From positions 113,188 through 177,187 of the IMG/VR virus record IMGVR_UViG_3300043446_003158: a DNA stretch of 64,000 bases. One strand, given 5' to 3'. Below, one piece after another: positions 1 through 64,000 of this stretch; positions within the stretch are counted from its first letter, which is position 1, and every line of letters begins with the position of its first letter. This stretch comes from a virus. The notes under the pieces were generated by a model. That model made no database searches. It was given only the letters and a program-made list of their open reading frames with translations, and was not told the DNA's origin. The position numbers and the translations under genes were made by a program.

Positions 1-117
1 AGGAATCTCACCCTTCTCCACAAACTCCTTGAATGTTTTTTTAGTATCATCGGGAAGAATACAATCCTCAATCACTTGAGGGCGGTACTTCTCCACAAAA
101 AGAAATTCACTTGTCAT
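1..117 (-). CDS. 44: Clamp loader large subunit gp44 (N-terminal part)
   Basis: This is the N-terminal 39 residues of a protein that runs off the window edge. It starts MTSEFLFVEKYRPQVIED, and the WVEKYRP-like opening is the standard start of RFC/gp44-type sliding clamp loader ATPases. Its stop-to-start relation with the upstream genes, and the sliding clamp gene 500 bases upstream, fit the T4-like order gp45 then gp44. In T4 the gp44/gp62 complex uses ATP to load gp45 onto DNA for replication and late transcription. The Walker motifs lie outside the window, so the call rests on the N-terminal signature and the context. Confidence 0.85.
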   Translation of the reverse strand, partial: MTSEFLFVEKYRPQVIEDCILPDDTKKTFKEFVEKGEIP

Positions 118-120
118 AAT

Positions 121-633
121 TTAGATCCAATCAGGTTTTCGTTGCGGCATACGAAGATAATTAGATGCAACCCAAGGTTTGGATGCGATATACATCTTGT
201 AAGCAGTAAAAGTGTCAATGCTTGTGTCAAGTTTATACTCATCTGGCATAGCACGGGCAAATGGACTTACTTCTGTAATCTTCCCCTTAGGAAACAAATA
301 ATATGCTTGCAACAAAGTATTATAACATGAGTGTTGTTTACCATATCGCAAATTATATTCATCGGCAAGATTCATACCATGTTTAATTAACCAATAGGCA
401 TTATGAATACTATCCAGCGCCCATTTAGTACAAGGATGATTGCGAAATGCACCTTTTTCAGTTTTATAAGGAGTGCCATCACTCTTGTGTAGAGGACCAT
501 ATCCATGACCCCATTTGTCAGATGCCACAATAGAAAGCATTTGGCAGCACTCTAGAGGCATCTTAACGATGTGTTTGTCAGGAAGGCAAATGGCACTTTC
601 AGCAGGCCAAGGGGAAGTTACAAAAATGTTCAT
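121..633 (-). CDS. Pyrimidine-dimer DNA glycosylase-like (PF03013-type) conserved cyanophage protein
   Basis: This is a 170-residue protein starting MNIFVTSPWPAESAICLPDK, followed by KMPLECCQMLS, a region with HPCTKWA, and EYNLRYGKQH. This pattern resembles the family annotated as pyrimidine dimer DNA glycosylase in phages, so a role in excising or recognising damaged bases is possible. No catalytic residue can be assigned with certainty. Its start overlaps the clamp gene stop by four bases, so it is probably co-translated with gp45 in the replication operon. The family call is from memory of the pattern and is moderately uncertain; 'conserved hypothetical' is the safe reading. Confidence 0.6.
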   Translation of the reverse strand: MNIFVTSPWPAESAICLPDKHIVKMPLECCQMLSIVASDKWGHGYGPLHKSDGTPYKTEKGAFRNHPCTKWALDSIHNAYWLIKHGMNLADEYNLRYGKQHSCYNTLLQAYYLFPKGKITEVSPFARAMPDEYKLDTSIDTFTAYKMYIASKPWVASNYLRMPQRKPDWI

Positions 634-1316
634 CCGAAGGTTGAATCAGGTTCCAGAGCAATATAATACTTCAGATTGTACTTGGTGTTCGTGAATTGTG
701 ACAAAAGTTTAGAAGACACCACAACGTCATACGCACCAGGAATAATCTTGATGTTTTCTACTTTAAAGTTAAAGGTAAACTCGGTATCAGTTTCACCAAC
801 AACGATAGCATATTCATTAGAAGTATCATTTTTCTTATCACGAACCACAAGTTTAATGACACCCGCCTCACCAATGGCAGAAAAATCTGGAAGTTGATAA
901 ACTGCTGCTGCCTTTACCAGTTTTTCAAGAGATGTGCTATCAAGTTGAAAGCAAACATCTTTTGAAGGTAATTGAATATCCTTTTCAGGAGGAGAAACAA
1001 TTACGTTAGGATCTGCGAAGAAATACTTTACTCGCCTCTTACCTTCACGAATGCTCAAATAAGATTCTTCCTTAAAGTCCAGATCTGGATCTTGGTGAAG
1101 TCCAAGTCCATTCAAGAACTGATTAAGATCATAAATGGCAAAATCACGAGGAAACTCTTCAGTAATCTCTGCTTCTGCCAGGATATTTTTTGCCACGGAA
1201 ATAGTACGAAGGCGATTTCCTCCTTTTACAAGAATTGAATTGTTAATACTTGCAAAATTCTTAAGGATAGTCAACGTGTTATCGGAAAGTTTCATAGTTT
1301 CTGGTTTTAGTTTCAC
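630..1316 (-). CDS. 45: Sliding clamp gp45
   Basis: This 228-residue protein matches the length of T4 gp45. It contains the phrases ILKNFASINNSILVKGGN and FNFKVENIKIIPGAYDVVVSSKLLSQF, which are typical of T4-like clamp subunits. As a trimeric ring it should tether the DNA polymerase, and in T4 it also serves as the mobile activator of late transcription with gp55, which is encoded at 10719-11192. It lies between the DUF3310-like gene (four-base overlap) and the glycosylase-like gene (four-base overlap), with gp44 next, so it belongs to a replication operon. Confidence 0.93.
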   Translation of the reverse strand: MKLKPETMKLSDNTLTILKNFASINNSILVKGGNRLRTISVAKNILAEAEITEEFPRDFAIYDLNQFLNGLGLHQDPDLDFKEESYLSIREGKRRVKYFFADPNVIVSPPEKDIQLPSKDVCFQLDSTSLEKLVKAAAVYQLPDFSAIGEAGVIKLVVRDKKNDTSNEYAIVVGETDTEFTFNFKVENIKIIPGAYDVVVSSKLLSQFTNTKYNLKYYIALEPDSTFG

Positions 1317-1840
1317 TTGTTTTCAATAAGATTAAGGTGATTAATTAGAAGAATAGTATAGTGTAAAACCTTGAACAAATCAGCACGAGGAGTGCCCTTG
1401 GTGTCATAGCGATCAATATACTTGGTTACATTACCTGCACAGAATCCTTCGCGGCGATTATGTTTGATTTTGTCAAGAGTTTGCTCCTTTCCACCACCAG
1501 TGCGATCCACATAATGCTGCCTATATGTGCTAGCAATATATTCTTCAAGTTGTTTAAGAATTTTATCTTCGTTGTATTTCCAAAAACCGTTTTTGTTAGT
1601 ATCTTCAGGCATTTTAATATTATAAGAATTTAAAGAAAAAGTATCAGAAGACGCAAAAGGATTACCAGTCAAACTAATACCATCATAATTCCAAAAATCT
1701 TGGGAATGGTCTACCATTCCACCAGGAAGATGAGATCCAGAAAAAGAAATGGTATCTGATCCACTTGCACCAAAAATGGTTGATTTTCCAGTGGAAATGT
1801 AGTCTGAATAGTTTGTTTCAAAATTTTGAGAGGCGGTCAT
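1313..1840 (-). CDS. DUF3310-like small protein
   Basis: This 175-residue protein begins MTASQNFETNYSDY. I place the start at 1840 because a GGAG ribosome-binding site sits just before this ATG, while the longer reading begins inside a transcription terminator. The first 80 residues are Ser/Gly/Asn-rich. Residues about 95 to 165 carry QHYVD, GFCAGNVTKYIDRYDTKG and DLFKVLHYTILL, the pattern of DUF3310 (a small helical phage domain, sometimes called SaV-like) of unknown function. The stop overlaps the gp45 start, which suggests translational coupling. The N-terminal extension has no match that I recognise. Confidence 0.6.
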   Translation of the reverse strand: MTASQNFETNYSDYISTGKSTIFGASGSDTISFSGSHLPGGMVDHSQDFWNYDGISLTGNPFASSDTFSLNSYNIKMPEDTNKNGFWKYNEDKILKQLEEYIASTYRQHYVDRTGGGKEQTLDKIKHNRREGFCAGNVTKYIDRYDTKGTPRADLFKVLHYTILLINHLNLIENK

Positions 1841-1851
1841 AATTCTCCATA

Positions 1852-1888
1852 GTAAAAAAACAAAGGGAAGGCATATCTTTACCTTCCC
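1852..1888 (-). terminator. Rho-independent terminator after the CobS-like gene
   Basis: On the minus strand a GGGAAGG...CCTTCCC stem (1882-1888 with 1865-1871, ten-base loop) is followed by a T-rich tract. It lies directly downstream of the AAA ATPase gene stop at 1897 and upstream of the start chosen for the next gene, so it separates the two transcription units. Confidence 0.75.
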
Positions 1889-1896
1889 CAATTATA

Positions 1897-3027
1897 TCAG
1901 AACGGAGCAGGTTGGTCAATATATTCAACCGTCAATTCAGGTTGAGTAGGCATCTGGAAATCAGCATCAACCTTGTCGTAAAGTTCAAGAAAAGATTGCT
2001 TAGTTGCATCATCAAAACGATTGATGCAAACTTGAATTGCTTTTGCCTTGTCATTAAAGATGCTGTAAGCACGGATAATATGAGTCAGGCGGCGGGTGCT
2101 GATAATTTCTTCAATGGCACCTTCATAGAAGGTTTTACGAATTACATCTGCCCAATCCACCAGACGCTTGCAGAAATCACGGTCTTCCACGCCAAGGTCT
2201 AGAGCGATGCCTTCCAGGATCTTCTGCTCGGTTGCAGGAGCAGGATAGGACTGTTCAAAAGTCACAGGGAAACGCTCCAGGAATGCCTCATTGAGCACGT
2301 TGGTGCCGATGAAGCGCCCATCATCAGAACCCTTACCCTTGGTGTTGGCGGTGGCGAACACGTTGAACCCAGCAGCAGGTTTTACGAACTTACCAATCTT
2401 CTTCAGGAATACACCCTTGCCTTCCAGAACGGATTGAAGACAGAGGATTTTGTTAGAGGCAAGGTCAATCTCATCCAGCAGAAGAATTGCACCACGCTCA
2501 AGTGCCTCAATCACAGGACCATTGTGCCATGCAGTGTTCCCATCAACAAGCCTAAAACCACCAATAAGGTCATCTTCATCAGTCTCAATCGTAATATTTA
2601 CACGAATCAATTCACGCTTAAGTTGAGCACAAGCTTGCTCAACACTGAACGTTTTGCCATTACCCGAAAGACCCGTAATGAACGTAGGATAAAAAAGATT
2701 GGACTGAATAATCTTTTTAAGATCGTTAAAATTACCAAACTTGACGAAGGTATCATCTTTATCTGGAATGAGGTTTTGTTCCACAGAAGGAAGGGCAGCA
2801 GGAGCACTAAAAGAACGTTCAATTTCTTCTACACGTTCTTGAGTTACTTCAAGATTCCAGCGCCCACGATCAGTTTTAAATTGTTCCAAACGGCGTGTCA
2901 CAGTAGGATAAGAAAGGTTGCGAGAAGCACAGAAACCACGGATGTCTCCCGCAGAAAGTTCGGTGCCGTAAAGAGTTTTGAGTGATTCAATCAGTTGTTC
3001 GTCGCTCACAGAAATTTTACGAGGCAT
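1897..3027 (-). CDS. cobS: MoxR/CobS-like AAA+ ATPase
   Basis: This 376-residue AAA+ ATPase has a Walker A at about 119-126 (GLSGNGKT), a Walker B at 181-187 (ILLLDEID), and a downstream NVLNEAFLERFPVTFEQ segment typical of MoxR-type ATPases. The first 70 residues look like a small helical domain (SAGDIRGFCASRNLSYPTV). Cyanophages regularly carry this gene and it is annotated cobS after the cobaltochelatase subunit. Two genes upstream is a protein with a C-terminal VWA domain, and MoxR-VWA pairs normally work together as a chelatase or chaperone-like machine. Whether this pair really makes cobalamin or remodels a phage protein is not shown by the sequence. Confidence 0.88.
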   Translation of the reverse strand: MPRKISVSDEQLIESLKTLYGTELSAGDIRGFCASRNLSYPTVTRRLEQFKTDRGRWNLEVTQERVEEIERSFSAPAALPSVEQNLIPDKDDTFVKFGNFNDLKKIIQSNLFYPTFITGLSGNGKTFSVEQACAQLKRELIRVNITIETDEDDLIGGFRLVDGNTAWHNGPVIEALERGAILLLDEIDLASNKILCLQSVLEGKGVFLKKIGKFVKPAAGFNVFATANTKGKGSDDGRFIGTNVLNEAFLERFPVTFEQSYPAPATEQKILEGIALDLGVEDRDFCKRLVDWADVIRKTFYEGAIEEIISTRRLTHIIRAYSIFNDKAKAIQVCINRFDDATKQSFLELYDKVDADFQMPTQPELTVEYIDQPAPF

Positions 3028-3070
3028 GATTTAGTTGGGTGATTTGTTTCAACAAAGTAATTATACAAGC

Positions 3071-3095
3071 AAAAAGGGGGCAGGTAAGTGCCCCC
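3071..3095 (-). terminator. Rho-independent terminator
   Basis: A GGGGGC...GCCCCC stem (six pairs, eight-base loop) is followed on the minus strand by TTTTTG. It lies 24 bases beyond the stop of the 57-residue gene at 3119 and just upstream of the CobS-like start at 3027. Confidence 0.85.
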
Positions 3096-3118
3096 TGTGA
3101 CAGTTTAGAAATTGGTCG

Positions 3119-3292
3119 TCAGTCCATAGTAAACTTCTTTTTTGGAAGTGGTTTTTTAGGAGCAGGAACTGCTTCAACAACAGGTGCTGGTTCTACTACA
3201 GAAACTGCTTCAACAACAGGTGCTGGTTCTACTACAGGTGCTGATTCTACTACAGGTGCTGGTTCTTGAAAAAAATCTGTAAATCTACTCAT
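3119..3292 (-). CDS. Small PAPVVE-repeat protein
   Basis: This 57-residue protein starts MSRFTDFFQEPAPVVE. It consists of repeated Pro-Ala-Pro-Val-Val-Glu units (about five, two of them degenerate as SAPVVE and AVSVVE), and ends in a basic tail KKPLPKKKFTMD. It is extended and low in complexity, resembling small Pro/Ala/Glu-rich proteins with a MxRFTxFF start that I recall near cobS in cyanophages. It sits between the CobT-like and CobS-like genes and has its own terminator. Function is unknown; a flexible linker or adaptor for the neighbouring pair is only an inference. Confidence 0.75.
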   Translation of the reverse strand: MSRFTDFFQEPAPVVESAPVVEPAPVVEAVSVVEPAPVVEAVPAPKKPLPKKKFTMD

Positions 3293-3305
3293 TAGATGCG
3301 ATAGA

Positions 3306-3333
3306 ATTCTATAAATTATTTATCAAGCAACAA
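3306..3333 (-). promoter_or_regulatory. Possible sigma70-type promoter for the 57-residue gene
   Basis: On the minus strand TTGTTG (3328-3333), a 16-base spacer and TAGAAT (3306-3311) precede the start at 3292. The -10 lies in the palindrome ATAGAATTCTAT, and the same stretch also reads GATAAATAAT, which is close to a phage late promoter. Which polymerase reads it is unclear. Confidence 0.4.
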
Positions 3334-5476
3334 GTTCTACAAACTCACCAAGAATTTTCTTATTCATTTTTTTAGTCTTCAAACTTTTCACAAATGCACT
3401 TTTAATCTGTGCTTTTGTAGCATCTTCAGCAACAGAAAATTCAGATTCTTGAGAAAGAGCACTAGAAGAAAGACCAAAATAAGAATGATATCCTGAACTT
3501 TTGATGGAAAATGCTTTTTCCTTTTTCCAAGAAGTCATTACTTTATCATACTCACTTCCATAATAACCACAATAACGGCGAATAAAATTACCAGCATCAC
3601 GAGATTCAAGAACACGAATTCCAATAAAATTAATATCCGCAAATTTATCCCTCAAGTTGCGAAGAAGAATATTAGTAAATTCATGCCATTCACAATCACA
3701 CGAATAAGTCATTCCAGTTTTACGATCACGAAGGAATGCACTAGGTCCGATATGAGAAGTTCCAATATAAGGTTCATCTTCCCAACGGCGATGAACTTCA
3801 CGGTGATACTTAACAGGGCAAGCTTCACCATCGGTTAGAACAACACACTGAACCTTCTGTAGTTTGTTTTCTTTTTGAAATTTAGGAAGAATTTGGTGCA
3901 TGGAAATAAGCGCCTCATTCAAAGGAGTTCCAGAAAGACTCATACCAGTAGGAACATTATACCTGGTATAAGATTTATAACCAAAACTTGCAGCAAGACG
4001 AAAGACGTTTTTCATCTGTTCCTCAAGTACTTTACCATTTACTTTACTAGTAAACAGATTCATCATGGAGAACCATTCACCAACTTGAACAAGTCCATCT
4101 TTTTTCTTGTAGGCAAGTTGCCGAATGTTTGCCTTCCCATTTTCATCATAGGACCAAAGAGGATAATCTGTCGTAAACGCATAGACATCAAAAGGAATAG
4201 AAACTTTTTTACAGAACCAAATCAAGTTAAAAAGTTGTTTGACAGTATCCATCATAACTTCTTGCATGGATCCAGACCAGTCAAGAATAAAAATCAGACC
4301 ATGGTTCTTACCATCGGCAAGTGTTGTAACCTTTTTAAAAATATCTTCGTTATATTTGTAGGTATGAAGTTTGGAGCAGTCCAGAACACCCGTGCGGGCA
4401 GTAGAAGCACGAGCATAGGAGTCTGCTGCTTTACGGCATTCAAACTCTTTTACCAGATAGTTGACTTCCTTTTGAGCAGAACGCTTGAATTCAACAAACT
4501 GTTTGTCAACTTCTCCAAAAAGATCTTCATGAGTGTACCCAACATTCTCTGCATAGTCTGACCAACTTTTTTTGCAATTAGAATGAATCTCCTCATTTGG
4601 AACAATAACCTTATTCAAATCAAGTTGAGGAAGTTCAAGATAAACATTCTCGTAACCATCAGAATTTACAAGATCCTTAAGTGCATCTTCAAGTGATTCC
4701 ATCGTTTTTACTTCAGGATCACTTTCTTCACCACCTTCAATAGATGAAGAAGGTTTTTTCTCTTGCTCTGGAGTTTTTTCGTTTGAGGCAGAACCTTGCG
4801 ATCCTTCAGAAGAAGGTTGGTCGTTTTCACCTTCTTGTTGATCCGTAAAATCAGATGCAGGTTGTTGACTTGCCCCACCCTGTTGAGATTCCAGATTATC
4901 AATCTGAATTTTAGTTTCTTCTTGTTGCTTTTGCTTACAATATTTGTACAGTTCTTCTGCCGCAATCAAAACATCGGCAAACGTTTCAGTTTCTGCAATC
5001 AAATTAATGATTTCAGTTTCTTGCCCACGCTCAATCGGAACATTTACATAATTACCAATCTTAAACCACAGGTTTGCACGGTCGGCAAGAGTATAAGTTT
5101 CCAGATTATCATCTTTAATTTGAAAGAAATCTTCGTCACAGAATTCCTTATAACCGTTATAAAAGGTCTTGGAAAGACCAGGATAACGGCGCTTCATCAT
5201 CTTCTCAATACGTGCATCTTCTACGATGTTCACAAATTGGGGAGGAACTTTTACGTTTTTAGTCCAATCCTCATCAGGAGTATAGAGAGCATGTCCAACT
5301 TCGTGACCCACCAGAAGATCATACACGGTGTTGCTTGCCTTCTCCCACATAGGAAGTGTAAGAACACGGGTGTGAACGTTAAAGCAGGCAGTTTCTACCT
5401 TCTTGTGCTCAACCACAAGGTCTTCGGTGGCAAGCAGTTTGGCAAGTTGAGACTTGATTTCGTGGCGAACGGTCAT
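3323..5476 (-). CDS. CobT-like protein: HEXXH metallopeptidase-like N-terminus plus VWA domain
   Basis: This protein is 717 residues from the ATG at 5476; the longer reading would start at a TTG inside a terminator T-tract. Residues 58-62 are HEVGH, a zinc-metallopeptidase-like HEXXH motif within VYDLLVGHEVGHALYTPDED. Residues about 200-270 are a Gln/Glu/Ser-rich flexible linker. The C-terminal part is a VWA domain with a MIDAS start DWSGS at 399-403 and LTDGEACP later. CobT-type VWA proteins pair with MoxR/CobS ATPases, and the CobS-like gene is two genes downstream. The HEXXH motif suggests proteolysis or a former peptidase, which does not fit a simple chelatase subunit. Confidence 0.8.
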   Translation of the reverse strand: MTVRHEIKSQLAKLLATEDLVVEHKKVETACFNVHTRVLTLPMWEKASNTVYDLLVGHEVGHALYTPDEDWTKNVKVPPQFVNIVEDARIEKMMKRRYPGLSKTFYNGYKEFCDEDFFQIKDDNLETYTLADRANLWFKIGNYVNVPIERGQETEIINLIAETETFADVLIAAEELYKYCKQKQQEETKIQIDNLESQQGGASQQPASDFTDQQEGENDQPSSEGSQGSASNEKTPEQEKKPSSSIEGGEESDPEVKTMESLEDALKDLVNSDGYENVYLELPQLDLNKVIVPNEEIHSNCKKSWSDYAENVGYTHEDLFGEVDKQFVEFKRSAQKEVNYLVKEFECRKAADSYARASTARTGVLDCSKLHTYKYNEDIFKKVTTLADGKNHGLIFILDWSGSMQEVMMDTVKQLFNLIWFCKKVSIPFDVYAFTTDYPLWSYDENGKANIRQLAYKKKDGLVQVGEWFSMMNLFTSKVNGKVLEEQMKNVFRLAASFGYKSYTRYNVPTGMSLSGTPLNEALISMHQILPKFQKENKLQKVQCVVLTDGEACPVKYHREVHRRWEDEPYIGTSHIGPSAFLRDRKTGMTYSCDCEWHEFTNILLRNLRDKFADINFIGIRVLESRDAGNFIRRYCGYYGSEYDKVMTSWKKEKAFSIKSSGYHSYFGLSSSALSQESEFSVAEDATKAQIKSAFVKSLKTKKMNKKILGEFVELVA

Positions 5477-5504
5477 GGGTTTGTTGCGTATGGACCCATA
5501 ATAC

Positions 5505-5529
5505 AAAAAAAGAGGGTGGTAAAACCCTC
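5505..5529 (-). terminator. Rho-independent terminator
   Basis: A GAGGGT...ACCCTC stem (5524-5529 with 5512-5517) is followed on the minus strand by seven T residues. It lies between the 318-residue head-type protein gene (stop 5564) and the CobT-like start at 5476. Confidence 0.8.
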
Positions 5530-5563
5530 CAGTGTGCCAGTTTGAAAAGTGGTCCCAATATTT

Positions 5564-6520
5564 TTACATAAAGTTTTTTCTACCACCATGAGCAGCCATT
5601 ACTGAAGCAATTGCTTGGCGAGAAACTTCTCTACGTCTCTCATCAGCGGCTTTACGTTCAGCATCACTCATGGGTTTTGCTGGTTTTTGTGGTTTTGTAG
5701 ATCCTCTACCAGCACCAACTCCACCTCTCTCAAGTCTTCTATCATTTGCTCTATCAGACTCTTCCTCACTAATCATAATATTTTGTTTCCATTCTCTACT
5801 CATGTTTTCTAGAATTGCAAGTGCTGCTTCTTCAGTATCTGCATAACCTTCATCAATTAAATATGCCATAATATACTCATCATTTAAACCTTTCCTTGCT
5901 ACATGACCAGCAAGTTTAGCAGCACCAGATGCTCCCTTTCCAACTTCTTTTGCAACTCCACCAACATGCCCTGCTGCTTTTTTAATAGTTTTTCCAGTTT
6001 CTTTTGCAGCATTCATAGCAGCATTATGTCTTGCAATTCCTCTATTAATTGCACCAGCAACACGATCTAATACACCTGGTTTTTTAGGCTGTTTCTTTGC
6101 AGCAGCAGAAACGGCAGATTGTCTCTGTAAAGATGCCTTCATTCCTGATGGTTTTGCTGCAGATGCTTTTGATTCTGCATCTCTTCTTGCTGCCTTTTGA
6201 GCACGAAGTCTTTCAAGAGACTTACCAGTTGGTTTACCAGATTTGAACTTTTGCCCCTTTGCAGTCACAGGTTCAATTCTAGTACCACCTGCTCTTGCCT
6301 CACTCAAAACATATTCTTCAGCAATATCATAAACAAACTCGGTAAATTCTTCATCACCAAGTTCTTCAATCAAAATATCAATACCTTCTTCGTTTAAACC
6401 CATCTCATAGAAATATTGTGCAGCAATTTCTACTTCTTCTGAAAATTCTTGCGTTACATCTTCCTGGGCATATACATTTTCATATGCCTCAAATAAGGAT
6501 TGCATTTCCGTTGCTTTCAT
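5564..6520 (-). CDS. Basic Ala/Lys-rich protein, likely internal head protein
   Basis: This 318-residue protein is not recognised beyond being a type often seen in cyanophages. The first 85 residues are acidic and helical (MKATEMQSLFEAYENVYAQ onward) and end at VLSEARAGG. The next 130 residues are strongly basic and Ala/Gly-rich. Residues about 215-245 form a small helical module (NDEYIMAYLIDEGYADTEEA), and the C-terminus is basic again. LSE/A fits the T4 prohead protease site rule (hydrophobic-X-Glu), so cleavage by gp21 would release a basic, DNA-binding-like fragment. A late promoter TATAAATA at 6542-6549 precedes it. The internal-protein role is inference. Confidence 0.6.
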   Translation of the reverse strand: MKATEMQSLFEAYENVYAQEDVTQEFSEEVEIAAQYFYEMGLNEEGIDILIEELGDEEFTEFVYDIAEEYVLSEARAGGTRIEPVTAKGQKFKSGKPTGKSLERLRAQKAARRDAESKASAAKPSGMKASLQRQSAVSAAAKKQPKKPGVLDRVAGAINRGIARHNAAMNAAKETGKTIKKAAGHVGGVAKEVGKGASGAAKLAGHVARKGLNDEYIMAYLIDEGYADTEEAALAILENMSREWKQNIMISEEESDRANDRRLERGGVGAGRGSTKPQKPAKPMSDAERKAADERRREVSRQAIASVMAAHGGRKNFM

Positions 6521-6541
6521 TTTTATAAAAACGTTTTTAGT

Positions 6542-6549
6542 TATTTATA
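6542..6549 (-). promoter_or_regulatory. Late promoter TATAAATA
   Basis: The exact T4-like late promoter TATAAATA lies on the minus strand 22 bases before the ATG of the 318-residue protein. gp55, encoded in this window, is the expected late sigma factor. Confidence 0.75.
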
Positions 6550-6556
6550 AAAAGAC

Positions 6557-6775
6557 TCATTCTTCATCCGCATGAGGATTTGCTTTTTTATCAGTTTTTA
6601 CTGTATTTCTATACTTGTTAATTGCGGTAGATAGTTTATCAAAATGTGATCTAGCTTGAGATGCTGTTTGTTGTGCGGCAGCATCTGTAGCATCACTCCT
6701 TTTTTTCAAATTTTCTAATCTATCTTTAAATTGTTGAGATTTACTTTCAATTTGAAATTCTTGAAAGGTTTTCAT
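6557..6775 (-). CDS. Small protein with T4-like capsid-targeting N-terminus
   Basis: This 72-residue protein starts MKTFQEFQIESKSQ. The N-terminus closely resembles the capsid-targeting sequence of T4 internal proteins (MKTYQEFIAE in IPI-IPIII as I recall it), which directs proteins into the prohead before gp21 removes it. The rest is a polar, likely coiled helix (QQFKDRLENLKKRSDATDAA). It has its own late promoter at 6794-6801. A packaged and possibly injected small protein is an inference from the N-terminus alone. Confidence 0.65.
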   Translation of the reverse strand: MKTFQEFQIESKSQQFKDRLENLKKRSDATDAAAQQTASQARSHFDKLSTAINKYRNTVKTDKKANPHADEE

Positions 6776-6788
6776 TTTAATTAATTTT

Positions 6789-6932
6789 TTAGATATTTAT
6801 AAATGAAGAAGCGCCCCCTTGGAGGCGCTTCTTGAGTGCTTGGCGTCGTGCCTTTGCTTGTCGGAGTGCTTGAGGTTTAAGTTTCCTCTTCTGTTCCTTT
6901 TTGGAGTGGTGTTGCCAGTTGGGGGTGTTCAT
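6789..6932 (-). CDS. 47-residue strongly basic protein
   Basis: This small gene starts directly after the dehydrogenase stop (6934) and encodes MNTPNWQHHSKKEQKRKLKP followed by QALRQAKARRQALKKRLQ. It is rich in Arg, Lys and Gln and helical, like small basic proteins I recall in other cyanophages. Its last 15 codons run through a terminator hairpin (6806-6833) and into the late promoter of the next gene, so the true C-terminus is dictated by regulatory sequence. Function is unknown; nucleic-acid binding is plausible from charge. Confidence 0.65.
   Translation of the reverse strand: MNTPNWQHHSKKEQKRKLKPQALRQAKARRQALKKRLQGGASSFINI
6794..6801 (-). promoter_or_regulatory. Late promoter TATAAATA
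   Basis: TATAAATA on the minus strand, 19 bases before the ATG at 6775. It lies inside the last codons of the upstream 47-residue gene and just after its terminator hairpin. Confidence 0.75.
6806..6833 (-). terminator. Hairpin terminator overlapping the 47-residue gene
   Basis: AAGAAGCGCC pairs with GGCGCTTCTT (ten pairs, eight-base loop). On the minus strand it is followed by an AT-rich stretch containing the next late promoter rather than a pure T-tract. The stem is formed by codons of the 47-residue gene. Confidence 0.7.
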
Positions 6933-6933
6933 T

Positions 6934-7722
6934 TTAGGTTACGGCCCAGTCTATGACCGTGCGAATTTGTTGGTTGTAAGACCATACAGACTTTAGCATA
7001 TCAGCATCCACTCCGTGGGTTTCCATTTGAACTATGAGGGAATTCAGATCTTTAGGGAAGCAGGTGCCACCAAATCCACGATCATTATCAAATCCAGGAA
7101 CTTGAGTATGAGATTGCCCAATTCTACTATCGGAAGTTACACCAGAACACACCGTATCATAATTCATCCCTACTGCTTCGCAGAGATCATACATTTTATT
7201 AAAGTATGCAACCTTCAGTGCTAGGAAACTATTGGCAAAATATTTAATTGCCTCACTTTCATCAGAAGTAGTTATAACACTTGGAATTTCTGGAAATATA
7301 GTTTTAAAGAAATTTACAAATTGCTGACAAATATTTTTGTCTCCACCAACAACATTTCTTTCAGAATTTCTAAAATCCTCAACAGCATTTCTTGCAGTTA
7401 AAAATTCTGGATTATGAATAACTTTATATTTTTTAGAATATTTTTTAGTAGTTCCAATAGGTACAGTTGATTTAATTACAAAAATACCATCAACAGTTTT
7501 TGGAAGATCTTTAAAAAAATTATCTAAAATTGAAAGATCACATTCTCCAGTACTTTTCATGGGAGTGGGGAGACAAACAAAAATAAATGCTTGTCTTAAA
7601 ACTTCATCTAATGTATTGAAAGATTTATTTTTATCTACATCAAAAACTTTACAAGTTACTTTATCTCTTAAATTTTGATATACTGCATTTCCAACAAATC
7701 CATTTCCAATAATTCCAATCAT
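6934..7722 (-). CDS. Nucleotide-sugar (UDP-glucose/GDP-mannose type) 6-dehydrogenase, short form
   Basis: This 262-residue protein begins with the NAD-binding loop MIGIIGNGFVGNAVYQNL. It continues with FVCLPTPMKSTGECDLS, KSTVPIGTT, HNPEFLTARNAVEDF, EAIKYFANSFLALKVAYFN, and the catalytic cysteine at 221 in GFGGTCFPKDL. These are the hallmarks of UDP-glucose dehydrogenase-type enzymes, which oxidise a sugar nucleotide to the uronic acid with two NAD+. Family members are usually about 390-450 residues. Here the protein ends 41 residues after the cysteine, so the C-terminal nucleotide-sugar binding domain is missing. It overlaps gp46 by four bases. Confidence 0.88.
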   Translation of the reverse strand: MIGIIGNGFVGNAVYQNLRDKVTCKVFDVDKNKSFNTLDEVLRQAFIFVCLPTPMKSTGECDLSILDNFFKDLPKTVDGIFVIKSTVPIGTTKKYSKKYKVIHNPEFLTARNAVEDFRNSERNVVGGDKNICQQFVNFFKTIFPEIPSVITTSDESEAIKYFANSFLALKVAYFNKMYDLCEAVGMNYDTVCSGVTSDSRIGQSHTQVPGFDNDRGFGGTCFPKDLNSLIVQMETHGVDADMLKSVWSYNQQIRTVIDWAVT

Positions 7723-9431
7723 ACACTAATCCTACTAAATCCTTTTACTTTATCAAATTTTATCACATTTTCAAATTTATCGTGCAAATCTGTTTTATGA
7801 GAGATCACAAAGATATTAGCATCTTTGATCACATAACGGATAATCTTAAGAAACTCATCAGTTCCGAATCCATCAAGCGATGAATCAAAGACCTCATCCA
7901 TAATCAGCAGATTGGTATTGACGGAGTTTTTGACTCGGGCGACTTCTCTCCAAGTGAAGAGAAGGGCAAGGTCGATTCTCATTTTCTCACCCTCACTAAA
8001 GGAACTATAAGAAAAGTCTTCGTGAATGGGTGATTTTACTGTTTCATTAAATTCTTCATCCAGATGAAAATTAATATAAAAGTCCATCATCTGAAGATAA
8101 CGATTCACCTGCTGATTTATGAACGGAAGATACTTCTTAATGATCTTCGTTTTAACGCCATCGTCCTTGAGTAAGGAATAGGCAAAATCGTAATAAACGA
8201 TTTTTTGTTTTTTGTTTGAAAGGTCTTCTATTGTGTTTTGGAGATTAGTTTGAAATTCTTCTAGCTTCTCATGTTCAGTATTTCTGTTTGCAAGGTTTTT
8301 GGTAATAGTTTGAATTTCAGATTCAAGTTCTCGTATTTGTCTCTGGTTGAGTGAAATGCGAGTATTGTTTTGAGAAATCTCATGGTTGAGTTTTGTAATC
8401 TCCTTGGAAAGAACTGTAAATTGACGCTCTCGTTCTTTTTCTAATTCTATTGCCTCCTCAAGTTCTTGAAAACCTTTCTGGAGTTCCTTTGCTTTATTTT
8501 GAGCATCTACAATTCTATTTAACCGAAATTCTTCTTCTATAGTTTGAGTGCAAGTAGGGCATACCGTATTTTCAGTAAAAAACTTATGCTCTTTGGTAAT
8601 AGTAAATACTTTTTGAGATAATTTCCCCTTTAAATTGTTAAGCTTTACTAACTTTTCTTCTGCACCAATAACTTCTTCTTGCTCTTTAATGTACTTAAAA
8701 ATACTTTCTTCAATAACAGAATTATCTGTCATATAAACACCAACTTCATTATCTAAATTGGCAATCTTTTCTTTATTGGCATTTATATTGGCATTTCCAC
8801 GATTCTCAAGTTCTTCAATAAAATCTTGTTGCATTTTAATTTTGTCTTTAAAATTTTCTTTTGCAACATTTAAAGATTTAATTTCATCCTTTTGAGCACG
8901 AATTTTATCTTTGACAATATTATTCATCGCAGAAAAAATACGAATATCTAAAAGATCTTCAATTACCTCACGTCGATTTGCAGAAGTCAACTGCATAAAA
9001 GGAACAAATGCACTACTTCCCAAAATTACAATCTGGGTAAAAGATTTATAATTTACTTTAAGAATATTCTCTTCAAGAATTCTTTGATTAGCACGATCAT
9101 CCGCTTCTTTGTGAAGAGGTTGACCATTTACTTCAATATCAAAAACATTTGGTTTAATTCCACGGCGAACCAAATAATCTCTACCATTAACAGAAAATTC
9201 AATTTCAACTAAACAATCTTTTTCGTTTACAGTATTGACTAACTGTGGTTTATTAATTTTACGAAAAGGTTTATTAAAAAGAACAAACGTAAGAGCATCA
9301 AGGATTGTAGACTTTCCTGCTCCGTTTGTTCCAATAATTAAATTTGTATTGTTTGATTCTAAATTAACTTCAGTAAATTGATTTCCAGTTGAAAGAAAAT
9401 TTTTCCACTTGATTTTATGAAATACTAACAT
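7719..9431 (-). CDS. 46: Recombination exonuclease subunit gp46 (Rad50-like)
   Basis: This 570-residue SMC/Rad50-type ATPase has a Walker A at 34-41 (GTNGAGKS), a long coiled coil interrupted by the zinc-hook CPTC at 291-294, an ABC signature near 475 (SFSEGEKMR), a Walker B near 505 (LLIMDEVFD) and a terminal VISHKTD. With gp47 it forms the T4-like Mre11-Rad50 complex that resects DNA ends for recombination-dependent replication and degrades host DNA. gp47 is upstream, with a DUF3110 gene inserted between them. Confidence 0.95.
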   Translation of the reverse strand: MLVFHKIKWKNFLSTGNQFTEVNLESNNTNLIIGTNGAGKSTILDALTFVLFNKPFRKINKPQLVNTVNEKDCLVEIEFSVNGRDYLVRRGIKPNVFDIEVNGQPLHKEADDRANQRILEENILKVNYKSFTQIVILGSSAFVPFMQLTSANRREVIEDLLDIRIFSAMNNIVKDKIRAQKDEIKSLNVAKENFKDKIKMQQDFIEELENRGNANINANKEKIANLDNEVGVYMTDNSVIEESIFKYIKEQEEVIGAEEKLVKLNNLKGKLSQKVFTITKEHKFFTENTVCPTCTQTIEEEFRLNRIVDAQNKAKELQKGFQELEEAIELEKERERQFTVLSKEITKLNHEISQNNTRISLNQRQIRELESEIQTITKNLANRNTEHEKLEEFQTNLQNTIEDLSNKKQKIVYYDFAYSLLKDDGVKTKIIKKYLPFINQQVNRYLQMMDFYINFHLDEEFNETVKSPIHEDFSYSSFSEGEKMRIDLALLFTWREVARVKNSVNTNLLIMDEVFDSSLDGFGTDEFLKIIRYVIKDANIFVISHKTDLHDKFENVIKFDKVKGFSRISV

Positions 9432-9684
9432 TTTTAGGGGGAATTACGATATCGTCAGGAGTAATTACAGCGTATTTGTAATTATACATCTTGCAAGTTT
9501 TTATTGCAAGTTCGTCGTCAACCTCAACAACGTCCATCTCTGTTTCTTCTTGATCTTCAAGCATCAAAGCATAACGTGTTGCATCATCCTCTTCTTCAAA
9601 AAGAAATAAAACTTTTTGACCGTACTGATCTTGTACGGCATATGCTCCGTCGTCTTTTTTATCTTTTAGAGTTAAAAGAAACAT
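9415..9684 (-). CDS. DUF3110-like small protein
   Basis: This 89-residue acidic protein reads MFLLTLKDKKDDGAYAVQDQ, then KVLFLFEEEDDATRYALMLE and LAIKTCKMYNY. This resembles DUF3110, a small domain found mainly in cyanobacteria and their phages. It lies between gp47 and gp46, directly abutting gp47 and overlapping gp46 by 17 bases, so it is expressed with the recombination nuclease. Function is unknown. Confidence 0.65.
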   Translation of the reverse strand: MFLLTLKDKKDDGAYAVQDQYGQKVLFLFEEEDDATRYALMLEDQEETEMDVVEVDDELAIKTCKMYNYKYAVITPDDIVIPPKNVSIS

Positions 9685-10722
9685 TTACTCTACTTCGCAA
9701 GCTTGCTGGTATAAATCTTGAAAAATTTCTTTAATAATTGTTTTATCAAATTGAAATTCAGATTCATCAATATACCGATTAAGAATTGAAATTGTACTTT
9801 CTTCTTCTTCAATTTGAAAATCTTCATTTTCTATAATATCAAAGTTTTCTACAATTTTAAGTTCTTGAACTTTTGCAGAATAAAGTTTATCAATAAATTT
9901 TTCAAAATCTTTTGGTTTAGATTTTTTACGAACAATCACTTTAACAATTTTATCTTCATACTCCGTAGCATCAAATAATTGATAAGGAGTATCTTCATAA
10001 TAAATGTTATAAAATAATTTATAAGGATTGTTAATTGGAGTATGAGTAAGGGTTTCCGTATCAAAAATATGAAATCCTCGCGTATCGTTTACATCCGTCC
10101 AATACATTTCATAAGGATTACCGAGATAGAAGATACTTCCATTATCAGAACGAGTGTGGTAATGACCAGAAAATACCTTTTTGAACTTTGAAAAAATAGT
10201 CGAGTCCAGTCCATGATCCTCCATAACAAGATTGCGATTTACCCGAAAACCTTGAAACTCAAGGTGTCCCATAGCAATTTTTGCTCTTGTTTTTTCAATA
10301 TGATTTAAAGTTTCGTCATAGTTTTCACTACAAATCCAGGGAACCATCATGATGTTTAGACCACCAACATTAATGGTTTGAGGAGAACTATAAGTTTTAA
10401 TATTTGGATAAGTTTGAAGAAGCAAACTTGGAGAATTGACAGTATTCGTATTTTTATAGTAACAATCATGATTACCAATAATCATGTGAACCTCATAGTT
10501 CCGCAGAGGTTCAAATACAACTCTCTTTGCCCATTCAAGACTTTGGTAATCAATTGATTTGCGACTATCAAAAGCATCACCCATATGAATGACTGCTTCT
10601 ACCCCGTGTTCTTTTAAAGCAGGGAAAAATACATTCTTATAAAAGAGTTCAAAATAATCGTGGAGATATTTTGACCCTTTACGAGCACCATAATGGGTAT
10701 CTGTAATGATGGCAACCTTCAT
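9685..10722 (-). CDS. 47: Recombination endonuclease subunit gp47 (Mre11-like)
   Basis: This 345-residue metallophosphoesterase shows the ordered metal-binding motifs DTHYG (8-12), GDAFDS (48-53), GNHD (83-86), GHLEFQGF and SGHYHTRS. It is the nuclease partner of gp46. Its start overlaps the gp55 stop by four bases, and a DUF3110 gene follows directly. Confidence 0.95.
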   Translation of the reverse strand: MKVAIITDTHYGARKGSKYLHDYFELFYKNVFFPALKEHGVEAVIHMGDAFDSRKSIDYQSLEWAKRVVFEPLRNYEVHMIIGNHDCYYKNTNTVNSPSLLLQTYPNIKTYSSPQTINVGGLNIMMVPWICSENYDETLNHIEKTRAKIAMGHLEFQGFRVNRNLVMEDHGLDSTIFSKFKKVFSGHYHTRSDNGSIFYLGNPYEMYWTDVNDTRGFHIFDTETLTHTPINNPYKLFYNIYYEDTPYQLFDATEYEDKIVKVIVRKKSKPKDFEKFIDKLYSAKVQELKIVENFDIIENEDFQIEEEESTISILNRYIDESEFQFDKTIIKEIFQDLYQQACEVE

Positions 10723-11192
10723 CGGGTTTTATATTGGATGTTGTCTTTGATGGTATTATAGTCACTGCTGGTACCAAAAAGCAAGCCCTCATCCACCATC
10801 ATCACTTCATCAAAACCACTTCTCTCAATAATTTTAGATTTTATTTCTAATTGCTTCTTTTCTTTTTGAATTCTTCTCAAAAAAGCATAATGAATGATTT
10901 GGGTAAAGTAGGCAAATGGATTACTACTTTTATTTGGATCAAAATTATGAATATACTGAATACAATTTTCTACGCCATCCGAAATCATATCCTCACGAAA
11001 CATATAATTCACAAAATTTGGTTTATATGATAAGTGGGTTGCAATTTTCAAAAAGCAATCTCCCAAATAATTTGATATTTGAGGTTTTGCCATTCCATTT
11101 TCTTTGGACTTAATATATTTTTGACGATAAACAATAAGTTCTTCTAATAATTGCTTATTATTTACATAATGCTCTGATTTCTTTTTGGACAT
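10719..11192 (-). CDS. 55: Late RNA polymerase sigma factor gp55
   Basis: This 157-residue protein contains DMISDGVENCIQYIHNFDP followed by NPFAYFTQIIHYAFLRRIQK, the conserved core of cyanophage gp55, which resembles sigma region 2. It should direct the host RNA polymerase to TATAAATA late promoters, aided by the clamp gp45. Several such promoters are visible in this window (for example 6542, 18126, 39954, 54990). It heads a tight gp55-gp47-DUF3110-gp46 operon with four-base overlaps. Confidence 0.93.
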   Translation of the reverse strand: MSKKKSEHYVNNKQLLEELIVYRQKYIKSKENGMAKPQISNYLGDCFLKIATHLSYKPNFVNYMFREDMISDGVENCIQYIHNFDPNKSSNPFAYFTQIIHYAFLRRIQKEKKQLEIKSKIIERSGFDEVMMVDEGLLFGTSSDYNTIKDNIQYKTR

Positions 11193-11259
11193 AACATTGC
11201 TTTTTTAAATTAAAAATATTAATTACTATTATATCATCATTTTTAAATATTTTAAACTC

Positions 11260-11311
11260 TTGACAAATCTCTTGAAAATGAGTAGAATGCCTTTGTTAGG
11301 TTTGAAGATGA
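11260..11311 (+). promoter_or_regulatory. Plus-strand sigma70-type promoter and leader, antisense to neighbouring genes
   Basis: TTGACA (11260-11265), a 17-base spacer and TAGAAT (11283-11288) form a near-consensus sigma70 promoter on the plus strand. Downstream is CCTTTG-T-TAGGTTTGAAGATGA (11290-11311), which recurs almost unchanged after the plus-strand promoter at 63394. No plausible plus-strand gene follows; a transcript would run antisense into the 139-residue gene and uvsW. Confidence 0.65.
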
Positions 11312-11314
11312 GAT

Positions 11315-11734
11315 CTAGCTTTCTTTATGATCTTTATTATTTTTAAATATATTTTCTAGTTTTTTACGAGCTTCTTCTACTGACGAAAGATATCCCATTC
11401 TGTCGGATAGTTTAACTTTACCACTTTGAGTGGTTACTGGCATTTCTTCATCATCACTTTCAATATAATTATTATAACAATTTATTACTAGTTGATTATT
11501 AACTTCTGTCATAGTAATAATTTTATCTAATCTAATAATAAAAAAATCATCAGATGGTATTTCCATCCATGGTTTTATTTTTATCATTTGACCAGAATGA
11601 TTTGTAATAACTTTAATTACAACTGGATTTTGCAACACTACAATAGGATCTCCATCATTTTCATCAATTGATACTAATGAAAATATTTCTTCTCCACTAA
11701 CTAATTTAATGCTGCTATAGAACTCTTCTCCCAT
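11315..11734 (-). CDS. Conserved hypothetical, possible Sm-like fold
   Basis: This 139-residue protein starts MGEEFYSSIKLVSGEEIFSL and continues with VVLQNPVVIKV, IKPWMEI and FIIRLDKIITM. The alternating strands with a leading 'KLVSGEEI' are reminiscent of an Sm/LSm-like beta barrel, but this is only a visual impression. It overlaps uvsW by one base and is likely translated with it. A plus-strand promoter points into its 3' end. The function is not known. Confidence 0.6.
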   Translation of the reverse strand: MGEEFYSSIKLVSGEEIFSLVSIDENDGDPIVVLQNPVVIKVITNHSGQMIKIKPWMEIPSDDFFIIRLDKIITMTEVNNQLVINCYNNYIESDDEEMPVTTQSGKVKLSDRMGYLSSVEEARKKLENIFKNNKDHKES

Positions 11735-13197
11735 TAGTTTTTAATCGGTATGTTTACAATATCGTAGTTAAAATTTTCTTCGTTATAAACTTTAATTCTT
11801 TCTATTAAATGATTGAGTGTATAATTTTTTCTTGATTTATAACTGATATCATCAGCAATATCATATAAAGTTGCTTTTGTTTTGTTGTCGCTTTTTCTTA
11901 AGACTCTTCCGATTGATTGGAGGTTTCTGATTCTTGATTTACTAGGGGAAGCAAAGATAACATTATGTAGATTTCTGATGTTAATACCAGTAGAAAAAGT
12001 ACCGTAAGAAGCAACGATGATTGCATTATTTTCCTTTTCAGTAATTTCTCTGACTTGTTCTCGGTCTTCAGTATCCACACCACCATGAACAAAAAATACA
12101 TGGCGATTATCTGTGATGCTACTATTTATGAGTTCGTATAATGGTTGTCCATGACCTTCAACTCTTGAAAAAAGAATTAAAGTATTACCCTTAAGATCAA
12201 GAGCAAGATTGCGAATAAACTTGTTTCTACGTTCATGATTAATAATATATTGAACTTCTTCTTCAAAAGTTTCAAATTTATTTGGTGGGTGTTTCAATAG
12301 AAGAATATTAATATCTAACTTTGCAACGTGACCTTTCTGCATCAACTCATCAGTACGAATAATTTTATAAGAAGGTCCAAATAATCCTTCTAAAACCCAT
12401 TTATGAGTTTGAGATCCATCAAGAGTTCCAGTAAAACCGTAACGATATTTTGCATCAGAAAGTTTTGTCATTATAGATACTAATGACTTTGATTTAAACT
12501 GGTGTGCTTCATCTCCAACAACCACATTAAATCTTGAAAAGTATTGACGGGGAAGTTTGTAGATAGACTGCCAGGTTGTAATGATGACCTGTGAGTCTGT
12601 TTCTCTTTCTTTACCCGCATATATCTTGTGGCAAAATGAACCAACATCCCACCCATAATCTGCAAAATCTTTATACATCTGCTCTACAAGGGATGTCGTT
12701 GGAACGACTATCAACGTATTTTGCCCTTTCTCAACGTAATATCTCACAATTGAGTATATCATCAGAGACTTTCCAGAAGCAGTTGGAGATATCAACAACT
12801 TTCTATTATGTCTTAAAGCGTCGTATACTCCCTCAACTTGGTACTCGCGGGGAGAATACTTGCAGATAGAATTCATGTAATCTTTGACACCTTCCTTTGA
12901 AATCATGTCATTAATTTCAAAAGGAAGACCATAGAATTTATTGTTTATAAATTCATAAGTATAATTATGATTTTCACAAAATCTTATCAGTTTATCTAAT
13001 AACCCAACATATATTTCTCCAGTTTGGGTATTAAATAAACGAATTTTTCCATCCCAGTATTTGTTGCGAAACTGGGGCATAAACTTTGCGCCTGGTACAT
13101 CAAAGGTAAACTGATCTTGAAGTTCGTAATAAACGTGAGGTTCTGCCTTTACCTGAAGATATACTTCATTCTTTTTTGAGATAATCAAATGAGTCAT
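11734..13197 (-). CDS. uvsW: DNA/RNA helicase UvsW
   Basis: This 487-residue superfamily 2 helicase has a Walker A at 136-144 (SPTASGKS), a DEAH box at 229-232 within NVVVGDEAHQF, motif III YGFTGTLDG, and motif VI QSIGRVLRKS. The N-terminal 110 residues match the UvsW-specific domain (FRNKYWDGKIRLF). T4 UvsW drives branch migration, fork regression and removal of origin R-loops, which switches replication to the recombination mode. uvsY follows upstream, as usual in cyanophages. Confidence 0.95.
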   Translation of the reverse strand: MTHLIISKKNEVYLQVKAEPHVYYELQDQFTFDVPGAKFMPQFRNKYWDGKIRLFNTQTGEIYVGLLDKLIRFCENHNYTYEFINNKFYGLPFEINDMISKEGVKDYMNSICKYSPREYQVEGVYDALRHNRKLLISPTASGKSLMIYSIVRYYVEKGQNTLIVVPTTSLVEQMYKDFADYGWDVGSFCHKIYAGKERETDSQVIITTWQSIYKLPRQYFSRFNVVVGDEAHQFKSKSLVSIMTKLSDAKYRYGFTGTLDGSQTHKWVLEGLFGPSYKIIRTDELMQKGHVAKLDINILLLKHPPNKFETFEEEVQYIINHERRNKFIRNLALDLKGNTLILFSRVEGHGQPLYELINSSITDNRHVFFVHGGVDTEDREQVREITEKENNAIIVASYGTFSTGINIRNLHNVIFASPSKSRIRNLQSIGRVLRKSDNKTKATLYDIADDISYKSRKNYTLNHLIERIKVYNEENFNYDIVNIPIKN

Positions 13198-13231
13198 ATA
13201 CCCATAATATTACTTATGAGTATTTATTTGC

Positions 13232-13663
13232 TTAATTAAAACCTGCTTGGAACCTGTGCCATTCAATTGCGTTCTTGATTTGGAAAGTTCTATTTGAAAT
13301 TGTTTTTATAATTTCTTCAAGAAACTTAAGCATAATATCATAATATCTAATTTTAAGATCTATTTTATTTAATCTTTCGTCGGCATCCATATGCCTCTGT
13401 AATGCTTCTTTTTCTCTAACCTTATATGGGAAAGGATCTTCCACGTAAACCTCTGCTGGTGCCTTTCCTGTGTAGTAATTGTAGCGTTCTAAACGGACTT
13501 TATTATAAGTTTCTCTTGCTTTTTCTCTCAAAAGAGTTATTGTATTATAAACTGTATAATATTTTGAATGTAGTTGGGGAATTTTTAAAGATTCGTCGTG
13601 TAAATTATCAGGATCAATTACAGAATCTTTTTCCCACATTTCCTGAATTTGTTCAAGATTCAT
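13232..13663 (-). CDS. uvsY: Recombination mediator UvsY
   Basis: This 143-residue helical protein is about the size of T4 UvsY (137). It begins MNLEQIQEMWEKDSVIDPDN and contains LREKARETYNKVRLERYNYY and NRTFQIKNAIEWHRFQAGFN, as in cyanophage UvsY. UvsY loads the recombinase UvsX onto single-stranded DNA. It sits between gp3 (four-base overlap) and uvsW, the standard position. Just upstream of uvsW, at about 13215-13224, the minus strand reads AAATAAATAC, a weak late-like promoter. Confidence 0.88.
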   Translation of the reverse strand: MNLEQIQEMWEKDSVIDPDNLHDESLKIPQLHSKYYTVYNTITLLREKARETYNKVRLERYNYYTGKAPAEVYVEDPFPYKVREKEALQRHMDADERLNKIDLKIRYYDIMLKFLEEIIKTISNRTFQIKNAIEWHRFQAGFN

Positions 13664-14208
13664 AATAGTTTATTATCTTTATCAAATATATTGTACATAG
13701 TATACTTGAAAGTTGCTTCTGCTGTAAAGTAATTAATATCATTATCAGTTGCCTCAAATTCTAACGAAGTTAAAGAAACTGGATATAAACCTCTAAAAAC
13801 AACATTTGCAGTTGTTCTATAGTTGCTGTTTAGTATCTGTAAAGTTCCATTACTAAATTGTAATTTTGGATCTTCCATTCCATTTTCATCTGTGATTAAT
13901 TTTTTAAATTGTTCATGATTTTCTGGAAATCCTAATCCAGTTATCCAATTATGAATCGCCATATAATTGGACATATCTTCATCAACAAGAAATCTTAAAT
14001 AAAAATCACCATATTCAATTTGATCACCTGGAATATCAATAGATTTAAAATAATTACTTTGTACTGCTGTATTTAATGTAATATCTGGAATTCTGCAACC
14101 ATTAGAGAAAAAAGAAACTTTTTGATATTTTTGTAGAGTAAATTTAAATCCTACTGGTGATAAAAAGTTTCTATTTTGTATCTGATTACTAAAAACAGTA
14201 TTCGCCAT
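13660..14208 (-). CDS. 3: Tail tube terminator gp3
   Basis: This 182-residue protein reads MANTVFSNQIQNRNFLSPVG, followed by FFSNGCRIPDITLNTAVQ and DFYLRFLVDEDMSNYMAIHN, a tube-like beta fold related to gp19. In cyanophages the gene between gp23 and uvsY is gp3, which caps the tail tube and stops its growth. It is preceded by the strong terminator after gp23 and overlaps uvsY by four bases. Confidence 0.85.
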   Translation of the reverse strand: MANTVFSNQIQNRNFLSPVGFKFTLQKYQKVSFFSNGCRIPDITLNTAVQSNYFKSIDIPGDQIEYGDFYLRFLVDEDMSNYMAIHNWITGLGFPENHEQFKKLITDENGMEDPKLQFSNGTLQILNSNYRTTANVVFRGLYPVSLTSLEFEATDNDINYFTAEATFKYTMYNIFDKDNKLL

Positions 14209-14225
14209 TTTTATTTTTATTTAGA

Positions 14226-14252
14226 TAAAAAAAGAGGGTCCGAAGACCCTCT
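14226..14252 (-). terminator. Rho-independent terminator after gp23
   Basis: An AGAGGGTC-TTCG-GACCCTCT hairpin (eight pairs with a very stable UUCG tetraloop) is followed by a run of seven T on the minus strand. It lies 20 bases past the capsid gene stop. Confidence 0.92.
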
Positions 14253-14271
14253 GGAAATATGTGGCAATTGC

Positions 14272-15711
14272 TCACATGAGGTTGAGAACCTGTACTCTTC
14301 TGTAGTAGCGGTTGCTATTAACAGTAAGTCTACCAAGACCCTGGGTTGTTCCTTCAGCAAATGGGTTAGCAACAAGACCGTAACGGGTTTTAAAGCCAAT
14401 CTTGGGCTGGAAGGTGTTCTCACCAACGGCACGAACCATTTGGAGAGGAACATATGGGCAATAGAAGAGACCAGCGTCATAAGGTGAAGAACCCTTATAA
14501 CCAACAACGTAATACTGACCACCAGAAGCACCTGGGTTTGAACCACCCGAATATGGGTCAATATATACGCGATACTTACCTTGGAGAACACCAGCGAAGG
14601 TGTTGCCAGTGTCATCAACCTGAAGGTTAGCGTTAAGAGCTGGGGTGTAATCAAGAACGCCTGCCATGGTGAGTGCCGAAGCAACGTCAGCAGAGCAAAG
14701 GATCATGTTACCCTTTCCTCTACGAGTCTCAACTGCGATTGCGTTAGCATCACGCTCGATTTGGAAGATAAGACCCTTAAACTTCTCAACAGACCAACGA
14801 CCGTTTGAGTCAACATCGAGGTCAAACTTACCAGCAGTTGCAACGTTGTGCTGAGCACCAGACTTAGCAACCTTATAGATGGTACGAATAACTTCGCGGT
14901 TGATTTCAGCAAGAATTTCGCTAGAAAGAATATTAGCGAGTTCTGCTTCTGCATTTAGACCGTGGATTGCCTTCAGGTCTTGAGCAAGCTCAAGGCTGTA
15001 TTCAGCTTTCAGAGCACGTGATTTTGCAGTAACAGTGATCTTCTCGATTGAGAAGCCCATCTGATTGAACTGGGCACCACCGCTTTCACCGAGTGATTCT
15101 GCATCTTCGGTGTCCATACCACGCCCAAGTGTATAAGCAGCTTGGGTAGTATTGCTATCTGGGCTTAAGAGACCAGGATTGGTTCCACCATGTGCAGCAG
15201 TTGTACCAAAACCAACAGAAGAACCATCGGAGTTTGCTACATATGGATTTCCAAGACCAGCTTCTGTACGAGTGCTTCCCTGAGCAGAGAAAGCAGTATC
15301 AGGCTCGTTGAAGAATGCTTCATCATTAGCAACGGCAGGACCGTTGTATCTTGAACGCATTGCAAAGATAAGTCCAGTGGGACCGTTCATTGGTTGAACG
15401 CCAGCAAGGTCATAAGCGACCAAGTTAGGCATTGAACGGCGGATAAGGCTGATTAAAACAGGATCGAAACCTGCAACAGGACCTGCTGCAGTTGCATTAG
15501 CACTGAAACCAGCAGTTGCACCAGATGAACCAGTGTTCATGGTTGGTGATTCGGAAAGGAACTCACGCTCTTCGCGGAGTGCTTTCTCTTGGTTTTCTAG
15601 CAGGATGGCAGTTACGGCTCTTCTGTGCGAATCTTTGATCGAATCCATTCCTTGATAATCAAGGATGGGAGCCCACTTCTCCTGCAGGTATTCGGAATTG
15701 AACCCTTGCAT
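14272..15711 (-). CDS. 23: Major capsid protein gp23
   Basis: This 479-residue protein starts MQGFNSEYLQEKWAPILDYQ, the conserved start of cyanophage gp23. A predicted maturation cleavage site FLSE/SPTMNT lies at residue 54/55, fitting the hydrophobic-X-Glu rule of the gp21 protease. Characteristic phrases follow (LVAYDLAGVQPMNGPTGLIF, FQPKIGFKTRYGLVANPFAE). A clear AAAGAGGTAA ribosome-binding site precedes the ATG. A UUCG terminator follows. The product forms the hexamers of the head shell. Confidence 0.97.
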   Translation of the reverse strand: MQGFNSEYLQEKWAPILDYQGMDSIKDSHRRAVTAILLENQEKALREEREFLSESPTMNTGSSGATAGFSANATAAGPVAGFDPVLISLIRRSMPNLVAYDLAGVQPMNGPTGLIFAMRSRYNGPAVANDEAFFNEPDTAFSAQGSTRTEAGLGNPYVANSDGSSVGFGTTAAHGGTNPGLLSPDSNTTQAAYTLGRGMDTEDAESLGESGGAQFNQMGFSIEKITVTAKSRALKAEYSLELAQDLKAIHGLNAEAELANILSSEILAEINREVIRTIYKVAKSGAQHNVATAGKFDLDVDSNGRWSVEKFKGLIFQIERDANAIAVETRRGKGNMILCSADVASALTMAGVLDYTPALNANLQVDDTGNTFAGVLQGKYRVYIDPYSGGSNPGASGGQYYVVGYKGSSPYDAGLFYCPYVPLQMVRAVGENTFQPKIGFKTRYGLVANPFAEGTTQGLGRLTVNSNRYYRRVQVLNLM

Positions 15712-15762
15712 TTGTGTTACCTCTTTTTAAAATTGTTAGTTTGAATTTTTATAATTTAAAAA

Positions 15763-16989
15763 TCACTTTTTGGCAACTCTGCCAAGAGTCTGAAGATATG
15801 CTTCCATAATTCCACCTACTTGAGGTTGAATATTTTGCACATCTGTACTTTCAGACAAGTTCTCAGAGTCATCTCTTTGAGCACTAGCGATTCTTGAAGG
15901 GAAATAAGATTCTCTTAAAGTAACTAGTTTCTCACGATAGTTTTCTTCACTTTCAAACTCAACATTTTCAGCAAGAGAAGCGAGTTTATCTTTCTGAGAA
16001 AGTGCTAGACCCTCAGATACTTCTGCAAAAATTACATCAGCAACTGACTCTGCTAATCTTTTCTTTAGAGCAACGTTTCTTTCGATTTGCTCGTTGAGTT
16101 TCGTCTCCATTTCATCAAGTTTATCTACCATACTCTCGATTACATCATATCTATCTTCAGGGATTGTTACATAATGATCTTCAAAAAGACCCTTCATTCC
16201 TTGAAGGAATGATTCGGTCATTTCAGTCTTAAGACCGTGCTCGACTGCAAGTGCATTCTCTTGAATCCACTCGTCGGCAACATACTCAAGGTATGCATCA
16301 ACACGATCTGTAAGTTCTTCTTTAATTAGTTGAACTTCTTCAACTAGTGCATCTTCATACGATGCACGTAATTCTTCTTTAATTTCTGAAACTTTTGATC
16401 TAATCGCAGCTTCAAAAATAACACGTGCCTTTTCTTGGAATTCTTCTGAAAGATCTTCACCTTCCAAAAGTGCTTTGACATCTTCTTCGATGTCAATTTC
16501 TTCTTCCTCTTCCTCTTCTTCTACATCCTCACCTTCTTCTTCAACCTCTTCCTTCATTTCATCTTCATCATTTTTCTCATCATTTTTTTCTTTCTTTTCT
16601 TTCTTCTTAGATGATTTGCCATTATTAGTATTATCATCTGATTCAGCATCATCTTCTTCAGTTTCTTCTTCTGAAATTAACTCTTCTTCAGTTTCAGTCT
16701 CTTCACCATAACTGGCTTTTTTACCAACAATTGCCGCTGGCATAGGGTCGGCACCTTTTGCACCTTTGTTAACCACATTTTTAACCTGAGCTAAAGGAGA
16801 TGATGCATCCTTTAGTTTTGCTGAATCGTCGTCTGAACGATAATTTTCTGGAGTAGGACCACCTAAATCTTCCCAACTACCTGTTTGACCATCGGGAATA
16901 CCCTTGGTTAACTTAGGCATTGGTTCAGCAGGTTTTGCTCCTTTGGTTACTACGTTTTCCATTTCTTGTAAATTTCTACCAACGGACAT
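15763..16989 (-). CDS. 22: Prohead core scaffold gp22
   Basis: This 408-residue protein is longer than T4 gp22 (269). It is helical and very acidic, with a Glu/Asp/Lys-rich stretch at about 100-185 and long coiled-coil segments after it (SEIKEELRASYEDALVEEV, LNEQIERNVALKKRLAE). The C-terminus ends NIQPQVGGIMEAYLQTLGRV, typical of cyanophage gp22. It builds the internal scaffold around which gp23 assembles and is digested by gp21. It lies between gp23 and gp21. An AT-rich late-like promoter (AATAAATAAATA) lies in 17010-17025. Confidence 0.92.
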   Translation of the reverse strand: MSVGRNLQEMENVVTKGAKPAEPMPKLTKGIPDGQTGSWEDLGGPTPENYRSDDDSAKLKDASSPLAQVKNVVNKGAKGADPMPAAIVGKKASYGEETETEEELISEEETEEDDAESDDNTNNGKSSKKKEKKEKNDEKNDEDEMKEEVEEEGEDVEEEEEEEEIDIEEDVKALLEGEDLSEEFQEKARVIFEAAIRSKVSEIKEELRASYEDALVEEVQLIKEELTDRVDAYLEYVADEWIQENALAVEHGLKTEMTESFLQGMKGLFEDHYVTIPEDRYDVIESMVDKLDEMETKLNEQIERNVALKKRLAESVADVIFAEVSEGLALSQKDKLASLAENVEFESEENYREKLVTLRESYFPSRIASAQRDDSENLSESTDVQNIQPQVGGIMEAYLQTLGRVAKK

Positions 16990-17030
16990 TTGTTTAGATT
17001 TCTGTATATAATCTATATTTATTTATTAAT

Positions 17031-17681
17031 TTATAAATTTGACAGAAACTCTTGGAATAAACCAAGTTTATGTTCCTCAAGTCTTTGTTGATCAACTAAT
17101 GTATTAATTCTACGCTTTGTTGATTCTGCAAGTTTTTCACGAAGAATTCCACCATCCCAAACCCATTCTTTACCTTCCATAATTCCCTGAACAAAAGCAT
17201 CAGGTGCAGAAGGATCGGCAACAATATCAGCAGCAGTTGCAAGCATGAAATCTTCACCAACAACTTTATGCCCTTCATTGGTCATTTTTAATGAACCGAC
17301 ACCACGAGAAGAAACGCCCAGACAAACACCATCATCAATTAAAGCTTTTGCAATTTTACCCATTGGGGTTTCAAGAAGTTGTGCCTTACCTCTAAAATTT
17401 GTTCCTTCTTGAGTAAGAGAAACAATTTTGTGAGATACACGATCAAGATTCACAGTAGGACCATCTGGGTGACCGAGTTCTCCAAGAGCACGACCTTTTG
17501 AAACAAAATTTTCGGTATATCTTCTTACTTCACGTGAAAGAGTTTCCATAGGATACATTCTTCCATTACGATTGCAAATATCACCCTGAAGGAAAATACC
17601 TTCAATATACAGTTTCTTTTGGGATCCTTTTCCTTCGGTAATAAACTTTACCTTTGATACTTCTTCTGTGATGAGTTTCAT
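17031..17681 (-). CDS. 21: Prohead protease gp21
   Basis: This 216-residue protein begins MKLITEEVSKVKFITEGKG and carries IEGIFLQGDICNRNGRMYP, a histidine at 71 in ELGHPDGPTVNLDRVSH, and serines at 124-125 in GVSSRGVGSL. These are the features of the T4-type (S77) prohead serine protease with a His/Ser catalytic pair. It cleaves gp22, gp23 and internal proteins after hydrophobic-X-Glu. It sits directly downstream of the two small prohead-region genes. Confidence 0.93.
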   Translation of the reverse strand: MKLITEEVSKVKFITEGKGSQKKLYIEGIFLQGDICNRNGRMYPMETLSREVRRYTENFVSKGRALGELGHPDGPTVNLDRVSHKIVSLTQEGTNFRGKAQLLETPMGKIAKALIDDGVCLGVSSRGVGSLKMTNEGHKVVGEDFMLATAADIVADPSAPDAFVQGIMEGKEWVWDGGILREKLAESTKRRINTLVDQQRLEEHKLGLFQEFLSNL

Positions 17682-17685
17682 TTTT

Positions 17686-17952
17686 TTAATTTGTAAAACC
17701 TACTTTTGTTCCTTTAACTAAAGCACTATCTGCATAAACACAATGATTTGGTGATTTAACAATCTGCTCAACTGTTCCTGCTGGCATAGTCATAGATCCA
17801 ACGCCAGCACCAGATTGAGTTTCTACAACAGTTACAATGTGTGCAGAAGTATCAGTATTTACAAGTCGTACAACTGTGGCTGCAGTAAAACTTGTAGCTG
17901 TTCCTGTTGTAGTTGGTAAATTTATTTCACCTGCTAAAATTTTTGTTGTCAT
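17686..17952 (-). CDS. Small conserved structural-type protein
   Basis: This 88-residue beta-rich protein reads MTTKILAGEINLPTTTGTAT, then VVRLVNTDTSAHIVTVVETQ and GTVEQIVKSPNHCVYADSAL. It resembles small virion proteins of tailed phages that form a single beta sandwich. Its ATG overlaps the TGA of the upstream 54-residue gene and it sits five bases before gp21, in the place where T4 has gp68. Role unknown; a head-associated protein is likely from position. Confidence 0.7.
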   Translation of the reverse strand: MTTKILAGEINLPTTTGTATSFTAATVVRLVNTDTSAHIVTVVETQSGAGVGSMTMPAGTVEQIVKSPNHCVYADSALVKGTKVGFTN

Positions 17953-18113
17953 TCTTCTTCCCCTACGCTATTAAATCCAAATAAAGAACTAGCTACCTCT
18001 GGACGAATTGAATTAATTTTTTCGGCAGATTTTGCAAAAAGAGCATCCTTTATCAAATCTGAAATATCAGAAGCAGAAGAATCAGTGGCAATCAAATCGA
18101 CAATGTTATCCAT
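17949..18113 (-). CDS. 54-residue prohead-region protein (positional counterpart of T4 gp67)
   Basis: This small gene encodes MDNIVDLIATDSSASDISDL followed by IKDALFAKSAEKINSIRPEV and ends FNSVGEEE. In T4 the genes between gp20 and gp21 are the prohead core proteins gp67 and gp68. Similar small helical proteins with an acidic end occur here in cyanophages. It overlaps the next gene by ATGA and has two late promoters at 18126-18145. The gp67-like role is inferred from position and character, not from sequence identity. Confidence 0.7.
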   Translation of the reverse strand: MDNIVDLIATDSSASDISDLIKDALFAKSAEKINSIRPEVASSLFGFNSVGEEE

Positions 18114-18125
18114 AAAAATTTAGTG

Positions 18126-18145
18126 TATTTATATGATTATTTATA
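18126..18145 (-). promoter_or_regulatory. Two tandem late promoters TATAAATA
   Basis: TATAAATA occurs twice on the minus strand, at 18138-18145 and 18126-18133, twelve bases apart, ahead of the ATG at 18113. The first copy overlaps the last codons of gp20. Confidence 0.75.
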
Positions 18146-19820
18146 TTTGGGTTTTTTTAACGTCTTTTTGGGATTGTGCATTAGTAACCGCACCTTGCTT
18201 TTCTGTATCTGGTTCAGTAGGAACATCTCCTAAAGGACCAATTGGCAAAGGTTCTCCAGTTATTGGATCAATTGAATCTGGATCTGGAATAATTCCATCC
18301 TTTATTTCCTTATCAATTTGTTTGTCTAGTTCTACAATATCACCATCTGTTTGGCGAAGAATTTTAGATCTTACATACTGAACTGAAAAATATTTGCCAA
18401 TATATGGTTCCATCATTGCAACTAAATTGAGACGTTCTGTCATCAATTCAGTTTCTTTTAATTCCGAAAATTGATTATCATAAACAAAATCAAACTGAAT
18501 ATGATCCGACATTTTTTCCCAATCTTCTAGGGAAACAATATTTTTTAATATTAATTGTGTCCGTAACATATCGGTAAACATGTTGGCAAATCTTTTACGC
18601 AGTCTGCCAACAAATTTAGTAAATTTTAATTCATCTCTTAAAATTTCTGATGATCTTCCTAAATTGAAACCACCATCATTTGCAATTCTTGATTCTGGAA
18701 CACCAAGTGATCTGTAAAGTTTTTTCTGAAAATATTCAATATCTGCAAGTTCTCCAAGATTTTGACCACCTGGAAGAGTTGTGATTTCTGTTCCTCTACC
18801 ACCTTCACGGCGAGGAAGCCAGAAATCCTCAAGCATACTCATGAACTTTCTATCATCACGAATTTCTCCATTATTGGAGTCATACACCATTTTATTTCTA
18901 TAGCGCATCATCACATCACGAAGATATTGTTCTGCCTTTACTTTTGGTAAATTGCCAACATCAATATAAAAAATTCTTCTTTCTGGTGCTCTTGATAGTC
19001 TATAGATAACCAAAGAATCTTCAATCATGCGAAGTTGATTGAGAGATTTAATTGCTTTATGAAGATATGAAAGAACCGTTCCTTTATTTCTGTCAACTAA
19101 TCCAGAAGTGCAATAAGTAACAGAATCTTTAGCAATTTTAACTCCTTTCTGTGCTCCAGAACTGGATACCATTCCAGTTGGATAATTTGGAGAAGGTGTG
19201 TATATGAAATATTCTTCTATCTCTGGAGAATATACATTTCTATCATCACCTCTACCATTCATAGGATTAATCATTTCAGCAGACATAGGGATTCTAGGAT
19301 CTCCCTTTTTCTTTTCTTGCCTAACATGACGCATTTTCATAGGATCAACATATCTGATCTCTTTTATACCATCAGATACATTTTTTGGATCTATAACTTT
19401 TAGATAATAAAGTCTTCCATCAACATACCAATTCCTAAAAATTTCATGAGACTTTTTATCAAAATCCATCAATTCTTTAATATATTTAAATTCTTCTCTT
19501 ATTTTTTCTTTTACTTTATCACTTGCGTTTAAATTAGAAAGTTCAATTTCAACAGGCGAATCGTACAAATCACTAACAATTGCTTCATTTACTACATCTT
19601 CAATAGCGGCATCACACTCTGGGTGTAATGCCATTTCTCTATATCTTCGTATTAAATCGTTTTCAGTTCTAAAAACACCTTCAATATCTAAATATTGACC
19701 ATAAAAACCACTTGCAATATAATTATCAACCCCGTCCTCATTATTTTGAGGGACGGGGGAGACAATTTTAGATTTTTTATTATCAGGATCTTCAATAGAA
19801 AAACCAAAAAGTCTTGGCAT
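18141..19820 (-). CDS. 20: Portal protein gp20
   Basis: This 559-residue protein starts MPRLFGFSIEDPDNKKSK and contains YREMALHPECDAAIEDVVNE, PEIEEYFIYTPSPNYPTG, LPRREGGRGTEITTLPGGQN and FTDMLRTQLILKN, all typical of cyanophage gp20. Twelve copies form the portal vertex that initiates head assembly and through which DNA is packaged. An AATAAATAGATA late-like promoter lies in 19845-19858. Confidence 0.96.
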   Translation of the reverse strand: MPRLFGFSIEDPDNKKSKIVSPVPQNNEDGVDNYIASGFYGQYLDIEGVFRTENDLIRRYREMALHPECDAAIEDVVNEAIVSDLYDSPVEIELSNLNASDKVKEKIREEFKYIKELMDFDKKSHEIFRNWYVDGRLYYLKVIDPKNVSDGIKEIRYVDPMKMRHVRQEKKKGDPRIPMSAEMINPMNGRGDDRNVYSPEIEEYFIYTPSPNYPTGMVSSSGAQKGVKIAKDSVTYCTSGLVDRNKGTVLSYLHKAIKSLNQLRMIEDSLVIYRLSRAPERRIFYIDVGNLPKVKAEQYLRDVMMRYRNKMVYDSNNGEIRDDRKFMSMLEDFWLPRREGGRGTEITTLPGGQNLGELADIEYFQKKLYRSLGVPESRIANDGGFNLGRSSEILRDELKFTKFVGRLRKRFANMFTDMLRTQLILKNIVSLEDWEKMSDHIQFDFVYDNQFSELKETELMTERLNLVAMMEPYIGKYFSVQYVRSKILRQTDGDIVELDKQIDKEIKDGIIPDPDSIDPITGEPLPIGPLGDVPTEPDTEKQGAVTNAQSQKDVKKTQI

Positions 19821-19856
19821 CGTATAAAATTAAAATAAATTTGTTATATCTATTTA

Positions 19857-20462
19857 TTATTTAATTTCTGGCTTAGTTGTATCAGATGCAGCAGCAACAG
19901 CTTGCCAATATTGAACTTGGAATTCCACAGTATATTCTTCAATTGTATCAGTTGAATCCATAGAAAGATCAATTTGTGAAATATTCGTTGGGAATATTCC
20001 AACAAATTTATATTCTCTCATAGTATCACCGACGCGATTAAGTTGTCTAACAAATGCGTCTTGTTGATAATTGGAAGGATTTACATCTCCGCTTGCGTCT
20101 GAAATTCTACTAATTCCATTCATCCACTGCTCAAAGGATGTTCTAATTTTAAAATCAGTATCATTTAAAACTGTAATTGTCCAAGTATCAAAGGTTCTTT
20201 CTCCAGCAACTTTTAATGTTCTTCCTCTAAAAGGAATTTCAATAGGAGTAATATTGGATGCTGGAAGAGCAGCAGCTTTTACCATAAAAGTAAGCATACT
20301 TTCTGCAGCACCAGCAGTACCTGTTTCTGGTTTAGTAATTGGTTGTTTTCCACCAGCAATATTTAATTCAGTTGGAAAAGATATAGAGACTTCAAATAGA
20401 TTAGGTCTTGCACCACCACCAGTTAATTGAGATTTAAAGCTATCGAGAGTTTTTAATGCCAT
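19857..20462 (-). CDS. 19: Tail tube protein gp19
   Basis: This 201-residue protein reads MALKTLDSFKSQLTGGGARP followed by NLFEVSISFPTEL, with IEIPFRGRTLKVAGERTFD and FEQWMNGISRISD later. These are hallmarks of the T4-type inner tube protein. It stacks in hexameric rings inside the sheath. It lies between sheath gp18 and portal gp20 as expected. Confidence 0.95.
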   Translation of the reverse strand: MALKTLDSFKSQLTGGGARPNLFEVSISFPTELNIAGGKQPITKPETGTAGAAESMLTFMVKAAALPASNITPIEIPFRGRTLKVAGERTFDTWTITVLNDTDFKIRTSFEQWMNGISRISDASGDVNPSNYQQDAFVRQLNRVGDTMREYKFVGIFPTNISQIDLSMDSTDTIEEYTVEFQVQYWQAVAAASDTTKPEIK

Positions 20463-20505
20463 TTTTTTTACCTCTAATAAGTAATTTTTAGATTATGATG
20501 AAAGA

Positions 20506-22683
20506 TTAAACATTACCTACGATTTCTTCAAAAGAAACACCACTTCTCGTAGCTACAAAAGTCAGACCAATATAATTGATAGAACGTGATGGTTTTACAT
20601 AGATATCGGCAATAAACTCATTATTGTCAATTACTGCGGCAGTATTATTACTTGCATCACAAATAACTCTGTAATCTAATAATCCTCTTTTTGCTTGAAT
20701 ATCTCTTAAGAAAGGATCAACTGAATTTACAAAATTACTTCTTGTTGTTTCATCATTAAATTCAAACAATTGATCATCAGCAGCTGCTTTTATTGCATTT
20801 TCAATGTAAATCATTAATCTGCGAACGTTAATTCTATCAAATGCTGATGATTTTGCTAAACCTGTTTTATCACCAAATAAAATTATTCCAGATCCTGAAG
20901 AGAAAATAACTGGATTTACTCTATTAGAGTAAAGTCTATCTCTTTGTACTTTTGATGGATTATATGCAAGTTTAACTGCATTTAAAACTGAACCTCTTGA
21001 TGTTCCAGCAGGTGAAACCCAAGGAGCATTTGCTATCTCAGCTCTTGCACAAATTCCAGCAATATCTCCATTTAATGGTACATATCTAAATGTTTGTGCA
21101 AATTTATCGTACATGTACTTATAACCACTATCAAAAATTGCATAAGATGAAGATGGTATTGATGCATAGAAACTAATAACATTATCTGTTATTGTTGATG
21201 CATTTATAGGAACAAATTGGGATGTACCACTTAAATTCAACATTGAATTTCTATATGGAGAAATACATGCGATGGCATCTTGTCTTTGTTCTGCAACTGA
21301 AATAATTTTAGATGCTAATGCCTGGGCAGTCTCTTTATCATAAGCTGCCGATCCCATTAGTATAAAATCAGTATCATATTGTTCGGTATTTGTTAATAAA
21401 TCATATCCACTTGATAAATCTGCCAATGATGACACTAAGGATGCATTATTGTCTAAACTTGTTTGACCATCATAATTTTTTCCTCCAGATAATGAATAGG
21501 TTTCTGCACCTAAACATTTAAATACTGTATTATTTTCAGTAACAGTATTCCAGTTCTTAGTTGTACCTAATGAAAAAGATGAAGAAGTTGTAAATCCACA
21601 AGTTACAACACCAGTTGGCTGAGAACCTGCAAAAATTAATGAAGATCCTTCAGAAACATACTTATTCCAATAAGAAGAACTTCCTGCAGCATAAACTGCA
21701 TTTTTGGCTTTAGATAAGGATAAATGTTTCTCTAAAACAGTACCAGAATTTCCAGTAATTCCTCCATCTCCATCAATAACAACGACGTGAAGTTCATCAA
21801 ATCTACTTCCTCTAGAAGATGCAAATCTTGAAGTTCCTGGTCTTGGTCCAAGAGTATTCCATGCAATTGAACCATTGTCTAAAGTTATGGATTGTGAATC
21901 ATACCAGTCTGGTGCCGATGAAAAAGTAACAGTTGATAATGCTACTGCGCTACCATTTTGGTGAATTCTAACAGTTCCTACACCTACAGAAAATCTGTAA
22001 ACACCTTGTGGTTCGTAGTCAATTTGAGATTCTGTTCCAGATGCTGAAACATAACTCAATATTTTCACATCTAAAGTGCTAGCACCAATTCCAGTAATAA
22101 TTCCTTTGATATAACCATCTAAAACTGTAGTTGTTCCAATACCAGCATTAACAGTTCCACTAATAGATTGAGTTATTCCATAACCAACAACTACACTGCT
22201 TGTTGTTATTCCACTTAAAATTTGATCAGCTTTACCATCAATGATTGCAACTTTTAATCCATTACCCCAAGATCCTGGATTTCTTGCTACAGCAACGTGA
22301 CCAGAAATTGCAGTTTCATCGTATCCTTTATTTACATAATCATCATAACTTTTGATCTTTATACTTGTTCCTGCACCAGCAGATGTTCCAACTGCTGCAT
22401 TATATAAACTTGTTCCATCAGATCTTAAAACTAGTAAATTTCCACCATATGCCAAGAACGATGAAGCGGTAAACCAAGTTTCATAATGAGTTGCTGAATT
22501 GCGTGGTTGTCCAAAATTTGCCAATAATTCTTGTTCGTTTTGAATCAAAACTGAACTCTCAACTGGACCTTTTTCAAAAGGCGCAACAATTGCGGCTACA
22601 GTGCTTGATGATGGGTCAACTCTTCCAACTGTTACATCAACTTCTCTTACAATAACTCCAGGAGATGCTAAATTTAAAGGCAT
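20506..22683 (-). CDS. 18: Tail sheath protein gp18
   Basis: This 725-residue protein (T4 gp18 is 659) begins MPLNLASPGVIVREVDVTVG and ends IADIYVKPSRSINYIGLTFV followed by ATRSGVSFEEIVGNV, the conserved start and end of contractile sheath proteins. The middle domains (about 90-380) are variable, Ser/Gly-rich and probably surface exposed. A strong AAAGGAGA ribosome-binding site precedes the ATG, and a TTAATAAATAATT late-like promoter lies further upstream. Confidence 0.96.
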   Translation of the reverse strand: MPLNLASPGVIVREVDVTVGRVDPSSSTVAAIVAPFEKGPVESSVLIQNEQELLANFGQPRNSATHYETWFTASSFLAYGGNLLVLRSDGTSLYNAAVGTSAGAGTSIKIKSYDDYVNKGYDETAISGHVAVARNPGSWGNGLKVAIIDGKADQILSGITTSSVVVGYGITQSISGTVNAGIGTTTVLDGYIKGIITGIGASTLDVKILSYVSASGTESQIDYEPQGVYRFSVGVGTVRIHQNGSAVALSTVTFSSAPDWYDSQSITLDNGSIAWNTLGPRPGTSRFASSRGSRFDELHVVVIDGDGGITGNSGTVLEKHLSLSKAKNAVYAAGSSSYWNKYVSEGSSLIFAGSQPTGVVTCGFTTSSSFSLGTTKNWNTVTENNTVFKCLGAETYSLSGGKNYDGQTSLDNNASLVSSLADLSSGYDLLTNTEQYDTDFILMGSAAYDKETAQALASKIISVAEQRQDAIACISPYRNSMLNLSGTSQFVPINASTITDNVISFYASIPSSSYAIFDSGYKYMYDKFAQTFRYVPLNGDIAGICARAEIANAPWVSPAGTSRGSVLNAVKLAYNPSKVQRDRLYSNRVNPVIFSSGSGIILFGDKTGLAKSSAFDRINVRRLMIYIENAIKAAADDQLFEFNDETTRSNFVNSVDPFLRDIQAKRGLLDYRVICDASNNTAAVIDNNEFIADIYVKPSRSINYIGLTFVATRSGVSFEEIVGNV

Positions 22684-22764
22684 CTTCTTGTCTCCTTTTC
22701 CAGAAATATTCTAAAATTATTTATTAAAAAGACTATTTCTGATGGGGAAATAACCCACGAACAA

Positions 22765-23007
22765 TTACCAGTCTGGATATTCTATAAAATCTGATATAAT
22801 TTCTTTTTTGGGGCATATTAATCTAGATTTTTTTATTCTTTGTATCGTACATTCTTTACATTCATAAGAATATGATGATGGTAAAGATCCTCTGTCTCTG
22901 TATGATAAATAAAAATCGTCCAATAAATTTTTTATTTGACCACAAGATCTACATTTTCGTTCCAAAAATAAAAGATGTTCTAAATCTACTTGATCATCTA
23001 AATCCAT
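22765..23007 (-). CDS. Zinc-ribbon small protein between gp17 and gp18
   Basis: This 80-residue protein has two CxxC pairs: C19/C22 in RKCRSCGQIK and C50/C53 in YECKECT. The spacing and the intervening LLDDFYLSYRDRGS resemble the zinc-ribbon half found beside HNH or endonuclease VII-type nucleases. No HNH residues are visible, so it is not called a nuclease. Its start abuts the terminase stop directly. It may be a remnant or a stand-alone DNA-binding module. Confidence 0.7.
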   Translation of the reverse strand: MDLDDQVDLEHLLFLERKCRSCGQIKNLLDDFYLSYRDRGSLPSSYSYECKECTIQRIKKSRLICPKKEIISDFIEYPDW

Positions 23008-24681
23008 TTAAATATAATCCCACATATAACTTCTATCACCATATTCGTCAAAATGCCAAGTATCACCATCACTATCTGTAAATGATGGTCCAGATTCTAA
23101 TCCCGTAGATATAAAACCAAAAGGAGACATATCTGCTTCTATTTGTTCTTCTTGTTCTTCATATATTCTTTTACGAATATCATCATTTGTCATTTCTTTG
23201 AAATATGGTTGTGCAACTAACCAAGCAAAGATAACTAAACACATCATTAAATCATCATTACAACCTTCTTCTGCCATAAAAGTATTACTTTTTTGAATAA
23301 AGGTTGTCATCTCACTAATAATATCATAATCATTAGTTAATAACTTATCATCTTCTATAAGAGTTCTTAAATTAGAACAACCTAGCTTTTTAACTGCAGC
23401 AGTCATTCTAATTCCAAGATAGGATTTTTTACCACTAAATCCTGTTCCTACTATTTGTCCTGCTCTACCTCTTTGAGAGCACATTAAAATGTTATCATAC
23501 TCCAAATCATAGTGTAATATATTTGCTATTTGATCTCCAATATCATTAATCTCAACTAAAATCCAAGCATGATTGTATGCCTTTGCCAAAGGTTCTATGA
23601 CGCTTGGGAAAAGCATGGGCTTTATTTCATTATTTCTATATTTTGCAACTACTTTATATGGAAAAGAAGTTATGTCTACAACAACAAATGCAGAGTAATC
23701 ATTTCCTATTCCTCTTGCAACATCAACTGTAATCATATAATTGTGTCCATCTATTGGATCTTCGTAAACATCCAATCCTTTATGTTTTTTTATTGGATCT
23801 TCATATACTAAATTTCTTAATTTAGAAGGATTGATTAAAGTATCAACGGATCCTAAAAATTCACATTCAAACTCAACTTTAAATTGCTGTTCAGAAGTGT
23901 TTGCAATTGTAGATGCTTTCCATTTTTCGTCTCTTCCAGGAACTTCGGACCAGTGAACATCAGTTGGTACATATTCATTTTTACCTCTTTCAGAATCATG
24001 CCACTTTCTGTAAAAATGATTCATTCCACGTGGGGTGGAAACGATGATTACTTTTGTTGATGTTCCAGATGAAATAGTCGGATAAGTTGATGCGAAAAAA
24101 TCATCTGCAATATGGTTTGGGATAAACGCAAATTCGTCCAAAAATATAATGTTATATGATCCACCACGAACTGCAGATGCAGATGTTGATGCTGCGATGA
24201 TTTTAGATCCATTCTCTAACTCCAGAGAACCTCTATTCCACTGCAAAACCCCTTGTTGCATCCATTTGGGTAAATTCTCATAAGCGAGTTGTAGGCGCTG
24301 TAAAAGATCTCTGGCAGTTGATGCTTTGTTTGCCAAGATTGCAATATTTACATTATCATTAAAAACAGCATAATGTAAAAGATATGAAACGCACGTTGTA
24401 GATTTTCCCGTTTGACGGGGCATCTTACAAATATTAAATCTGTGCTTATGGAAATTATTAATTAATTTTTCTTGAAATGGGTATAGATCAAATGGGACTA
24501 AACCATGATCAAGAGAAACAATCTTAATGTAATTTTTTGCAAAATAAACAGGGTCTTCTTTACACTTAAAAAATTCTATAATTTGCTCTTGTGTCCATGA
24601 AAATGATGTATTTGCCCTTTTTAAATTTGGATTTGATAAGTAAGCATCAGATTGCTTAAGTTGAATATCTTGAATTGTCAT
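23008..24681 (-). CDS. 17: Terminase large subunit gp17
   Basis: This 557-residue packaging motor has a Walker A at 88-95 (PRQTGKST), a Walker B at 178-184 (IIFLDEF), and a C-terminal RNaseH-like nuclease with ITVDVARGIGNDYSAF (about 318) and GCNDDLMMCLVIFAW. It translocates DNA into the prohead through gp20 and cuts concatemers. It overlaps the upstream 243-residue gene by four bases. Confidence 0.97.
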   Translation of the reverse strand: MTIQDIQLKQSDAYLSNPNLKRANTSFSWTQEQIIEFFKCKEDPVYFAKNYIKIVSLDHGLVPFDLYPFQEKLINNFHKHRFNICKMPRQTGKSTTCVSYLLHYAVFNDNVNIAILANKASTARDLLQRLQLAYENLPKWMQQGVLQWNRGSLELENGSKIIAASTSASAVRGGSYNIIFLDEFAFIPNHIADDFFASTYPTISSGTSTKVIIVSTPRGMNHFYRKWHDSERGKNEYVPTDVHWSEVPGRDEKWKASTIANTSEQQFKVEFECEFLGSVDTLINPSKLRNLVYEDPIKKHKGLDVYEDPIDGHNYMITVDVARGIGNDYSAFVVVDITSFPYKVVAKYRNNEIKPMLFPSVIEPLAKAYNHAWILVEINDIGDQIANILHYDLEYDNILMCSQRGRAGQIVGTGFSGKKSYLGIRMTAAVKKLGCSNLRTLIEDDKLLTNDYDIISEMTTFIQKSNTFMAEEGCNDDLMMCLVIFAWLVAQPYFKEMTNDDIRKRIYEEQEEQIEADMSPFGFISTGLESGPSFTDSDGDTWHFDEYGDRSYMWDYI

Positions 24682-25409
24682 AATTCGTTCTTAATCAATA
24701 AAATATCAAAAGCAGCAGTATATCTACCATTATTACTTCTTGATGTTAACCTGACATCAATATCAGTTTTTTCTGGCATTTGTATTGGGAACGCAAATTT
24801 ATAAAAATACTCTCCACCATCTCCAGACACTTCAAAAGTATGACCAACTCTAAATGCGGTTTCATCTGCAAAACGAAACTTCATATATCCAGTAGCATCT
24901 GCACCTGCCTGGGCACTACAAACACCTTGGTATAAGTATCCAGTGTATCCTGCAGGAACAGTATAAACTGCCATCAGGGTTTGTCCAAGTCCTGCAGTAA
25001 TTCTAAGAACTTCTGTTCCATTCCTAGAAAAACTAACTTGTGCAACATTCTCTGCACCAGAAGAAATATATGCACGAAAAACTCTTTTGAATACTTGTGT
25101 TCCAGTTACTGTTCCAGAACTTGATAAAGTAAAAACTTCAGAAACTTGATTCCAATTTGCATCAAGTCCAATCAGTGTAACTTGTTTGCCATTGTCTGAT
25201 GCATTTGCTTGTGCTGCTACAAGAACTCCTGCAGTATTAAATGCACTCCAGGGATACAAAGTATCTGGTTTATCCCAAACTGATGCTGTAGTGTTTGTTG
25301 CTTGTCCTGGTGTTGCACCAAATTTATGAAGTGTTGATGCACCACGAGTCTTGCCCCTCGCAACATTCAATTCAAAATTTTCATCCCAAATATAATTTTT
25401 AAAACTCAT
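24678..25409 (-). CDS. Conserved virion-type beta protein
   Basis: This 243-residue protein starts MSFKNYIWDENFELNVARGK. I use the ATG at 25409, although a GTG at 25415 overlapping the preceding stop is possible. The sequence is beta-rich and of low charge (GATPGQATNTTASVWDKPD, GQTLMAVYTVPAGYTGYLYQ, MPEKTDIDVRLTSRSNNGRY). The last segment is typical of phage structural proteins that display a jelly-roll or receptor-like domain. It lies upstream of gp17 in the gp16-gp17 interval. I do not know its function; a head decoration or fibre role is plausible. Confidence 0.65.
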   Translation of the reverse strand: MSFKNYIWDENFELNVARGKTRGASTLHKFGATPGQATNTTASVWDKPDTLYPWSAFNTAGVLVAAQANASDNGKQVTLIGLDANWNQVSEVFTLSSSGTVTGTQVFKRVFRAYISSGAENVAQVSFSRNGTEVLRITAGLGQTLMAVYTVPAGYTGYLYQGVCSAQAGADATGYMKFRFADETAFRVGHTFEVSGDGGEYFYKFAFPIQMPEKTDIDVRLTSRSNNGRYTAAFDILLIKNEL

Positions 25410-25411
25410 AA

Positions 25412-25720
25412 TCACTCACCCCATGATAATCTTTCTGGTTGATATCTTTGTGCGTTTTTAATTCTTGAGGTATTTACTTGAGCAGGATAAACATTATGAA
25501 CGATTGCGCCAGGATATTCTCCTTGAATTTGTTCAGTAAGTTCATTTTTAGAAAGCATCTTGCCTTCTACTTCTAAACGATAAAGTTTTCCTTCCCAGAC
25601 TATATCAGCAAAAAATGACTCACTTGCTTGTTCTGGTTGAGAACCACCAACATTTAAAGTACCATTAAAATCGCCATTAATTGTGATTGATTCGTTTAAA
25701 AATTGTTTGAAAGATTTCAT
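25412..25720 (-). CDS. Small protein with T4-like capsid-targeting N-terminus
   Basis: This protein is 102 residues from the ATG at 25720. It starts MKSFKQFLNESITINGDFNG. The N-terminus matches the pattern of the T4 internal-protein capsid-targeting sequence (MKxYxxFxxE), and FLNE/S fits the gp21 cleavage rule. The remaining part (NGTLNVGG, FADIVWEGKLYRLEVEGKM) looks like a small compact domain. It is likely a prohead-packaged protein, cut on maturation. The inference rests on the first 11 residues and on its location among head genes. Confidence 0.6.
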   Translation of the reverse strand: MKSFKQFLNESITINGDFNGTLNVGGSQPEQASESFFADIVWEGKLYRLEVEGKMLSKNELTEQIQGEYPGAIVHNVYPAQVNTSRIKNAQRYQPERLSWGE

Positions 25721-25725
25721 TTTTA

Positions 25726-27066
25726 TCACCACTTAACTTTATTTGCCCAATACGCTGCAGACATTGGTCCTCTAGCAATATTTTTGGCATGTCTTGTTTT
25801 AAATCTATGGCGACGACTTGCATATGCTTTTGATTCTCCTTCTTTTTTTGGAGATCCCTTAACTCCTCTTTGACCAAAACGAATGATCTTTTCGGTTCCT
25901 CCAGAACATGCTTTTACGACATGAGATTTACCCGTGAGAGAATCACCCACAGGATCAGACTTTGGGGAATTGCATTTCATTTTTGACTTTTCAACTTTTT
26001 CCATAAAATAATGAAATGTTTTTTGTTCTGAAACAGTTTGTTGCTTACTTCCTTTCCAAACTCCATTATTATCAACAATTGGTTTCATATGATCTGGACC
26101 AATTATATCAACAACGTTTGCAAAAGTATTTCCGTTTGCATCTTCAATAGATACTGATTCCTTACGAATATCTGGAAGTTTTGCACCCGTTGCTCTTGGT
26201 TCTTTTCCTTTTGGAAAAACTCTTTTTCCTTTTTCTTTGGGTAAAATTGGACCAGATTCGACACTTTCCGACTTCATTTCTCCACTATCTACATAATCTG
26301 CTGCAGTATCCAAATAATCTGCCGCCTTTGTAATTTTAGATTGAACCCATGCTTCTATATTTCCCTCACCTTTCATTTTTTTCTTGAGTCTATTTGCAGC
26401 AGAAATAATGGTTGAAATTTCCGAACGTGCCATAGAATGCTCATGATCTCTTTCTTCATTTGCTGGATGAGGAGAATTAGGATCATATGAATTTGATCCT
26501 AATGCAACAGGAGATGAGAACATGTCCCAATATTTTGGACCATATTTACATTCATTTCTAGTTTCTTCTTTTTGGCATCTAGGGCAATATCTAACCATCT
26601 CTACTTGTTCTGGAACACAATTTGGAACTTCACGTCCATTTTTGATTTTTGTTCCTTTGGCAACTTTACCAGGCCAACACCTACTGGCACCAACATTTTT
26701 ACGAGCTTGCTTAAGACCTTCTTCAATATCTAAAGTTTTTGGATATCCTTTCTCTCCTGGTTTTTTGGGTGGTTTTCCTGCTTTTCTACGAGCATGAATA
26801 TTTGCCCAAAGACCTTTTCCTTCAGTAACATCTTTAAATTTTTGATGTTCTTTTTTTGCAGATGTTTCCATTTTTTTAAGTCTTGTGTAGTAATCTGGTA
26901 TTTCGTCCAAATGTTGAAGTGCTATCTCTTTAGCAAGTTCATGATCTTTTGTATGCTCATGTTCTATGGGTTCTCCCATATCCAACTGTTTTTGTATAAA
27001 CGAAACATCAAGACGATGCTTTTTAGCAATCGCTTCAACAGTTTTAAATGGTTTTATTTTACCCAC
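25726..27066 (-). CDS. Multi-module structural-type protein with DUF5661-like N-terminus
   Basis: This 446-residue, strongly basic protein has an N-terminal module (about 17-65: VSFIQKQLDMGEPIEHEHTK to DEIPDYYTRLKKME) that resembles DUF5661. Then come a basic segment GLWANIHARRKAGKPPKKPG, a CxxC pair in RYCPRCQKEETRNEC (about 160), a middle helical region (AANRLKKKMKGEGNIEAWVQ), and a basic C-terminus (ASRRHRFKTRHAKNIARG). Such concatenations of small modules occur in cyanophage and other phage proteins near terminase. The role is not known; virion association is likely. Confidence 0.6.
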   Translation of the reverse strand: MGKIKPFKTVEAIAKKHRLDVSFIQKQLDMGEPIEHEHTKDHELAKEIALQHLDEIPDYYTRLKKMETSAKKEHQKFKDVTEGKGLWANIHARRKAGKPPKKPGEKGYPKTLDIEEGLKQARKNVGASRCWPGKVAKGTKIKNGREVPNCVPEQVEMVRYCPRCQKEETRNECKYGPKYWDMFSSPVALGSNSYDPNSPHPANEERDHEHSMARSEISTIISAANRLKKKMKGEGNIEAWVQSKITKAADYLDTAADYVDSGEMKSESVESGPILPKEKGKRVFPKGKEPRATGAKLPDIRKESVSIEDANGNTFANVVDIIGPDHMKPIVDNNGVWKGSKQQTVSEQKTFHYFMEKVEKSKMKCNSPKSDPVGDSLTGKSHVVKACSGGTEKIIRFGQRGVKGSPKKEGESKAYASRRHRFKTRHAKNIARGPMSAAYWANKVKW

Positions 27067-27079
27067 AGATAAATTTATG

Positions 27080-27502
27080 TTACTCTTTATTATTTAGAAA
27101 ACCTTGTTTTAGTAATTTAGATAATTCCGCAGTAGATCCAACAAAGAGAGCATTATTTGTTACATTATTTGTAGTTCTTGTCGTTTCTTCTTCAACATCT
27201 TTCAATTTCTTTTGTAAATCTATCAACTTATCAGTTGTATCGGCAACATTTTTGATAAGTTGACCAGCAACTTCATATGCTCTTGGACTTCCACCCTCAC
27301 CAGCAAGTTCCATTATTCCATTAATTGCTTCTTGTCCTTTTTCAATTAATGAATATAAATTTGCTCTGGTATATTCATAATCTTTTTTAATATCATCTTG
27401 CTCTGGTTTAATAATTTCAATATCACAATTTTTAGAATCACTCTCAATAATTTCACTACTAATGTTTAATGCTTTATCCAATTTATCGTAATTATTTTTC
27501 AT
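27080..27502 (-). CDS. 16: Terminase small subunit gp16
   Basis: This 140-residue helical protein contains YEYTRANLYSLIEKGQEAIN, GSPRAYEVAGQLIKNVADTT and DKLIDLQKKLKDVEEE, typical of cyanophage gp16. It recognises DNA and regulates the gp17 motor. The position between gp15 and gp17, with accessory genes in between, is usual. Confidence 0.88.
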   Translation of the reverse strand: MKNNYDKLDKALNISSEIIESDSKNCDIEIIKPEQDDIKKDYEYTRANLYSLIEKGQEAINGIMELAGEGGSPRAYEVAGQLIKNVADTTDKLIDLQKKLKDVEEETTRTTNNVTNNALFVGSTAELSKLLKQGFLNNKE

Positions 27503-27507
27503 ATGAT

Positions 27508-28305
27508 TTAAATATCAGTTTGCTGTGTTGGACTATAAGTTTTAGAATCATCAAAGTATTCCCAAGAACCGTCAAATCCAAAATCATCATCTGGTTCAGC
27601 ATTTATCGGATCTGGTTGAACAGTGTATCTCATTTCACGTTTTGCTGAAACTATATCAGTATTTGTATGAATATCAACTTGAACTTTACGAATTAATCCA
27701 TCAGTTGTAGAAGCAACAGGACCAAATAGATATGTTTTTGCAGTAAATTGTAATGTATAAATTAAAGCCCGTCTTGAAGAAAAATCTCCCTCATAATCAT
27801 CTTGAAAAGATATATTATCCAGAACAATAGGTATATCTCTTTTTTCTCCTATAGAATCAACTAAATCTACTGTTAAATTAAATGATGGTTGAAAATAGGG
27901 CAAAATTTGTTCTATAATCTGTAAAGCATCATCATTTAATTTGCATAAAATATTTAATTCAAAACCAATATTGTAAGGAACTGGTAAATAAACTTTTTTT
28001 AAATTTTGTCCATCAGATGCTTTAAATGTTTGAGTAACTCCGGATTTTCTTGAAGAATCATATTGAATAGAGTTCATTTCAAATGACATTCTTGGTAATG
28101 TAATTTGAACTGGTTTATTTAAATTTGCCTGTTGCTCTATTCTTGCTAGAAACTTTTGAGATGGACCATAAGAAATAGGAACTCTTATTTCACTATAAGT
28201 ATCTCCATCAGCATCTTTATGCTTTATATACATTTGATTAAACAAAGTTCCAAATGAAACTATTGTTTTTCTAATAATTTCGTGATAGTAATAAGTTCCT
28301 AACAT
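27508..28305 (-). CDS. 15: Tail sheath stabilizer gp15
   Basis: This 265-residue protein reads MLGTYYYHEIIRKTIVSFGT, followed by LFNQMYIKH and VPISYGPSQKFLARIEQQ, and is close in length to T4 gp15 (272). It caps the sheath and tube and forms the head-proximal tail terminator that joins gp13/gp14. It overlaps gp14 by one base. Confidence 0.92.
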   Translation of the reverse strand: MLGTYYYHEIIRKTIVSFGTLFNQMYIKHKDADGDTYSEIRVPISYGPSQKFLARIEQQANLNKPVQITLPRMSFEMNSIQYDSSRKSGVTQTFKASDGQNLKKVYLPVPYNIGFELNILCKLNDDALQIIEQILPYFQPSFNLTVDLVDSIGEKRDIPIVLDNISFQDDYEGDFSSRRALIYTLQFTAKTYLFGPVASTTDGLIRKVQVDIHTNTDIVSAKREMRYTVQPDPINAEPDDDFGFDGSWEYFDDSKTYSPTQQTDI

Positions 28306-29705
28306 TAGTAATTACCGAACGGATTTGATTCTGTGAAATCTAGAATTAGATCTGCCTCTTCTTCTATTTCATCGTTTTGTTCATATTTATCAGAAAATTG
28401 TGTTCCTGACGTTACTTTTAATGTATATCTTGCAGAAGAAGAAGTTCCAACTATTGTTTCTCCTGCTATAAACGTTCCATCAATTACACCAACCGTTAAA
28501 ATGTTGGTATCTTTATCCCATGATTTAACTCTAGAAGTTGTTCCTGATTCTAATCCACGTATAACTTCATTAAAAGAATAAGTTCCTATTCCAGTTAATA
28601 AAGGTGGTGGAGCAATTGTTACTGTTGGTGTAGTTGTATAACCAATTCCAGCATCACGAATTAATATTTGAGTTATAGATCCAGAAGAACCAACAACAGA
28701 AATACCGGTAGCAGTAACTCCAGATCCAACAGGAGGACTACTAAAAGTTACTAAAGGAGGTTTTACATATCCTTCACCATACGTAGTAATACCAACAACT
28801 TTTGCACCATAAGATCCTTCTACTATTTCTGCAGTTGCCGCAGCACCAACACCACTTCCGTTAGAATATATGGTTACAGATGGTATAGAAGTATATCCTG
28901 CTCCTGGATTTATTAATAATATTTCTTTAATTGAACAAACTCCACCTTTACATGTTGTAATTGCAACCGCAGAAGCATTTACTCCGCCTGCTGGAGCTGA
29001 AGAAAATCCAACAGTAGGAATTCCAGTATATCCATTACCGTCGTTGTTTATAAACACTCTACGAACATATCCACTAGAAATTCCAGCAGTTGCTGTTGTG
29101 GTTTGCCCAAATGAGAATAATTGTAAAGATGTAATATACCCTTGTTGTTGTAAAGTTCCGTCTATTTCATCGACCGCAGTACTAACATCAGAAAATCCTC
29201 CAATTTCATCTTCATATTCAAATAGTTCACACTTTAATTCATAGACATAATTTTTTCCCAATTGATAAAAAGGTTGTTCGTGCTCAACAAATTTAACTTC
29301 AAAAAGTCTTTGACCTAGTGGAAAATATATAATATCTCCTTCTCTAGGACGTGTAGACAAGACTATTTCATTATCATCCATCCCTTCTAAAAATGGAGAT
29401 ATAAAATCTTCAAAGCGTTCTTTTGAAATAATTAATACCAATTCATCACGTAAACTCATTCCAAATTTAGTTAAAATATCTCCAGATCCACCATACCCTT
29501 CAAAGTTACTTACATAAGCTTCTATTGAAAAATTATCATCAAATCTAGATGAACTAACTTCCCTAAAAATAGTATCTTTTCTAACAAATTTTCTTGGTAT
29601 GTACAAAACTTCAACACCATATATTTTTAGGTGTTCATTTATAAGTTCTTGTATTAATCTCTGTTCACCAGGAGATCCTTGCAGAAAAAAGGGATTTAGT
29701 GCCAT
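28305..29705 (-). CDS. 14: Neck protein gp14 with inserted G-x-G-Y repeats
   Basis: This 466-residue protein begins MALNPFFLQGSPGEQRLIQE and contains IYGVEVLYIPRKFVRKDTIF, the gp14 signature. T4 gp14 is 256 residues. The extra length is an insertion at about 210-380 with four repeats of the form G-x-G-Y-T-x-x-P (NGYTGIP, GYTSIP, GYVKPP, GYTTTP) separated by Ala/Gly-rich strands. The same motif recurs in the baseplate proteins of this window. gp14 joins the head to the tail with gp13. Confidence 0.92.
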   Translation of the reverse strand: MALNPFFLQGSPGEQRLIQELINEHLKIYGVEVLYIPRKFVRKDTIFREVSSSRFDDNFSIEAYVSNFEGYGGSGDILTKFGMSLRDELVLIISKERFEDFISPFLEGMDDNEIVLSTRPREGDIIYFPLGQRLFEVKFVEHEQPFYQLGKNYVYELKCELFEYEDEIGGFSDVSTAVDEIDGTLQQQGYITSLQLFSFGQTTTATAGISSGYVRRVFINNDGNGYTGIPTVGFSSAPAGGVNASAVAITTCKGGVCSIKEILLINPGAGYTSIPSVTIYSNGSGVGAAATAEIVEGSYGAKVVGITTYGEGYVKPPLVTFSSPPVGSGVTATGISVVGSSGSITQILIRDAGIGYTTTPTVTIAPPPLLTGIGTYSFNEVIRGLESGTTSRVKSWDKDTNILTVGVIDGTFIAGETIVGTSSSARYTLKVTSGTQFSDKYEQNDEIEEEADLILDFTESNPFGNY

Positions 29706-29706
29706 A

Positions 29707-30552
29707 TTATCCGATCATATCTAACGGTGGAAGTTCATACTCTAAACTCATCCTTTGTTTAATATCTTCAAGTTCTCTTTCCGCATCCTCATATATTTCT
29801 CTACCATTTAATTCTATTCCACCAGGAAGTTTTACACCTCTAAATTTAATTAAATTTTGTCCCCACTGTCTTTTAATTAAAGCGGTTAAATATTTTTTAA
29901 GAAAACTATCATTATATACTTTAGTAAAATCATTCGGGTCTAATATTCTATAACAATCTATAACAAGAAAATCCCCCACATTATTTCCTTCCCAACTAAA
30001 ATCTAAATATAATCTATTTTGTCTTTTATTAAATCTAACTTGCTTATCCGTTGTAAGTAAAAAATCAATATCTTCCAAATAAGATTTTACCATCGCATAT
30101 TGAAGAAGTTGTATTGAATTAAAATAATATAAGTCGTTTAAAAACAATTGATATTTAATACTAAACATGCCAGAAGATATTGTACTGGCATTGAATTTAA
30201 ATATTTTTTCAACACCAATTACCGAATCTGGAATTTGTATGTAATTTGAAGATTCGTAAAAATTAAATGTTTTAGAAACTCCATTAATATTTGAAGATGC
30301 TGTTGTCGTAACTATTCCAGATCCAACTGGAGATTTTGCATTTGCAGATCCTCTATCAATATCTTCCTGTGTTAGTTGATATTTTAGATACATTCTTTCG
30401 ACACCATCAAAGTGCCTTTCATGAAAATATTGAAGTGCATCATCCACTGCATCGTCTATTTGGTCATCATCTACATTTATTTCTAAAATCGGTGCGCCAA
30501 GTTTTCTTAAACAATAATCTATTAATTGTTGTCTAGATGCTGGTTTAGCCAT
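29707..30552 (-). CDS. 13: Neck protein gp13
   Basis: This 281-residue protein starts MAKPASRQQLIDYCLRKLGA and contains DDDQIDDAVDDALQYFHERH and FKKYLTALIKRQWGQNLIKF-like segments typical of cyanophage gp13. It is a head-completion protein that attaches under the portal. gp14 follows one base later. Confidence 0.94.
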   Translation of the reverse strand: MAKPASRQQLIDYCLRKLGAPILEINVDDDQIDDAVDDALQYFHERHFDGVERMYLKYQLTQEDIDRGSANAKSPVGSGIVTTTASSNINGVSKTFNFYESSNYIQIPDSVIGVEKIFKFNASTISSGMFSIKYQLFLNDLYYFNSIQLLQYAMVKSYLEDIDFLLTTDKQVRFNKRQNRLYLDFSWEGNNVGDFLVIDCYRILDPNDFTKVYNDSFLKKYLTALIKRQWGQNLIKFRGVKLPGGIELNGREIYEDAERELEDIKQRMSLEYELPPLDMIG

Positions 30553-30558
30553 ATTAAT

Positions 30559-30897
30559 TTACCTAGTAACTCCTTCTCTAACTAAAGCCATACCTTCAAC
30601 AACTCTTGAAGTTGAACTATTGTTTGTTAATAAAACATCATAGACATATCTTCCAGGTTTTAATGTAGAAGTTATGCTAGATCCTAAACTAATTCTAATT
30701 TGTCCAGATTGGGCATTAACAATAGATGTTGTAAAAGTAGTTACACCAGTACTTCCTGCCCATTTTCTCATTTGGGATGCAACACTTGCAGAATTTAAAT
30801 TCATTGCAGAATTAGTTGCACTATCTTCTAGAAAAAAATCTTGAGAAAAGGATGTTCCAGAATTAATAATAAGATTACTTACATATATTGATGCCAT
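30559..30897 (-). CDS. Small conserved beta-rich structural protein
   Basis: This 112-residue protein reads MASIYVSNLIINSGTSFSQD and includes SQMRKWAGSTGVTTFTTS and LKPGRYVYDVLLTNNSSTSR. This pattern is common in small phage virion proteins found near neck genes. It has a CATAAATAC late-like promoter before it and lies six bases upstream of gp13. The specific function is unknown. Confidence 0.7.
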   Translation of the reverse strand: MASIYVSNLIINSGTSFSQDFFLEDSATNSAMNLNSASVASQMRKWAGSTGVTTFTTSIVNAQSGQIRISLGSSITSTLKPGRYVYDVLLTNNSSTSRVVEGMALVREGVTR

Positions 30898-30924
30898 TAT
30901 TGTAATGCCAAGTAATATATTAAG

Positions 30925-30932
30925 TATTTATG
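30925..30932 (-). promoter_or_regulatory. Late-like promoter CATAAATA
   Basis: CATAAATAC on the minus strand lies 27 bases before the 112-residue gene and overlaps the stop of the 62-residue gene. It differs from TATAAATA by one base. Confidence 0.5.
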
Positions 30933-31116
30933 TTTCATTACCATGTATAAAAGACAAAGAAGATAAAACTTCTTGCTGTTTTAGATAAAGTTTATAGTAA
31001 GATTTTGCTATATTTTTTAATTGTTCAATATCATCTATACTATCAATTTCAGAAGCATATTTGAAGTATTCAAAACTTTTACTTAAATTTTCAAGTTGAA
31101 TTTTATCAGGATCCAT
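30928..31116 (-). CDS. 62-residue helical protein
   Basis: This small gene encodes MDPDKIQLENLSKSFEYFKY, then ASEIDSIDDIEQLKNIAKSY and YKLYLKQQEVLSSL. It is helical and charged, typical of small cyanophage proteins in this interval. It overlaps the upstream 66-residue gene by 11 bases. Function unknown. Confidence 0.65.
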   Translation of the reverse strand: MDPDKIQLENLSKSFEYFKYASEIDSIDDIEQLKNIAKSYYKLYLKQQEVLSSLSFIHGNET

Positions 31117-31306
31117 TAAGCAACTCCTTTAATAAAGATTTAATTTCATATAACTCTTTTTTCATTTCATCTAATTCATTTTTTTGTTTAATTTTTTCAT
31201 TTCTCATTCTAATATAATTGTTATATTCTATTGTGTCTGTATTCAATATTGCTCCAGTTTCTTCATCTCTATATAAATTTTTATGTCCTTCTATTGGTAT
31301 CATCAT
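31106..31306 (-). CDS. 66-residue coiled-coil protein
   Basis: This small protein starts MMIPIEGHKNLYRDEETGAI (the second Met at 31303 is equally possible) and ends in a heptad-like coil KNELDEMKKELYEIKSLLKE. The start overlaps the end of the 2352-residue gene by a few bases, so translation is probably coupled. The 'GHKNLYRDEETGAI' opening is a frequent feature of small cyanophage proteins. Function unknown. Confidence 0.68.
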   Translation of the reverse strand: MMIPIEGHKNLYRDEETGAILNTDTIEYNNYIRMRNEKIKQKNELDEMKKELYEIKSLLKELLNGS

Positions 31307-34300
31307 GCTAATGCAATTGCTCTAATATCTTTAAATTTTAATGGTTTTGCTTCGTTTGAACCACTCATAACTATTTTAATAACAAATCCCACAAATTGAC
31401 CCAAATTATCTGCAGTAAATTCATATTCTGAATATTCGCCTTCGGCAGATGATCCGACAAAAAAGTCTGGTGTACCATCATTTAAAGATTCATTGATAAT
31501 AGTGTCACCAATACCATCTCCATTTATGTCCTTCAAATTACTATATCCTGGGAAAAATTCATACGATTGTTTAACTCCACTAGAATCTGGTCTTATTAAT
31601 TTATACAACACTCTAAAATCACTAGAAGATGATTTATAACAATTTGTTATAACTTTAAGAGATGATGCAGGTTTTAATAAATTAATCTGTTTAGAAATGT
31701 ATATTGAAGAATGTGGATCATTTAATAAAATATTTGATCTATCATCTGTAACATAATTTGAAATTGGACTATTTAATTTATTTCTAATCAATGCTACAGT
31801 AGAACCTTCTACCAAATCTATCACTGGAGAAACATTTACATCAACTGTTCTTAAAGTTAATGATATTAACATTGATTTTAATCTAGGTGTAGATTGAACA
31901 TTATTAATTTCATTAATTCTGGATGATATTAATCTTGTCGAATCAAAATCATTTTTTGCATTTAATAAAATAGGAGAAAGACCTTGATCTACAAAAGATA
32001 CTTCTGATCCAGATGCGCTAGTTCCCGATATTGTTCTAATAGAACTGTTTATTGAAGTTCCTCCTGGAGTAAGAGTATTGAATTTAGGAATAATTGAATT
32101 ATATTGGTAATTTTGTGACGCTTTACAATTAGATCCACCAAAAGTTTTTTCTTCAATAAAACAAGAATTTGGATAATATTCTCTTGGGAATTGTAGATAA
32201 TAACAATCAGATGTTTCTAATGATTTTAAGTAAGAAGAATTTGGTTTTGTATGAGTAGTGTTAATTCTTACTAATCCAACATTATTACATTCATATTTGT
32301 AAACCATATCACCAGCACTATGATTCCTAATAGTGCTTCCATTTACACCTCTAGCAGATATTTGTAAATATCCAGTATTTACTGAACTATATGACATAAT
32401 TTCATTATTAATTAATACATAACCAGTGTTAAATCCAACAACTGCCGAGTTATCATATGTATAGAAGGATGAAGTGTTTGCTATTGATATTTGATTAGAT
32501 GCTGATGTAATGTTAGATATTAATGGTTCAGGAGAAGTATCTGGAAAAACTCCTCCTATTGTTATATAATTATTATTTGCATGATTTCCATGATTATAGT
32601 GCTCAACTTTAAAAGTGTTTCCGCTATATAAATCATTGTAGATTACTGGAGTTCTTATAACAGTTGTTCCTGCCAAAGAAACTGCAATATTATTTTCATA
32701 ATGAATTAAGTTATTACCTAAAGGAACATCACCACCTGGAAGATTTGTTAATAATAAAGTATCAGTTCCATTTATATCAGAAACTGATATAAGTGCTCCA
32801 AAACCTTGTGGATTATAACCTGTAGATATTCCAAGTAAATCTCCTGGAGAATATCCACTTCCACCTTGAACTATAACTGTATTAGAAAGTTTATTATCAG
32901 TAAAAGTTAAATTTGCAGTAGCATTAAATACATTTGGACCAAATCCAGATATGGTATATAATGGAACATTTAAATAAGTTCCATTTGAATATCCAGCCCC
33001 AACATTAGTTGTTGTTACTCCTGATATTTTTCCACCAGATTTTTCAATAAATCCATAATTTCCACCAGTAAAGTTAATTCTTTTACCAAAATTATAAAAA
33101 TTATTTAAATATGAAGTGGTAATACCAATAATAAGTTTTCTAGGAAATCCTGTTATTGGATTATCAACTAAAGTTTCAATATTTTGATCATAAAATTCTT
33201 CTACAGAAGTGTTAGATAAAATTGGATTAGTAAAAAATGCTGTTCCAGAAGAAACAAACTGCGCTTTGTATAATTTAAATTTTAAATCTTGGAGTAAAGA
33301 TGGAACTGGAGAATTTCCATTTTGTGGTTTGTATAAACTTCCGCCTACAAATTGATTTGAATATATGACTTGTTCAGATTGTGGATAATTTTGAGTTGTA
33401 ACTGTTGGATTATTAGATATTGCAGTCCAAACAGAATATGATGAAGAAGATGGAGAATATACTGATAAACAATATTGTTTATTTCTTTCCAAATATAATG
33501 GTGAAGATAATTTAAAATTAGTTGCAACTGAACCATCTGGAGAAATATTAATTTTATTTGGAGGTAACTGAACTCGTGCAAAATCCTGCAATAGTTTATT
33601 TGTTGGAGATCCCCCAAGATCGACCTCCCTAATTTCTACTGTTACTTTTTCAGAAGCATCTTTTTCTTTAAAATACAAATCAATAGAAGTTAAAAATCCT
33701 CCAGTATTATCAACTTTAAAAGTTTGAGATAAATAACTTCTTGAAGATGCAGAAGAATTTATCAAAACAGGTCTTCTAATAATACTATTGTTAGAAAAAT
33801 TAGAATTTTCTGATAAGTAAAGAACAGATTCGCATGTACTTTTATTTAATTGTGTATATGATGATTCTAATTTAAACGTCTTATCACCTACATTAAAAGT
33901 AGAAGATGGTTCTGGTTGAGAAAATGGATTGCTAACAAAGAAACAACCAATCAAATCTCCAAAATTATCTGTAACTAAAGATTGGGAACTAACAACGCAC
34001 TGTGCCCCACTTGTTTTTCCGACTATCAATAATCCACTTCTAACATAACCATAAAATCTTCCATCAGCATTGTCTGATAAAGAATATGTATCTATATTTA
34101 AAACTGTTGTTGATTGTGAATAATCAGATAAAATTTCTGTTTGTTGATATGGGTTTAAAGTATAAGTTTCTGAAGGACTATTATAAGGACCATACTTATG
34201 ATTTGGTGAGCACAAACGTGCCGAAAAAACTTTTACATTGCCTTCATATCCTTCTATAGTTTCTCCAATATTAAAAATTCCAGTTGTCATTGATATTTTT

Positions 34301-37300
34301 AATAATTTTGGGATTATGTTAATATAACTAGAACCATCAAAAGATGAAGTATAATTAGTTAATGGAAATAAATTAGATGCTAAAAATTCAACATTTCTAG
34401 ATCTCATTTTTTTACTATATTCACCATTTAAAAATAAATTAGAAAGATAATTATTAGTCCATTCACTTTGAGATCTTATAAATGAACCTTTGTATGGATT
34501 TAAAGTTTTAACCCATAAATCTACAGATGGACGAAGTTTTAAGTATCCATTGTGATTTGATAATCCGTTTGGATTAATATTTTCGGAATTTGTTGCAAAA
34601 GGTTGCGATAAATCTCCCCACTCAAGTTCGGAATAATTCAATGTAATTAAATCTCCGCTTTTTTTAATGTTAGAATCAACTAAATTTAAATCAGAAGAGT
34701 AATCTGCAGTTTCTAAGTTAATGTTTTGTGCTGGTAGTATTTGAGTTTTTAAAGAATGAATAGAAACATCTGTACTCATTTCACCTAGTTCAGAATTTAT
34801 AGAAACTTTTGCATCTTTATTGTTATAATCTACCATGGTAGAATTCGCAAAACTATCTGCAAAAAACCCGCACTTATATTTGGATAATCCTAATCCTTGA
34901 GTATCCGTAATTTGTAAAGATTTGACATCCAATTCTAATAAACTTAATGAAGCAAAATTTTCTAATTTTTGAATTCTATCTTCTAATCTGGTAATATCTT
35001 TCATAGTATATCTTTTATTTTCAATTAAAGATACTTTAATATCTTCTATTTTATAAACATATGCTGGAATTTCTATTTTAGCAATATCCATAGCATCATC
35101 TACCGATGCTGGTTCTTGTGGATTTAAAGATGCAAAACCAGTTATTAATTGAAAATTTCCATTTTTATTTAAAATAAGTTTATCTATCCTGGGAACATAG
35201 TACGAATAGGAAACTGTAGTGGATTCATTTGGAGCAACAACTATCTGTGATGATTGATTAGACGAAAAAATTCTACTAGAAAAATCAAATGGTGAAGAAG
35301 ATAATGATGTAAACTTTGATACTCTTGGTCTAAAATCTAAAACATCAGAAGATCTAACAGAATCTTTTAATGAGGAAATATCATTTTTAAAATTATTTGT
35401 ATTATAACTATTTGCAGTATATAAATCTCCAGAATCAGATTCAGAAACTTCAAAAGAATTATAAATTATTAGTAATTTTTTTGACGGGGAATTTGTTCCT
35501 ACATTTCTTATTATTTTTGAATAATCATAATATTGATCTTTTTGCCCTTTATCCAAAATAAAATCATTTGTTTTATCTATATACGAACCTTTATAAACAT
35601 TCAATAAAGAAACCGATATTTTAGATTCTTCAAATGAAATAGTATCGTTAGTTTGAAATTTATTAGAATTTAAATATACAAAATTTATTTCTGAACTTTG
35701 AATACTAACTATTTGACCAACAGCATCACTAACAGATCCATATATTTTTTCTCCAATAATTGCATTTGTTACAGATTCTGTTGGAAAAATTAATTTATCT
35801 AATACTGGTACGCCTGAATTTGTGGATTCATAAATACATACAATTTTAGAAACATCTGGAACATTTAAACATATTTCATTATCTTCAACTCTAGTTCCGT
35901 AATAATTACTAGTAGTTAATCCACTAATACCATTAGAAATTTGTAAAGAAGTTTTATCTATTAATAATTGTTGACTTCTTTTATAAATTTTTGACTTGCT
36001 TCTAATTAAATTTTTAGTTATTGTACATACAACAGTTACGTTTGCTGATTGTGATGCTTTTAAACCATAAAAAGTAATATCAGATCCATTGTTTGTAATC
36101 TCAACTTTTTCAGAATTTAATTTTTCTACTGATCCGTCGCTATAAAAAATAGAATACCTACCAGGAGAAAAAGGTTCAAAATATCCGTTAGTTATTGAAA
36201 AATCTCCAGAAACTCCTAAAGATAATTGTCCTAAAGAAGACGTACTTTTTTGGGACACTTGTTTAACTAACGTTATTTTTGAAGAAGATAAATCAACATT
36301 TGATATATTTTTATTAGTTAAATTGACGTATAAATTTGATTTTTCTTTATTTTTAATTGTAGATTCGCCCAAAGAAAATGTAGAGGTAACTGAACTTCCT
36401 GTCGGCAAAGAACCTACACATACATTATTTACAGTTGGAATTGCTTCAACGTGCATTTTTAATCCATCTTCACTAACATACACAACCCTATTATAAGTTT
36501 CGGTTGATAAACCAGAAACTTGATATCTAATAATAGATTCTGTTTTTATACCAACAAAACTAAGTCCAGATGAGGAAGTAACAGTACTAATTCCAGATAA
36601 ATTTGGATTAATTGTTATAGTGTCTGATGGATTAAAATTTTGAGAAATAGATTTTTGTAAAAATATGTCGGCAGAAAAATCTGTGCTTAATCCACTTGCA
36701 GATAAAATAGATGAATCTTGATATACTGATTTTATATCTTGGGGTCCATAAACTTTAATATCTGATACAGTTCTAATTAAATCTTTATTTGAATCAATAA
36801 TTATTTGTTCATTTTTTATAAAAGAACCAGATGTTTGATAAATGTATAAAATATTACTATTATTTGGAGATTCTGCTACATATCCAGAAGCTCCACTACT
36901 TAATCCTCTAACATATGAAGATACATTTACTGTATTATTAGTAGATGTATTTAATAATAATTTAGTATACGTTTGTACATCGTATGCATATAAATTCCAT
37001 CTGGAAGATTCATTTTTATATGTATCATCACTCAATGAAAAAGAGTATACTCTTGCTTTCCCTATAGTAGTTCCGGATCCTGCAGTATTGCTTGATTTTC
37101 TTTTATTAAAAAATGAAACAGTATAAGTATTTCCAACTCCTATTGCAGGACATCCAGATACATTATTTAAAACTATCAAATTTCCCATTTCAAATAAAAT
37201 GGGAGATTGTGGAGAAACATTTAAAGATCTAGTTTTTCTTGAATCTAAAATTGTTGTTGATGATTTTTCTATATCATTTCCATTAACGTATGCTTTACCT

Positions 37301-38361
37301 GAAGAAATTTTTACACAAAATATATCTTCTCTTGGAGTATTATTTTGCTCAGTTTTTTCATTACTAGTAAATAAACCTTTTTGATCTGTTAAATTATTTA
37401 AAGAATCTGCAACATCCACAAAAAATGGACTTAATGAAAAATTACCAGATTGTTCATATGTTCTTTTAGAAATATATTCTTTTATTAAAGAATAATCTGT
37501 AGAGTCTTTTATTTTTTTGACTACACCATTAGTAATTCTAAGAATTTCAATAAAATTAGTATCATCATAATCATTTAAAAGTTGTTTTGATAATTTAACT
37601 TTTAGTTTAAATCTGTCTGCTCCAGGAGCTGAGTAATTAGTAAATCCTTTAGCATTATCATATAGTGTATTATCATCATAAGCACTTATAAATTCTTCAG
37701 AAATACTTAATCCAACTCTGTATGAAGGTGTATTTGAATATTGATCTAAAATTATAGTATCTTTATCTACAGTTACAAAAAAATCTCTTATATAATAAAT
37801 TCCAGGAGATATAGATACTGCTGATCCTGTAGAAGTTGAATTTGATTCAATTAAAGATGCTATTGTATTTCCAGATGTAATAGTAGTATTTCCGTATTTA
37901 ATATTATCTAATAAAGTTAAGGTCTCACCATCAGAGAATCCAGAATTATTAAAAGATGAATCTGATTTTAAATACTTGACATATAAAGTAGTAACATTTT
38001 CTATAGAATCATTCCTAGATAAAACGTTTTGAACTACACAAGTAACTTGAGATACATCTCCCAATAATCTTTTACCTATTAATTCTTTATAATAAAATTC
38101 TACATCTAATCCCAAATGAATAGGGTTTATTTTAACGGCATAATAATTTGAATCATAAGAAACATCTCCAGGAACTACAACAGATCCATCTTTGAATAAG
38201 TTTTTTCCTATTGCAGAAATTTGATCTTGAAGTATAGACTGTAAAGTTGTTAATTCTCTGGCTTGAACTGGATATCCAGGCTTAAATAAAACCTTATAAA
38301 AATTTTTTGTTGCATCAAAATCATCAAAATATGGTGATAGGTTTAAATTTGTTTTTGCCAT
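31303..38361 (-). CDS. Giant DUF4815-type virion structural protein (2352 aa)
   Basis: The N-terminus MAKTNLNLSPYFDDFDATKN followed by YKVLFKPGYPVQARELTTLQ is the signature of DUF4815, a domain of cyanophage virion proteins encoded beside gp8. The remaining 2200 residues are Ser/Asn/Thr-rich beta structure, with two G-x-G-Y repeats (AGYSNG and SGYSPG, near 1780-1840) and a helical stretch near 1100 (DITRLEDRIQKLENFASLSL). It probably belongs to the baseplate periphery, in the position where T4 has gp9-gp12. Many relatives are much shorter. No enzymatic motif is visible. Confidence 0.8.
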   Translation of the reverse strand: MAKTNLNLSPYFDDFDATKNFYKVLFKPGYPVQARELTTLQSILQDQISAIGKNLFKDGSVVVPGDVSYDSNYYAVKINPIHLGLDVEFYYKELIGKRLLGDVSQVTCVVQNVLSRNDSIENVTTLYVKYLKSDSSFNNSGFSDGETLTLLDNIKYGNTTITSGNTIASLIESNSTSTGSAVSISPGIYYIRDFFVTVDKDTIILDQYSNTPSYRVGLSISEEFISAYDDNTLYDNAKGFTNYSAPGADRFKLKVKLSKQLLNDYDDTNFIEILRITNGVVKKIKDSTDYSLIKEYISKRTYEQSGNFSLSPFFVDVADSLNNLTDQKGLFTSNEKTEQNNTPREDIFCVKISSGKAYVNGNDIEKSSTTILDSRKTRSLNVSPQSPILFEMGNLIVLNNVSGCPAIGVGNTYTVSFFNKRKSSNTAGSGTTIGKARVYSFSLSDDTYKNESSRWNLYAYDVQTYTKLLLNTSTNNTVNVSSYVRGLSSGASGYVAESPNNSNILYIYQTSGSFIKNEQIIIDSNKDLIRTVSDIKVYGPQDIKSVYQDSSILSASGLSTDFSADIFLQKSISQNFNPSDTITINPNLSGISTVTSSSGLSFVGIKTESIIRYQVSGLSTETYNRVVYVSEDGLKMHVEAIPTVNNVCVGSLPTGSSVTSTFSLGESTIKNKEKSNLYVNLTNKNISNVDLSSSKITLVKQVSQKSTSSLGQLSLGVSGDFSITNGYFEPFSPGRYSIFYSDGSVEKLNSEKVEITNNGSDITFYGLKASQSANVTVVCTITKNLIRSKSKIYKRSQQLLIDKTSLQISNGISGLTTSNYYGTRVEDNEICLNVPDVSKIVCIYESTNSGVPVLDKLIFPTESVTNAIIGEKIYGSVSDAVGQIVSIQSSEINFVYLNSNKFQTNDTISFEESKISVSLLNVYKGSYIDKTNDFILDKGQKDQYYDYSKIIRNVGTNSPSKKLLIIYNSFEVSESDSGDLYTANSYNTNNFKNDISSLKDSVRSSDVLDFRPRVSKFTSLSSSPFDFSSRIFSSNQSSQIVVAPNESTTVSYSYYVPRIDKLILNKNGNFQLITGFASLNPQEPASVDDAMDIAKIEIPAYVYKIEDIKVSLIENKRYTMKDITRLEDRIQKLENFASLSLLELDVKSLQITDTQGLGLSKYKCGFFADSFANSTMVDYNNKDAKVSINSELGEMSTDVSIHSLKTQILPAQNINLETADYSSDLNLVDSNIKKSGDLITLNYSELEWGDLSQPFATNSENINPNGLSNHNGYLKLRPSVDLWVKTLNPYKGSFIRSQSEWTNNYLSNLFLNGEYSKKMRSRNVEFLASNLFPLTNYTSSFDGSSYINIIPKLLKISMTTGIFNIGETIEGYEGNVKVFSARLCSPNHKYGPYNSPSETYTLNPYQQTEILSDYSQSTTVLNIDTYSLSDNADGRFYGYVRSGLLIVGKTSGAQCVVSSQSLVTDNFGDLIGCFFVSNPFSQPEPSSTFNVGDKTFKLESSYTQLNKSTCESVLYLSENSNFSNNSIIRRPVLINSSASSRSYLSQTFKVDNTGGFLTSIDLYFKEKDASEKVTVEIREVDLGGSPTNKLLQDFARVQLPPNKINISPDGSVATNFKLSSPLYLERNKQYCLSVYSPSSSSYSVWTAISNNPTVTTQNYPQSEQVIYSNQFVGGSLYKPQNGNSPVPSLLQDLKFKLYKAQFVSSGTAFFTNPILSNTSVEEFYDQNIETLVDNPITGFPRKLIIGITTSYLNNFYNFGKRINFTGGNYGFIEKSGGKISGVTTTNVGAGYSNGTYLNVPLYTISGFGPNVFNATANLTFTDNKLSNTVIVQGGSGYSPGDLLGISTGYNPQGFGALISVSDINGTDTLLLTNLPGGDVPLGNNLIHYENNIAVSLAGTTVIRTPVIYNDLYSGNTFKVEHYNHGNHANNNYITIGGVFPDTSPEPLISNITSASNQISIANTSSFYTYDNSAVVGFNTGYVLINNEIMSYSSVNTGYLQISARGVNGSTIRNHSAGDMVYKYECNNVGLVRINTTHTKPNSSYLKSLETSDCYYLQFPREYYPNSCFIEEKTFGGSNCKASQNYQYNSIIPKFNTLTPGGTSINSSIRTISGTSASGSEVSFVDQGLSPILLNAKNDFDSTRLISSRINEINNVQSTPRLKSMLISLTLRTVDVNVSPVIDLVEGSTVALIRNKLNSPISNYVTDDRSNILLNDPHSSIYISKQINLLKPASSLKVITNCYKSSSSDFRVLYKLIRPDSSGVKQSYEFFPGYSNLKDINGDGIGDTIINESLNDGTPDFFVGSSAEGEYSEYEFTADNLGQFVGFVIKIVMSGSNEAKPLKFKDIRAIALA

Positions 38362-38367
38362 TTTAAT

Positions 38368-39930
38368 TTAAAATTCCAGTACGATTTTAATGTCTTCTTT
38401 TTGTTTTGGATTTCTATTAACAACAGGTCTGTTGTCAATATAAATTAGTTCTCCAGATCTTCTATTTATTTCTGGTGAAGCAATTCCATTTACAAAATTT
38501 GTGTTTAAATCAATTGATTTTGAATTTGAGACGAATAAATCACTTTCTTGAAATGATGCATCAATAGCAGCACTAAAACCTTCTTGTGTTGTTATTAATC
38601 CCCCAGATGTGGAAAATCCAATAGCAGAAGATTGTGTAAATACACTCTTAGAATCTTTTTGGTCATAAGATAAATCATTAAAATATAAAGATCTATCTGT
38701 AAAATATTTTAAAACTTTTGTTTCGGAATCATAAGAAGCAATATAACCAACTGCAGTACCAACTCCAGATATTGATTGAAATATTTTTGCTCCTGGAATT
38801 GCTAATTGAGGAGATGCTACAGTAGATTCATTTAATTTCAGCGCATATAAATTTGAAAATGTAGTATCATAGTATATTGATGATGCAGATCCAGCTATGG
38901 TTGGATTTTTAAGAATCCCTATTTGTGCAAATTTAATATCAGAAGGAAAATCTTTCGTAGAGTCATCAAATCTTGCATATATTAAAACTCTTTCACATCC
39001 TAATTCAGTATATATGTCATGCCCATGCCCTCTTGATGGTGGTATTATTGGTATTAAATGTGCAAATGAAGTAGCACCTTGATTTATTGGAGATAAATCA
39101 ACTCTACCATAAGTATAATTTTTTCCACCATTAGAAACTAAAACATTATCTATTTTTCCACCAATAACATCAACAATAACTTTTGCCCCAGTTCCATCAC
39201 CTATTATGTCTAAAGATTCTGTTGAAGAATTGTAACCAGTTCCTGGATTTTCTATATAAACTTTTTTTATTTGGTTTTCATTTATTAAAGAATCTCCACT
39301 ACTTCTAATTGCCTTAATATCGGCATCGGTTGTGGTGGCCCAATTTTCCGGAACTGGTATATATTCAATAGAATCAAATTTAACTATATCACTAGGAGAA
39401 ACAGTAAACAAATATTTCCATAAATATCCGTCACCACTTTCTCCTGCTCTAGATGGTTCTAAATCAACAAATAAAGGTTCATCTTGAGAAGGATTTCCTA
39501 ATCTATTTGTTGATTTAGATCCATTATCTACACACAAATAAACTCTATAGTCTTTATTAACTACGTAATAATTTGCATCATATAATCTATATGAACTTGT
39601 TTTTGGAGATGGATTTTGTACTGAATAGTCATGGCGATACATTTCATAAATTGAATTTTTTGTCCACTGAACTTTTCTTACTAATCTTCTAACATTATCA
39701 CTTGTTATTCTTTTTCCAAAAAGAATAGTATCTTTTACATGATTTAAATAATTAAAATTATCAGTTGGTGAAGGAATACTTGAATCCCAATTAGAAGTTC
39801 TACCAAAACCTACCGAAGATGGATTTGACAAACCTAAAAATACATAGTAAGAATTATTTGGGTCTTGTACAGACTTTACAAAATTTTCAGAATTTAAAAC
39901 TCTAAATTGATCAGTAACTATTGCCGACAT
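38368..39930 (-). CDS. 8: Baseplate wedge protein gp8
   Basis: This 520-residue protein starts MSAIVTDQFRVLNSENFVKS and includes YVFLGLSNPSSVGFGRTSNW, YEMYRHDYSVQNPSPKTSSY and YLWKYLFTVSPSDIVKF, as in cyanophage gp8. T4 gp8 is 334 residues. The extra part contains one or two G-x-G-Y modules (NPGTGYNSS, NGGKNYTYG). It forms part of the baseplate wedge. An exact late promoter lies at 39954-39961. Confidence 0.92.
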   Translation of the reverse strand: MSAIVTDQFRVLNSENFVKSVQDPNNSYYVFLGLSNPSSVGFGRTSNWDSSIPSPTDNFNYLNHVKDTILFGKRITSDNVRRLVRKVQWTKNSIYEMYRHDYSVQNPSPKTSSYRLYDANYYVVNKDYRVYLCVDNGSKSTNRLGNPSQDEPLFVDLEPSRAGESGDGYLWKYLFTVSPSDIVKFDSIEYIPVPENWATTTDADIKAIRSSGDSLINENQIKKVYIENPGTGYNSSTESLDIIGDGTGAKVIVDVIGGKIDNVLVSNGGKNYTYGRVDLSPINQGATSFAHLIPIIPPSRGHGHDIYTELGCERVLIYARFDDSTKDFPSDIKFAQIGILKNPTIAGSASSIYYDTTFSNLYALKLNESTVASPQLAIPGAKIFQSISGVGTAVGYIASYDSETKVLKYFTDRSLYFNDLSYDQKDSKSVFTQSSAIGFSTSGGLITTQEGFSAAIDASFQESDLFVSNSKSIDLNTNFVNGIASPEINRRSGELIYIDNRPVVNRNPKQKEDIKIVLEF

Positions 39931-39953
39931 TTATAATTCGTTTATGTTATCTT

Positions 39954-39961
39954 TATTTATA
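39954..39961 (-). promoter_or_regulatory. Late promoter TATAAATA for gp8
   Basis: TATAAATA on the minus strand, 24 bases before the gp8 ATG, within the short space between the gp7-like stop at 39964 and gp8. Confidence 0.75.
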
Positions 39962-39963
39962 AT

Positions 39964-42900
39964 TTAATCCAAGAATATTTTTACCAATCCTCCCAATTCT
40001 CTTAACCCATAACCTCTTCTTTGGATTGTTGGGAATGAAGACAACCCAGAAGATGCAGTATAATTAGATAAATCTATAGATAATGGATTAGTTTCTGATC
40101 TTTTCACAGAACTAAATTTACCCCAAGAAAATCTTCCTTTTAAAGAAGATCCAGTTGTTTTGAGACCTATTACTGAAGTTTTATCTGATATATTGCATAT
40201 TATTTCTCCTTTAAGATTCAAATTTGTTATTTGATGAACTTGGTATATATTATCGCAATAAGTATTACCAATTGAAACAATTTGCAATTCATTTGAATTG
40301 ATTGAAGTTATTCCATTTCCAATAGAAGTATCAAATACATATATTGGATATCCAACAATTAAATTACTTACATTTATGTTTTGATCATACGAAGTAAATA
40401 ACTTAAGTGCCAAGTTTGTCCCTATACCTGGGCAAGTTGTTATTCCAGTAATTATTCCAGAAAAACCTTGTACAAAATTAATATCAGTAACTAACTCGTT
40501 TGGTATTGCGGAAATGGGTGCAATAACTTCTGGTGGATTTGAATATGTATATCCATATCCAGAATTTGAAATATAAATTGGTGTAGTAATTGTTCCAGCT
40601 GCTGATACTGTTGCAGATATTATTGCATCTGTACCTCCTATGGAAGAAACGGATCTTAATTTTAATAAAATACTATTTCCAATACCAAGACCAGCATATC
40701 CACTTCCACCACTATTTACTGTAATTTTAGAAATAGTAGAAGATAAAGAGACCGTTGCAGTTAATGCTGCAGAAATTGGAGATCCGTTTTGAACTATTAA
40801 TCCATTAAAGTTTGGAATACTAAGATCAAATTGATTTTCTTCATATTTAAAAAATTGAGCGTTATCAACAAATATTTCAGTATCAGAATTTGAAACTGAT
40901 TTTATTATTTTTGCAGTTGGAAAAATTTGACTCTCTAAACTATCTCTGTCTTTATATTGAGTAATTAAATTTGTAACAAGATCTGTTTTTTGTGGAATTA
41001 AATCCATTGGCTTTGGATTTAATTCGTCAACGCCTTCTCCTAAATAAATTCCAGTTTCAAAAGAATCTGAAGAAGTTATAAAAGAAATTACTCTTGGGTC
41101 TTGACCAATAGTAAATGGTAAACCTTCATTTTTATTAATTTGTATAGAATCTCCTGGTTTAATAGTTGGATATACATTTATTTCAACACTATCAATTCCA
41201 GCAGTTCCTCTATAGAAAAATATTGATACATTGTCTTCATATTTTGGAGCTTCAAAAAACTTAAATGTTGTCCCTCCATTATATTCATAAGAAACTCCAG
41301 GTTCCTGTAAAACACCATTGATAAAAATTAATAATATTGTTGAAAAATCAATTATTGCTGCTGCAGGATCTGTTTTACTACGTTCAAAACTTAATAGTTT
41401 GTTATTTTTTATAAGGGGAAATCTTGTTCTAACTCCATTTTGTAAAGGTTTTGTTGTATCCACAAAATCAAATTCTCCAACTTGCCAAGCACCAAAAGTA
41501 TCTGCTTTAACTTCAGTAACAGTAAATGTTAATGGTTCTAATGGTTTGCTAATTCCAGCAGCAGTTGTTAATCCATTTAATTCAAATACATCTCCAAGTT
41601 CAAAAGAATACCCTGGTTTTGTGATTATAAAATCACTAATATAAGAATATGAAGAACCAATTCCAACTCTTTCTGATGGAGAAGCAACTACAGTTATTGA
41701 AAGACCTATTCCAGTTTTTGTTGTGCTTCCAATAGATGGTCTAAACAAACCTTTAATAGAAAGATTTTGATAAGATGGATCCGAAATAACTGGGATTGGA
41801 TTAGAATATCCAGTTCCACCATTAATAATTGTAAAACTAGTTATTGATCCCCCAGAACCAACATTAGCAGTTATTGTTGCTGATAATCCAACATGAGAAG
41901 TATCTGCAATAGATACTGATACTGAACTATAATATCCAGATCCTCTAAATTCATCTCCAAAATCAAATCCAAATGAAGTTGTTAAAGAAGATGTATTAGT
42001 TGTTAGTTTTGATAATGTTATCGAATTGATACCAACTGATGACACTAAAGTATCAAATTGTAAAATATTAGTTATGTTTGGTACTTTTAAATTTACATAT
42101 TGAGGGACAAATTTTATTTCATCAACATACTTATTTAAAATATTCATAACTTTTTGATTGACTTTAATACTATCAGTATTAATTCCAGTTACAATGTTTG
42201 TTGTTACTCCAATATTACCAGTTACTGCTAAACCAACTATTATTGAAGTTGTAAATCCAATAGATTTAATTGATCCTCCAGCACCGACTTTAACATCTAA
42301 GACATCAGATGGAACTCCTATTAATGGAGCATATCCATGTCCACCAGTGAAAGCTAAAGATACTAATACACCTCCTTTTGGTAAATCATTTTGATTTATA
42401 TCATAATCCACAGTAAATGACTCTGATGTATTTGGTAAAGTTATTCCTTTAAACCTTACACTAGAAATACCACCAGAAGTTAATATTTCATAATTATTAT
42501 TTGTGTTATTTGTAGTATCTGGAGTTTGATATATATCATTTAAAATTAAAATATTATTTCCGGGAACAGCATCTGATACTACTTTACCGCCAGAGTATAA
42601 ACTAAATGTTCTTCCAACTCCAGTAAAATTTAAAGATATATCATCATAAATTCTATTTGTTGTATAATCTTTTCTTAAATATACTCTACCATTAAATGTT
42701 GATTTTGGTAATGGTAAATAGTTATCACCAAATAAAGCATTATTTCCTTTACCATCTGGTGCTTCAGAGAACCATATTTTATTTCCAACAATATTATAAG
42801 ATCCTTTATATATTCTAATATCAGTATTATCAGTATGAGTAGTAGATATACTTCCTAAAGATCCTCTATTGACGTTACATAATGCAAATGTTCCTAATCC

Positions 42901-45900
42901 ACTTATTGGTCCAACCACTGTAGTTCCAAATCCAACATTAATAACAGTCATATATTCATCATCAACTTTAAGTATATCAACAGGTTGAATAGAAGATATA
43001 CCAGATAATGAAATAAATGAAGTTCCAGCACTAACTAATCCACCAAGGTTATTGGATAAAGTTTTTGACAACGGAGTATAACTTAATGGTGTTTGTAAAA
43101 CACCATTAACAGTTAGTACTGTTTTTTCTAATTTTTTCTTCATTTCAAATTTATGATAATTTCCACCCCCGAAATTAGTAAATGTAAATCCTATACCGTT
43201 TTTAACACCAGTTATTGAAAAATTATTTTCATCTATTTTTTTGGCATATACTGTTGAGGGGCAAATAGTTGTTATAATACCAACTTGAAAATTATTTCTA
43301 AAAGAAGTTCCTGTTGAAACATTTGATAATGTAGCAGAATAATTTAAATTTGAAGAATAATAAACTTTTTCTGATCCTGATGGTAGACTTGCTAATGACG
43401 AAGTTATTGAATTTATTCCAATAGAAATTATTGTCCCATATTGAGTATTGTCGTCAGAATATATTCCAGAACCAACTTTTAATATGGATGTATTTGCAAC
43501 TCCAGTAATAACTGAAGATCCAGAAGAAACATTTCCCACAAAATAACTGTATGTTATTCCTATACTAATAACACTTGTATTGTTAGGTATATCTAAACCT
43601 TGAATAATATTATTTGCAGTCGTAATAATTCCATCAGTTGAAGCAATTCCTGTTATAGTTTTGAATCCAACTATAGTATCTCCAGTAAAAATAGTTCCTC
43701 CAACTAAAGTGGATCCTATTCCTATAGCAGTTGCAGAAACACCAACTAAAGTCGAAGATGGTGTATATATTAATTCTTCATTATCTTCAAAAAAATGATT
43801 TTTTATTGTAATGACACCTGTCTCTAAATTTAATTGCTTTGTATTTTTAGGATTAAATACTTTTTCAAATATTGGTGTTCTATTCCAATTTAAATCAAAA
43901 TCTAATCTATCTTTTCCGTAATTATTAATAGAACCATATTTATTAACATAGATTCTTTCTCTAGAAGCACCATATGAAAGTATCTCTGGAATATTAAATT
44001 CATCATATTCTGCGTAAATATATTGATCAACTGATTGAATAGTTATCGCGGACTCTAAAAATTTATTATGTGGATGAAATACAAGATTAACCAAAGAACC
44101 ATCGTTATTTGTTGAAAATGTTCCAATACCGCTAGATTCGCCAACTGTTATAAAAGGATCACTTTGCAGTTTAGTGTAAGTTTGATCTGAAATTACAATA
44201 ACTTGATAAATTGCTATAGTTGAACCAATAGAAACTCTTATTAAAGATTTTAATAATGATTCTGTTGCACTATCAAATGATGTAATAGTAGAAATACCAG
44301 TAGTAAGATTATAATTACTTTCAATTCTTGAAGTTCTTTCTGATCCAGGAATTTGATCCTCCACTAAAAATCTATGAATTCCTTCTCCCAATTCTGGTTT
44401 CCCAATAGCAACAGTTTTATTTTTAATAATTAATTTATCGCTAGTATTGTTGAAAAATGATAAACTAATCACTCCAGAATTAACTGTTAATCCAAAAGTT
44501 CCAATATAACCAGATGAATATCCTCCAAAATATTGTGAAGAATCAAAATAATATTCTGCTAAATGAGTATTCGTTCCGTCATAAGTTCCAACTACTTCAT
44601 AATAATTTAATGAATAATCTTTAGTATTAATTATTAATGAAGATGATTGTATAGTATGGTAATCTGCAGATAAAGCTCTAAAAACTGATGTACTAAATCC
44701 TACTTCTCCTTTTACTTCTCTAGATTCACTAAACAATCTAAGAAATCCATAGTTTGTAATTCCAAATCCAGTTATATTTGGTTGTGAAAAATACTCCCTA
44801 TAAATTTTTATATTATAACTAGTTTCATAAGGATCTGTTGGATTAAATACTAATGCAGGATCTCCAACGTTATTAAGTTTACCTTCAAAATACCCAAGAT
44901 CAAAATTTGTAAATATATTAGATTTATTTAAAGTATAAGTATTTTTAAAATCATTAAGAACAACTAAATCAGAAACTTGATATGATACCTTATCGGATTC
45001 TAAATTTTTAATATTTGAGACTTGAACTAAAAATTTGGAATAAAAATCAGTTATATCATAAGTAACAGAATCTAAAAATTCATCTTTGTTAAATTCAGAG
45101 CTTGAAAAACTATTACTTATATCATCTATCTGCAAAACTCTATTAGATTTGCATTCAATGTAGTTTGAAAGTTTTTTATTAAGTAATCTGACATTTGAGG
45201 AAAAATATTGTGTTGCTTCATAATCAAAAGCAATATCATAGTTTTTAATAATATCTACTCGTTTTTGATTATCTAAATTTAAAACTGTTGAAAGAGATGA
45301 AGTTCCTGCTATTGAAGTTTTTCCTCCAGAACTAAATCCAATTTCTCCAAAACTTTTAGTTCCTACAGGATGAACTAATTTATTTAAAGCTTCAGAATAT
45401 CTATCATATTCTACATCACTTTTAATAGAATAAGATAAATTTTGATAATAATCATTATCTGGTAATGCTTGTGTATCTAAATTTAATTTTCCAACATCAG
45501 TAATCCATCCAGATTTAGATTTACTTGAAGATGAATAATTAAATCTAGCATCATATGTAAATATATCAGTTACAGTTGCTTGAGAATTTGAAAAAGTTCC
45601 CTTTACTTTATCAAATATTTTAATTTCTTGAGATGTCTTTGAAACATTGAGTGAATCACTGGATGCGTTTCTTATTTCAATATTTGATGGAATATTATTA
45701 ATATATAAAGATTCTCCATCAGAAAATTTACTTTTTATTTGAACTATATCAAAAATTGGATAAGATTTTTCATTAATTGCAGAACTATATGTAGATTGAC
45801 TTAAAACTGAAACTCCAGGATTTAAAGTATATGGAGATATGTCATATTTTAAAACGGCATTTCCTGGGTCATTTATAAAATCAGTTACTTTAAAAAAGTT

Positions 45901-48900
45901 GTATCCGTGATCTGATGAATTATAACCATCTCCGGGAAATGAAATATTACCAAATTCGTCTTCTACTGCTCCTTTTTGAACATTTTCTACAAAAACATAA
46001 TCCCCAACATTAAATGGTGGTGTTACAAATCCATAAATTGGAGGTGTTCTTACTAAAGCATGTACTATACCATCAATACAAGTTGTAACACCAATAATTG
46101 TAACACCATTGCTGTTATTTACAGTATATAATCTATGAACAGCAGATCTTAGTCCTTTTGGTCTAGATATTATTTTGACAGAACCTATAGAACTTCCATT
46201 TAAAGATAATTCTAGTATTCCAGAATTTACAGGTTGTCTTGTTAAAGTATCAACTAAAACTAAATTTGGTTTAGATAAAAAGTTTTTACCTCCAGAAACA
46301 ACATTAATTTCTGAAATTTCTTCATTGTCACTTAGTATTAGTAAATTATTTAAATTTGCTGATGGGCGTAAAGTTTTGTCAGAAGGGTAATCAAACCCAT
46401 CATTAGAAATTTCTATAGATTTATATTTTCCAATACTTTTCGTAGTTGCATTAATGTAGGCATTTTTTCCTGGAATTCTTCCAGAAAAAGAAGTATCTAC
46501 TCCTACTATTCTTGGTATTTTTTTATATCCAGATCCTCCACTTAATAATTTTACCGATGCAATTGGACCAGTTGTATTTTTTGAAGAAGTTGTATACTCA
46601 ATCTTAGAATTTTGGTTTGTATATTCCAAAGATTCTGGTATTTTTTTTAAAGAAATTGAAAAACTTGTATTTGAAGATTGATAAACTACAGAATTTTGTT
46701 GATTATAAAAACTATCAACAAAAATTACTTGATATTCAGATTCTTTTTCATTTGAAAAAATAGGTTTATGATCTTTAATCAAAGAATAATAAAATGATGG
46801 AATTTTATCATCATAGTTAACTATAAGTTCTCCATTTACTCCAATAGTTCCACTTCTAGATACATTAAATTGAGATGTTGATGCAGTTGAAACAAAATTT
46901 TTATTGAAATTTTTATCATAAAAAAGATCAAATTCATATCCATTTAAAGATGAGTCTGAAAGATCAAATATCACATCATTATTTCTAATTGATAATATTT
47001 GTGGATTAACTTTGCTTATTTCTTGAGAAGATCCCCCAGAATTTTGAATATTAATTTCATTTACTGGAAAAGAAATAGCATCTAAATTAGTTTCGCATAG
47101 TTTTATTTTATTGCTATCTACTTTATTAATATAATAAATTCCAGTTGAAATTCCACCACTATTGTAACTTGAAGTATTGTAAAAAACTTTTTGACCAGTT
47201 TCAAATCTATGCGAAGGTATTGTAATTGTGTTTTTACTTATATCAACAGAAGAAGATCCAAAAACTTCTGGATTAACTAATAAAACATTAAAATCTGGAT
47301 TATATTTTAATGTACTTATTCCACTTAAATTTGGATTTATTTTAAGATCAATAAATTCTCCATTTTGTATATTATGATTAGTATAAGTATTAATCGTTGC
47401 TTTTATTTTAGATACTGTACCAGTTAAAATTTCATCAGAATTTAATACAGATTCAATTTTGTAATCATATTTATTAGATCCATTTGATGCAAAATATAAA
47501 CCTGATGTTGTTGTTGTAAGACCAATTTGTGTTACTATTCCAATAAAATCTTTTGATTTATTAATTACATAAAGATAAGAATCTTCATTAATTTCTGGTG
47601 GTAATCCAAATTCAAATCCAGATGACGTATTAGAAACTAAAATAGAAGCACTTCCTACTGATTGACTTGATGATAATTTTATAAGATCATTTGTATTAAA
47701 TGGATGATTTGGAATGTAAATACTTCTAGTTGGAATAGAAACTTTCTTAGAAAAATCTCCATAATATTGTGTTATCAATGTTTCTTTACCCTCTAAAGTA
47801 CCAACACCCACAGAATCATTCGGATTAAAATAAACTATAGATTTATTTTTAGATTTAAAATATTTTGAATCTAAATTTATTTTAAATATGCAAGGAATTT
47901 CTTCAACTAAAGATGATATACTATGAGATATTCCAGTTTGAGATCTCATACATCTTAAAATATTATTTTCAAAAATATTTAAAATCATAAATTTTTCACT
48001 ATTAATTAAAACACTACTACCAACACTTACGTTTGATAATCTTCTATCTAAATAAATATCTGTCACCACACCGACATTTGGTGCTGAATTTAATTCTCTT
48101 AATAAAACAGCACTTTGCTTAGTTACTTCAATTTTATGATTTCCTGCAAGATTTTTGACAGAAGAAGTACTTAAACCAGTAATTTGAATACTTTCTTGAT
48201 CTAAAAGATTGTGTGATGGTAAAATTTTAGCAATAACAGTGTTAGAATTTTCCCAAGTAAATTCTACATTTTCATATAAATTATACGTTGTATTTACAGA
48301 TTCAATTTCAGATCTATTAAATACTTTTTCTATTACAGCTAGAGCCCCTACCCCGCTTGTTCCTTGATTTTCAAAAATAAGTTTATCTCCATTACTATAT
48401 CCCTCTCCGGGAACTTGTATTATTAAACCATCTACAGATCCAGTTTCAACAGATTTAATTTCTGACCTTTGCTTTAATCCAAAGTTTTTAGGTAAAAAAT
48501 AATTACTAGAAAATTCTCTATTTACTCTATACGGAAATGTATTTCTTAGTAAATTTTCATCATCTAAATCTGCATTTTGATCTAAAATAAAGTTACTCTC
48601 TGGATCTGATCTATAAGAATTTCCTATAAAATATGGAAATTCTGGAACTATTTCAGTTTTTGCAGCAGTACTAACATCTAACTTAGTGCTAGAATAATAT
48701 GCATATACACCATTCGGAAATTCTGGTGTTTTTGAAAATCTACCATTATGAATATCAAGATTTCCAGAATTTGTAAATGAATAATCTTCCACAAAAAATC
48801 CAGATGGTAAATCTTGGAGTGGAGGTCTATTATAAACTTTTTCTGGATTTAAAGTATATCCACTTTTTAAACGAACAATTTGTGATGAAAAGTTTGAAGG

Positions 48901-51900
48901 ATCTTCATATCCATATGGACCATATATTGGAATTCCGTCTCTGGACCATCCTATTATTTTAGAATGTAATGTATTTTCATCAGGATCTTTGAATTCCAAA
49001 CCCTCTCTATTTGAATAATATCCATTAATTGCATAAGTTAATCCTGTTTTTTCTTTATTTTCTAAATAAAACTCTCCAGGATATCTGTAATAATCATTAA
49101 CAGTTAATGATCTTATAGATGGAACAAGAACTGCACCTTGTCCTGGAGTTGAAACAATAATATTAGTATTATTGTCATATCCCGCACCTTCATTTAAAAC
49201 AATTATAGATTCTATTAAACCATTATTTACTTCTGCTCTTAATTTGCATCCCAATCCAGATCCAATAATTTCTAAATCTACATTTTTGTCATAATCCGTT
49301 CCTTTATTTTGAACTTGAACTGATACAATTTTTCCATTAATTATTAATGGTTTTAATTGAGCTCCAAATCCTTTTTTAATAGATACAATTGGATTTATAT
49401 TTAAATTTAATGCTGTTGAACCATAATCACTCCCAGGTTCATACAAATATGCACCAACAACATTTCCCCTAACAATAGGAGTTAATTTTACTTCAGAAGT
49501 AATTCCAATATATTCAGCAGTTAAACTTAATTCTATAGGAGGATATGAAAAAATTTGATATCCATCTCCGGTTGAATTAATATTAACAGATTTTCTTTTT
49601 ATATAATTTAATTTATCATTTTCATTTTCATTTTGTTCCTTTAAACCACCGTCTGATAATTTAAAATTATCGGAATCAACTTTTAAAACATAATATTTTT
49701 TACTAACATCTAATCCATTAATTTGTTGTCCCTCAAATGAATAATTAATTAAATCTCCATCATTAAAAGTGTGATTTTTAAATGTTATAGTATCAGTTTG
49801 AGTTATTATTCCAACTGGTTTAATTTTTAAAACTTTATTTGTATATCCTTCTCCAGGATTTACAATTCTTACATAAGATAAAACTTTAATAGGATCATAT
49901 AATCTAAACTTATGAATTCCATAAGTATTCATTGTTGTTAAACCAACAGTATTAATACCGCTAGTTAAATCATCTAAACTTGTATAAATTTGAATACTGT
50001 TTGAATTTATAACTTTTGGATAATAAATTCCACCATTTATTAAATATTTTCCACTATCTAAGTTTGATCCTCCAAAAGACCCTATACCAATACCTAAATT
50101 TCCATTAGTATTGTATACTATTTTTTGTCCGTCTAATAAAGCATGGGGACTATTAAAAGAAAAAGTATCATTTGATGGATTTATTGCTCCACCAAAATCT
50201 GTTGTTTGGGCACTAAAAATTATTTCTCTATACTGTTTTTTTATAATTGGATCAAAAACTGCACCTTTTCCATTTCCCCCTTTTGCGGAAATTGAAATAA
50301 CTCGTTCAATTCCAAATTGTTGAGGATCTACAAAAACATCTTTAAAGTTTCCTGAAACTATTAAATTTAATAATGCAGTTGTTCCAATACCAGTATTTGG
50401 ACTTGTTAGTTCTGCTTTTGGAGGACTAATAACATCATAATTAAATCCTTGATTTGAAACATCAACTTTTTCTATTGGACCATAAAAAACTTTATCAGTA
50501 GATTTATAATTTATAATATCAACTCCATTAATTAAAGTACCAACAACTCCAGGCAAAGTTTCAATATTTTTTTCCAATAAATTAAAATTTTTGTTTATTG
50601 AAAACTTTTTAAGTGAATTTGATGGTAATAAAATTTGAGAAGAATGTTGAACAAGAACAAATCTATGTGTTCCAAAAGAAGTGTTTTTATCAAAACGTAA
50701 AAAATCTTTTACCGGTAAAAATGATGCTGCGGAATACAATCGTATTTTATTTTTCTGAGGCAAAACTTCAACTATAAATTCTGAATAATTTAATAAACCA
50801 CTTATTGGTGAATTAGTTGTATAAAAGTATTTTACAATATCTCCAGTTAAAAATGGAACTTCATTATCAAAAGATAATATTGTATATTTTCCACCTAAAA
50901 GACCATCAAAAAACTCATCACTGTCTTTTAATGAATTAATTGTTTTTACCGATTGTTTAATATCTAATGTTATTTGTCTTGATGGTAAAGAATTTGATGC
51001 AACATACATTTCATTTTGTTTTGAAATGTATGTATTTTGCACATTTGAAATAACTTGAGGATATTTTATTGGTATATATTCACTAGATGAAAATTCATAA
51101 TTTCTTCTAATATCTATTTTTTGTTGTGGTAATATTCCAAATATTGGTGTATCTAAAGTTATTTTATTATTTTCTATAGCAGTGACAACAACATTATCCA
51201 GAACTTTTTGCTCAGTATCTCTAAGCAAAATATCAACAAAATCACCCACTTTTAAACTAGTGGGATGTGTATTTTCATAAAGAGTTATTACTGGATTTCC
51301 AACAGAAAATTTTTGTATATTATAACTAGATTTTATATTATAAATCCAAGAACTAAAAGCATATTCCTTTAAAGTTTTAGTATCTACATCATAACGAATA
51401 TCAGATCCAATTTCTCCAACTTCAACAACATCATTTTCTGATAATAAAATAGAATTTTCTATACCAGAAATGCTAGAAAGTGAACCAATTACTACAAATT
51501 CTATTTTTTTTGTTTCGTCACCATTTTCGTAACCATATACTATATAATCTTTAAAGTATAAATCTTTTCCGGGTTTTATTTCATTTAAAACTCCAGAACA
51601 ACCATAAAATTGATTTACACTTTTATTTTCATATGTAATTTCTTGCCCATCACAAACAAATTTCCCAGAATCTTTAAATCCTATTGTAGAATCTACAGTA
51701 ATTGTTGAAGATCCAATAGAAATATTGTTAGTTATTTTAGTTTTTGGTGTAATTTTAAAATTACCTTCTATCAAATTATCATCCGTGTATCCATAAAATA
51801 AATGAATTTTATAAACGGTTTTATTATTTTTTGTAGATATATCAATTTTAGATATTGGTCCAGAAAATGTCCCATCTACACTTTTGATTTGTTGACCAAC

Positions 51901-52677
51901 TAATTTAAAAGGATCGCAATTGTTTGTGATTAAATCACAAACTACAATATTTCTACGCAAATAATCTCCAGCAGAAGGCTTTATTAAAAAGTCCTCAAGA
52001 TTTACAATTTTTGGAGTTTGATTAAATAAAACTTTAAATAATATTTTTATTGACTCATCAGTTCCCTTTGATTGGTAAAAACTTTTTATGTTGGAAATAA
52101 AATTATTAATATCTAATTCTGGAGAAAATTCAAAATCTTCAAACCCTGGCGCAAAAAGATATTTTAATTTTTTATAAAATTCTTTTAAAAATAAAGAGCT
52201 TAAATTGGTTGCTTCTACTCCAGATTTATGAGAAGATGATTTTGATTTGGTAAAAACTAATTCTTCTTGATTTGACAAGTCATTAAGAGAAGATATTCCA
52301 GAAAATCCACGAGAACAACCTAAAAGTGTATTTCCACTAATACTTTCATATGTTATTATTTCATCTTCAATTTTTACTAATCCATATTTTTTTGGAAATC
52401 CTTTTATTGAAGAAAGATTTATTTCATCGGACGTAGATGTTATGTCTGAAGTAAGAGTTATTTTTTCTTGACTTATTTTATCATTTAAAAAGTCAAAATT
52501 TAGGTACTGATCTAAATTTTCTATAATATCTATTGGACCACCTTCAAATTCCTGAGAAATATAATATTGCTTTAAAAATTCTAAAAATTTTGGATTTTCA
52601 TCCAAAATAAATTCTGGTATCTGATTGCTGATAATTTCGTTTACCTTTATTCTACTCTCAAAATTTGTCGATATCAT
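39964..52677 (-). CDS. 7: Giant gp7-like baseplate wedge protein (4237 aa) with YHYH domain
   Basis: The N-terminus (MISTNFESRIKVNEIISNQI, then ENPKFLEFLKQYYISQEFEG and SFYQSKGTDESIKILFKVLF) matches the gp7-type initiator encoded between gp6 and gp8 in cyanophages. T4 gp7 is 1032 residues, so this one is about four times longer. A YHYH-type domain is visible at about 1240-1330 (GWSRDGIPIYGPYGYED, then DIHNGRFSKTPEFPNGVYAY). About fourteen G-x-G-Y-type repeats are spread through it, along with repeated modules such as NGVLQTPLSYTPL and NGVLQEPGVSYEYNGGTTF (the latter typical of tail fibres). Several turns match Ig-like or carbohydrate-binding beta modules, but none can be named with certainty. 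Confidence 0.85.
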   Translation of the reverse strand: MISTNFESRIKVNEIISNQIPEFILDENPKFLEFLKQYYISQEFEGGPIDIIENLDQYLNFDFLNDKISQEKITLTSDITSTSDEINLSSIKGFPKKYGLVKIEDEIITYESISGNTLLGCSRGFSGISSLNDLSNQEELVFTKSKSSSHKSGVEATNLSSLFLKEFYKKLKYLFAPGFEDFEFSPELDINNFISNIKSFYQSKGTDESIKILFKVLFNQTPKIVNLEDFLIKPSAGDYLRRNIVVCDLITNNCDPFKLVGQQIKSVDGTFSGPISKIDISTKNNKTVYKIHLFYGYTDDNLIEGNFKITPKTKITNNISIGSSTITVDSTIGFKDSGKFVCDGQEITYENKSVNQFYGCSGVLNEIKPGKDLYFKDYIVYGYENGDETKKIEFVVIGSLSSISGIENSILLSENDVVEVGEIGSDIRYDVDTKTLKEYAFSSWIYNIKSSYNIQKFSVGNPVITLYENTHPTSLKVGDFVDILLRDTEQKVLDNVVVTAIENNKITLDTPIFGILPQQKIDIRRNYEFSSSEYIPIKYPQVISNVQNTYISKQNEMYVASNSLPSRQITLDIKQSVKTINSLKDSDEFFDGLLGGKYTILSFDNEVPFLTGDIVKYFYTTNSPISGLLNYSEFIVEVLPQKNKIRLYSAASFLPVKDFLRFDKNTSFGTHRFVLVQHSSQILLPSNSLKKFSINKNFNLLEKNIETLPGVVGTLINGVDIINYKSTDKVFYGPIEKVDVSNQGFNYDVISPPKAELTSPNTGIGTTALLNLIVSGNFKDVFVDPQQFGIERVISISAKGGNGKGAVFDPIIKKQYREIIFSAQTTDFGGAINPSNDTFSFNSPHALLDGQKIVYNTNGNLGIGIGSFGGSNLDSGKYLINGGIYYPKVINSNSIQIYTSLDDLTSGINTVGLTTMNTYGIHKFRLYDPIKVLSYVRIVNPGEGYTNKVLKIKPVGIITQTDTITFKNHTFNDGDLINYSFEGQQINGLDVSKKYYVLKVDSDNFKLSDGGLKEQNENENDKLNYIKRKSVNINSTGDGYQIFSYPPIELSLTAEYIGITSEVKLTPIVRGNVVGAYLYEPGSDYGSTALNLNINPIVSIKKGFGAQLKPLIINGKIVSVQVQNKGTDYDKNVDLEIIGSGLGCKLRAEVNNGLIESIIVLNEGAGYDNNTNIIVSTPGQGAVLVPSIRSLTVNDYYRYPGEFYLENKEKTGLTYAINGYYSNREGLEFKDPDENTLHSKIIGWSRDGIPIYGPYGYEDPSNFSSQIVRLKSGYTLNPEKVYNRPPLQDLPSGFFVEDYSFTNSGNLDIHNGRFSKTPEFPNGVYAYYSSTKLDVSTAAKTEIVPEFPYFIGNSYRSDPESNFILDQNADLDDENLLRNTFPYRVNREFSSNYFLPKNFGLKQRSEIKSVETGSVDGLIIQVPGEGYSNGDKLIFENQGTSGVGALAVIEKVFNRSEIESVNTTYNLYENVEFTWENSNTVIAKILPSHNLLDQESIQITGLSTSSVKNLAGNHKIEVTKQSAVLLRELNSAPNVGVVTDIYLDRRLSNVSVGSSVLINSEKFMILNIFENNILRCMRSQTGISHSISSLVEEIPCIFKINLDSKYFKSKNKSIVYFNPNDSVGVGTLEGKETLITQYYGDFSKKVSIPTRSIYIPNHPFNTNDLIKLSSSQSVGSASILVSNTSSGFEFGLPPEINEDSYLYVINKSKDFIGIVTQIGLTTTTSGLYFASNGSNKYDYKIESVLNSDEILTGTVSKIKATINTYTNHNIQNGEFIDLKINPNLSGISTLKYNPDFNVLLVNPEVFGSSSVDISKNTITIPSHRFETGQKVFYNTSSYNSGGISTGIYYINKVDSNKIKLCETNLDAISFPVNEINIQNSGGSSQEISKVNPQILSIRNNDVIFDLSDSSLNGYEFDLFYDKNFNKNFVSTASTSQFNVSRSGTIGVNGELIVNYDDKIPSFYYSLIKDHKPIFSNEKESEYQVIFVDSFYNQQNSVVYQSSNTSFSISLKKIPESLEYTNQNSKIEYTTSSKNTTGPIASVKLLSGGSGYKKIPRIVGVDTSFSGRIPGKNAYINATTKSIGKYKSIEISNDGFDYPSDKTLRPSANLNNLLILSDNEEISEINVVSGGKNFLSKPNLVLVDTLTRQPVNSGILELSLNGSSIGSVKIISRPKGLRSAVHRLYTVNNSNGVTIIGVTTCIDGIVHALVRTPPIYGFVTPPFNVGDYVFVENVQKGAVEDEFGNISFPGDGYNSSDHGYNFFKVTDFINDPGNAVLKYDISPYTLNPGVSVLSQSTYSSAINEKSYPIFDIVQIKSKFSDGESLYINNIPSNIEIRNASSDSLNVSKTSQEIKIFDKVKGTFSNSQATVTDIFTYDARFNYSSSSKSKSGWITDVGKLNLDTQALPDNDYYQNLSYSIKSDVEYDRYSEALNKLVHPVGTKSFGEIGFSSGGKTSIAGTSSLSTVLNLDNQKRVDIIKNYDIAFDYEATQYFSSNVRLLNKKLSNYIECKSNRVLQIDDISNSFSSSEFNKDEFLDSVTYDITDFYSKFLVQVSNIKNLESDKVSYQVSDLVVLNDFKNTYTLNKSNIFTNFDLGYFEGKLNNVGDPALVFNPTDPYETSYNIKIYREYFSQPNITGFGITNYGFLRLFSESREVKGEVGFSTSVFRALSADYHTIQSSSLIINTKDYSLNYYEVVGTYDGTNTHLAEYYFDSSQYFGGYSSGYIGTFGLTVNSGVISLSFFNNTSDKLIIKNKTVAIGKPELGEGIHRFLVEDQIPGSERTSRIESNYNLTTGISTITSFDSATESLLKSLIRVSIGSTIAIYQVIVISDQTYTKLQSDPFITVGESSGIGTFSTNNDGSLVNLVFHPHNKFLESAITIQSVDQYIYAEYDEFNIPEILSYGASRERIYVNKYGSINNYGKDRLDFDLNWNRTPIFEKVFNPKNTKQLNLETGVITIKNHFFEDNEELIYTPSSTLVGVSATAIGIGSTLVGGTIFTGDTIVGFKTITGIASTDGIITTANNIIQGLDIPNNTSVISIGITYSYFVGNVSSGSSVITGVANTSILKVGSGIYSDDNTQYGTIISIGINSITSSLASLPSGSEKVYYSSNLNYSATLSNVSTGTSFRNNFQVGIITTICPSTVYAKKIDENNFSITGVKNGIGFTFTNFGGGNYHKFEMKKKLEKTVLTVNGVLQTPLSYTPLSKTLSNNLGGLVSAGTSFISLSGISSIQPVDILKVDDEYMTVINVGFGTTVVGPISGLGTFALCNVNRGSLGSISTTHTDNTDIRIYKGSYNIVGNKIWFSEAPDGKGNNALFGDNYLPLPKSTFNGRVYLRKDYTTNRIYDDISLNFTGVGRTFSLYSGGKVVSDAVPGNNILILNDIYQTPDTTNNTNNNYEILTSGGISSVRFKGITLPNTSESFTVDYDINQNDLPKGGVLVSLAFTGGHGYAPLIGVPSDVLDVKVGAGGSIKSIGFTTSIIVGLAVTGNIGVTTNIVTGINTDSIKVNQKVMNILNKYVDEIKFVPQYVNLKVPNITNILQFDTLVSSVGINSITLSKLTTNTSSLTTSFGFDFGDEFRGSGYYSSVSVSIADTSHVGLSATITANVGSGGSITSFTIINGGTGYSNPIPVISDPSYQNLSIKGLFRPSIGSTTKTGIGLSITVVASPSERVGIGSSYSYISDFIITKPGYSFELGDVFELNGLTTAAGISKPLEPLTFTVTEVKADTFGAWQVGEFDFVDTTKPLQNGVRTRFPLIKNNKLLSFERSKTDPAAAIIDFSTILLIFINGVLQEPGVSYEYNGGTTFKFFEAPKYEDNVSIFFYRGTAGIDSVEINVYPTIKPGDSIQINKNEGLPFTIGQDPRVISFITSSDSFETGIYLGEGVDELNPKPMDLIPQKTDLVTNLITQYKDRDSLESQIFPTAKIIKSVSNSDTEIFVDNAQFFKYEENQFDLSIPNFNGLIVQNGSPISAALTATVSLSSTISKITVNSGGSGYAGLGIGNSILLKLRSVSSIGGTDAIISATVSAAGTITTPIYISNSGYGYTYSNPPEVIAPISAIPNELVTDINFVQGFSGIITGITTCPGIGTNLALKLFTSYDQNINVSNLIVGYPIYVFDTSIGNGITSINSNELQIVSIGNTYCDNIYQVHQITNLNLKGEIICNISDKTSVIGLKTTGSSLKGRFSWGKFSSVKRSETNPLSIDLSNYTASSGLSSFPTIQRRGYGLRELGGLVKIFLD

Positions 52678-52678
52678 A

Positions 52679-54559
52679 TTACCTCGTTATTTTACCGTTG
52701 GAATAACTTGAAGTTACTGGGAAATCAACTCCTGAAATCTGCTCACCAGAAACAATAGTATCTCTTAGCATATTTATGTTGTTTGCGCTAGTATTCACAT
52801 CAAAAATAACATACAAATCTTTTAATCCTATTACATCATTTGATTCTGGATATGCTTGAACTTCAATCATACCATTTGGCAATATTGTCGAAGAAATGTT
52901 GATGGTATTAATTAATATTTCTCCAGTTTTATAATTAACTGTTCCTACAGATTTTTTAACTATTTGATATGTTTTTAAATCTTCAAGTGGTTTAACAATA
53001 GTTAATTCTCCAATATCATTAGAAGATGCTACGTCAACAAAGAAACAAATTCCAGTTTCTCCTAAAACAGTAAATCCAGTACTTTTAATATTATATTTAC
53101 CTATCTCTTTATGGAACTGATTTCCAAAACATAATTCATATTGTGCAAAATTATTTAAAACGCAATTTAAATTACGTCTCATTTTAACTTTAGTAATATT
53201 AGATGTTATGGAAGGATCAACACTATCAATTAATTGAACAACTTTACTGTATCTAAATCTACCAGAAAATTTATTAGATTGTATAGATTTTGAATAATTC
53301 TCTAAGGATATAATTATTTTTTCTTTTATTTCTGAAGGATTTAAAATTCTATTTGAATTATAGTAAATTGAACTGTCAATTTCAACATATAGAACTTTAA
53401 GATCCATTATTTGGTGATTTATTCCTATTACTCCATATTTTTTTAATTTTTTAATAATATCTTGCTTCGTAAAATCTGATAATCTATAAGAATCTTTTGG
53501 TTTAATACTTATAAAAACGTTTCCATATTGAGGAGGACTCATAGTCTCACCACCAATAACAGTTACTGCTTCTGCTTCTGGATAAAGATATTTTACTATA
53601 GATTCATAGTCTACTGAGGTAACTGCTCTGTACTGAGAAGAATATAAACGAGGAGCAAAATATTTAATTGAATCTATAGATTCAATATCATTTCCTCCAA
53701 TTGCTGGAGATAATGTGGTTATAGAAATAGGTTGTGCTGGAGTTTGAATTTGATCTAAATTATTTGTTAAAATTCCAGCAAAGGAAAATAATGATGGACC
53801 GTCTCCGTTTTTTCCATCAGTAATAATATAACTAATCTCTACTGTAGATCCTCCTTCTAATTTTTTACCTAAAATACCATCACCAAATAAAACTTGATAT
53901 CTATTATCTTCTATTTCTTGTATTAAAAATATTTCCGAATCTTGATTAATTTCTGTTATGTTATCAACTAAACTATATTTTAATCCATTAACTTTTACAT
54001 TTAATGTGCTTGTATCTATATTTTGATTATCTAAAATAAATTTACGAGTTGATTCACTAACATTAGAAAATTTTTGAGTGATTAAATTTCCTTGATATAT
54101 TTCAACTTCTTCAAACGATGCTATTGCAGAATTTGCATTAACTGTAGCAATTACGTTAGAAGGTATTGAAAATACGTAATTGGTATTTTCTGATGCACCA
54201 ACACAAACTAATCCTGCTTTAAGTATGATTTGAGTTGGTGCAGTAACTACATTCCCTAAATTTACATTAAATGATATTTTTGCTTTTGAGCATATTTTTG
54301 ATCTAGGAACATATCCAACATTTCTTGCTAATGAAACTACATTTTCCCTAATTGTTGCAGAATCTAAAAAAGATTCATTAACTATCATGTTTGCATTAAA
54401 TGCCGTTATATAAGTGTTATATGCAAGAATGTCAATTAGCACAGAAAAATTAGAACCTTCAAAGTCAAAATCAGTAAAATTAGTATTTAACCGAAGATAA
54501 TCTTTTATTGAGGTTTTAATTTGATCGAAATCTAGATTTGCAAATTTAGTAAAAGGCAT
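52679..54559 (-). CDS. 6: Baseplate wedge protein gp6
   Basis: This 626-residue protein begins MPFTKFANLDFDQIKTSIKD and contains SNFSVLIDILAYNTYITAFN, FLDSATIRENVVSLARNVGY, PAIGGNDIESIDSIKYFAPR and YSSQYRAVTSVDYESIVKYL, the hallmarks of gp6/baseplate J-like proteins. It dimerises around the hub and joins the wedges. It sits directly between gp25 and the gp7-like gene. Confidence 0.95.
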   Translation of the reverse strand: MPFTKFANLDFDQIKTSIKDYLRLNTNFTDFDFEGSNFSVLIDILAYNTYITAFNANMIVNESFLDSATIRENVVSLARNVGYVPRSKICSKAKISFNVNLGNVVTAPTQIILKAGLVCVGASENTNYVFSIPSNVIATVNANSAIASFEEVEIYQGNLITQKFSNVSESTRKFILDNQNIDTSTLNVKVNGLKYSLVDNITEINQDSEIFLIQEIEDNRYQVLFGDGILGKKLEGGSTVEISYIITDGKNGDGPSLFSFAGILTNNLDQIQTPAQPISITTLSPAIGGNDIESIDSIKYFAPRLYSSQYRAVTSVDYESIVKYLYPEAEAVTVIGGETMSPPQYGNVFISIKPKDSYRLSDFTKQDIIKKLKKYGVIGINHQIMDLKVLYVEIDSSIYYNSNRILNPSEIKEKIIISLENYSKSIQSNKFSGRFRYSKVVQLIDSVDPSITSNITKVKMRRNLNCVLNNFAQYELCFGNQFHKEIGKYNIKSTGFTVLGETGICFFVDVASSNDIGELTIVKPLEDLKTYQIVKKSVGTVNYKTGEILINTINISSTILPNGMIEVQAYPESNDVIGLKDLYVIFDVNTSANNINMLRDTIVSGEQISGVDFPVTSSYSNGKITR

Positions 54560-54560
54560 T

Positions 54561-54962
54561 TTATCTTATTGCCTCTAAAATGTAGGTGAATGATTGTTTT
54601 GGTGTATTTTCACCAATAATATTAAAGTATATAACAATTTCAAAATAATTTAAATCGGGAAAAGGATTAACTTCAATTTCAACATCAGATACTCTTGGCT
54701 CAAAGTTTGATATGGCAACATCAATATAATTTTTTAATAATGAAGCTGTACCAAAATCTATAAATTCAAATAAAGTAGGTCTTACTTTAGAACCAAACAA
54801 AGGATTAAACAAACGTTCATTTGGAACAGTTTGAATAATATTTTTTATAGATTTTTTGATAGCAACTTCATTTTTTAAAACGAGAATATCTTTAGTAACT
54901 GGATGCATATCAAAAGATAAACTTATGTCTTTAAAAACTTTTGATATTCTCGTTGTTGCCAT
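54561..54962 (-). CDS. 25: Baseplate wedge protein gp25
   Basis: This 133-residue protein (T4 gp25 is 132) has the GPW/gp25 pattern: FKDISLSFDMHPVTKDILVL, NEVAIKKSIKNIIQTVPNER and LFNPLFGSKVRPTLFEF. It is the lysozyme-like fold that stabilises wedge assembly with gp6, which follows one base downstream. A late promoter lies at 54990-54997. Confidence 0.95.
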   Translation of the reverse strand: MATTRISKVFKDISLSFDMHPVTKDILVLKNEVAIKKSIKNIIQTVPNERLFNPLFGSKVRPTLFEFIDFGTASLLKNYIDVAISNFEPRVSDVEIEVNPFPDLNYFEIVIYFNIIGENTPKQSFTYILEAIR

Positions 54963-54989
54963 TAAATTATTAAATGATGTACTTTTTTT

Positions 54990-54997
54990 TATTTATA
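54990..54997 (-). promoter_or_regulatory. Late promoter TATAAATA for the gp25-gp6-gp7 operon
   Basis: TATAAATA on the minus strand, 28 bases before the gp25 ATG. It directly follows the stop of the 81-residue gene at 54998. Confidence 0.75.
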
Positions 54998-55243
54998 TTA
55001 GGACCATGGACGTCCATAAATTGGTTCAGTTCCATAATCCCAATCATCATAATCGGTATCATTCCTTATAGATTTGTGAGATGTTTCAGATAAATTAAAT
55101 TTGTTCTTTGCAATTTCATCATGCATAATTTCTTGGATCACTTTTTTCTTTTCTAAAGAGGAATTGTAATCGGTTACAAGTTTTGTGGTTCCCCACATAT
55201 GATACATGTAGTTTTGATCTCTATCTACTGGTAAATTGGACAT
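54998..55243 (-). CDS. 81-residue conserved cyanophage protein
   Basis: This protein starts MSNLPVDRDQNYMYHMWGTT and ends DYDDWDYGTEPIYGRPWS. The start at 55243 is chosen because an AGGAG ribosome-binding site sits six bases upstream; a longer reading is unlikely. It is polar and acidic, of a type I recall beside speD or gp25 in cyanophages. An AT-rich inverted repeat (CTGTTTTT/AAAAACAG, 55252-55271) lies just upstream. Function unknown. Confidence 0.72.
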   Translation of the reverse strand: MSNLPVDRDQNYMYHMWGTTKLVTDYNSSLEKKKVIQEIMHDEIAKNKFNLSETSHKSIRNDTDYDDWDYGTEPIYGRPWS

Positions 55244-55312
55244 TTTAGCTCCTGTTTTTTGGTAAAAACAGAACTTTTTTTGGAAGGAGGTTGCTATCTC
55301 CCCTACCACTAT

Positions 55313-55639
55313 TTAACGATTAACGTATCTTAGAGTGTAATTTTCGGAATTTAGGTATTTTAACAGTTCAAGAGCAATTAACTTAGGATTTCCTTCTCCA
55401 CAAGTATAAACATCTATTGCTAAACACCCATTTTCAGGCCATGTATGGCAAGAAACATGACTTTCCGAAAGGGCAATCACGATTGTACACCCCTGTGGTA
55501 TAAAACAATGTGAAAAAATGTTCAAAATAGTCATTTTTGCACGTTCAATACCTCTAATCATGACATTTTGAAGAGAATTTATGTCATTTATGAGGTCATA
55601 TTGAACATCATACACCTCTAAGAGGAGGTGATTACCCAT
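55313..55639 (-). CDS. speD: S-adenosylmethionine decarboxylase proenzyme SpeD
   Basis: This protein is 108 residues from the ATG at 55639; an upstream TTG would add ten. It begins MGNHLLLEVYD and carries the self-cleavage site ALSE/SHVSCHTWPE, in which Ser becomes the pyruvoyl group. The proton donor His is five residues later and the catalytic Cys 20 residues later, in DVYTCG. The spacing matches the small bacterial (Thermotoga/Bacillus-type) enzymes. It makes decarboxylated AdoMet for spermidine synthesis, which may supply polyamines for DNA packaging or support the host. speD is a known auxiliary gene of cyanophages. A TAAATAAATAAAT late-like promoter lies at about 55675. Confidence 0.93.
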   Translation of the reverse strand: MGNHLLLEVYDVQYDLINDINSLQNVMIRGIERAKMTILNIFSHCFIPQGCTIVIALSESHVSCHTWPENGCLAIDVYTCGEGNPKLIALELLKYLNSENYTLRYVNR

Positions 55640-55681
55640 TGAAAACTGTTCCAATGCAAAAATAAGCAAAAATTTATTTAT

Positions 55682-55888
55682 TTACTGAAAATTTGCTATA
55701 TTTTTACGAGAAAAAGTTTGATTTTCTTGAATTCTGATGTCTTTATTGCGGAAAGTCCAACAAAAACCACCATCATCAAGAAAAACGACCCATTCAAGGT
55801 CGTGTTCTTGTGATCTATCAATTAAAAAAAATGCCCAACCACTACCTTTTGGGGTAATGACTGGGATTGTGGGGTTTAATTGAATCAT
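55682..55888 (-). CDS. 68-residue conserved small protein
   Basis: This protein reads MIQLNPTIPVITPKGSGWAF, then FLIDRSQEHDLEWVVFLDDG and GFCWTFRNKDIRIQENQTF. The 'TPKGSGWAFFLIDRSQEHDL-WVVF' pattern is a very common small cyanophage protein, perhaps an SH3-like barrel given the strand pattern. It is six bases downstream of the 50-residue gene. Function is unknown. Confidence 0.78.
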   Translation of the reverse strand: MIQLNPTIPVITPKGSGWAFFLIDRSQEHDLEWVVFLDDGGFCWTFRNKDIRIQENQTFSRKNIANFQ

Positions 55889-55894
55889 TTTGGA

Positions 55895-56047
55895 CTATTT
55901 TCCTTGTCCTCTATACTTTTTACGAGCCTTATTGCGAGACGTAGCAGCATACTTGGTGCCATCACCGTCTCCTTGCCTTGTTTTCTTCGGAGGTCCAGGA
56001 ATATAAGACGTGCGCTTATTCAGACCACCTTTTGCTTTTACTGCCAT
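55895..56047 (-). CDS. 50-residue basic conserved protein
   Basis: This small gene encodes MAVKAKGGLNKRTSYIPGPP followed by KKTRQGDGDGTKYAATSRNK and ARKKYRGQGK. It is basic and glycine-rich, of a type that recurs next to the 68-residue gene in cyanophages as I recall. GGAGA lies before the ATG (AGTAGGAGATTA), a good ribosome-binding site. Probably nucleic-acid associated by charge only. Confidence 0.78.
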   Translation of the reverse strand: MAVKAKGGLNKRTSYIPGPPKKTRQGDGDGTKYAATSRNKARKKYRGQGK

Positions 56048-56049
56048 GA

Positions 56050-56220
56050 TTAATCTCCTACTATTTCAGTTTGTATTTCAGAAGGGTTTGGAGAACCTGT
56101 CTTATAATACTGGAAGGACAGATCCTCCAAGATTTGAAAAAATTCATCCTCTGATAAATTAGTGTAAATTTTACGTCCTCTACAGAGAATATTGTATTTT
56201 TCGCCAGATTTGTTAGACAT
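56050..56220 (-). CDS. 56-residue conserved small protein
   Basis: Starting at the ATG at 56220 the protein reads MSNKSGEKYNILCRGRKIYT followed by NLSEDEFFQILEDLSFQYYK. The longer reading to 56271 lies inside the glycosyltransferase gene and is rejected. The ATGA overlap with the upstream stop indicates coupling. The 'YNxxCRGRKIxTNLSEDEFF' pattern is common in cyanophages. Function unknown. Confidence 0.75.
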   Translation of the reverse strand: MSNKSGEKYNILCRGRKIYTNLSEDEFFQILEDLSFQYYKTGSPNPSEIQTEIVGD

Positions 56221-56981
56221 CAAATAACTCTTGTTTTTTCGTGACCGACTCGTACACGTGGATCGCACCAAATTTCAAAGCCTGCTTCCTTTGCATCCAA
56301 ACAGAAACTGACATCTTCTCCACACATGTCTTGAACATCACCAGATTCAAAAACTTGCATCTTTGGAGCAAACCAAGGATATTTCATATCCGAATGCTCA
56401 AATACACCGTGCTTAATCAGCAACCAACCAAATCCAGTATAATCAACTGTAAATGGTTTGCGGCGCTTGGAGATTGTTTCAAGAGTTTCATGATTCATAA
56501 CTCCACCATTACTGCGGAAATCTTCTTCATCTAACCAGTGTGCAACGGAAGTAGTCATGCCGTCTTCGGTACAATACCAACCTGCTGCAATATCTTTATC
56601 CATCAAAACCAATTGTAAAAACTTTTCAGTGTTGAATACAATATCAGAGTCAATCCAAAGTTGATAATCATAATTAAGTTTTCCGTCCCAAGGAAGTTGA
56701 TCAGGTCCACGAAGAACGTTTGCCCCCAAACACTTACAGCGGGCAAAATTTACCATGGAACTGTAATCTTGAGAAATTTGAATACTTGCCCCGTTCTGCA
56801 CGAGGTCGAAGCACATTTGAATAAAACTCTTTAGAAATGTATACGAACAACCTCTTCCAGGTAAGCAAAAAACGATTGATTTTCCACGAATCATTTCTTT
56901 TGCTTTTTCAAAATCAAACTCTGGATCGGCTGAACTTGTGGCAACTGGTGCCTTTGCTTTTACGGTAAATCCTTTAGCCAT
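56220..56981 (-). CDS. GT-A-type glycosyltransferase family protein
   Basis: This 253-residue protein has an N-terminal Rossmann-like half (IVFCLPGRGCSYTFLKSFIQ) and a DxD-like metal motif DSD at 111-113 in YQLWIDSDIVFN, then DIAAGWYCTEDG, FGWLLIKHGVFE and FCLDAKEAGFEIWCDPRVRV followed by GHEK. These are hallmarks of nucleotide-diphosphate-sugar (GT2-like) transferases widely carried by cyanophages. The acceptor is not known; phage DNA, virion proteins or host lipopolysaccharide are all possible. Confidence 0.82.
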   Translation of the reverse strand: MAKGFTVKAKAPVATSSADPEFDFEKAKEMIRGKSIVFCLPGRGCSYTFLKSFIQMCFDLVQNGASIQISQDYSSMVNFARCKCLGANVLRGPDQLPWDGKLNYDYQLWIDSDIVFNTEKFLQLVLMDKDIAAGWYCTEDGMTTSVAHWLDEEDFRSNGGVMNHETLETISKRRKPFTVDYTGFGWLLIKHGVFEHSDMKYPWFAPKMQVFESGDVQDMCGEDVSFCLDAKEAGFEIWCDPRVRVGHEKTRVI

Positions 56982-57029
56982 AATAGGAATAATTTTACTT
57001 CAGTATCATACAGTATTATGTATAAAATG

Positions 57030-57203
57030 TCAATTTTTGTTCTCTTTCAGAACTATTTCATCTCCGTCGACTTTTAATTTTATCTCAGTATCTTCGTACC
57101 ATGAAAATTCATTTACCACCCATTCAGGAATTGTAATATAATACTCACCACTTACTGGATCTACTTGCAATAGCTGGCAGCTTTCTTCAAAGTTCTTCTT
57201 CAT
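57030..57203 (-). CDS. 57-residue AbrB/SpoVT-like small protein
   Basis: This gene encodes MKKNFEESCQLLQVDPVSGE, then YYITIPEWVVNEFSWYEDTE and IKLKVDGDEIVLKENKN. The pattern 'xYYITIPEWVVNEFxWxEDTEIxLxVDGDEIVLxE' is that of a swapped-hairpin AbrB-type DNA-binding domain and is common in cyanophages. It could be a small transcription regulator. Its upstream region contains TATACT/TATATAAAA but no convincing -35. It is the first gene downstream of the GC-rich array. Confidence 0.7.
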   Translation of the reverse strand: MKKNFEESCQLLQVDPVSGEYYITIPEWVVNEFSWYEDTEIKLKVDGDEIVLKENKN

Positions 57204-57450
57204 TCCATTCTTGTTTTGTATTTTGTTTTATATAGTATATTTTGAAATTATAATCGACCTGTGGGGCGAATTTTTATGGGGGAAATTTTTTTAGGTTCAG
57301 AGAATTATAAGTCTCATTTGGGTAACACTTTATAGATTGAGGGATCCATCGTTTTTATAAACCACGCGCCCCGCCATCACGATACCGTTATACCATAATA
57401 CTGTGATTTTGCACGAACGAACAGGGGGGCGTGTGCCGCCCCCCGAACTG
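57204..57450. other. Intergenic boundary between AT-rich genome and GC-rich array
   Basis: No gene is visible in these 247 bases. The stretch from 57204 to about 57355 is AT-rich, like the structural region. From about 57360 the sequence becomes GC-rich (ACCACGCGCCCCGCC). A perfect GGGGGGC/GCCCCCC hairpin (57424-57444, seven-base loop) follows the first array gene on the minus strand and may end its transcript, though there is no T-tract. Confidence 0.5.
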
Positions 57451-57642
57451 TCACTGCACGTCGCCCAGGGCGCTGTTCGTGGTGCTCATGCGGGTGCCGC
57501 GTGAACCAGCAGCGCCGCCATGGGTGCGAACGCGGGTGCTGCCGCCCTTGATCTGATTTGCCCAGCGGTTGGCACGGGTGCCATGGGCAACGGGCAGGCG
57601 GGTGATCGTGAACTGGATGCCGTCGATGGTGGTGGTGGTCAT
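57451..57642 (-). CDS. 63-residue basic array protein
   Basis: MTTTTIDGIQFTITRLPVAH begins a basic protein with RANRWANQIKGGSTRVRTHG and GGAAGSRGTRMSTTNSALGD. It looks like a short beta hairpin followed by a disordered basic tail. It is the last cassette of the GC-rich array and has its own promoter at 57668-57696. No Shine-Dalgarno sequence is present before the ATG. No family recognised. Confidence 0.65.
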   Translation of the reverse strand: MTTTTIDGIQFTITRLPVAHGTRANRWANQIKGGSTRVRTHGGAAGSRGTRMSTTNSALGDVQ

Positions 57643-57707
57643 CGGGTGTGGTGCGGTTTGCTCTGGAATTCTACAGGGTCAGGGGGCAGGGGTCAACCCA
57701 CCCCCTG
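57643..57707 (-). promoter_or_regulatory. Array promoter unit 1 (TTGACC-17-TAGAAT with hairpin)
   Basis: -35 TTGACC (57691-57696), 17-base spacer, -10 TAGAAT (57668-57673). The -35 lies inside an inverted repeat CAGGGGG/CCCCCTG (57680-57686 and 57701-57707). The leader CCAGAGCAAACCGCA then leads directly to the ATG at 57642. The same layout precedes several neighbouring genes. Confidence 0.8.
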
Positions 57708-57712
57708 TAGGA

Positions 57713-57973
57713 TCAGATGCCTGCCATCGCGGCAACCAGGCGATCACGCTTGCGGATCGCGGTGGGCACGATGAACCAGAGGTCACGCTTGCCGCTGTCG
57801 GAGCGGGTGGCATCCAGGGTGCCGCCCTTCTCCATGTCAACCATGAGGGCGTGGATGGTGCCCTTATGGCGGCGGGGGTCCATGCCCATGGCGCGAACCA
57901 GGTCGCTGCAGGTCATCGGGCCGTCGTTGATCAGGCGGGTGCGGATCGCGGTGCGGATGATGGAGGTCAGCAT
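57713..57973 (-). CDS. 86-residue array protein, possible winged-helix
   Basis: MLTSIIRTAIRTRLINDGPM begins a helical protein with TCSDLVRAMGMDPRRHKGTI, HALMVDMEKGGTLDATRSDS and GKRDLWFIVPTAIRKRDRLV. The helix-turn-helix-like 'MTCSDLVRAMGMDPRRHKGTIHALM' followed by a hairpin 'GTLDATRSDSGKRDLWFIV' looks like a winged-helix DNA-binding domain. If so it could regulate transcription, including the palindromic promoters of the array. The start at 57973 follows the conserved leader; a longer reading would translate the leader itself. Confidence 0.7.
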   Translation of the reverse strand: MLTSIIRTAIRTRLINDGPMTCSDLVRAMGMDPRRHKGTIHALMVDMEKGGTLDATRSDSGKRDLWFIVPTAIRKRDRLVAAMAGI

Positions 57974-58036
57974 CGGGTGCGTTGCGGTTTGCTCTGGAAT
58001 TCTACAGGGTGGGCGGGGCACCCGTCAAGGTGCCCC
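57974..58036 (-). promoter_or_regulatory. Array promoter unit 2 (TTGACG-18-TAGAAT with hairpin)
   Basis: -35 TTGACG (58023-58028) is exactly the six-base loop of an eight-pair hairpin GGGGCACC/GGTGCCCC (58015-58022 and 58029-58036). After an 18-base spacer comes TAGAAT (57999-58004) and the leader CCAGAGCAAACCGCA. Confidence 0.82.
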
Positions 58037-58043
58037 ATAGGGG

Positions 58044-58268
58044 TCAGTACCCCAACCAGGAGAGGAACTCACCGCAGTCGATGCGCTCACCCTGCAGGTG
58101 CCCGTACTCCTTGCGGAAGTCGTAGAGGCAGGAGTGCATCTCTGCAGACTCCAGGGCGATGTGCCAGGCGATGGTGTCGTCGGCGGGGTGAGAGCAATCC
58201 CACAGAATGTCGGAGAAGGTGGTGCCAGGGGCGTACACGTTGAGGCAGTCGCGGAGGGCGGTGGTCAT
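58044..58268 (-). CDS. 74-residue acidic array protein
   Basis: MTTALRDCLNVYAPGTTFSD begins a protein with ILWDCSHPADDTIAWHIALE and SAEMHSCLYDFRKEYGHLQG, ending CGEFLSWLGY. It has four cysteines, but they show no zinc-ribbon spacing. It has its own promoter cassette. No family recognised. Confidence 0.65.
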   Translation of the reverse strand: MTTALRDCLNVYAPGTTFSDILWDCSHPADDTIAWHIALESAEMHSCLYDFRKEYGHLQGERIDCGEFLSWLGY

Positions 58269-58327
58269 CGGGTGCGATGCGTTTGCTCTGGAATTCTACA
58301 GGATGGGGGGTCGTTTGCCAACCCCCC
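58269..58327 (-). promoter_or_regulatory. Array promoter unit 3 (TTGGCA-17-TAGAAT with hairpin)
   Basis: TTGGCA (58316-58321), 17-base spacer, TAGAAT (58293-58298). A GGGGGGT/ACCCCCC hairpin (58305-58311 and 58321-58327) holds most of the -35 in its loop. The leader is a variant in which one C is lost (CAAACGCA). Confidence 0.75.
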
Positions 58328-58334
58328 TGGGGGG

Positions 58335-58553
58335 TCAGATCTGCTCTGCCATCTGCTGCTCCATCTGCTCACGGATCATGGCACGGATGGCGAAGGCGCT
58401 CTCACGGATGCTGCGGCAGGAGTCGGCACTCAGGTCATTCTCACCAGCGCGGGCGGCCTCCTCATTCTCAAACCAGCGGATGCCTGCGTCGATCAGGGCA
58501 TGGCAGATCTCATCAGCGATGGCAGGGGTCACGGTCAGGGTGAGGGTGGTCAT
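58335..58553 (-). CDS. 72-residue helical array protein
   Basis: MTTLTLTVTPAIADEICHAL begins a protein with IDAGIRWFENEEAARAGEND and SIRESAFAIRAMIREQMEQQ. It has a short strand, then two helices, and ends in a Gln/Met-rich helix. It has its own cassette promoter. No family recognised. Confidence 0.65.
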   Translation of the reverse strand: MTTLTLTVTPAIADEICHALIDAGIRWFENEEAARAGENDLSADSCRSIRESAFAIRAMIREQMEQQMAEQI

Positions 58554-58613
58554 CGGGTGTGGTGCGGTTTGCTTGAGAATTCTACAGGATGAAGGGGAGG
58601 GGGTCAACCCCTC
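58554..58613 (-). promoter_or_regulatory. Array promoter unit 4 (TTGACC-17-TAGAAT with hairpin)
   Basis: TTGACC (58602-58607), 17-base spacer, TAGAAT (58579-58584), then a leader in which CTCAAGCAAACCGCA replaces CCAGAGCAAACCGCA. The hairpin GAGGGG/CCCCTC (58597-58602 and 58608-58613) puts the -35 in the loop and also covers the last codon of the upstream gene. Confidence 0.78.
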
Positions 58614-58809
58614 ACACCCGCGTCACGGTCAGGCGCTTCCATCCTTCGATGCGGTAGTAGCGGATCTCCTCCAGGATGGAGTTGACCACGTTGTTGTGCT
58701 GGCGGTCAAACCCCTTGGGCGTGGTGGGACGGCGGCGGCGGCGGTACTCTACGGCAGTAGTGCCATCGGCACGGTCCAGTTCGATGCGGTAGAGGCAGGT
58801 GCTGGTCAT
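58612..58809 (-). CDS. 65-residue basic array protein
   Basis: MTSTCLYRIELDRADGTTAV begins a protein with EYRRRRRPTTPKGFDRQHNN and SILEEIRYYRIEGWKRLTVT. The strand-helix-strand layout, with a run of five arginines in the loop, suggests a small alpha/beta nucleic-acid-binding fold. It has its own cassette promoter. No family recognised. Confidence 0.65.
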   Translation of the reverse strand: MTSTCLYRIELDRADGTTAVEYRRRRRPTTPKGFDRQHNNVVNSILEEIRYYRIEGWKRLTVTRV

Positions 58810-58870
58810 CGGGTCCGTTGCGGTTTGCTCTGGAATTCTACAGGGTCGGCGGTGGGAGGTCAACCCTCCC
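58810..58870 (-). promoter_or_regulatory. Array promoter unit 5 (TTGACC-17-TAGAAT with hairpin)
   Basis: TTGACC (58858-58863), 17-base spacer, TAGAAT (58835-58840), conserved leader CCAGAGCAAACCGCA. Hairpin GGGAGG/CCTCCC (58854-58859 and 58865-58870). The TGA stop of the upstream 59-residue gene (58860-58862) is embedded in the -35 hexamer. Confidence 0.8.
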
Positions 58871-59039
58871 AGGTCACCACGTCGGCGGCGTAGTGTTCGG
58901 CATACCGTGCTGCCCACCAGTACCCCTCAGCAGGGTTGATCTGTCCAGCGAAGCGATCCTGGGGGGCATCGTCAGTCTTACGGGTCACCCACATGGTTTC
59001 GCGGGTCTGCAGGTCGGAGCACTGGGAGAAGATTGCCAT
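58860..59039 (-). CDS. 59-residue array protein
   Basis: MAIFSQCSDLQTRETMWVTR begins a protein with KTDDAPQDRFAGQINPAEGY and WWAARYAEHYAADVVTWEG. It is compact, with several tryptophans and tyrosines. Its stop codon is shared with the -35 box of the next promoter. It is read from the second promoter type (TGCTACACTACCC). Confidence 0.65.
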   Translation of the reverse strand: MAIFSQCSDLQTRETMWVTRKTDDAPQDRFAGQINPAEGYWWAARYAEHYAADVVTWEG

Positions 59040-59074
59040 GGGTGCGGTTGCGGTTGCTTGGGTAGTGTAGCAGG
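59040..59074 (-). promoter_or_regulatory. Array promoter unit 6 (extended -10 TGCTACACT)
   Basis: TGCTACACT with -10 TACACT at 59064-59069, followed by ACCCAAGCAACCGCAACC. The same core precedes the 61-residue gene's downstream neighbour at 59269. No good -35 is visible, so it would rely on the extended -10. Confidence 0.55.
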
Positions 59075-59245
59075 TCAGCGGCGCTCACCGCACCAGGCGG
59101 GGTCGGCGGTGCAGAGGGCGTCTGCCATGCGCTCCTGGTGAGCGTCAACGGTTGCCGCGGCCTTCAGGGTCCAGGCACCTGCCACGATGCTCACAGAGCA
59201 GAAGAGCATGGCAGCGATGGCATTGTGGAGAGTGCGGTCGGTCAT
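59075..59245 (-). CDS. 56-residue membrane microprotein
   Basis: MTDRTLHNAIAAMLFCSVSI continues VAGAWTLKAAATVDAHQERM and ends ADALCTADPAWCGERR. Residues about 9-28 form one hydrophobic membrane segment or signal anchor, followed by a soluble tail with two cysteines. It is likely a single-pass inner-membrane or exported small protein. No family recognised. Confidence 0.65.
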   Translation of the reverse strand: MTDRTLHNAIAAMLFCSVSIVAGAWTLKAAATVDAHQERMADALCTADPAWCGERR

Positions 59246-59279
59246 GGTGGGGTTGCGGTTGCTTGGGTAGTGTAGCAGG
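59246..59279 (-). promoter_or_regulatory. Array promoter unit 7 (extended -10 TGCTACACT)
   Basis: TGACCTGCTACACTACCC with TACACT at 59269-59274 and the leader AAGCAACCGCAACC, a near copy of unit 6. Confidence 0.55.
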
Positions 59280-59465
59280 TCAGAAGCGAACTGCCCAGTT
59301 CGGGTCGGTCAGGCAGTTGATCCAGGCGCACCAGTTGCCGTTGGTGCTCACGCAGAACAGGTCATTGCCCTGGCGCTGCTCAACCACCACCACGGGGTCG
59401 CCTGCCATCTGGTTTGCCAGGCGGTTCTTTGCCTTGGCGGAGATGGGGGTCAGGGTCACGGTCAT
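59280..59465 (-). CDS. 61-residue array protein
   Basis: MTVTLTPISAKAKNRLANQM begins a protein with AGDPVVVVEQRQGNDLFCVS and TNGNWCAWINCLTDPNWAVR. It has a short helix, then a beta-rich half with three cysteines. Its opening 'ISAKAKNRLANQM-GDPVVVVEQ' suggests a small alpha/beta fold. No family recognised. Confidence 0.65.
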   Translation of the reverse strand: MTVTLTPISAKAKNRLANQMAGDPVVVVEQRQGNDLFCVSTNGNWCAWINCLTDPNWAVRF

Positions 59466-59524
59466 CGGTCGGTTGCGGTTGAGAGAATTCTAGTCTATGG
59501 ATGGGGAGGGGGTCAACCCTCCCC
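59466..59524 (-). promoter_or_regulatory. Array promoter unit 8 (TTGACC-18-TAGAAT with hairpin)
   Basis: TTGACC (59511-59516) is exactly the loop of an eight-pair hairpin GGGGAGGG/CCCTCCCC (59503-59510 and 59517-59524). After an 18-base spacer comes TAGAAT (59487-59492), then the leader TCTCTCAACCGCAACC. Confidence 0.82.
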
Positions 59525-59531
59525 GTAGGGG

Positions 59532-59696
59532 TCACCAGAGCAGGTCAGCGATTGCTTCCAGGCGCTGCTGGCGGGATGCCAGTTCCTTGAGGATTGCCCG
59601 CTGCTCCTTGGCGGTGGGGTTTCCTTCCCACAACCACTCCTCCAGTTGAAAGGAGGTCAGGTCGTCAAAGGCGGTGGCGATGGTTCCGTCCAGCAT
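59532..59696 (-). CDS. 54-residue acidic helical array protein
   Basis: MLDGTIATAFDDLTSFQLEE begins a protein with WLWEGNPTAKEQRAILKELA and SRQQRLEAIADLLW. It has two helices with an amphipathic coil and could be a small binding protein. Start chosen after the leader. No family recognised. Confidence 0.65.
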   Translation of the reverse strand: MLDGTIATAFDDLTSFQLEEWLWEGNPTAKEQRAILKELASRQQRLEAIADLLW

Positions 59697-59758
59697 GGGG
59701 TCGGTTGCGGTTTGCTCTGGAATTCTACAGGGTGAAGGGGAGGGCGTCAACCCTCCCC
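59697..59758 (-). promoter_or_regulatory. Array promoter unit 9 (TTGACG-17-TAGAAT with hairpin)
   Basis: TTGACG (59745-59750) is exactly the loop of an eight-pair hairpin GGGGAGGG/CCCTCCCC (59737-59744 and 59751-59758). A 17-base spacer, TAGAAT (59722-59727) and the full leader CCAGAGCAAACCGCA follow. Confidence 0.82.
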
Positions 59759-59765
59759 ATAGGGG

Positions 59766-59990
59766 TCAAACGGCAACCCAGTAGGATTTGCCGTTGCTCT
59801 CCTGCTGCTCTGCCATGATGTAGTCGGCGCTGCCATAGGCGCTGCGCCATCCCTGGACCTGGTAGTAGCAGTCCTCCAGGGTGGTGGCGTAGGCAAGGGT
59901 GCGGGCGATCTTACCGCCCTTCACGAACGCCACCGCGAACGGGTAGCGGGTGGGGGAGAGGATCGTCTGCAGGGGGGTGGGGTCGGTCAT
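59766..59990 (-). CDS. 74-residue array protein
   Basis: MTDPTPLQTILSPTRYPFAV begins a protein with AFVKGGKIARTLAYATTLED and CYYQVQGWRSAYGSADYIMA. The layout is strand-strand-helix. It is transcribed from the second promoter family at 60015. No family recognised. Confidence 0.65.
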   Translation of the reverse strand: MTDPTPLQTILSPTRYPFAVAFVKGGKIARTLAYATTLEDCYYQVQGWRSAYGSADYIMAEQQESNGKSYWVAV

Positions 59991-60059
59991 CGGTTCGGGT
60001 GGTGAACTTCGATCAGTATAGCAGGTCAGGAGGCAAAGGGGAGGGGGTGTGCCCCTCCG
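59991..60059 (-). promoter_or_regulatory. Array promoter unit 10 (extended -10 TGCTATACT)
   Basis: TGCTATACTGATCGAAGTTC with TATACT at 60015-60020. A GGAGGGG/CCCCTCC-type hairpin lies just upstream near 60039-60058. There is no -35 match at 17 bases, but the extended TGC-TATACT is strong. Confidence 0.65.
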
Positions 60060-60090
60060 CTGTGCCACCTAGCGGGTGGGCGCAGCGTGA

Positions 60091-60240
60091 TCAGAAGTCG
60101 ATGGCATCAAGTGTAGGGTCTGCGCCATACTCATCACATTCGTCAACACTATCCCCCAGAACAAGAGTGTCAAGAATTTGCAGGATTTGTTCGCCGTTGT
60201 TACCAGAGCGGAGGAGAGAAAGCGCAAGGTCGCGGGTCAT
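60091..60240 (-). CDS. 49-residue acidic array protein
   Basis: MTRDLALSLLRSGNNGEQIL begins a protein with QILDTLVLGDSVDECDEYGA and ends DPTLDAIDF. The 'ALSLLRxGNNGEQILxILDTL' helix pattern is a frequent small cyanophage protein as I recall. It is less GC-rich than the cassettes below it. Its upstream region has no clear promoter. Function unknown. Confidence 0.7.
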   Translation of the reverse strand: MTRDLALSLLRSGNNGEQILQILDTLVLGDSVDECDEYGADPTLDAIDF

Positions 60241-60298
60241 CGTAGAGTTTGCAATTGGGTGTAATTGGGTGTCTTTATGGGCGCACCCGTTCCCTGTA

Positions 60299-60460
60299 TC
60301 ATCGCTCTAGTTGTGCCAGCGATGAGGGGGCGATGTGAGAAGGCGAACCGCAGGAGCGGTAGAACTCTACCATGCGATCTGCCTCCTCCTTGGTTGTGAA
60401 CCACTGGGAGCGCCACTCACACTGGTTGTAGGGGGTCTGATAGCGAACTTCGAAGCGCAT
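60299..60460 (-). CDS. 53-residue array protein
   Basis: MRFEVRYQTPYNQCEWRSQW begins a protein with FTTKEEADRMVEFYRSCGSP and ends SHIAPSSLAQLER. The strand-strand-helix layout with 'WFTTKEEADRMVEFYRSCGSP' is a common small cyanophage protein. The 34-base sequence around its promoter and leader is identical to that of the 88-residue gene upstream. Confidence 0.7.
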   Translation of the reverse strand: MRFEVRYQTPYNQCEWRSQWFTTKEEADRMVEFYRSCGSPSHIAPSSLAQLER

Positions 60461-60518
60461 GGGGTTGGTTGCGAACTTGATCAGTGTAGCATGGCGGAGG
60501 GGGTGCTGGGCACCCCCG
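60461..60518 (-). promoter_or_regulatory. Array promoter unit 12 (extended -10 TGCTACACT)
   Basis: TGCTACACTGATCAAGTTC with TACACT at 60483-60488, then GCAACCAACCCC to the ATG. A perfect GGGGGTGC/GCACCCCC hairpin lies just upstream at about 60498-60516. Identical core to unit 13. Confidence 0.65.
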
Positions 60519-60524
60519 TGAGAT

Positions 60525-60791
60525 TCAGAAGTCGAACACGTCGCCGTTGATCTCTGCTCGGTTGATCTCTGGATCGTTCCACATCACACCGTCAGGGGTT
60601 TGAGTGCTGCCGTGATCATAGAACGCTTCCAGCAGTTCTTCATAGCAGCAAACGTCATTCTGCTGAATGAAGTCTTGGATGCTTTCGTCATTCTCAATCC
60701 ACAGAACAACGTTCCAGGTTTTGTAGTTTGTCCACCCGTTGTAGGTAACATCCAGCAGGTTGGTCTGGTGAGTGCGGGTTGCGGTTGCCAT
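60525..60791 (-). CDS. 88-residue conserved 'TNYxTWNV' phage protein
   Basis: MATATRTHQTNLLDVTYNGW begins a protein with TNYKTWNVVLWIENDESIQD, then ELLEAFYDHGSTQTPDGVMW and an acidic end. The phrase 'GWTNYKTWNVVLWIENDE' marks a small protein family spread among many phages and some bacteria, with unknown function. It is the best-conserved member of the array. Confidence 0.75.
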   Translation of the reverse strand: MATATRTHQTNLLDVTYNGWTNYKTWNVVLWIENDESIQDFIQQNDVCCYEELLEAFYDHGSTQTPDGVMWNDPEINRAEINGDVFDF

Positions 60792-60852
60792 GGGGTTGGT
60801 TGCGAACTTGATCAGTGTAGCACGGGAAGGGGGGCAGGAGCGCCCCCCAGGG
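60792..60852 (-). promoter_or_regulatory. Array promoter unit 13 (extended -10 TGCTACACT)
   Basis: TGCTACACTGATCAAGTTC with TACACT at 60814-60819. Upstream is a GGGGGGC/GCCCCCC hairpin (60829-60848). The leader is identical to unit 12. Confidence 0.65.
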
Positions 60853-60855
60853 CGC

Positions 60856-61032
60856 TCAGATGGCGCTGGTGCCCTTGCTCACCCACAGTGCCAGGCGCAT
60901 GGTGCCTGCCTTGCTCACCTGCTGGGCGGTGCGCCCCTGGGCGATGGCAGCAGTCTTCAGGGAGTTGCGGTGAGCATCGGCACCGCACACCATCACGTCA
61001 CGTGCTTGCTGGAGGAGTTGCTGCTGGGTCAT
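60856..61032 (-). CDS. 58-residue basic helical array protein
   Basis: MTQQQLLQQARDVMVCGADA begins a protein with HRNSLKTAAIAQGRTAQQVS and KAGTMRLALWVSKGTSAI. It is helical, Gln/Ala-rich at the start and basic at the end. No family recognised. Its promoter carries a distinct palindrome TGAACACGTTCA. Confidence 0.65.
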   Translation of the reverse strand: MTQQQLLQQARDVMVCGADAHRNSLKTAAIAQGRTAQQVSKAGTMRLALWVSKGTSAI

Positions 61033-61100
61033 GGTTGGTTCAGGTGTTGAACGTGTTCAGTATAGCATGGGGGTGGGGCACCCACACGGTGCCCCTGGGA
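61033..61100 (-). promoter_or_regulatory. Array promoter unit 14 (TGCTATACT, palindrome TGAACACGTTCA)
   Basis: TGCTATACT with TATACT at 61059-61064, directly followed by TGAACACGTTCA, a near-perfect palindrome covering the transcription start. A GGGGCACC/GGTGCCCC hairpin (about 61076-61096) lies upstream. Confidence 0.65.
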
Positions 61101-61102
61101 GA

Positions 61103-61276
61103 TCAGGCAGTGATCTCCATCCACTCCTGCTCGTCGCGGTAGATCACCACGGGAGCACCACCGAGTTCGATGCTCCAGTCGAAGGCAACGTCCACGGCGT
61201 GCTCTTCGCTGGTGAAGAACTCTGCGTGATCCATGCCAGTGCCCTTGGGGGCGGCGCTCCAGGAAACGAAGGTCAT
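61103..61276 (-). CDS. 57-residue acidic array protein
   Basis: MTFVSWSAAPKGTGMDHAEF begins a protein with FTSEEHAVDVAFDWSIELGG and APVVIYRDEQEWMEITA. The layout is alpha/beta, with a likely strand 'PVVIYRDEQEWMEI' at the end. No family recognised. Read from its own TGCTACACT promoter. Confidence 0.65.
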   Translation of the reverse strand: MTFVSWSAAPKGTGMDHAEFFTSEEHAVDVAFDWSIELGGAPVVIYRDEQEWMEITA

Positions 61277-61337
61277 CGGGTTCGGGCGTTGAACTTGATC
61301 AGTGTAGCACGGAAAGGGGGGCGTTGGTGCCCCCCGT
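61277..61337 (-). promoter_or_regulatory. Array promoter unit 15 (extended -10 TGCTACACT)
   Basis: TGCTACACTGATCAAGTTC with TACACT at 61301-61306, followed by the leader AACGCCCGAACCCG. A GGGGGGC/GCCCCCC hairpin lies upstream (61316-61336). Confidence 0.65.
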
Positions 61338-61342
61338 AGGGT

Positions 61343-61567
61343 TCACACGGTGGCAGGCACCTGGGTGAGTTGATCGCCACGAATAGCGAGGTTGATGAAC
61401 TTACCCACGGAGTCTTCGTTTTCGATCACCAGGTTGAGATCGGCAACGAAACCAGCAGGATCAGTCACGTTGTAGGTGTAGTCACGCCCACCGTTGAAAG
61501 TAACAGTCACTTGACCGTTCTGCACCTCGGAGATGTTTTCGATGGCGCTGGATTGAAACTTGAACAT
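61343..61567 (-). CDS. KTSC-like domain protein
   Basis: This protein is 74 residues from the ATG at 61567. It reads MFKFQSSAIENISEVQNGQV followed by TVTFNGGRDYTYNVTDP and a helical end. The 'SSAIENISxxxxGQVTVTFNGGRDYTY' pattern resembles the KTSC domain, a small beta domain found in phages and bacteria, often near DNA or lysyl-tRNA synthetase functions. It has a longer leader (about 65 bases) than its neighbours. Confidence 0.7.
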   Translation of the reverse strand: MFKFQSSAIENISEVQNGQVTVTFNGGRDYTYNVTDPAGFVADLNLVIENEDSVGKFINLAIRGDQLTQVPATV

Positions 61568-61637
61568 AATTAAGAAAAAAAGTAAAGGGTTGAGTGAAGT
61601 GTTTTGAGCGGGATGCTTCACCCCCGCTGATGTGATC

Positions 61638-61675
61638 AGTATGGCACGGATTGGGGGTGGGGTCAACCCCCTTGT
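61638..61675 (-). promoter_or_regulatory. Array promoter unit 16 (TTGACC-17-CATACT)
   Basis: TTGACC, a 17-base spacer and CATACT (61638-61643) within TGCCATACTGATC precede the KTSC-like gene. The -35 lies at the base of a GGGGGT/ACCCCC hairpin (about 61656-61674). Confidence 0.68.
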
Positions 61676-61683
61676 GCCACTTG

Positions 61684-61884
61684 TCAGACTGTCACATCAG
61701 GAAGTGTAGAGAGCGTGGTGATACGGTTCAACTCATTTAGTGTGTCCACATTCCAGTTGTTTGTATCACCATAAGGAGGATACAGTTTGCTATACCATTC
61801 CCCATACAGTTCGGGGTTGATGTGTTGAACTTGCTCTAAAGTTTCAGCAATCTTAACAAGCATGGGGTGTTGATTAGTCATCAT
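61684..61884 (-). CDS. 66-residue operon protein
   Basis: MMTNQHPMLVKIAETLEQVQ begins a protein with HINPELYGEWYSKLYPPYGD and TNNWNVDTLNELNRITTLST. It is helical with a proline/tyrosine-rich middle. It is the last gene of a seven-gene overlapping operon; its ATG overlaps the TGA of the 57-residue gene. No family recognised. Confidence 0.68.
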   Translation of the reverse strand: MMTNQHPMLVKIAETLEQVQHINPELYGEWYSKLYPPYGDTNNWNVDTLNELNRITTLSTLPDVTV

Positions 61885-62054
61885 TCCTCCAACAGTTCGG
61901 GGTAGTATTCTTCACACTCAGTGATCAATTCTTCGTCACTGTATTTGGCGTAACCTTCGTCCAGGTAGTCATAACATAGTTGAGTCATTGTCTTGAGATC
62001 CATGTCATCCAGCATCTGCTGAATGAGAGCATCTTGGAGTGCAGAACGGTTCAT
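61881..62054 (-). CDS. 57-residue very acidic operon protein
   Basis: MNRSALQDALIQQMLDDMDL begins a protein with KTMTQLCYDYLDEGYAKYSD and ends EELITECEEYYPELLEE. The phrase 'ALIQQMLDDMDLKTMxxLxYDYLDExYxxYSxxELITExExYYPELLE' is a common small cyanophage protein as I recall. It is helical and acidic. Its stop overlaps the next ATG. Function unknown. Confidence 0.75.
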   Translation of the reverse strand: MNRSALQDALIQQMLDDMDLKTMTQLCYDYLDEGYAKYSDEELITECEEYYPELLEE

Positions 62055-62056
62055 GA

Positions 62057-62236
62057 TCAGAAACGAATGATAGGGTGGTCAAGATCGAGGACATCACATT
62101 CCTCGGTGGCAAACACTAACTCTACACCGTGTTGCCATACATCATCGGGTTCATCTTCAGAGCAAATGGCAACATCCTGGTTGAGTTGTTCTTCGGTGAG
62201 TTGTTGCAGTTGTTGCAGGAGTTCTTTGTAAGTCAT
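62057..62236 (-). CDS. 59-residue acidic operon protein
   Basis: MTYKELLQQLQQLTEEQLNQ begins a protein with DVAICSEDEPDDVWQHGVEL and ends VFATEECDVLDLDHPIIRF. The start at 62236 overlaps the upstream stop (ATGA). 'MTYKELLxQLQxLTxEQLxQDVxI' is a frequent small phage protein start. Function unknown. Confidence 0.72.
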   Translation of the reverse strand: MTYKELLQQLQQLTEEQLNQDVAICSEDEPDDVWQHGVELVFATEECDVLDLDHPIIRF

Positions 62237-62439
62237 GTCAGAACGTGGCGAAAGTCCAGGGATTTGATGCACCAACCAGTGGCACATGTGATCTCTTCAA
62301 CTAGATCGTCCTCATCATCTGCCTCCCAAATTGTACCTAGAACCTCATCGTAGATTTCATCTTGAGATTCAACATCAAGTGCCTCATCATCAAGATCATC
62401 AGTGAAATCAAACTCAATTTCAGTAACTTGGAATTGCAT
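62233..62439 (-). CDS. 68-residue very acidic operon protein
   Basis: MQFQVTEIEFDFTDDLDDEA begins a protein with LDVESQDEIYDEVLGTIWEA and DDEDDLVEEITCATGWCIKS. It is strongly acidic, in a way that could mimic nucleic acid, but no family is recognised beyond the small 'MxFxVxEIEFDF' phage type. ATGA overlaps join it to both neighbours. Confidence 0.72.
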   Translation of the reverse strand: MQFQVTEIEFDFTDDLDDEALDVESQDEIYDEVLGTIWEADDEDDLVEEITCATGWCIKSLDFRHVLT

Positions 62440-62585
62440 CAGACCTCATCACGCATTTCAGTGAGTTTGTCATACAGAAGCGGAATGTCCGCCTCTGTAA
62501 GTTCAGTCAGGTAGTGCCAATCGCTACTCTCAAGAATAGCGAGCAGGGCATCAATTTCCTGATAGTTGAGGTGTGTGAGTGTCAC
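62439..62585 (-). CDS. 48-residue operon protein with GTG start
   Basis: The GTG at 62585 overlaps the upstream stop (GTGA). The protein reads VTLTHLNYQEIDALLAILES (first residue Met), then SDWHYLTELTEADIPLLYDK and LTEMRDEV. It is helical and acidic. The start is inferred from coupling, since there is no in-frame ATG near the front. Function unknown. Confidence 0.65.
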   Translation of the reverse strand: MTLTHLNYQEIDALLAILESSDWHYLTELTEADIPLLYDKLTEMRDEV

Positions 62586-62710
62586 TTGCGTAGAGGAGAA
62601 TTGTAGTAGCGGCGGAAAGCAGTGAGAACGATAATGCCCGTCGAAACAACACCAACCAAACCAAGGAAGGTGACAGCATCGCCAGAGAATGTGTAGGTAT
62701 CAGGTGTCAT
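62582..62710 (-). CDS. 42-residue membrane microprotein
   Basis: MTPDTYTFSGDAVTFLGLVG continues VVSTGIIVLTAFRRYYNSPL and ends RK. Residues about 13-31 form one hydrophobic transmembrane helix, followed by a positively charged end (inside by the positive-inside rule). It resembles small membrane proteins common in cyanophages. The start overlaps the upstream stop (TGATG) and the stop overlaps the next GTG. Confidence 0.72.
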   Translation of the reverse strand: MTPDTYTFSGDAVTFLGLVGVVSTGIIVLTAFRRYYNSPLRK

Positions 62711-62838
62711 CAGTAGTCGTAGTTGGAGTTCAGAAACTGGTTGAAGGTTTGCTCATCGGTGTCATCTTCCTCGTAAAGATCTTCCATGTCGAAGATCTCA
62801 CCAGGAGCATCTTGGATCTCAAAGAAGTAGGTGTCCAT
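62710..62838 (-). CDS. 42-residue acidic operon leader protein
   Basis: MDTYFFEIQDAPGEIFDMED begins a protein with LYEEDDTDEQTFNQFLNSNY and ends DY. It is very acidic. It is the first gene of the seven-gene overlapping operon; its promoter is at 62864-62900. Function unknown. Confidence 0.7.
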   Translation of the reverse strand: MDTYFFEIQDAPGEIFDMEDLYEEDDTDEQTFNQFLNSNYDY

Positions 62839-62854
62839 GGAGGTGTTTCAGGAA

Positions 62855-62904
62855 CAAACGTAGTTTGGCATGGGTGAGGGGGGTTCACAACCCCCCGTGT
62901 GCCA
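62855..62904 (-). promoter_or_regulatory. Promoter for the seven-gene operon (TTGTGA-17-CAAACT)
   Basis: TTGTGA, a 17-base spacer and CAAACT (within TGCCAAACT, about 62863-62868) lie upstream of the ATG at 62838. The -35 overlaps the loop of a GGGGGGTT/AACCCCCC hairpin at about 62877-62897, the same hairpin-around-the--35 arrangement as in the cassettes. Confidence 0.6.
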
Positions 62905-62909
62905 CTTGC

Positions 62910-63242
62910 TCAACTGTCCAGGGCACCCTGCTCGTTGAGCACACCCCAGGCGATGCCAGAGTTGTACAAACCGATGTAACGGTTCTTGATGCTCAACCCA
63001 ACGATTTCATCGCCAGGTTCACCAATCATGTTCACACCGAAGTAGAAGTATTCGGTGAGGAATTGAGGCGTTTGGAACTTCATGGTTTGGAACTTCTCCC
63101 AGAGAAGAGTAGCAATCACGGCAACGATTGCCGCAACAGTGAGAACAAAACTCCGCACATCTTGGTAGAGTTTCTGATAGTCAACCTCTGCCAGAAAGGC
63201 AATCAGGTCATCAGTGGGGGGGAAGGATTTGGTGAGGTTCAT
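62910..63242 (-). CDS. 110-residue single-pass membrane protein
   Basis: MNLTKSFPPTDDLIAFLAEV begins a protein with one transmembrane helix at about 33-47 (SFVLTVAAIVAVIATLLWEK), followed by KFQTMKFQTPQFLTEYFYFG and VNMIGEPGDEIVGLSIKNRY. It is the first gene of the array. The promoter lies at about 63310. Function unknown; a host-membrane role is possible. Confidence 0.7.
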   Translation of the reverse strand: MNLTKSFPPTDDLIAFLAEVDYQKLYQDVRSFVLTVAAIVAVIATLLWEKFQTMKFQTPQFLTEYFYFGVNMIGEPGDEIVGLSIKNRYIGLYNSGIAWGVLNEQGALDS

Positions 63243-63370
63243 GTCAAGAATTGTGGGGTTGGGGGAATGTAGAGAGGTGTCCCAACCACGAGATCAGTAT
63301 GGCACACCAGGGGCACCACCGCAAGGGGTTGAAACATTCCGTAACATCAGGGCATCTTATCAGACTCATC

Positions 63371-63426
63371 AGGTATTCTAATGTGCCAGGGGCTTGACAC
63401 ATCTTGTAATCTTGACTAGAATACCT
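63371..63426. repeat. Inverted repeat around a plus-strand promoter
   Basis: AGGTATTCTA (63371-63380) and TAGAATACCT (63417-63426) are perfect ten-base inverted copies. The right copy contains the plus-strand -10, and the left copy gives a TAGAAT on the minus strand but without a good -35 (GATGTG at 17 bases). Confidence 0.7.
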
Positions 63427-63445
63427 TTGCTAGGTTTGAAGATGA
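63394..63445 (+). promoter_or_regulatory. Plus-strand sigma70-type promoter and conserved leader
   Basis: TTGACA (63394-63399), a 17-base spacer and TAGAAT (63417-63422), followed by CCTTTG-C-TAGGTTTGAAGATGA (63424-63445). This is the second copy of the promoter and leader at 11260. A transcript would run through the tandem hairpins and oppose the minus-strand terminator. No plus-strand gene is visible. Confidence 0.68.
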
Positions 63446-63477
63446 TAATATAAGTCTTTATAATATACTTTAAAGAG

Positions 63478-63505
63478 ATGCCGAAGGCATACCCCGAAGG
63501 GGTAT
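63478..63505. repeat. Tandem hairpins with GAA loops
   Basis: ATGCC-GAA-GGCAT (63478-63490) and ATACCCC-GAA-GGGGTAT (63489-63505) form two stems of five and seven pairs, with the shared AT lying between them. In the plus-strand transcript they would begin about 50 bases after the predicted start. Confidence 0.7.
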
Positions 63506-63601
63506 GAGTTGATATACTATAAGCACGTCAGATGGTGTGGGAAGGGGTGAGTGGGGTGAAGCACGATTCTTGCACTATATTATAAGAATTGATTTTGTTG
63601 C

Positions 63602-63635
63602 AAAGAAAAAAGGCAGGGTCACCACTCCCTGCCTT
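63602..63635 (-). terminator. Rho-independent terminator after the tRNA
   Basis: AAGGCAGGG pairs with CCCTGCCTT (nine pairs, eight-base loop) and is followed on the minus strand by TTTTTTC. It lies 78 bases beyond the tRNA 3' end and closes the tRNA transcript. Confidence 0.88.
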
Positions 63636-63712
63636 CAGATCTCCACTCACCTATGTGTAAAAATATATCCACCTCGTGCATGTATGGGTGGCGATTGTCT
63701 CAAACCACCCAA

Positions 63713-63797
63713 TAGGAGTAGGGAGACTTGAACTCCCACGGGCGTTATGCCCAACAGATTTTAAGTCTGGTGTGTCTACCGATTCCACCATACTCCC
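63713..63797 (-). tRNA. tRNA-Leu (anticodon UAA)
   Basis: This is an 85-base class II tRNA. The acceptor stem GGGAGTA pairs with TACTCCT (one G-U), with discriminator A. The D arm is GGTGGAATCGGTAGACAC. The anticodon loop is ACTTAAAAT with TAA in the middle, and a long variable arm GGGCATAACGCCC precedes the T arm (GTTCAAGTC). The 3' CCA is not encoded. It has a strong promoter at 63807-63835, so transcription starts a few bases before the 5' end, and a terminator downstream. Phage tRNAs usually serve codons rarer in the host than in the AT-rich phage. Confidence 0.94.
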
Positions 63798-63806
63798 ATG
63801 TTGTAT

Positions 63807-63835
63807 AGTATATGATACATTATGTGTGATGTCAA
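63807..63835 (-). promoter_or_regulatory. Promoter of tRNA-Leu (TTGACA-17-TATACT)
   Basis: TTGACA (63830-63835), a 17-base spacer and TATACT (63807-63812) on the minus strand, with the tRNA 5' end ten bases beyond the -10. It forms one arm of a near-perfect palindrome with the plus-strand promoter at 63840. Confidence 0.82.
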
Positions 63836-63839
63836 GTGC

Positions 63840-63867
63840 TTGACAATCTCGTAATGTATGATATACT
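63840..63867 (+). promoter_or_regulatory. Divergent plus-strand promoter (TTGACA-16-TATACT)
   Basis: TTGACA (63840-63845), a 16-base spacer and TATACT (63862-63867), with a TGA before the -10. Its outward arm is a near inverted copy of the tRNA promoter (18 of 20 bases), with both -35 boxes joined at TCAAGTGCTTGA (63832-63843). Confidence 0.72.
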
Positions 63868-63937
63868 ATGTGTATGATCTCGTAGAGATGTGTATAAGAT
63901 ACGTGTGCATCTCGTACACATCTCGCACGATCTCGTA
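63846..63937 (+). repeat. Five ATCTCGTA repeats on helical spacing
   Basis: ATCTCGTA occurs at 63846, 63877, 63909 and 63930, and once as ATCTCGCA at 63920. The intervals are 31, 32, 11 and 10 bases, close to whole helical turns. The first copy follows the plus-strand -35 and the last ends at the stop of the edge gene. Operator-like, but no protein is known. Confidence 0.55.
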
Positions 63938-63939
63938 CC

Positions 63940-64000
63940 TTACCAGGCGTTAGAGAACACGAATCCGTCTACGAATTCGTAGTCATAACGCAATCCCTGA
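63940..64000 (-). CDS. Unidentified protein, C-terminal end
   Basis: The last 19 codons of a minus-strand gene that continues past the window edge: QGLRYDYEFVDGFVFSNAW, then TAA at 63940-63942. Too short to identify. Confidence 0.5.
   Translation of the reverse strand, partial: QGLRYDYEFVDGFVFSNAW

Follow-up and report, generated by a model that had tools for sequence, protein, structure and literature searches.

What does a GC-rich hairpin do when it lies between two small genes and coincides with the −35 box of the second? The question is raised by a gene island in a T4-like cyanophage, a kind of virus whose genes are mostly small, novel, and subject to fast turnover. The window analyzed here is a stretch of 64,000 nucleotides at the end of a 177-kb T4-like cyanophage record (IMG/VR record IMGVR_UViG_3300043446_003158, positions 113,188 to 177,187). 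On its minus strand, about 16 one-gene cassettes (about 49–88 amino acids each) form a GC-rich array at 57451–61567 that runs from the gp25/gp6 baseplate side to the tRNA-Leu side. Most of the small open reading frames of the array have no family, and a tRNA was the sole match in an Rfam search. The array is flanked by gp6 and gp25 in the window, and gp6 adjoins the same site in relatives. Such a hypervariable T4-like region among small novel genes is the location expected of PeSLs (promoter-early stem-loops), elements of T4-type phages that were reportedly described by Arbiol et al. in 2010 and Comeau et al. in 2014.

Seven promoters, each consisting of TTGACC, TTGACG, or TTGGCA, a spacer of 17 or 18 bases, and TAGAAT, are found on the minus strand between 57.67 and 59.75 kb, with −35 positions at 57696, 58028, 58321, 58607, 58863, 59516, and 59750; all seven units listed in a first-pass annotation are thereby located. 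The region from 57.0 to 62.5 kb contains 13 promoter-like sites (shuffled mean 2.5, sd 1.3), and the 4-kb island contains nine GC-rich hairpins of at least seven pairs, as compared to 0–2 per dinucleotide shuffle (20 shuffles). The annotation had also described the −35 hexamer as the exact six-base loop of an eight-pair repeat in units 2, 8, and 9, and each of these hairpins has precisely this 8-6-8 form. Unit 2 (57999–58036, before gene 57713–57973) has the arms GGGGCACC and GGTGCCCC at 58015–58036, with TTGACG (58023–58028) as the loop and its −10 box at 57999–58004. The arms GGGGAGGG and CCCTCCCC recur in unit 8 (59487–59524, before gene 59280–59465; hairpin 59503–59524, loop TTGACC at 59511–59516, −10 at 59487–59492) and in unit 9 (59722–59758, before gene 59532–59696; hairpin 59737–59758, loop TTGACG at 59745–59750, −10 at 59722–59727).

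In the other four of these units, the −35 box overlaps the loop, again as first described, and the stems are shorter or shifted. Unit 1 (57668–57707, before gene 57451–57642) has a hairpin with two wobble pairs (GGGGGTGGG/CCTGCCCCC, 57680–57707), its −35 TTGACC at 57691–57696, and its −10 TAGAAT at 57668–57673. Unit 3 (58293–58327, before gene 58044–58268) has its hairpin at 58305–58327, TTGGCA at 58316–58321, and the −10 at 58293–58298, and the corresponding positions in unit 4 (58579–58613, before gene 58335–58553) are 58597–58613, 58602–58607 (TTGACC), and 58579–58584. Unit 5 (58835–58871, before gene 58612–58809; hairpin 58853–58871, TTGACC 58858–58863, −10 58835–58840) has a TTGACC box that contains the TGA stop codon (58860–58862) of the upstream gene at 58860–59039.

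The hairpin and the −35 box also occur apart in the island. Units 6 and 7 (before genes 58860–59039 and 59075–59245) have a −10 box and no hairpin. Upstream, at 60.0–61.7 kb, further hairpins precede extended −10 promoters (TGCTAYACT), mostly without a TTGAC loop. These minus-strand hairpins are at 60040–60058 (TGCTATACT, without TTGAC; before gene 59766–59990), 60499–60517 (TGCTACACT; before gene 60299–60460), 61075–61095 (TGCTATACT; before gene 60856–61032), and 61316–61335 (TGCTACACT; before gene 61103–61276). A mixed unit on the same strand at 61638–61671, before gene 61343–61567, combines TTGACC in a GC hairpin with a TG-preceded CATACT 17 bases away. After the last cassette gene there is a terminal minus-strand hairpin (57424–57444) that is followed by the more T-rich TGTTCGTTCG and has no promoter behind it.

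An IMG/VR scan that queried the leader and ignored the hairpin found the element in dozens of relatives. The distance between TTGAC and the −10 box is almost always 17 or 18 bases in these relatives (16, 17, and 18 bases in 4, 77, and 49 cases, with 4 others), and TTGAC-17/18-TAGAAT, fixed in spacing at dozens of loci, is a putative sigma70-like promoter by consensus, like that of a PeSL. The stem-loop overlaps or adjoins this promoter, as it does in PeSLs. A stem score of at least 6 is found in 34 of 50 leader-defined units versus 4.4% of shuffles, and the center of the hairpin lies 18–21 bases before the −10 box in 77 of 93 hairpins, across several −10 types. Loss of the hairpin with retention of the −35 box, one outcome that the annotation had named as contrary to its reading, is not the pattern in relatives, which keep the two together with a stem that covaries: all four varying pairs change on both sides (4/4), 100% of cells are paired, and the covariation score is 0.359, a value reached in 0 of 500 shuffles, versus 0.130 when shuffled. 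In 28 units, the stop codon lies in the −35 box and the upstream gene has its end in the left arm of the stem; the stem of these units is often shorter or weaker, which suggests that the hairpin is not strictly required.

Repressors classically bind palindromes placed at −35 boxes, and the position of the palindrome recurs in most units; the hairpin was also proposed at first to be a DNA operator at which a repressor closes all cassettes together. A duplex palindrome predicts no strand bias, yet the 93 distinct promoter hairpins contain 44 G-U and 3 A-C pairs (p=2e-10; 25 versus 3 when counted in distinct stems). The arm sequences, moreover, vary from unit to unit rather than forming one conserved palindrome, no promoter follows the last hairpin, and units 6 and 7 lack a hairpin at their promoters. 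The operator is thus disfavored and very unlikely. Because the stem changes on both sides and tolerates G·U and not A·C, the comparison indicates that what is conserved is a coding-strand structure rather than a DNA operator. An N4-type promoter hairpin on the template strand was likewise rejected, as it would favor the opposite wobble.

A coding-strand hairpin near the end of a gene recalls a terminator. The stop codon closely precedes the hairpin in most units, and the terminal hairpin lacks a promoter, so the hairpins could be ordinary terminators that abut the next promoter through compactness, with shuffling unrelated to them and its boundaries located there simply as intergenic gaps. The stems of the array are predicted to be stable; however, at least five T residues occur in the next eight bases after only 5 of the 93 hairpins, and the promoter-bearing hairpins in the window are followed by 0–4. 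The U-tract that follows the stem of a canonical rho-independent terminator is thus missing from the array, and the canonical terminator is rejected on this ground. Other GC hairpins of the same genome often have a U-tract, which makes efficient intrinsic termination by the array hairpins doubtful. The fixed distance between the hairpin center and the −10 box also argues against terminators placed by compactness, as does the promoter and leader sequence common to junctions with swapped neighbors, which is real homology for exchange; this explanation is improbable. The initial proposal that one element ends one gene and starts the next stands insofar as the element closes and opens genes, and it serves in addition as an exchange site; the part of the proposal that concerns termination is weaker, and the hairpin may have a terminator role.

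Twenty-five small-gene families meet at the element in changing orders, with at least two different upstream neighbors in 13 of 16 families and at least two downstream neighbors in 9 of 12. Where the upstream gene is swapped, homology ends within 45 bases of the −10 box in 48 of 49 comparisons, and in the reverse comparisons it stops no more than 61 bases past the −35 box in 101 of 103 (both sets are pairwise and not phylogenetically independent). A mosaic inside a gene is seen in 1 of 170 same-family pairs, which are also not phylogenetically independent. Nearly all exchange boundaries lie inside the element, as in PeSLs. The suggestion that the repeated layout provides sites for cassette exchange is borne out by these orders and boundaries, and sequence comparison strongly supports cassette exchange at the element.

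Cassettes of one gene each, all in the same orientation and bounded by hairpins, resemble a site-specific, integron-like system in which an integrase cuts a folded single-stranded site, and the coding-strand bias would also fit a folded single DNA strand. However, the homology breaks are scattered over the hairpin, the −10 box, and the leader rather than falling at a single point, and every cassette has its own promoter, unlike the promoterless cassettes of attC arrays. A non-exhaustive search identified no recombinase beside the array. Such a system is extremely improbable.

The best explanation, to which we give a probability of about 0.75, is a dense PeSL-type composite array in the hypervariable region of a T4-like cyanophage that would provide both separate expression and homology-based exchange of its cassettes. 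Over about 75 bases of the coding strand, the element would run from the stop codon of one small gene through an RNA hairpin and a sigma70-type promoter to a short leader and the start codon of the following gene, with the −35 box in the hairpin loop or, in extended −10 units, the hairpin in its place. An arriving upstream transcript would form the hairpin, and this fold most likely ends the transcript or stabilizes its 3′ end and keeps read-through across the next promoter low; each cassette could then be expressed independently. Since each gene lies between near-identical elements, homologous recombination from one element to another, by presumed enzymes, would swap, insert, delete, and reorder single genes, and each new junction would regain a working stop codon, hairpin, promoter, and leader.

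The general idea is not new, as PeSLs of T4-like phages are already known, a gene-shuffling device of E. coli phages; the dense cyanophage array would be a variant. Like PeSLs, it combines a sigma70-like promoter with a stem-loop in many copies among hypervariable small novel genes, with exchange at the element; the 2010 PeSL work is said to have found mini-circles from exchange between neighboring elements. In the DNA of phage RB49, read directly, PeSLs are promoter/stem-loop composites without a U-tract. Their stem-loop is in the spacer between the −35 and −10 boxes (TTGACAGGGGATCGGCGATCCCCTATACT) or around the −10 box (GGGGGTAGTAATATACCCCC), whereas in the array the loop is the −35 box; the array is also dense and GC-rich, with a stop codon sometimes inside the −35 box. 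The RB49 PeSLs and the array elements belong to one type of composite and differ in the register of the hairpin. A more distant parallel is the haloarchaeal myovirus HGTV-1, in which a TATA-like motif and an inverted repeat precede most open reading frames of one genome half, a motif its authors compared to PeSLs (PMC3950731); this virus is unrelated and its promoter is archaeal.

The cultured cyanophage S-PM2 has a GC-rich island between the tRNAs and gp25/gp6 (21.5–25 kb). The island contains at least seven promoter units similar to those of the window, among them one whose hairpin (22037–22060) has TTGACG in its loop, and cassette families 7 and 3 keep the order that they have here. This copy, at the same locus, is sparser than those of the window and its relatives. 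The 75-base consensus found no match among annotated phages; with the S-PM2 unit as query, the matches were S-PM2 and S-SRM01, the latter with an identical 24-base promoter/leader. A study of S-PM2 (Puxty et al. 2015, PMC4503421) saw few PeSLs, judged them unlikely to explain shuffling, and did not settle the mechanism of exchange. The deleted S-PM2 “ORFanage” is about 6 kb from the island and has few such units. The dense elements missing in that study are present in these arrays, with gene swaps bounded in the elements, and the sparser copy in a cultured phage makes the transcription and recombination claims testable at the bench.

The −35-in-loop design packs a stop codon, a terminator-like hairpin, and a promoter into a single overlapping element. 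Any two cassettes joined at this element would regain the stop codon, the hairpin, the −35 box in the loop, and the leader. A tentative extension, possible but with the odds somewhat against it, is that cyanophages draw on a shared pool of one-gene cassettes, each behind such a self-rebuilding junction, and that the fixed register of hairpin and −35 box is selected for exchangeability. If true, this pool would work in an integron-like manner without an integrase and would be one of the main sources of “ORFan” turnover among cyanophages such as S-PM2.

The virus record comprises 177,187 bases, and the window, its final 64 kb, encodes the T4-like baseplate proteins gp6 and gp25 and a tRNA-Leu that resembles a Synechococcus phage tRNA-Leu. 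GC content is mostly 25–45% across the genome, versus 52–63% in an island at 57.4–61.4 kb. About 16 minus-strand genes make up this island as an array; each is about 49–88 codons long, most have no family assignment, and a few hit PHROGs or an uncharacterized Pfam family.

Seven promoters, each consisting of TTGAC(C/G) or TTGGCA, a spacer of 17 or 18 bases, and TAGAAT, are found in the window at the positions named in the first-pass annotation; the larger region has 13 promoter-like sites, compared with 2.5 expected by shuffling. In units 2, 8, and 9 of these promoter elements, the hairpin is, as that annotation claimed, an exact eight-pair stem with a six-base loop (8-6-8) formed by the -35 box. 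The 4-kb island contains nine GC hairpins of at least seven pairs (0–2 per shuffle in 20 shuffles), and six stretches folded as RNA give z-scores between -2.2 and -3.3. Units 6 and 7 consist of a -10 alone. Hairpins also continue farther upstream in the array, ahead of extended -10 promoters (TGCTAYACT) in which TTGAC is usually missing; the hairpin after the last gene has no promoter. Behind this terminal hairpin (window 57370-57424, minus strand) lies a conserved motif, TTCGTTCGTG...CAGTATTATGGTATAACGGTATCGTGATGGCGG, that is found in more than 20 loci, with two copies in the IMG/VR loci L009, L018, L042, L046, and L047; a related core is also present in S-PM2 and S-CREM1. Two TGCTACACT-type promoters (window 59034-59089 and 59240-59294) directly follow a stop codon with no hairpin and have a 43-base stretch in common that is 93% identical.

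A leader pattern that specifies neither hairpin nor -35 matched 43 stretches in IMG/VR, and a promoter pattern matched 55, many of them the same. Among 50 distinct upstream sequences, which come from metagenomic contigs (some short) and share ancestry, a TTG-type -35 lies 17 or 18 bases away in 45, and the stem score reaches at least 6 in 34 (4.4% of shuffles). Across all loci, the distance from TTGAC to TAGAATTC is 16, 17, or 18 bases in 4, 77, and 49 cases, respectively, and TTGAC lies elsewhere in only 4. On these counts, the conservation check proposed at first pass favors the hairpin, subject to the shorter stems described below. The hairpin occupies the -35 position with or without a -35 box: its center lies 18–21 bases 5' of the -10 (TACAAT, TAGAAT, TATACT, or TACACT) in 77 of 93 hairpins, only 31 of which have TTGAC or TTGGC there. 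The register may reflect compactness, shared ancestry of the elements, or selection that keeps junctions working.

The stem itself is under selection, as a coding-strand structure. Inner arm pairs covary (CACC/GGTG, CAGG/CCTG, AGGG/CCCT, CGG/CCG, TGG/CCA). In 11 distinct hairpins every cell is paired, a percentage favored by their having been picked for the 8-6-8 layout. Their covariation is the stronger point: all four varying pairs differ on both sides, and the score is 0.359, versus 0.130 when shuffled (0/500) and no more than 0.106 with slid partners. Internal G-U pairs outnumber A-C pairs 44 to 3 in the 93 distinct hairpins with a following -10 (25 to 3 by distinct stem; 20 to 1, with 19 ties, by locus). 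Composition fails to explain this excess, since the base counts of the hairpin stretches (A 362, C 1175, G 910, T 469) make chance A-C about equal to chance G-U. Hairpins without promoter or G clamp lean toward G-U too, but more weakly (56 to 28; Fisher p=0.0005). A duplex DNA operator, the alternative offered at first pass, predicts no such bias and is disfavored by it; a cruciform likewise predicts none, and a template-strand hairpin predicts the opposite wobble. The bias fits an RNA hairpin formed in the upstream gene's transcript, although a folded non-template DNA strand may also produce it.

The upstream gene can end within the promoter of the next. Its TGA lies within TTGAC in 28 distinct units (e.g., window 58858-58863, where it forms part of the TTGACC box), with upstream small-gene family 1, 3, or 20, and upstream of the hairpin in 42; family 1 is seen in both arrangements. 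When the stop lies in TTGAC, coding DNA makes up the left arm and stems are often shorter, so the hairpin can weaken while the -35 persists. At least five T occur within the next eight bases in only 5 of 93 hairpins; GC hairpins elsewhere in the same genome often reach that number, as does the array-terminal hairpin. Cyanobacteria are not known to have Rho. The array hairpins may act in pausing, weak termination, or 3'-end protection. The stems of RB49 promoter-early stem-loops (PeSLs) likewise lack a U-tract in RB49 DNA and are reported in a 2010 PeSL study to terminate well.

The cassette exchange suggested at first pass is borne out by the relatives. Twenty-five small-gene families lie behind the promoter (100 distinct contexts, 57 loci); of the 16 families for which two or more upstream neighbors were assigned, 13 have differing ones, and for downstream neighbors the figure is 9 of 12. 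Locus L020, whose units are identical to those of the window, has the family order 3-12-11-8-5-4, and L007 has 3-0-11-8-12-13-5. Nearly all breaks fall inside the element: in 48 of 49 pairs that share a downstream gene (at least 85%) but not the upstream one, homology ends 4–45 bases upstream of the -10. With the roles exchanged, it ends at -15 to +61 relative to the -35 in 101 of 103 (start codon at about +54). The hairpin of locus L060 is chimeric (GGGGCAGG with ATCCGCCCC), and mosaicism inside the gene is seen in just 1 of 170 same-family pairs. Because boundaries are scattered across stem, -10, and leader, homologous recombination fits better than a site-specific enzyme.

PeSLs are known from RB49/phi1 and other T4-likes, according to references in PMC4503421. 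The repeated promoters in RB49 DNA have two registers, the stem-loop lying either within the spacer or about the -10 (e.g., NC_005066 158910-158979 and 131659-131725). The cyanophage element has every PeSL feature open to testing and would work alike, but sets itself apart by register, density, and GC content; the likeness need not be homology. S-PM2 has the same locus at 21.5-25.0 kb (54–59% GC), between tRNAs and gp25/gp6. Its GC-rich mini-array (AJ630128 21542-24583) includes seven or more related promoter units, a single full TTGACG-in-loop hairpin (22037-22060), and cassette families 7 and 3, ordered as in loci L055, L064, L066, and L070; some of its genes are annotated on the opposite strand. 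Puxty et al. (PMC4503421) described intense shuffling in S-PM2, left the mechanism open, and considered PeSLs unlikely because of low density. The dense cyanophage arrays shift that balance for this phage class, although the deleted ORFanage proper has few such units.
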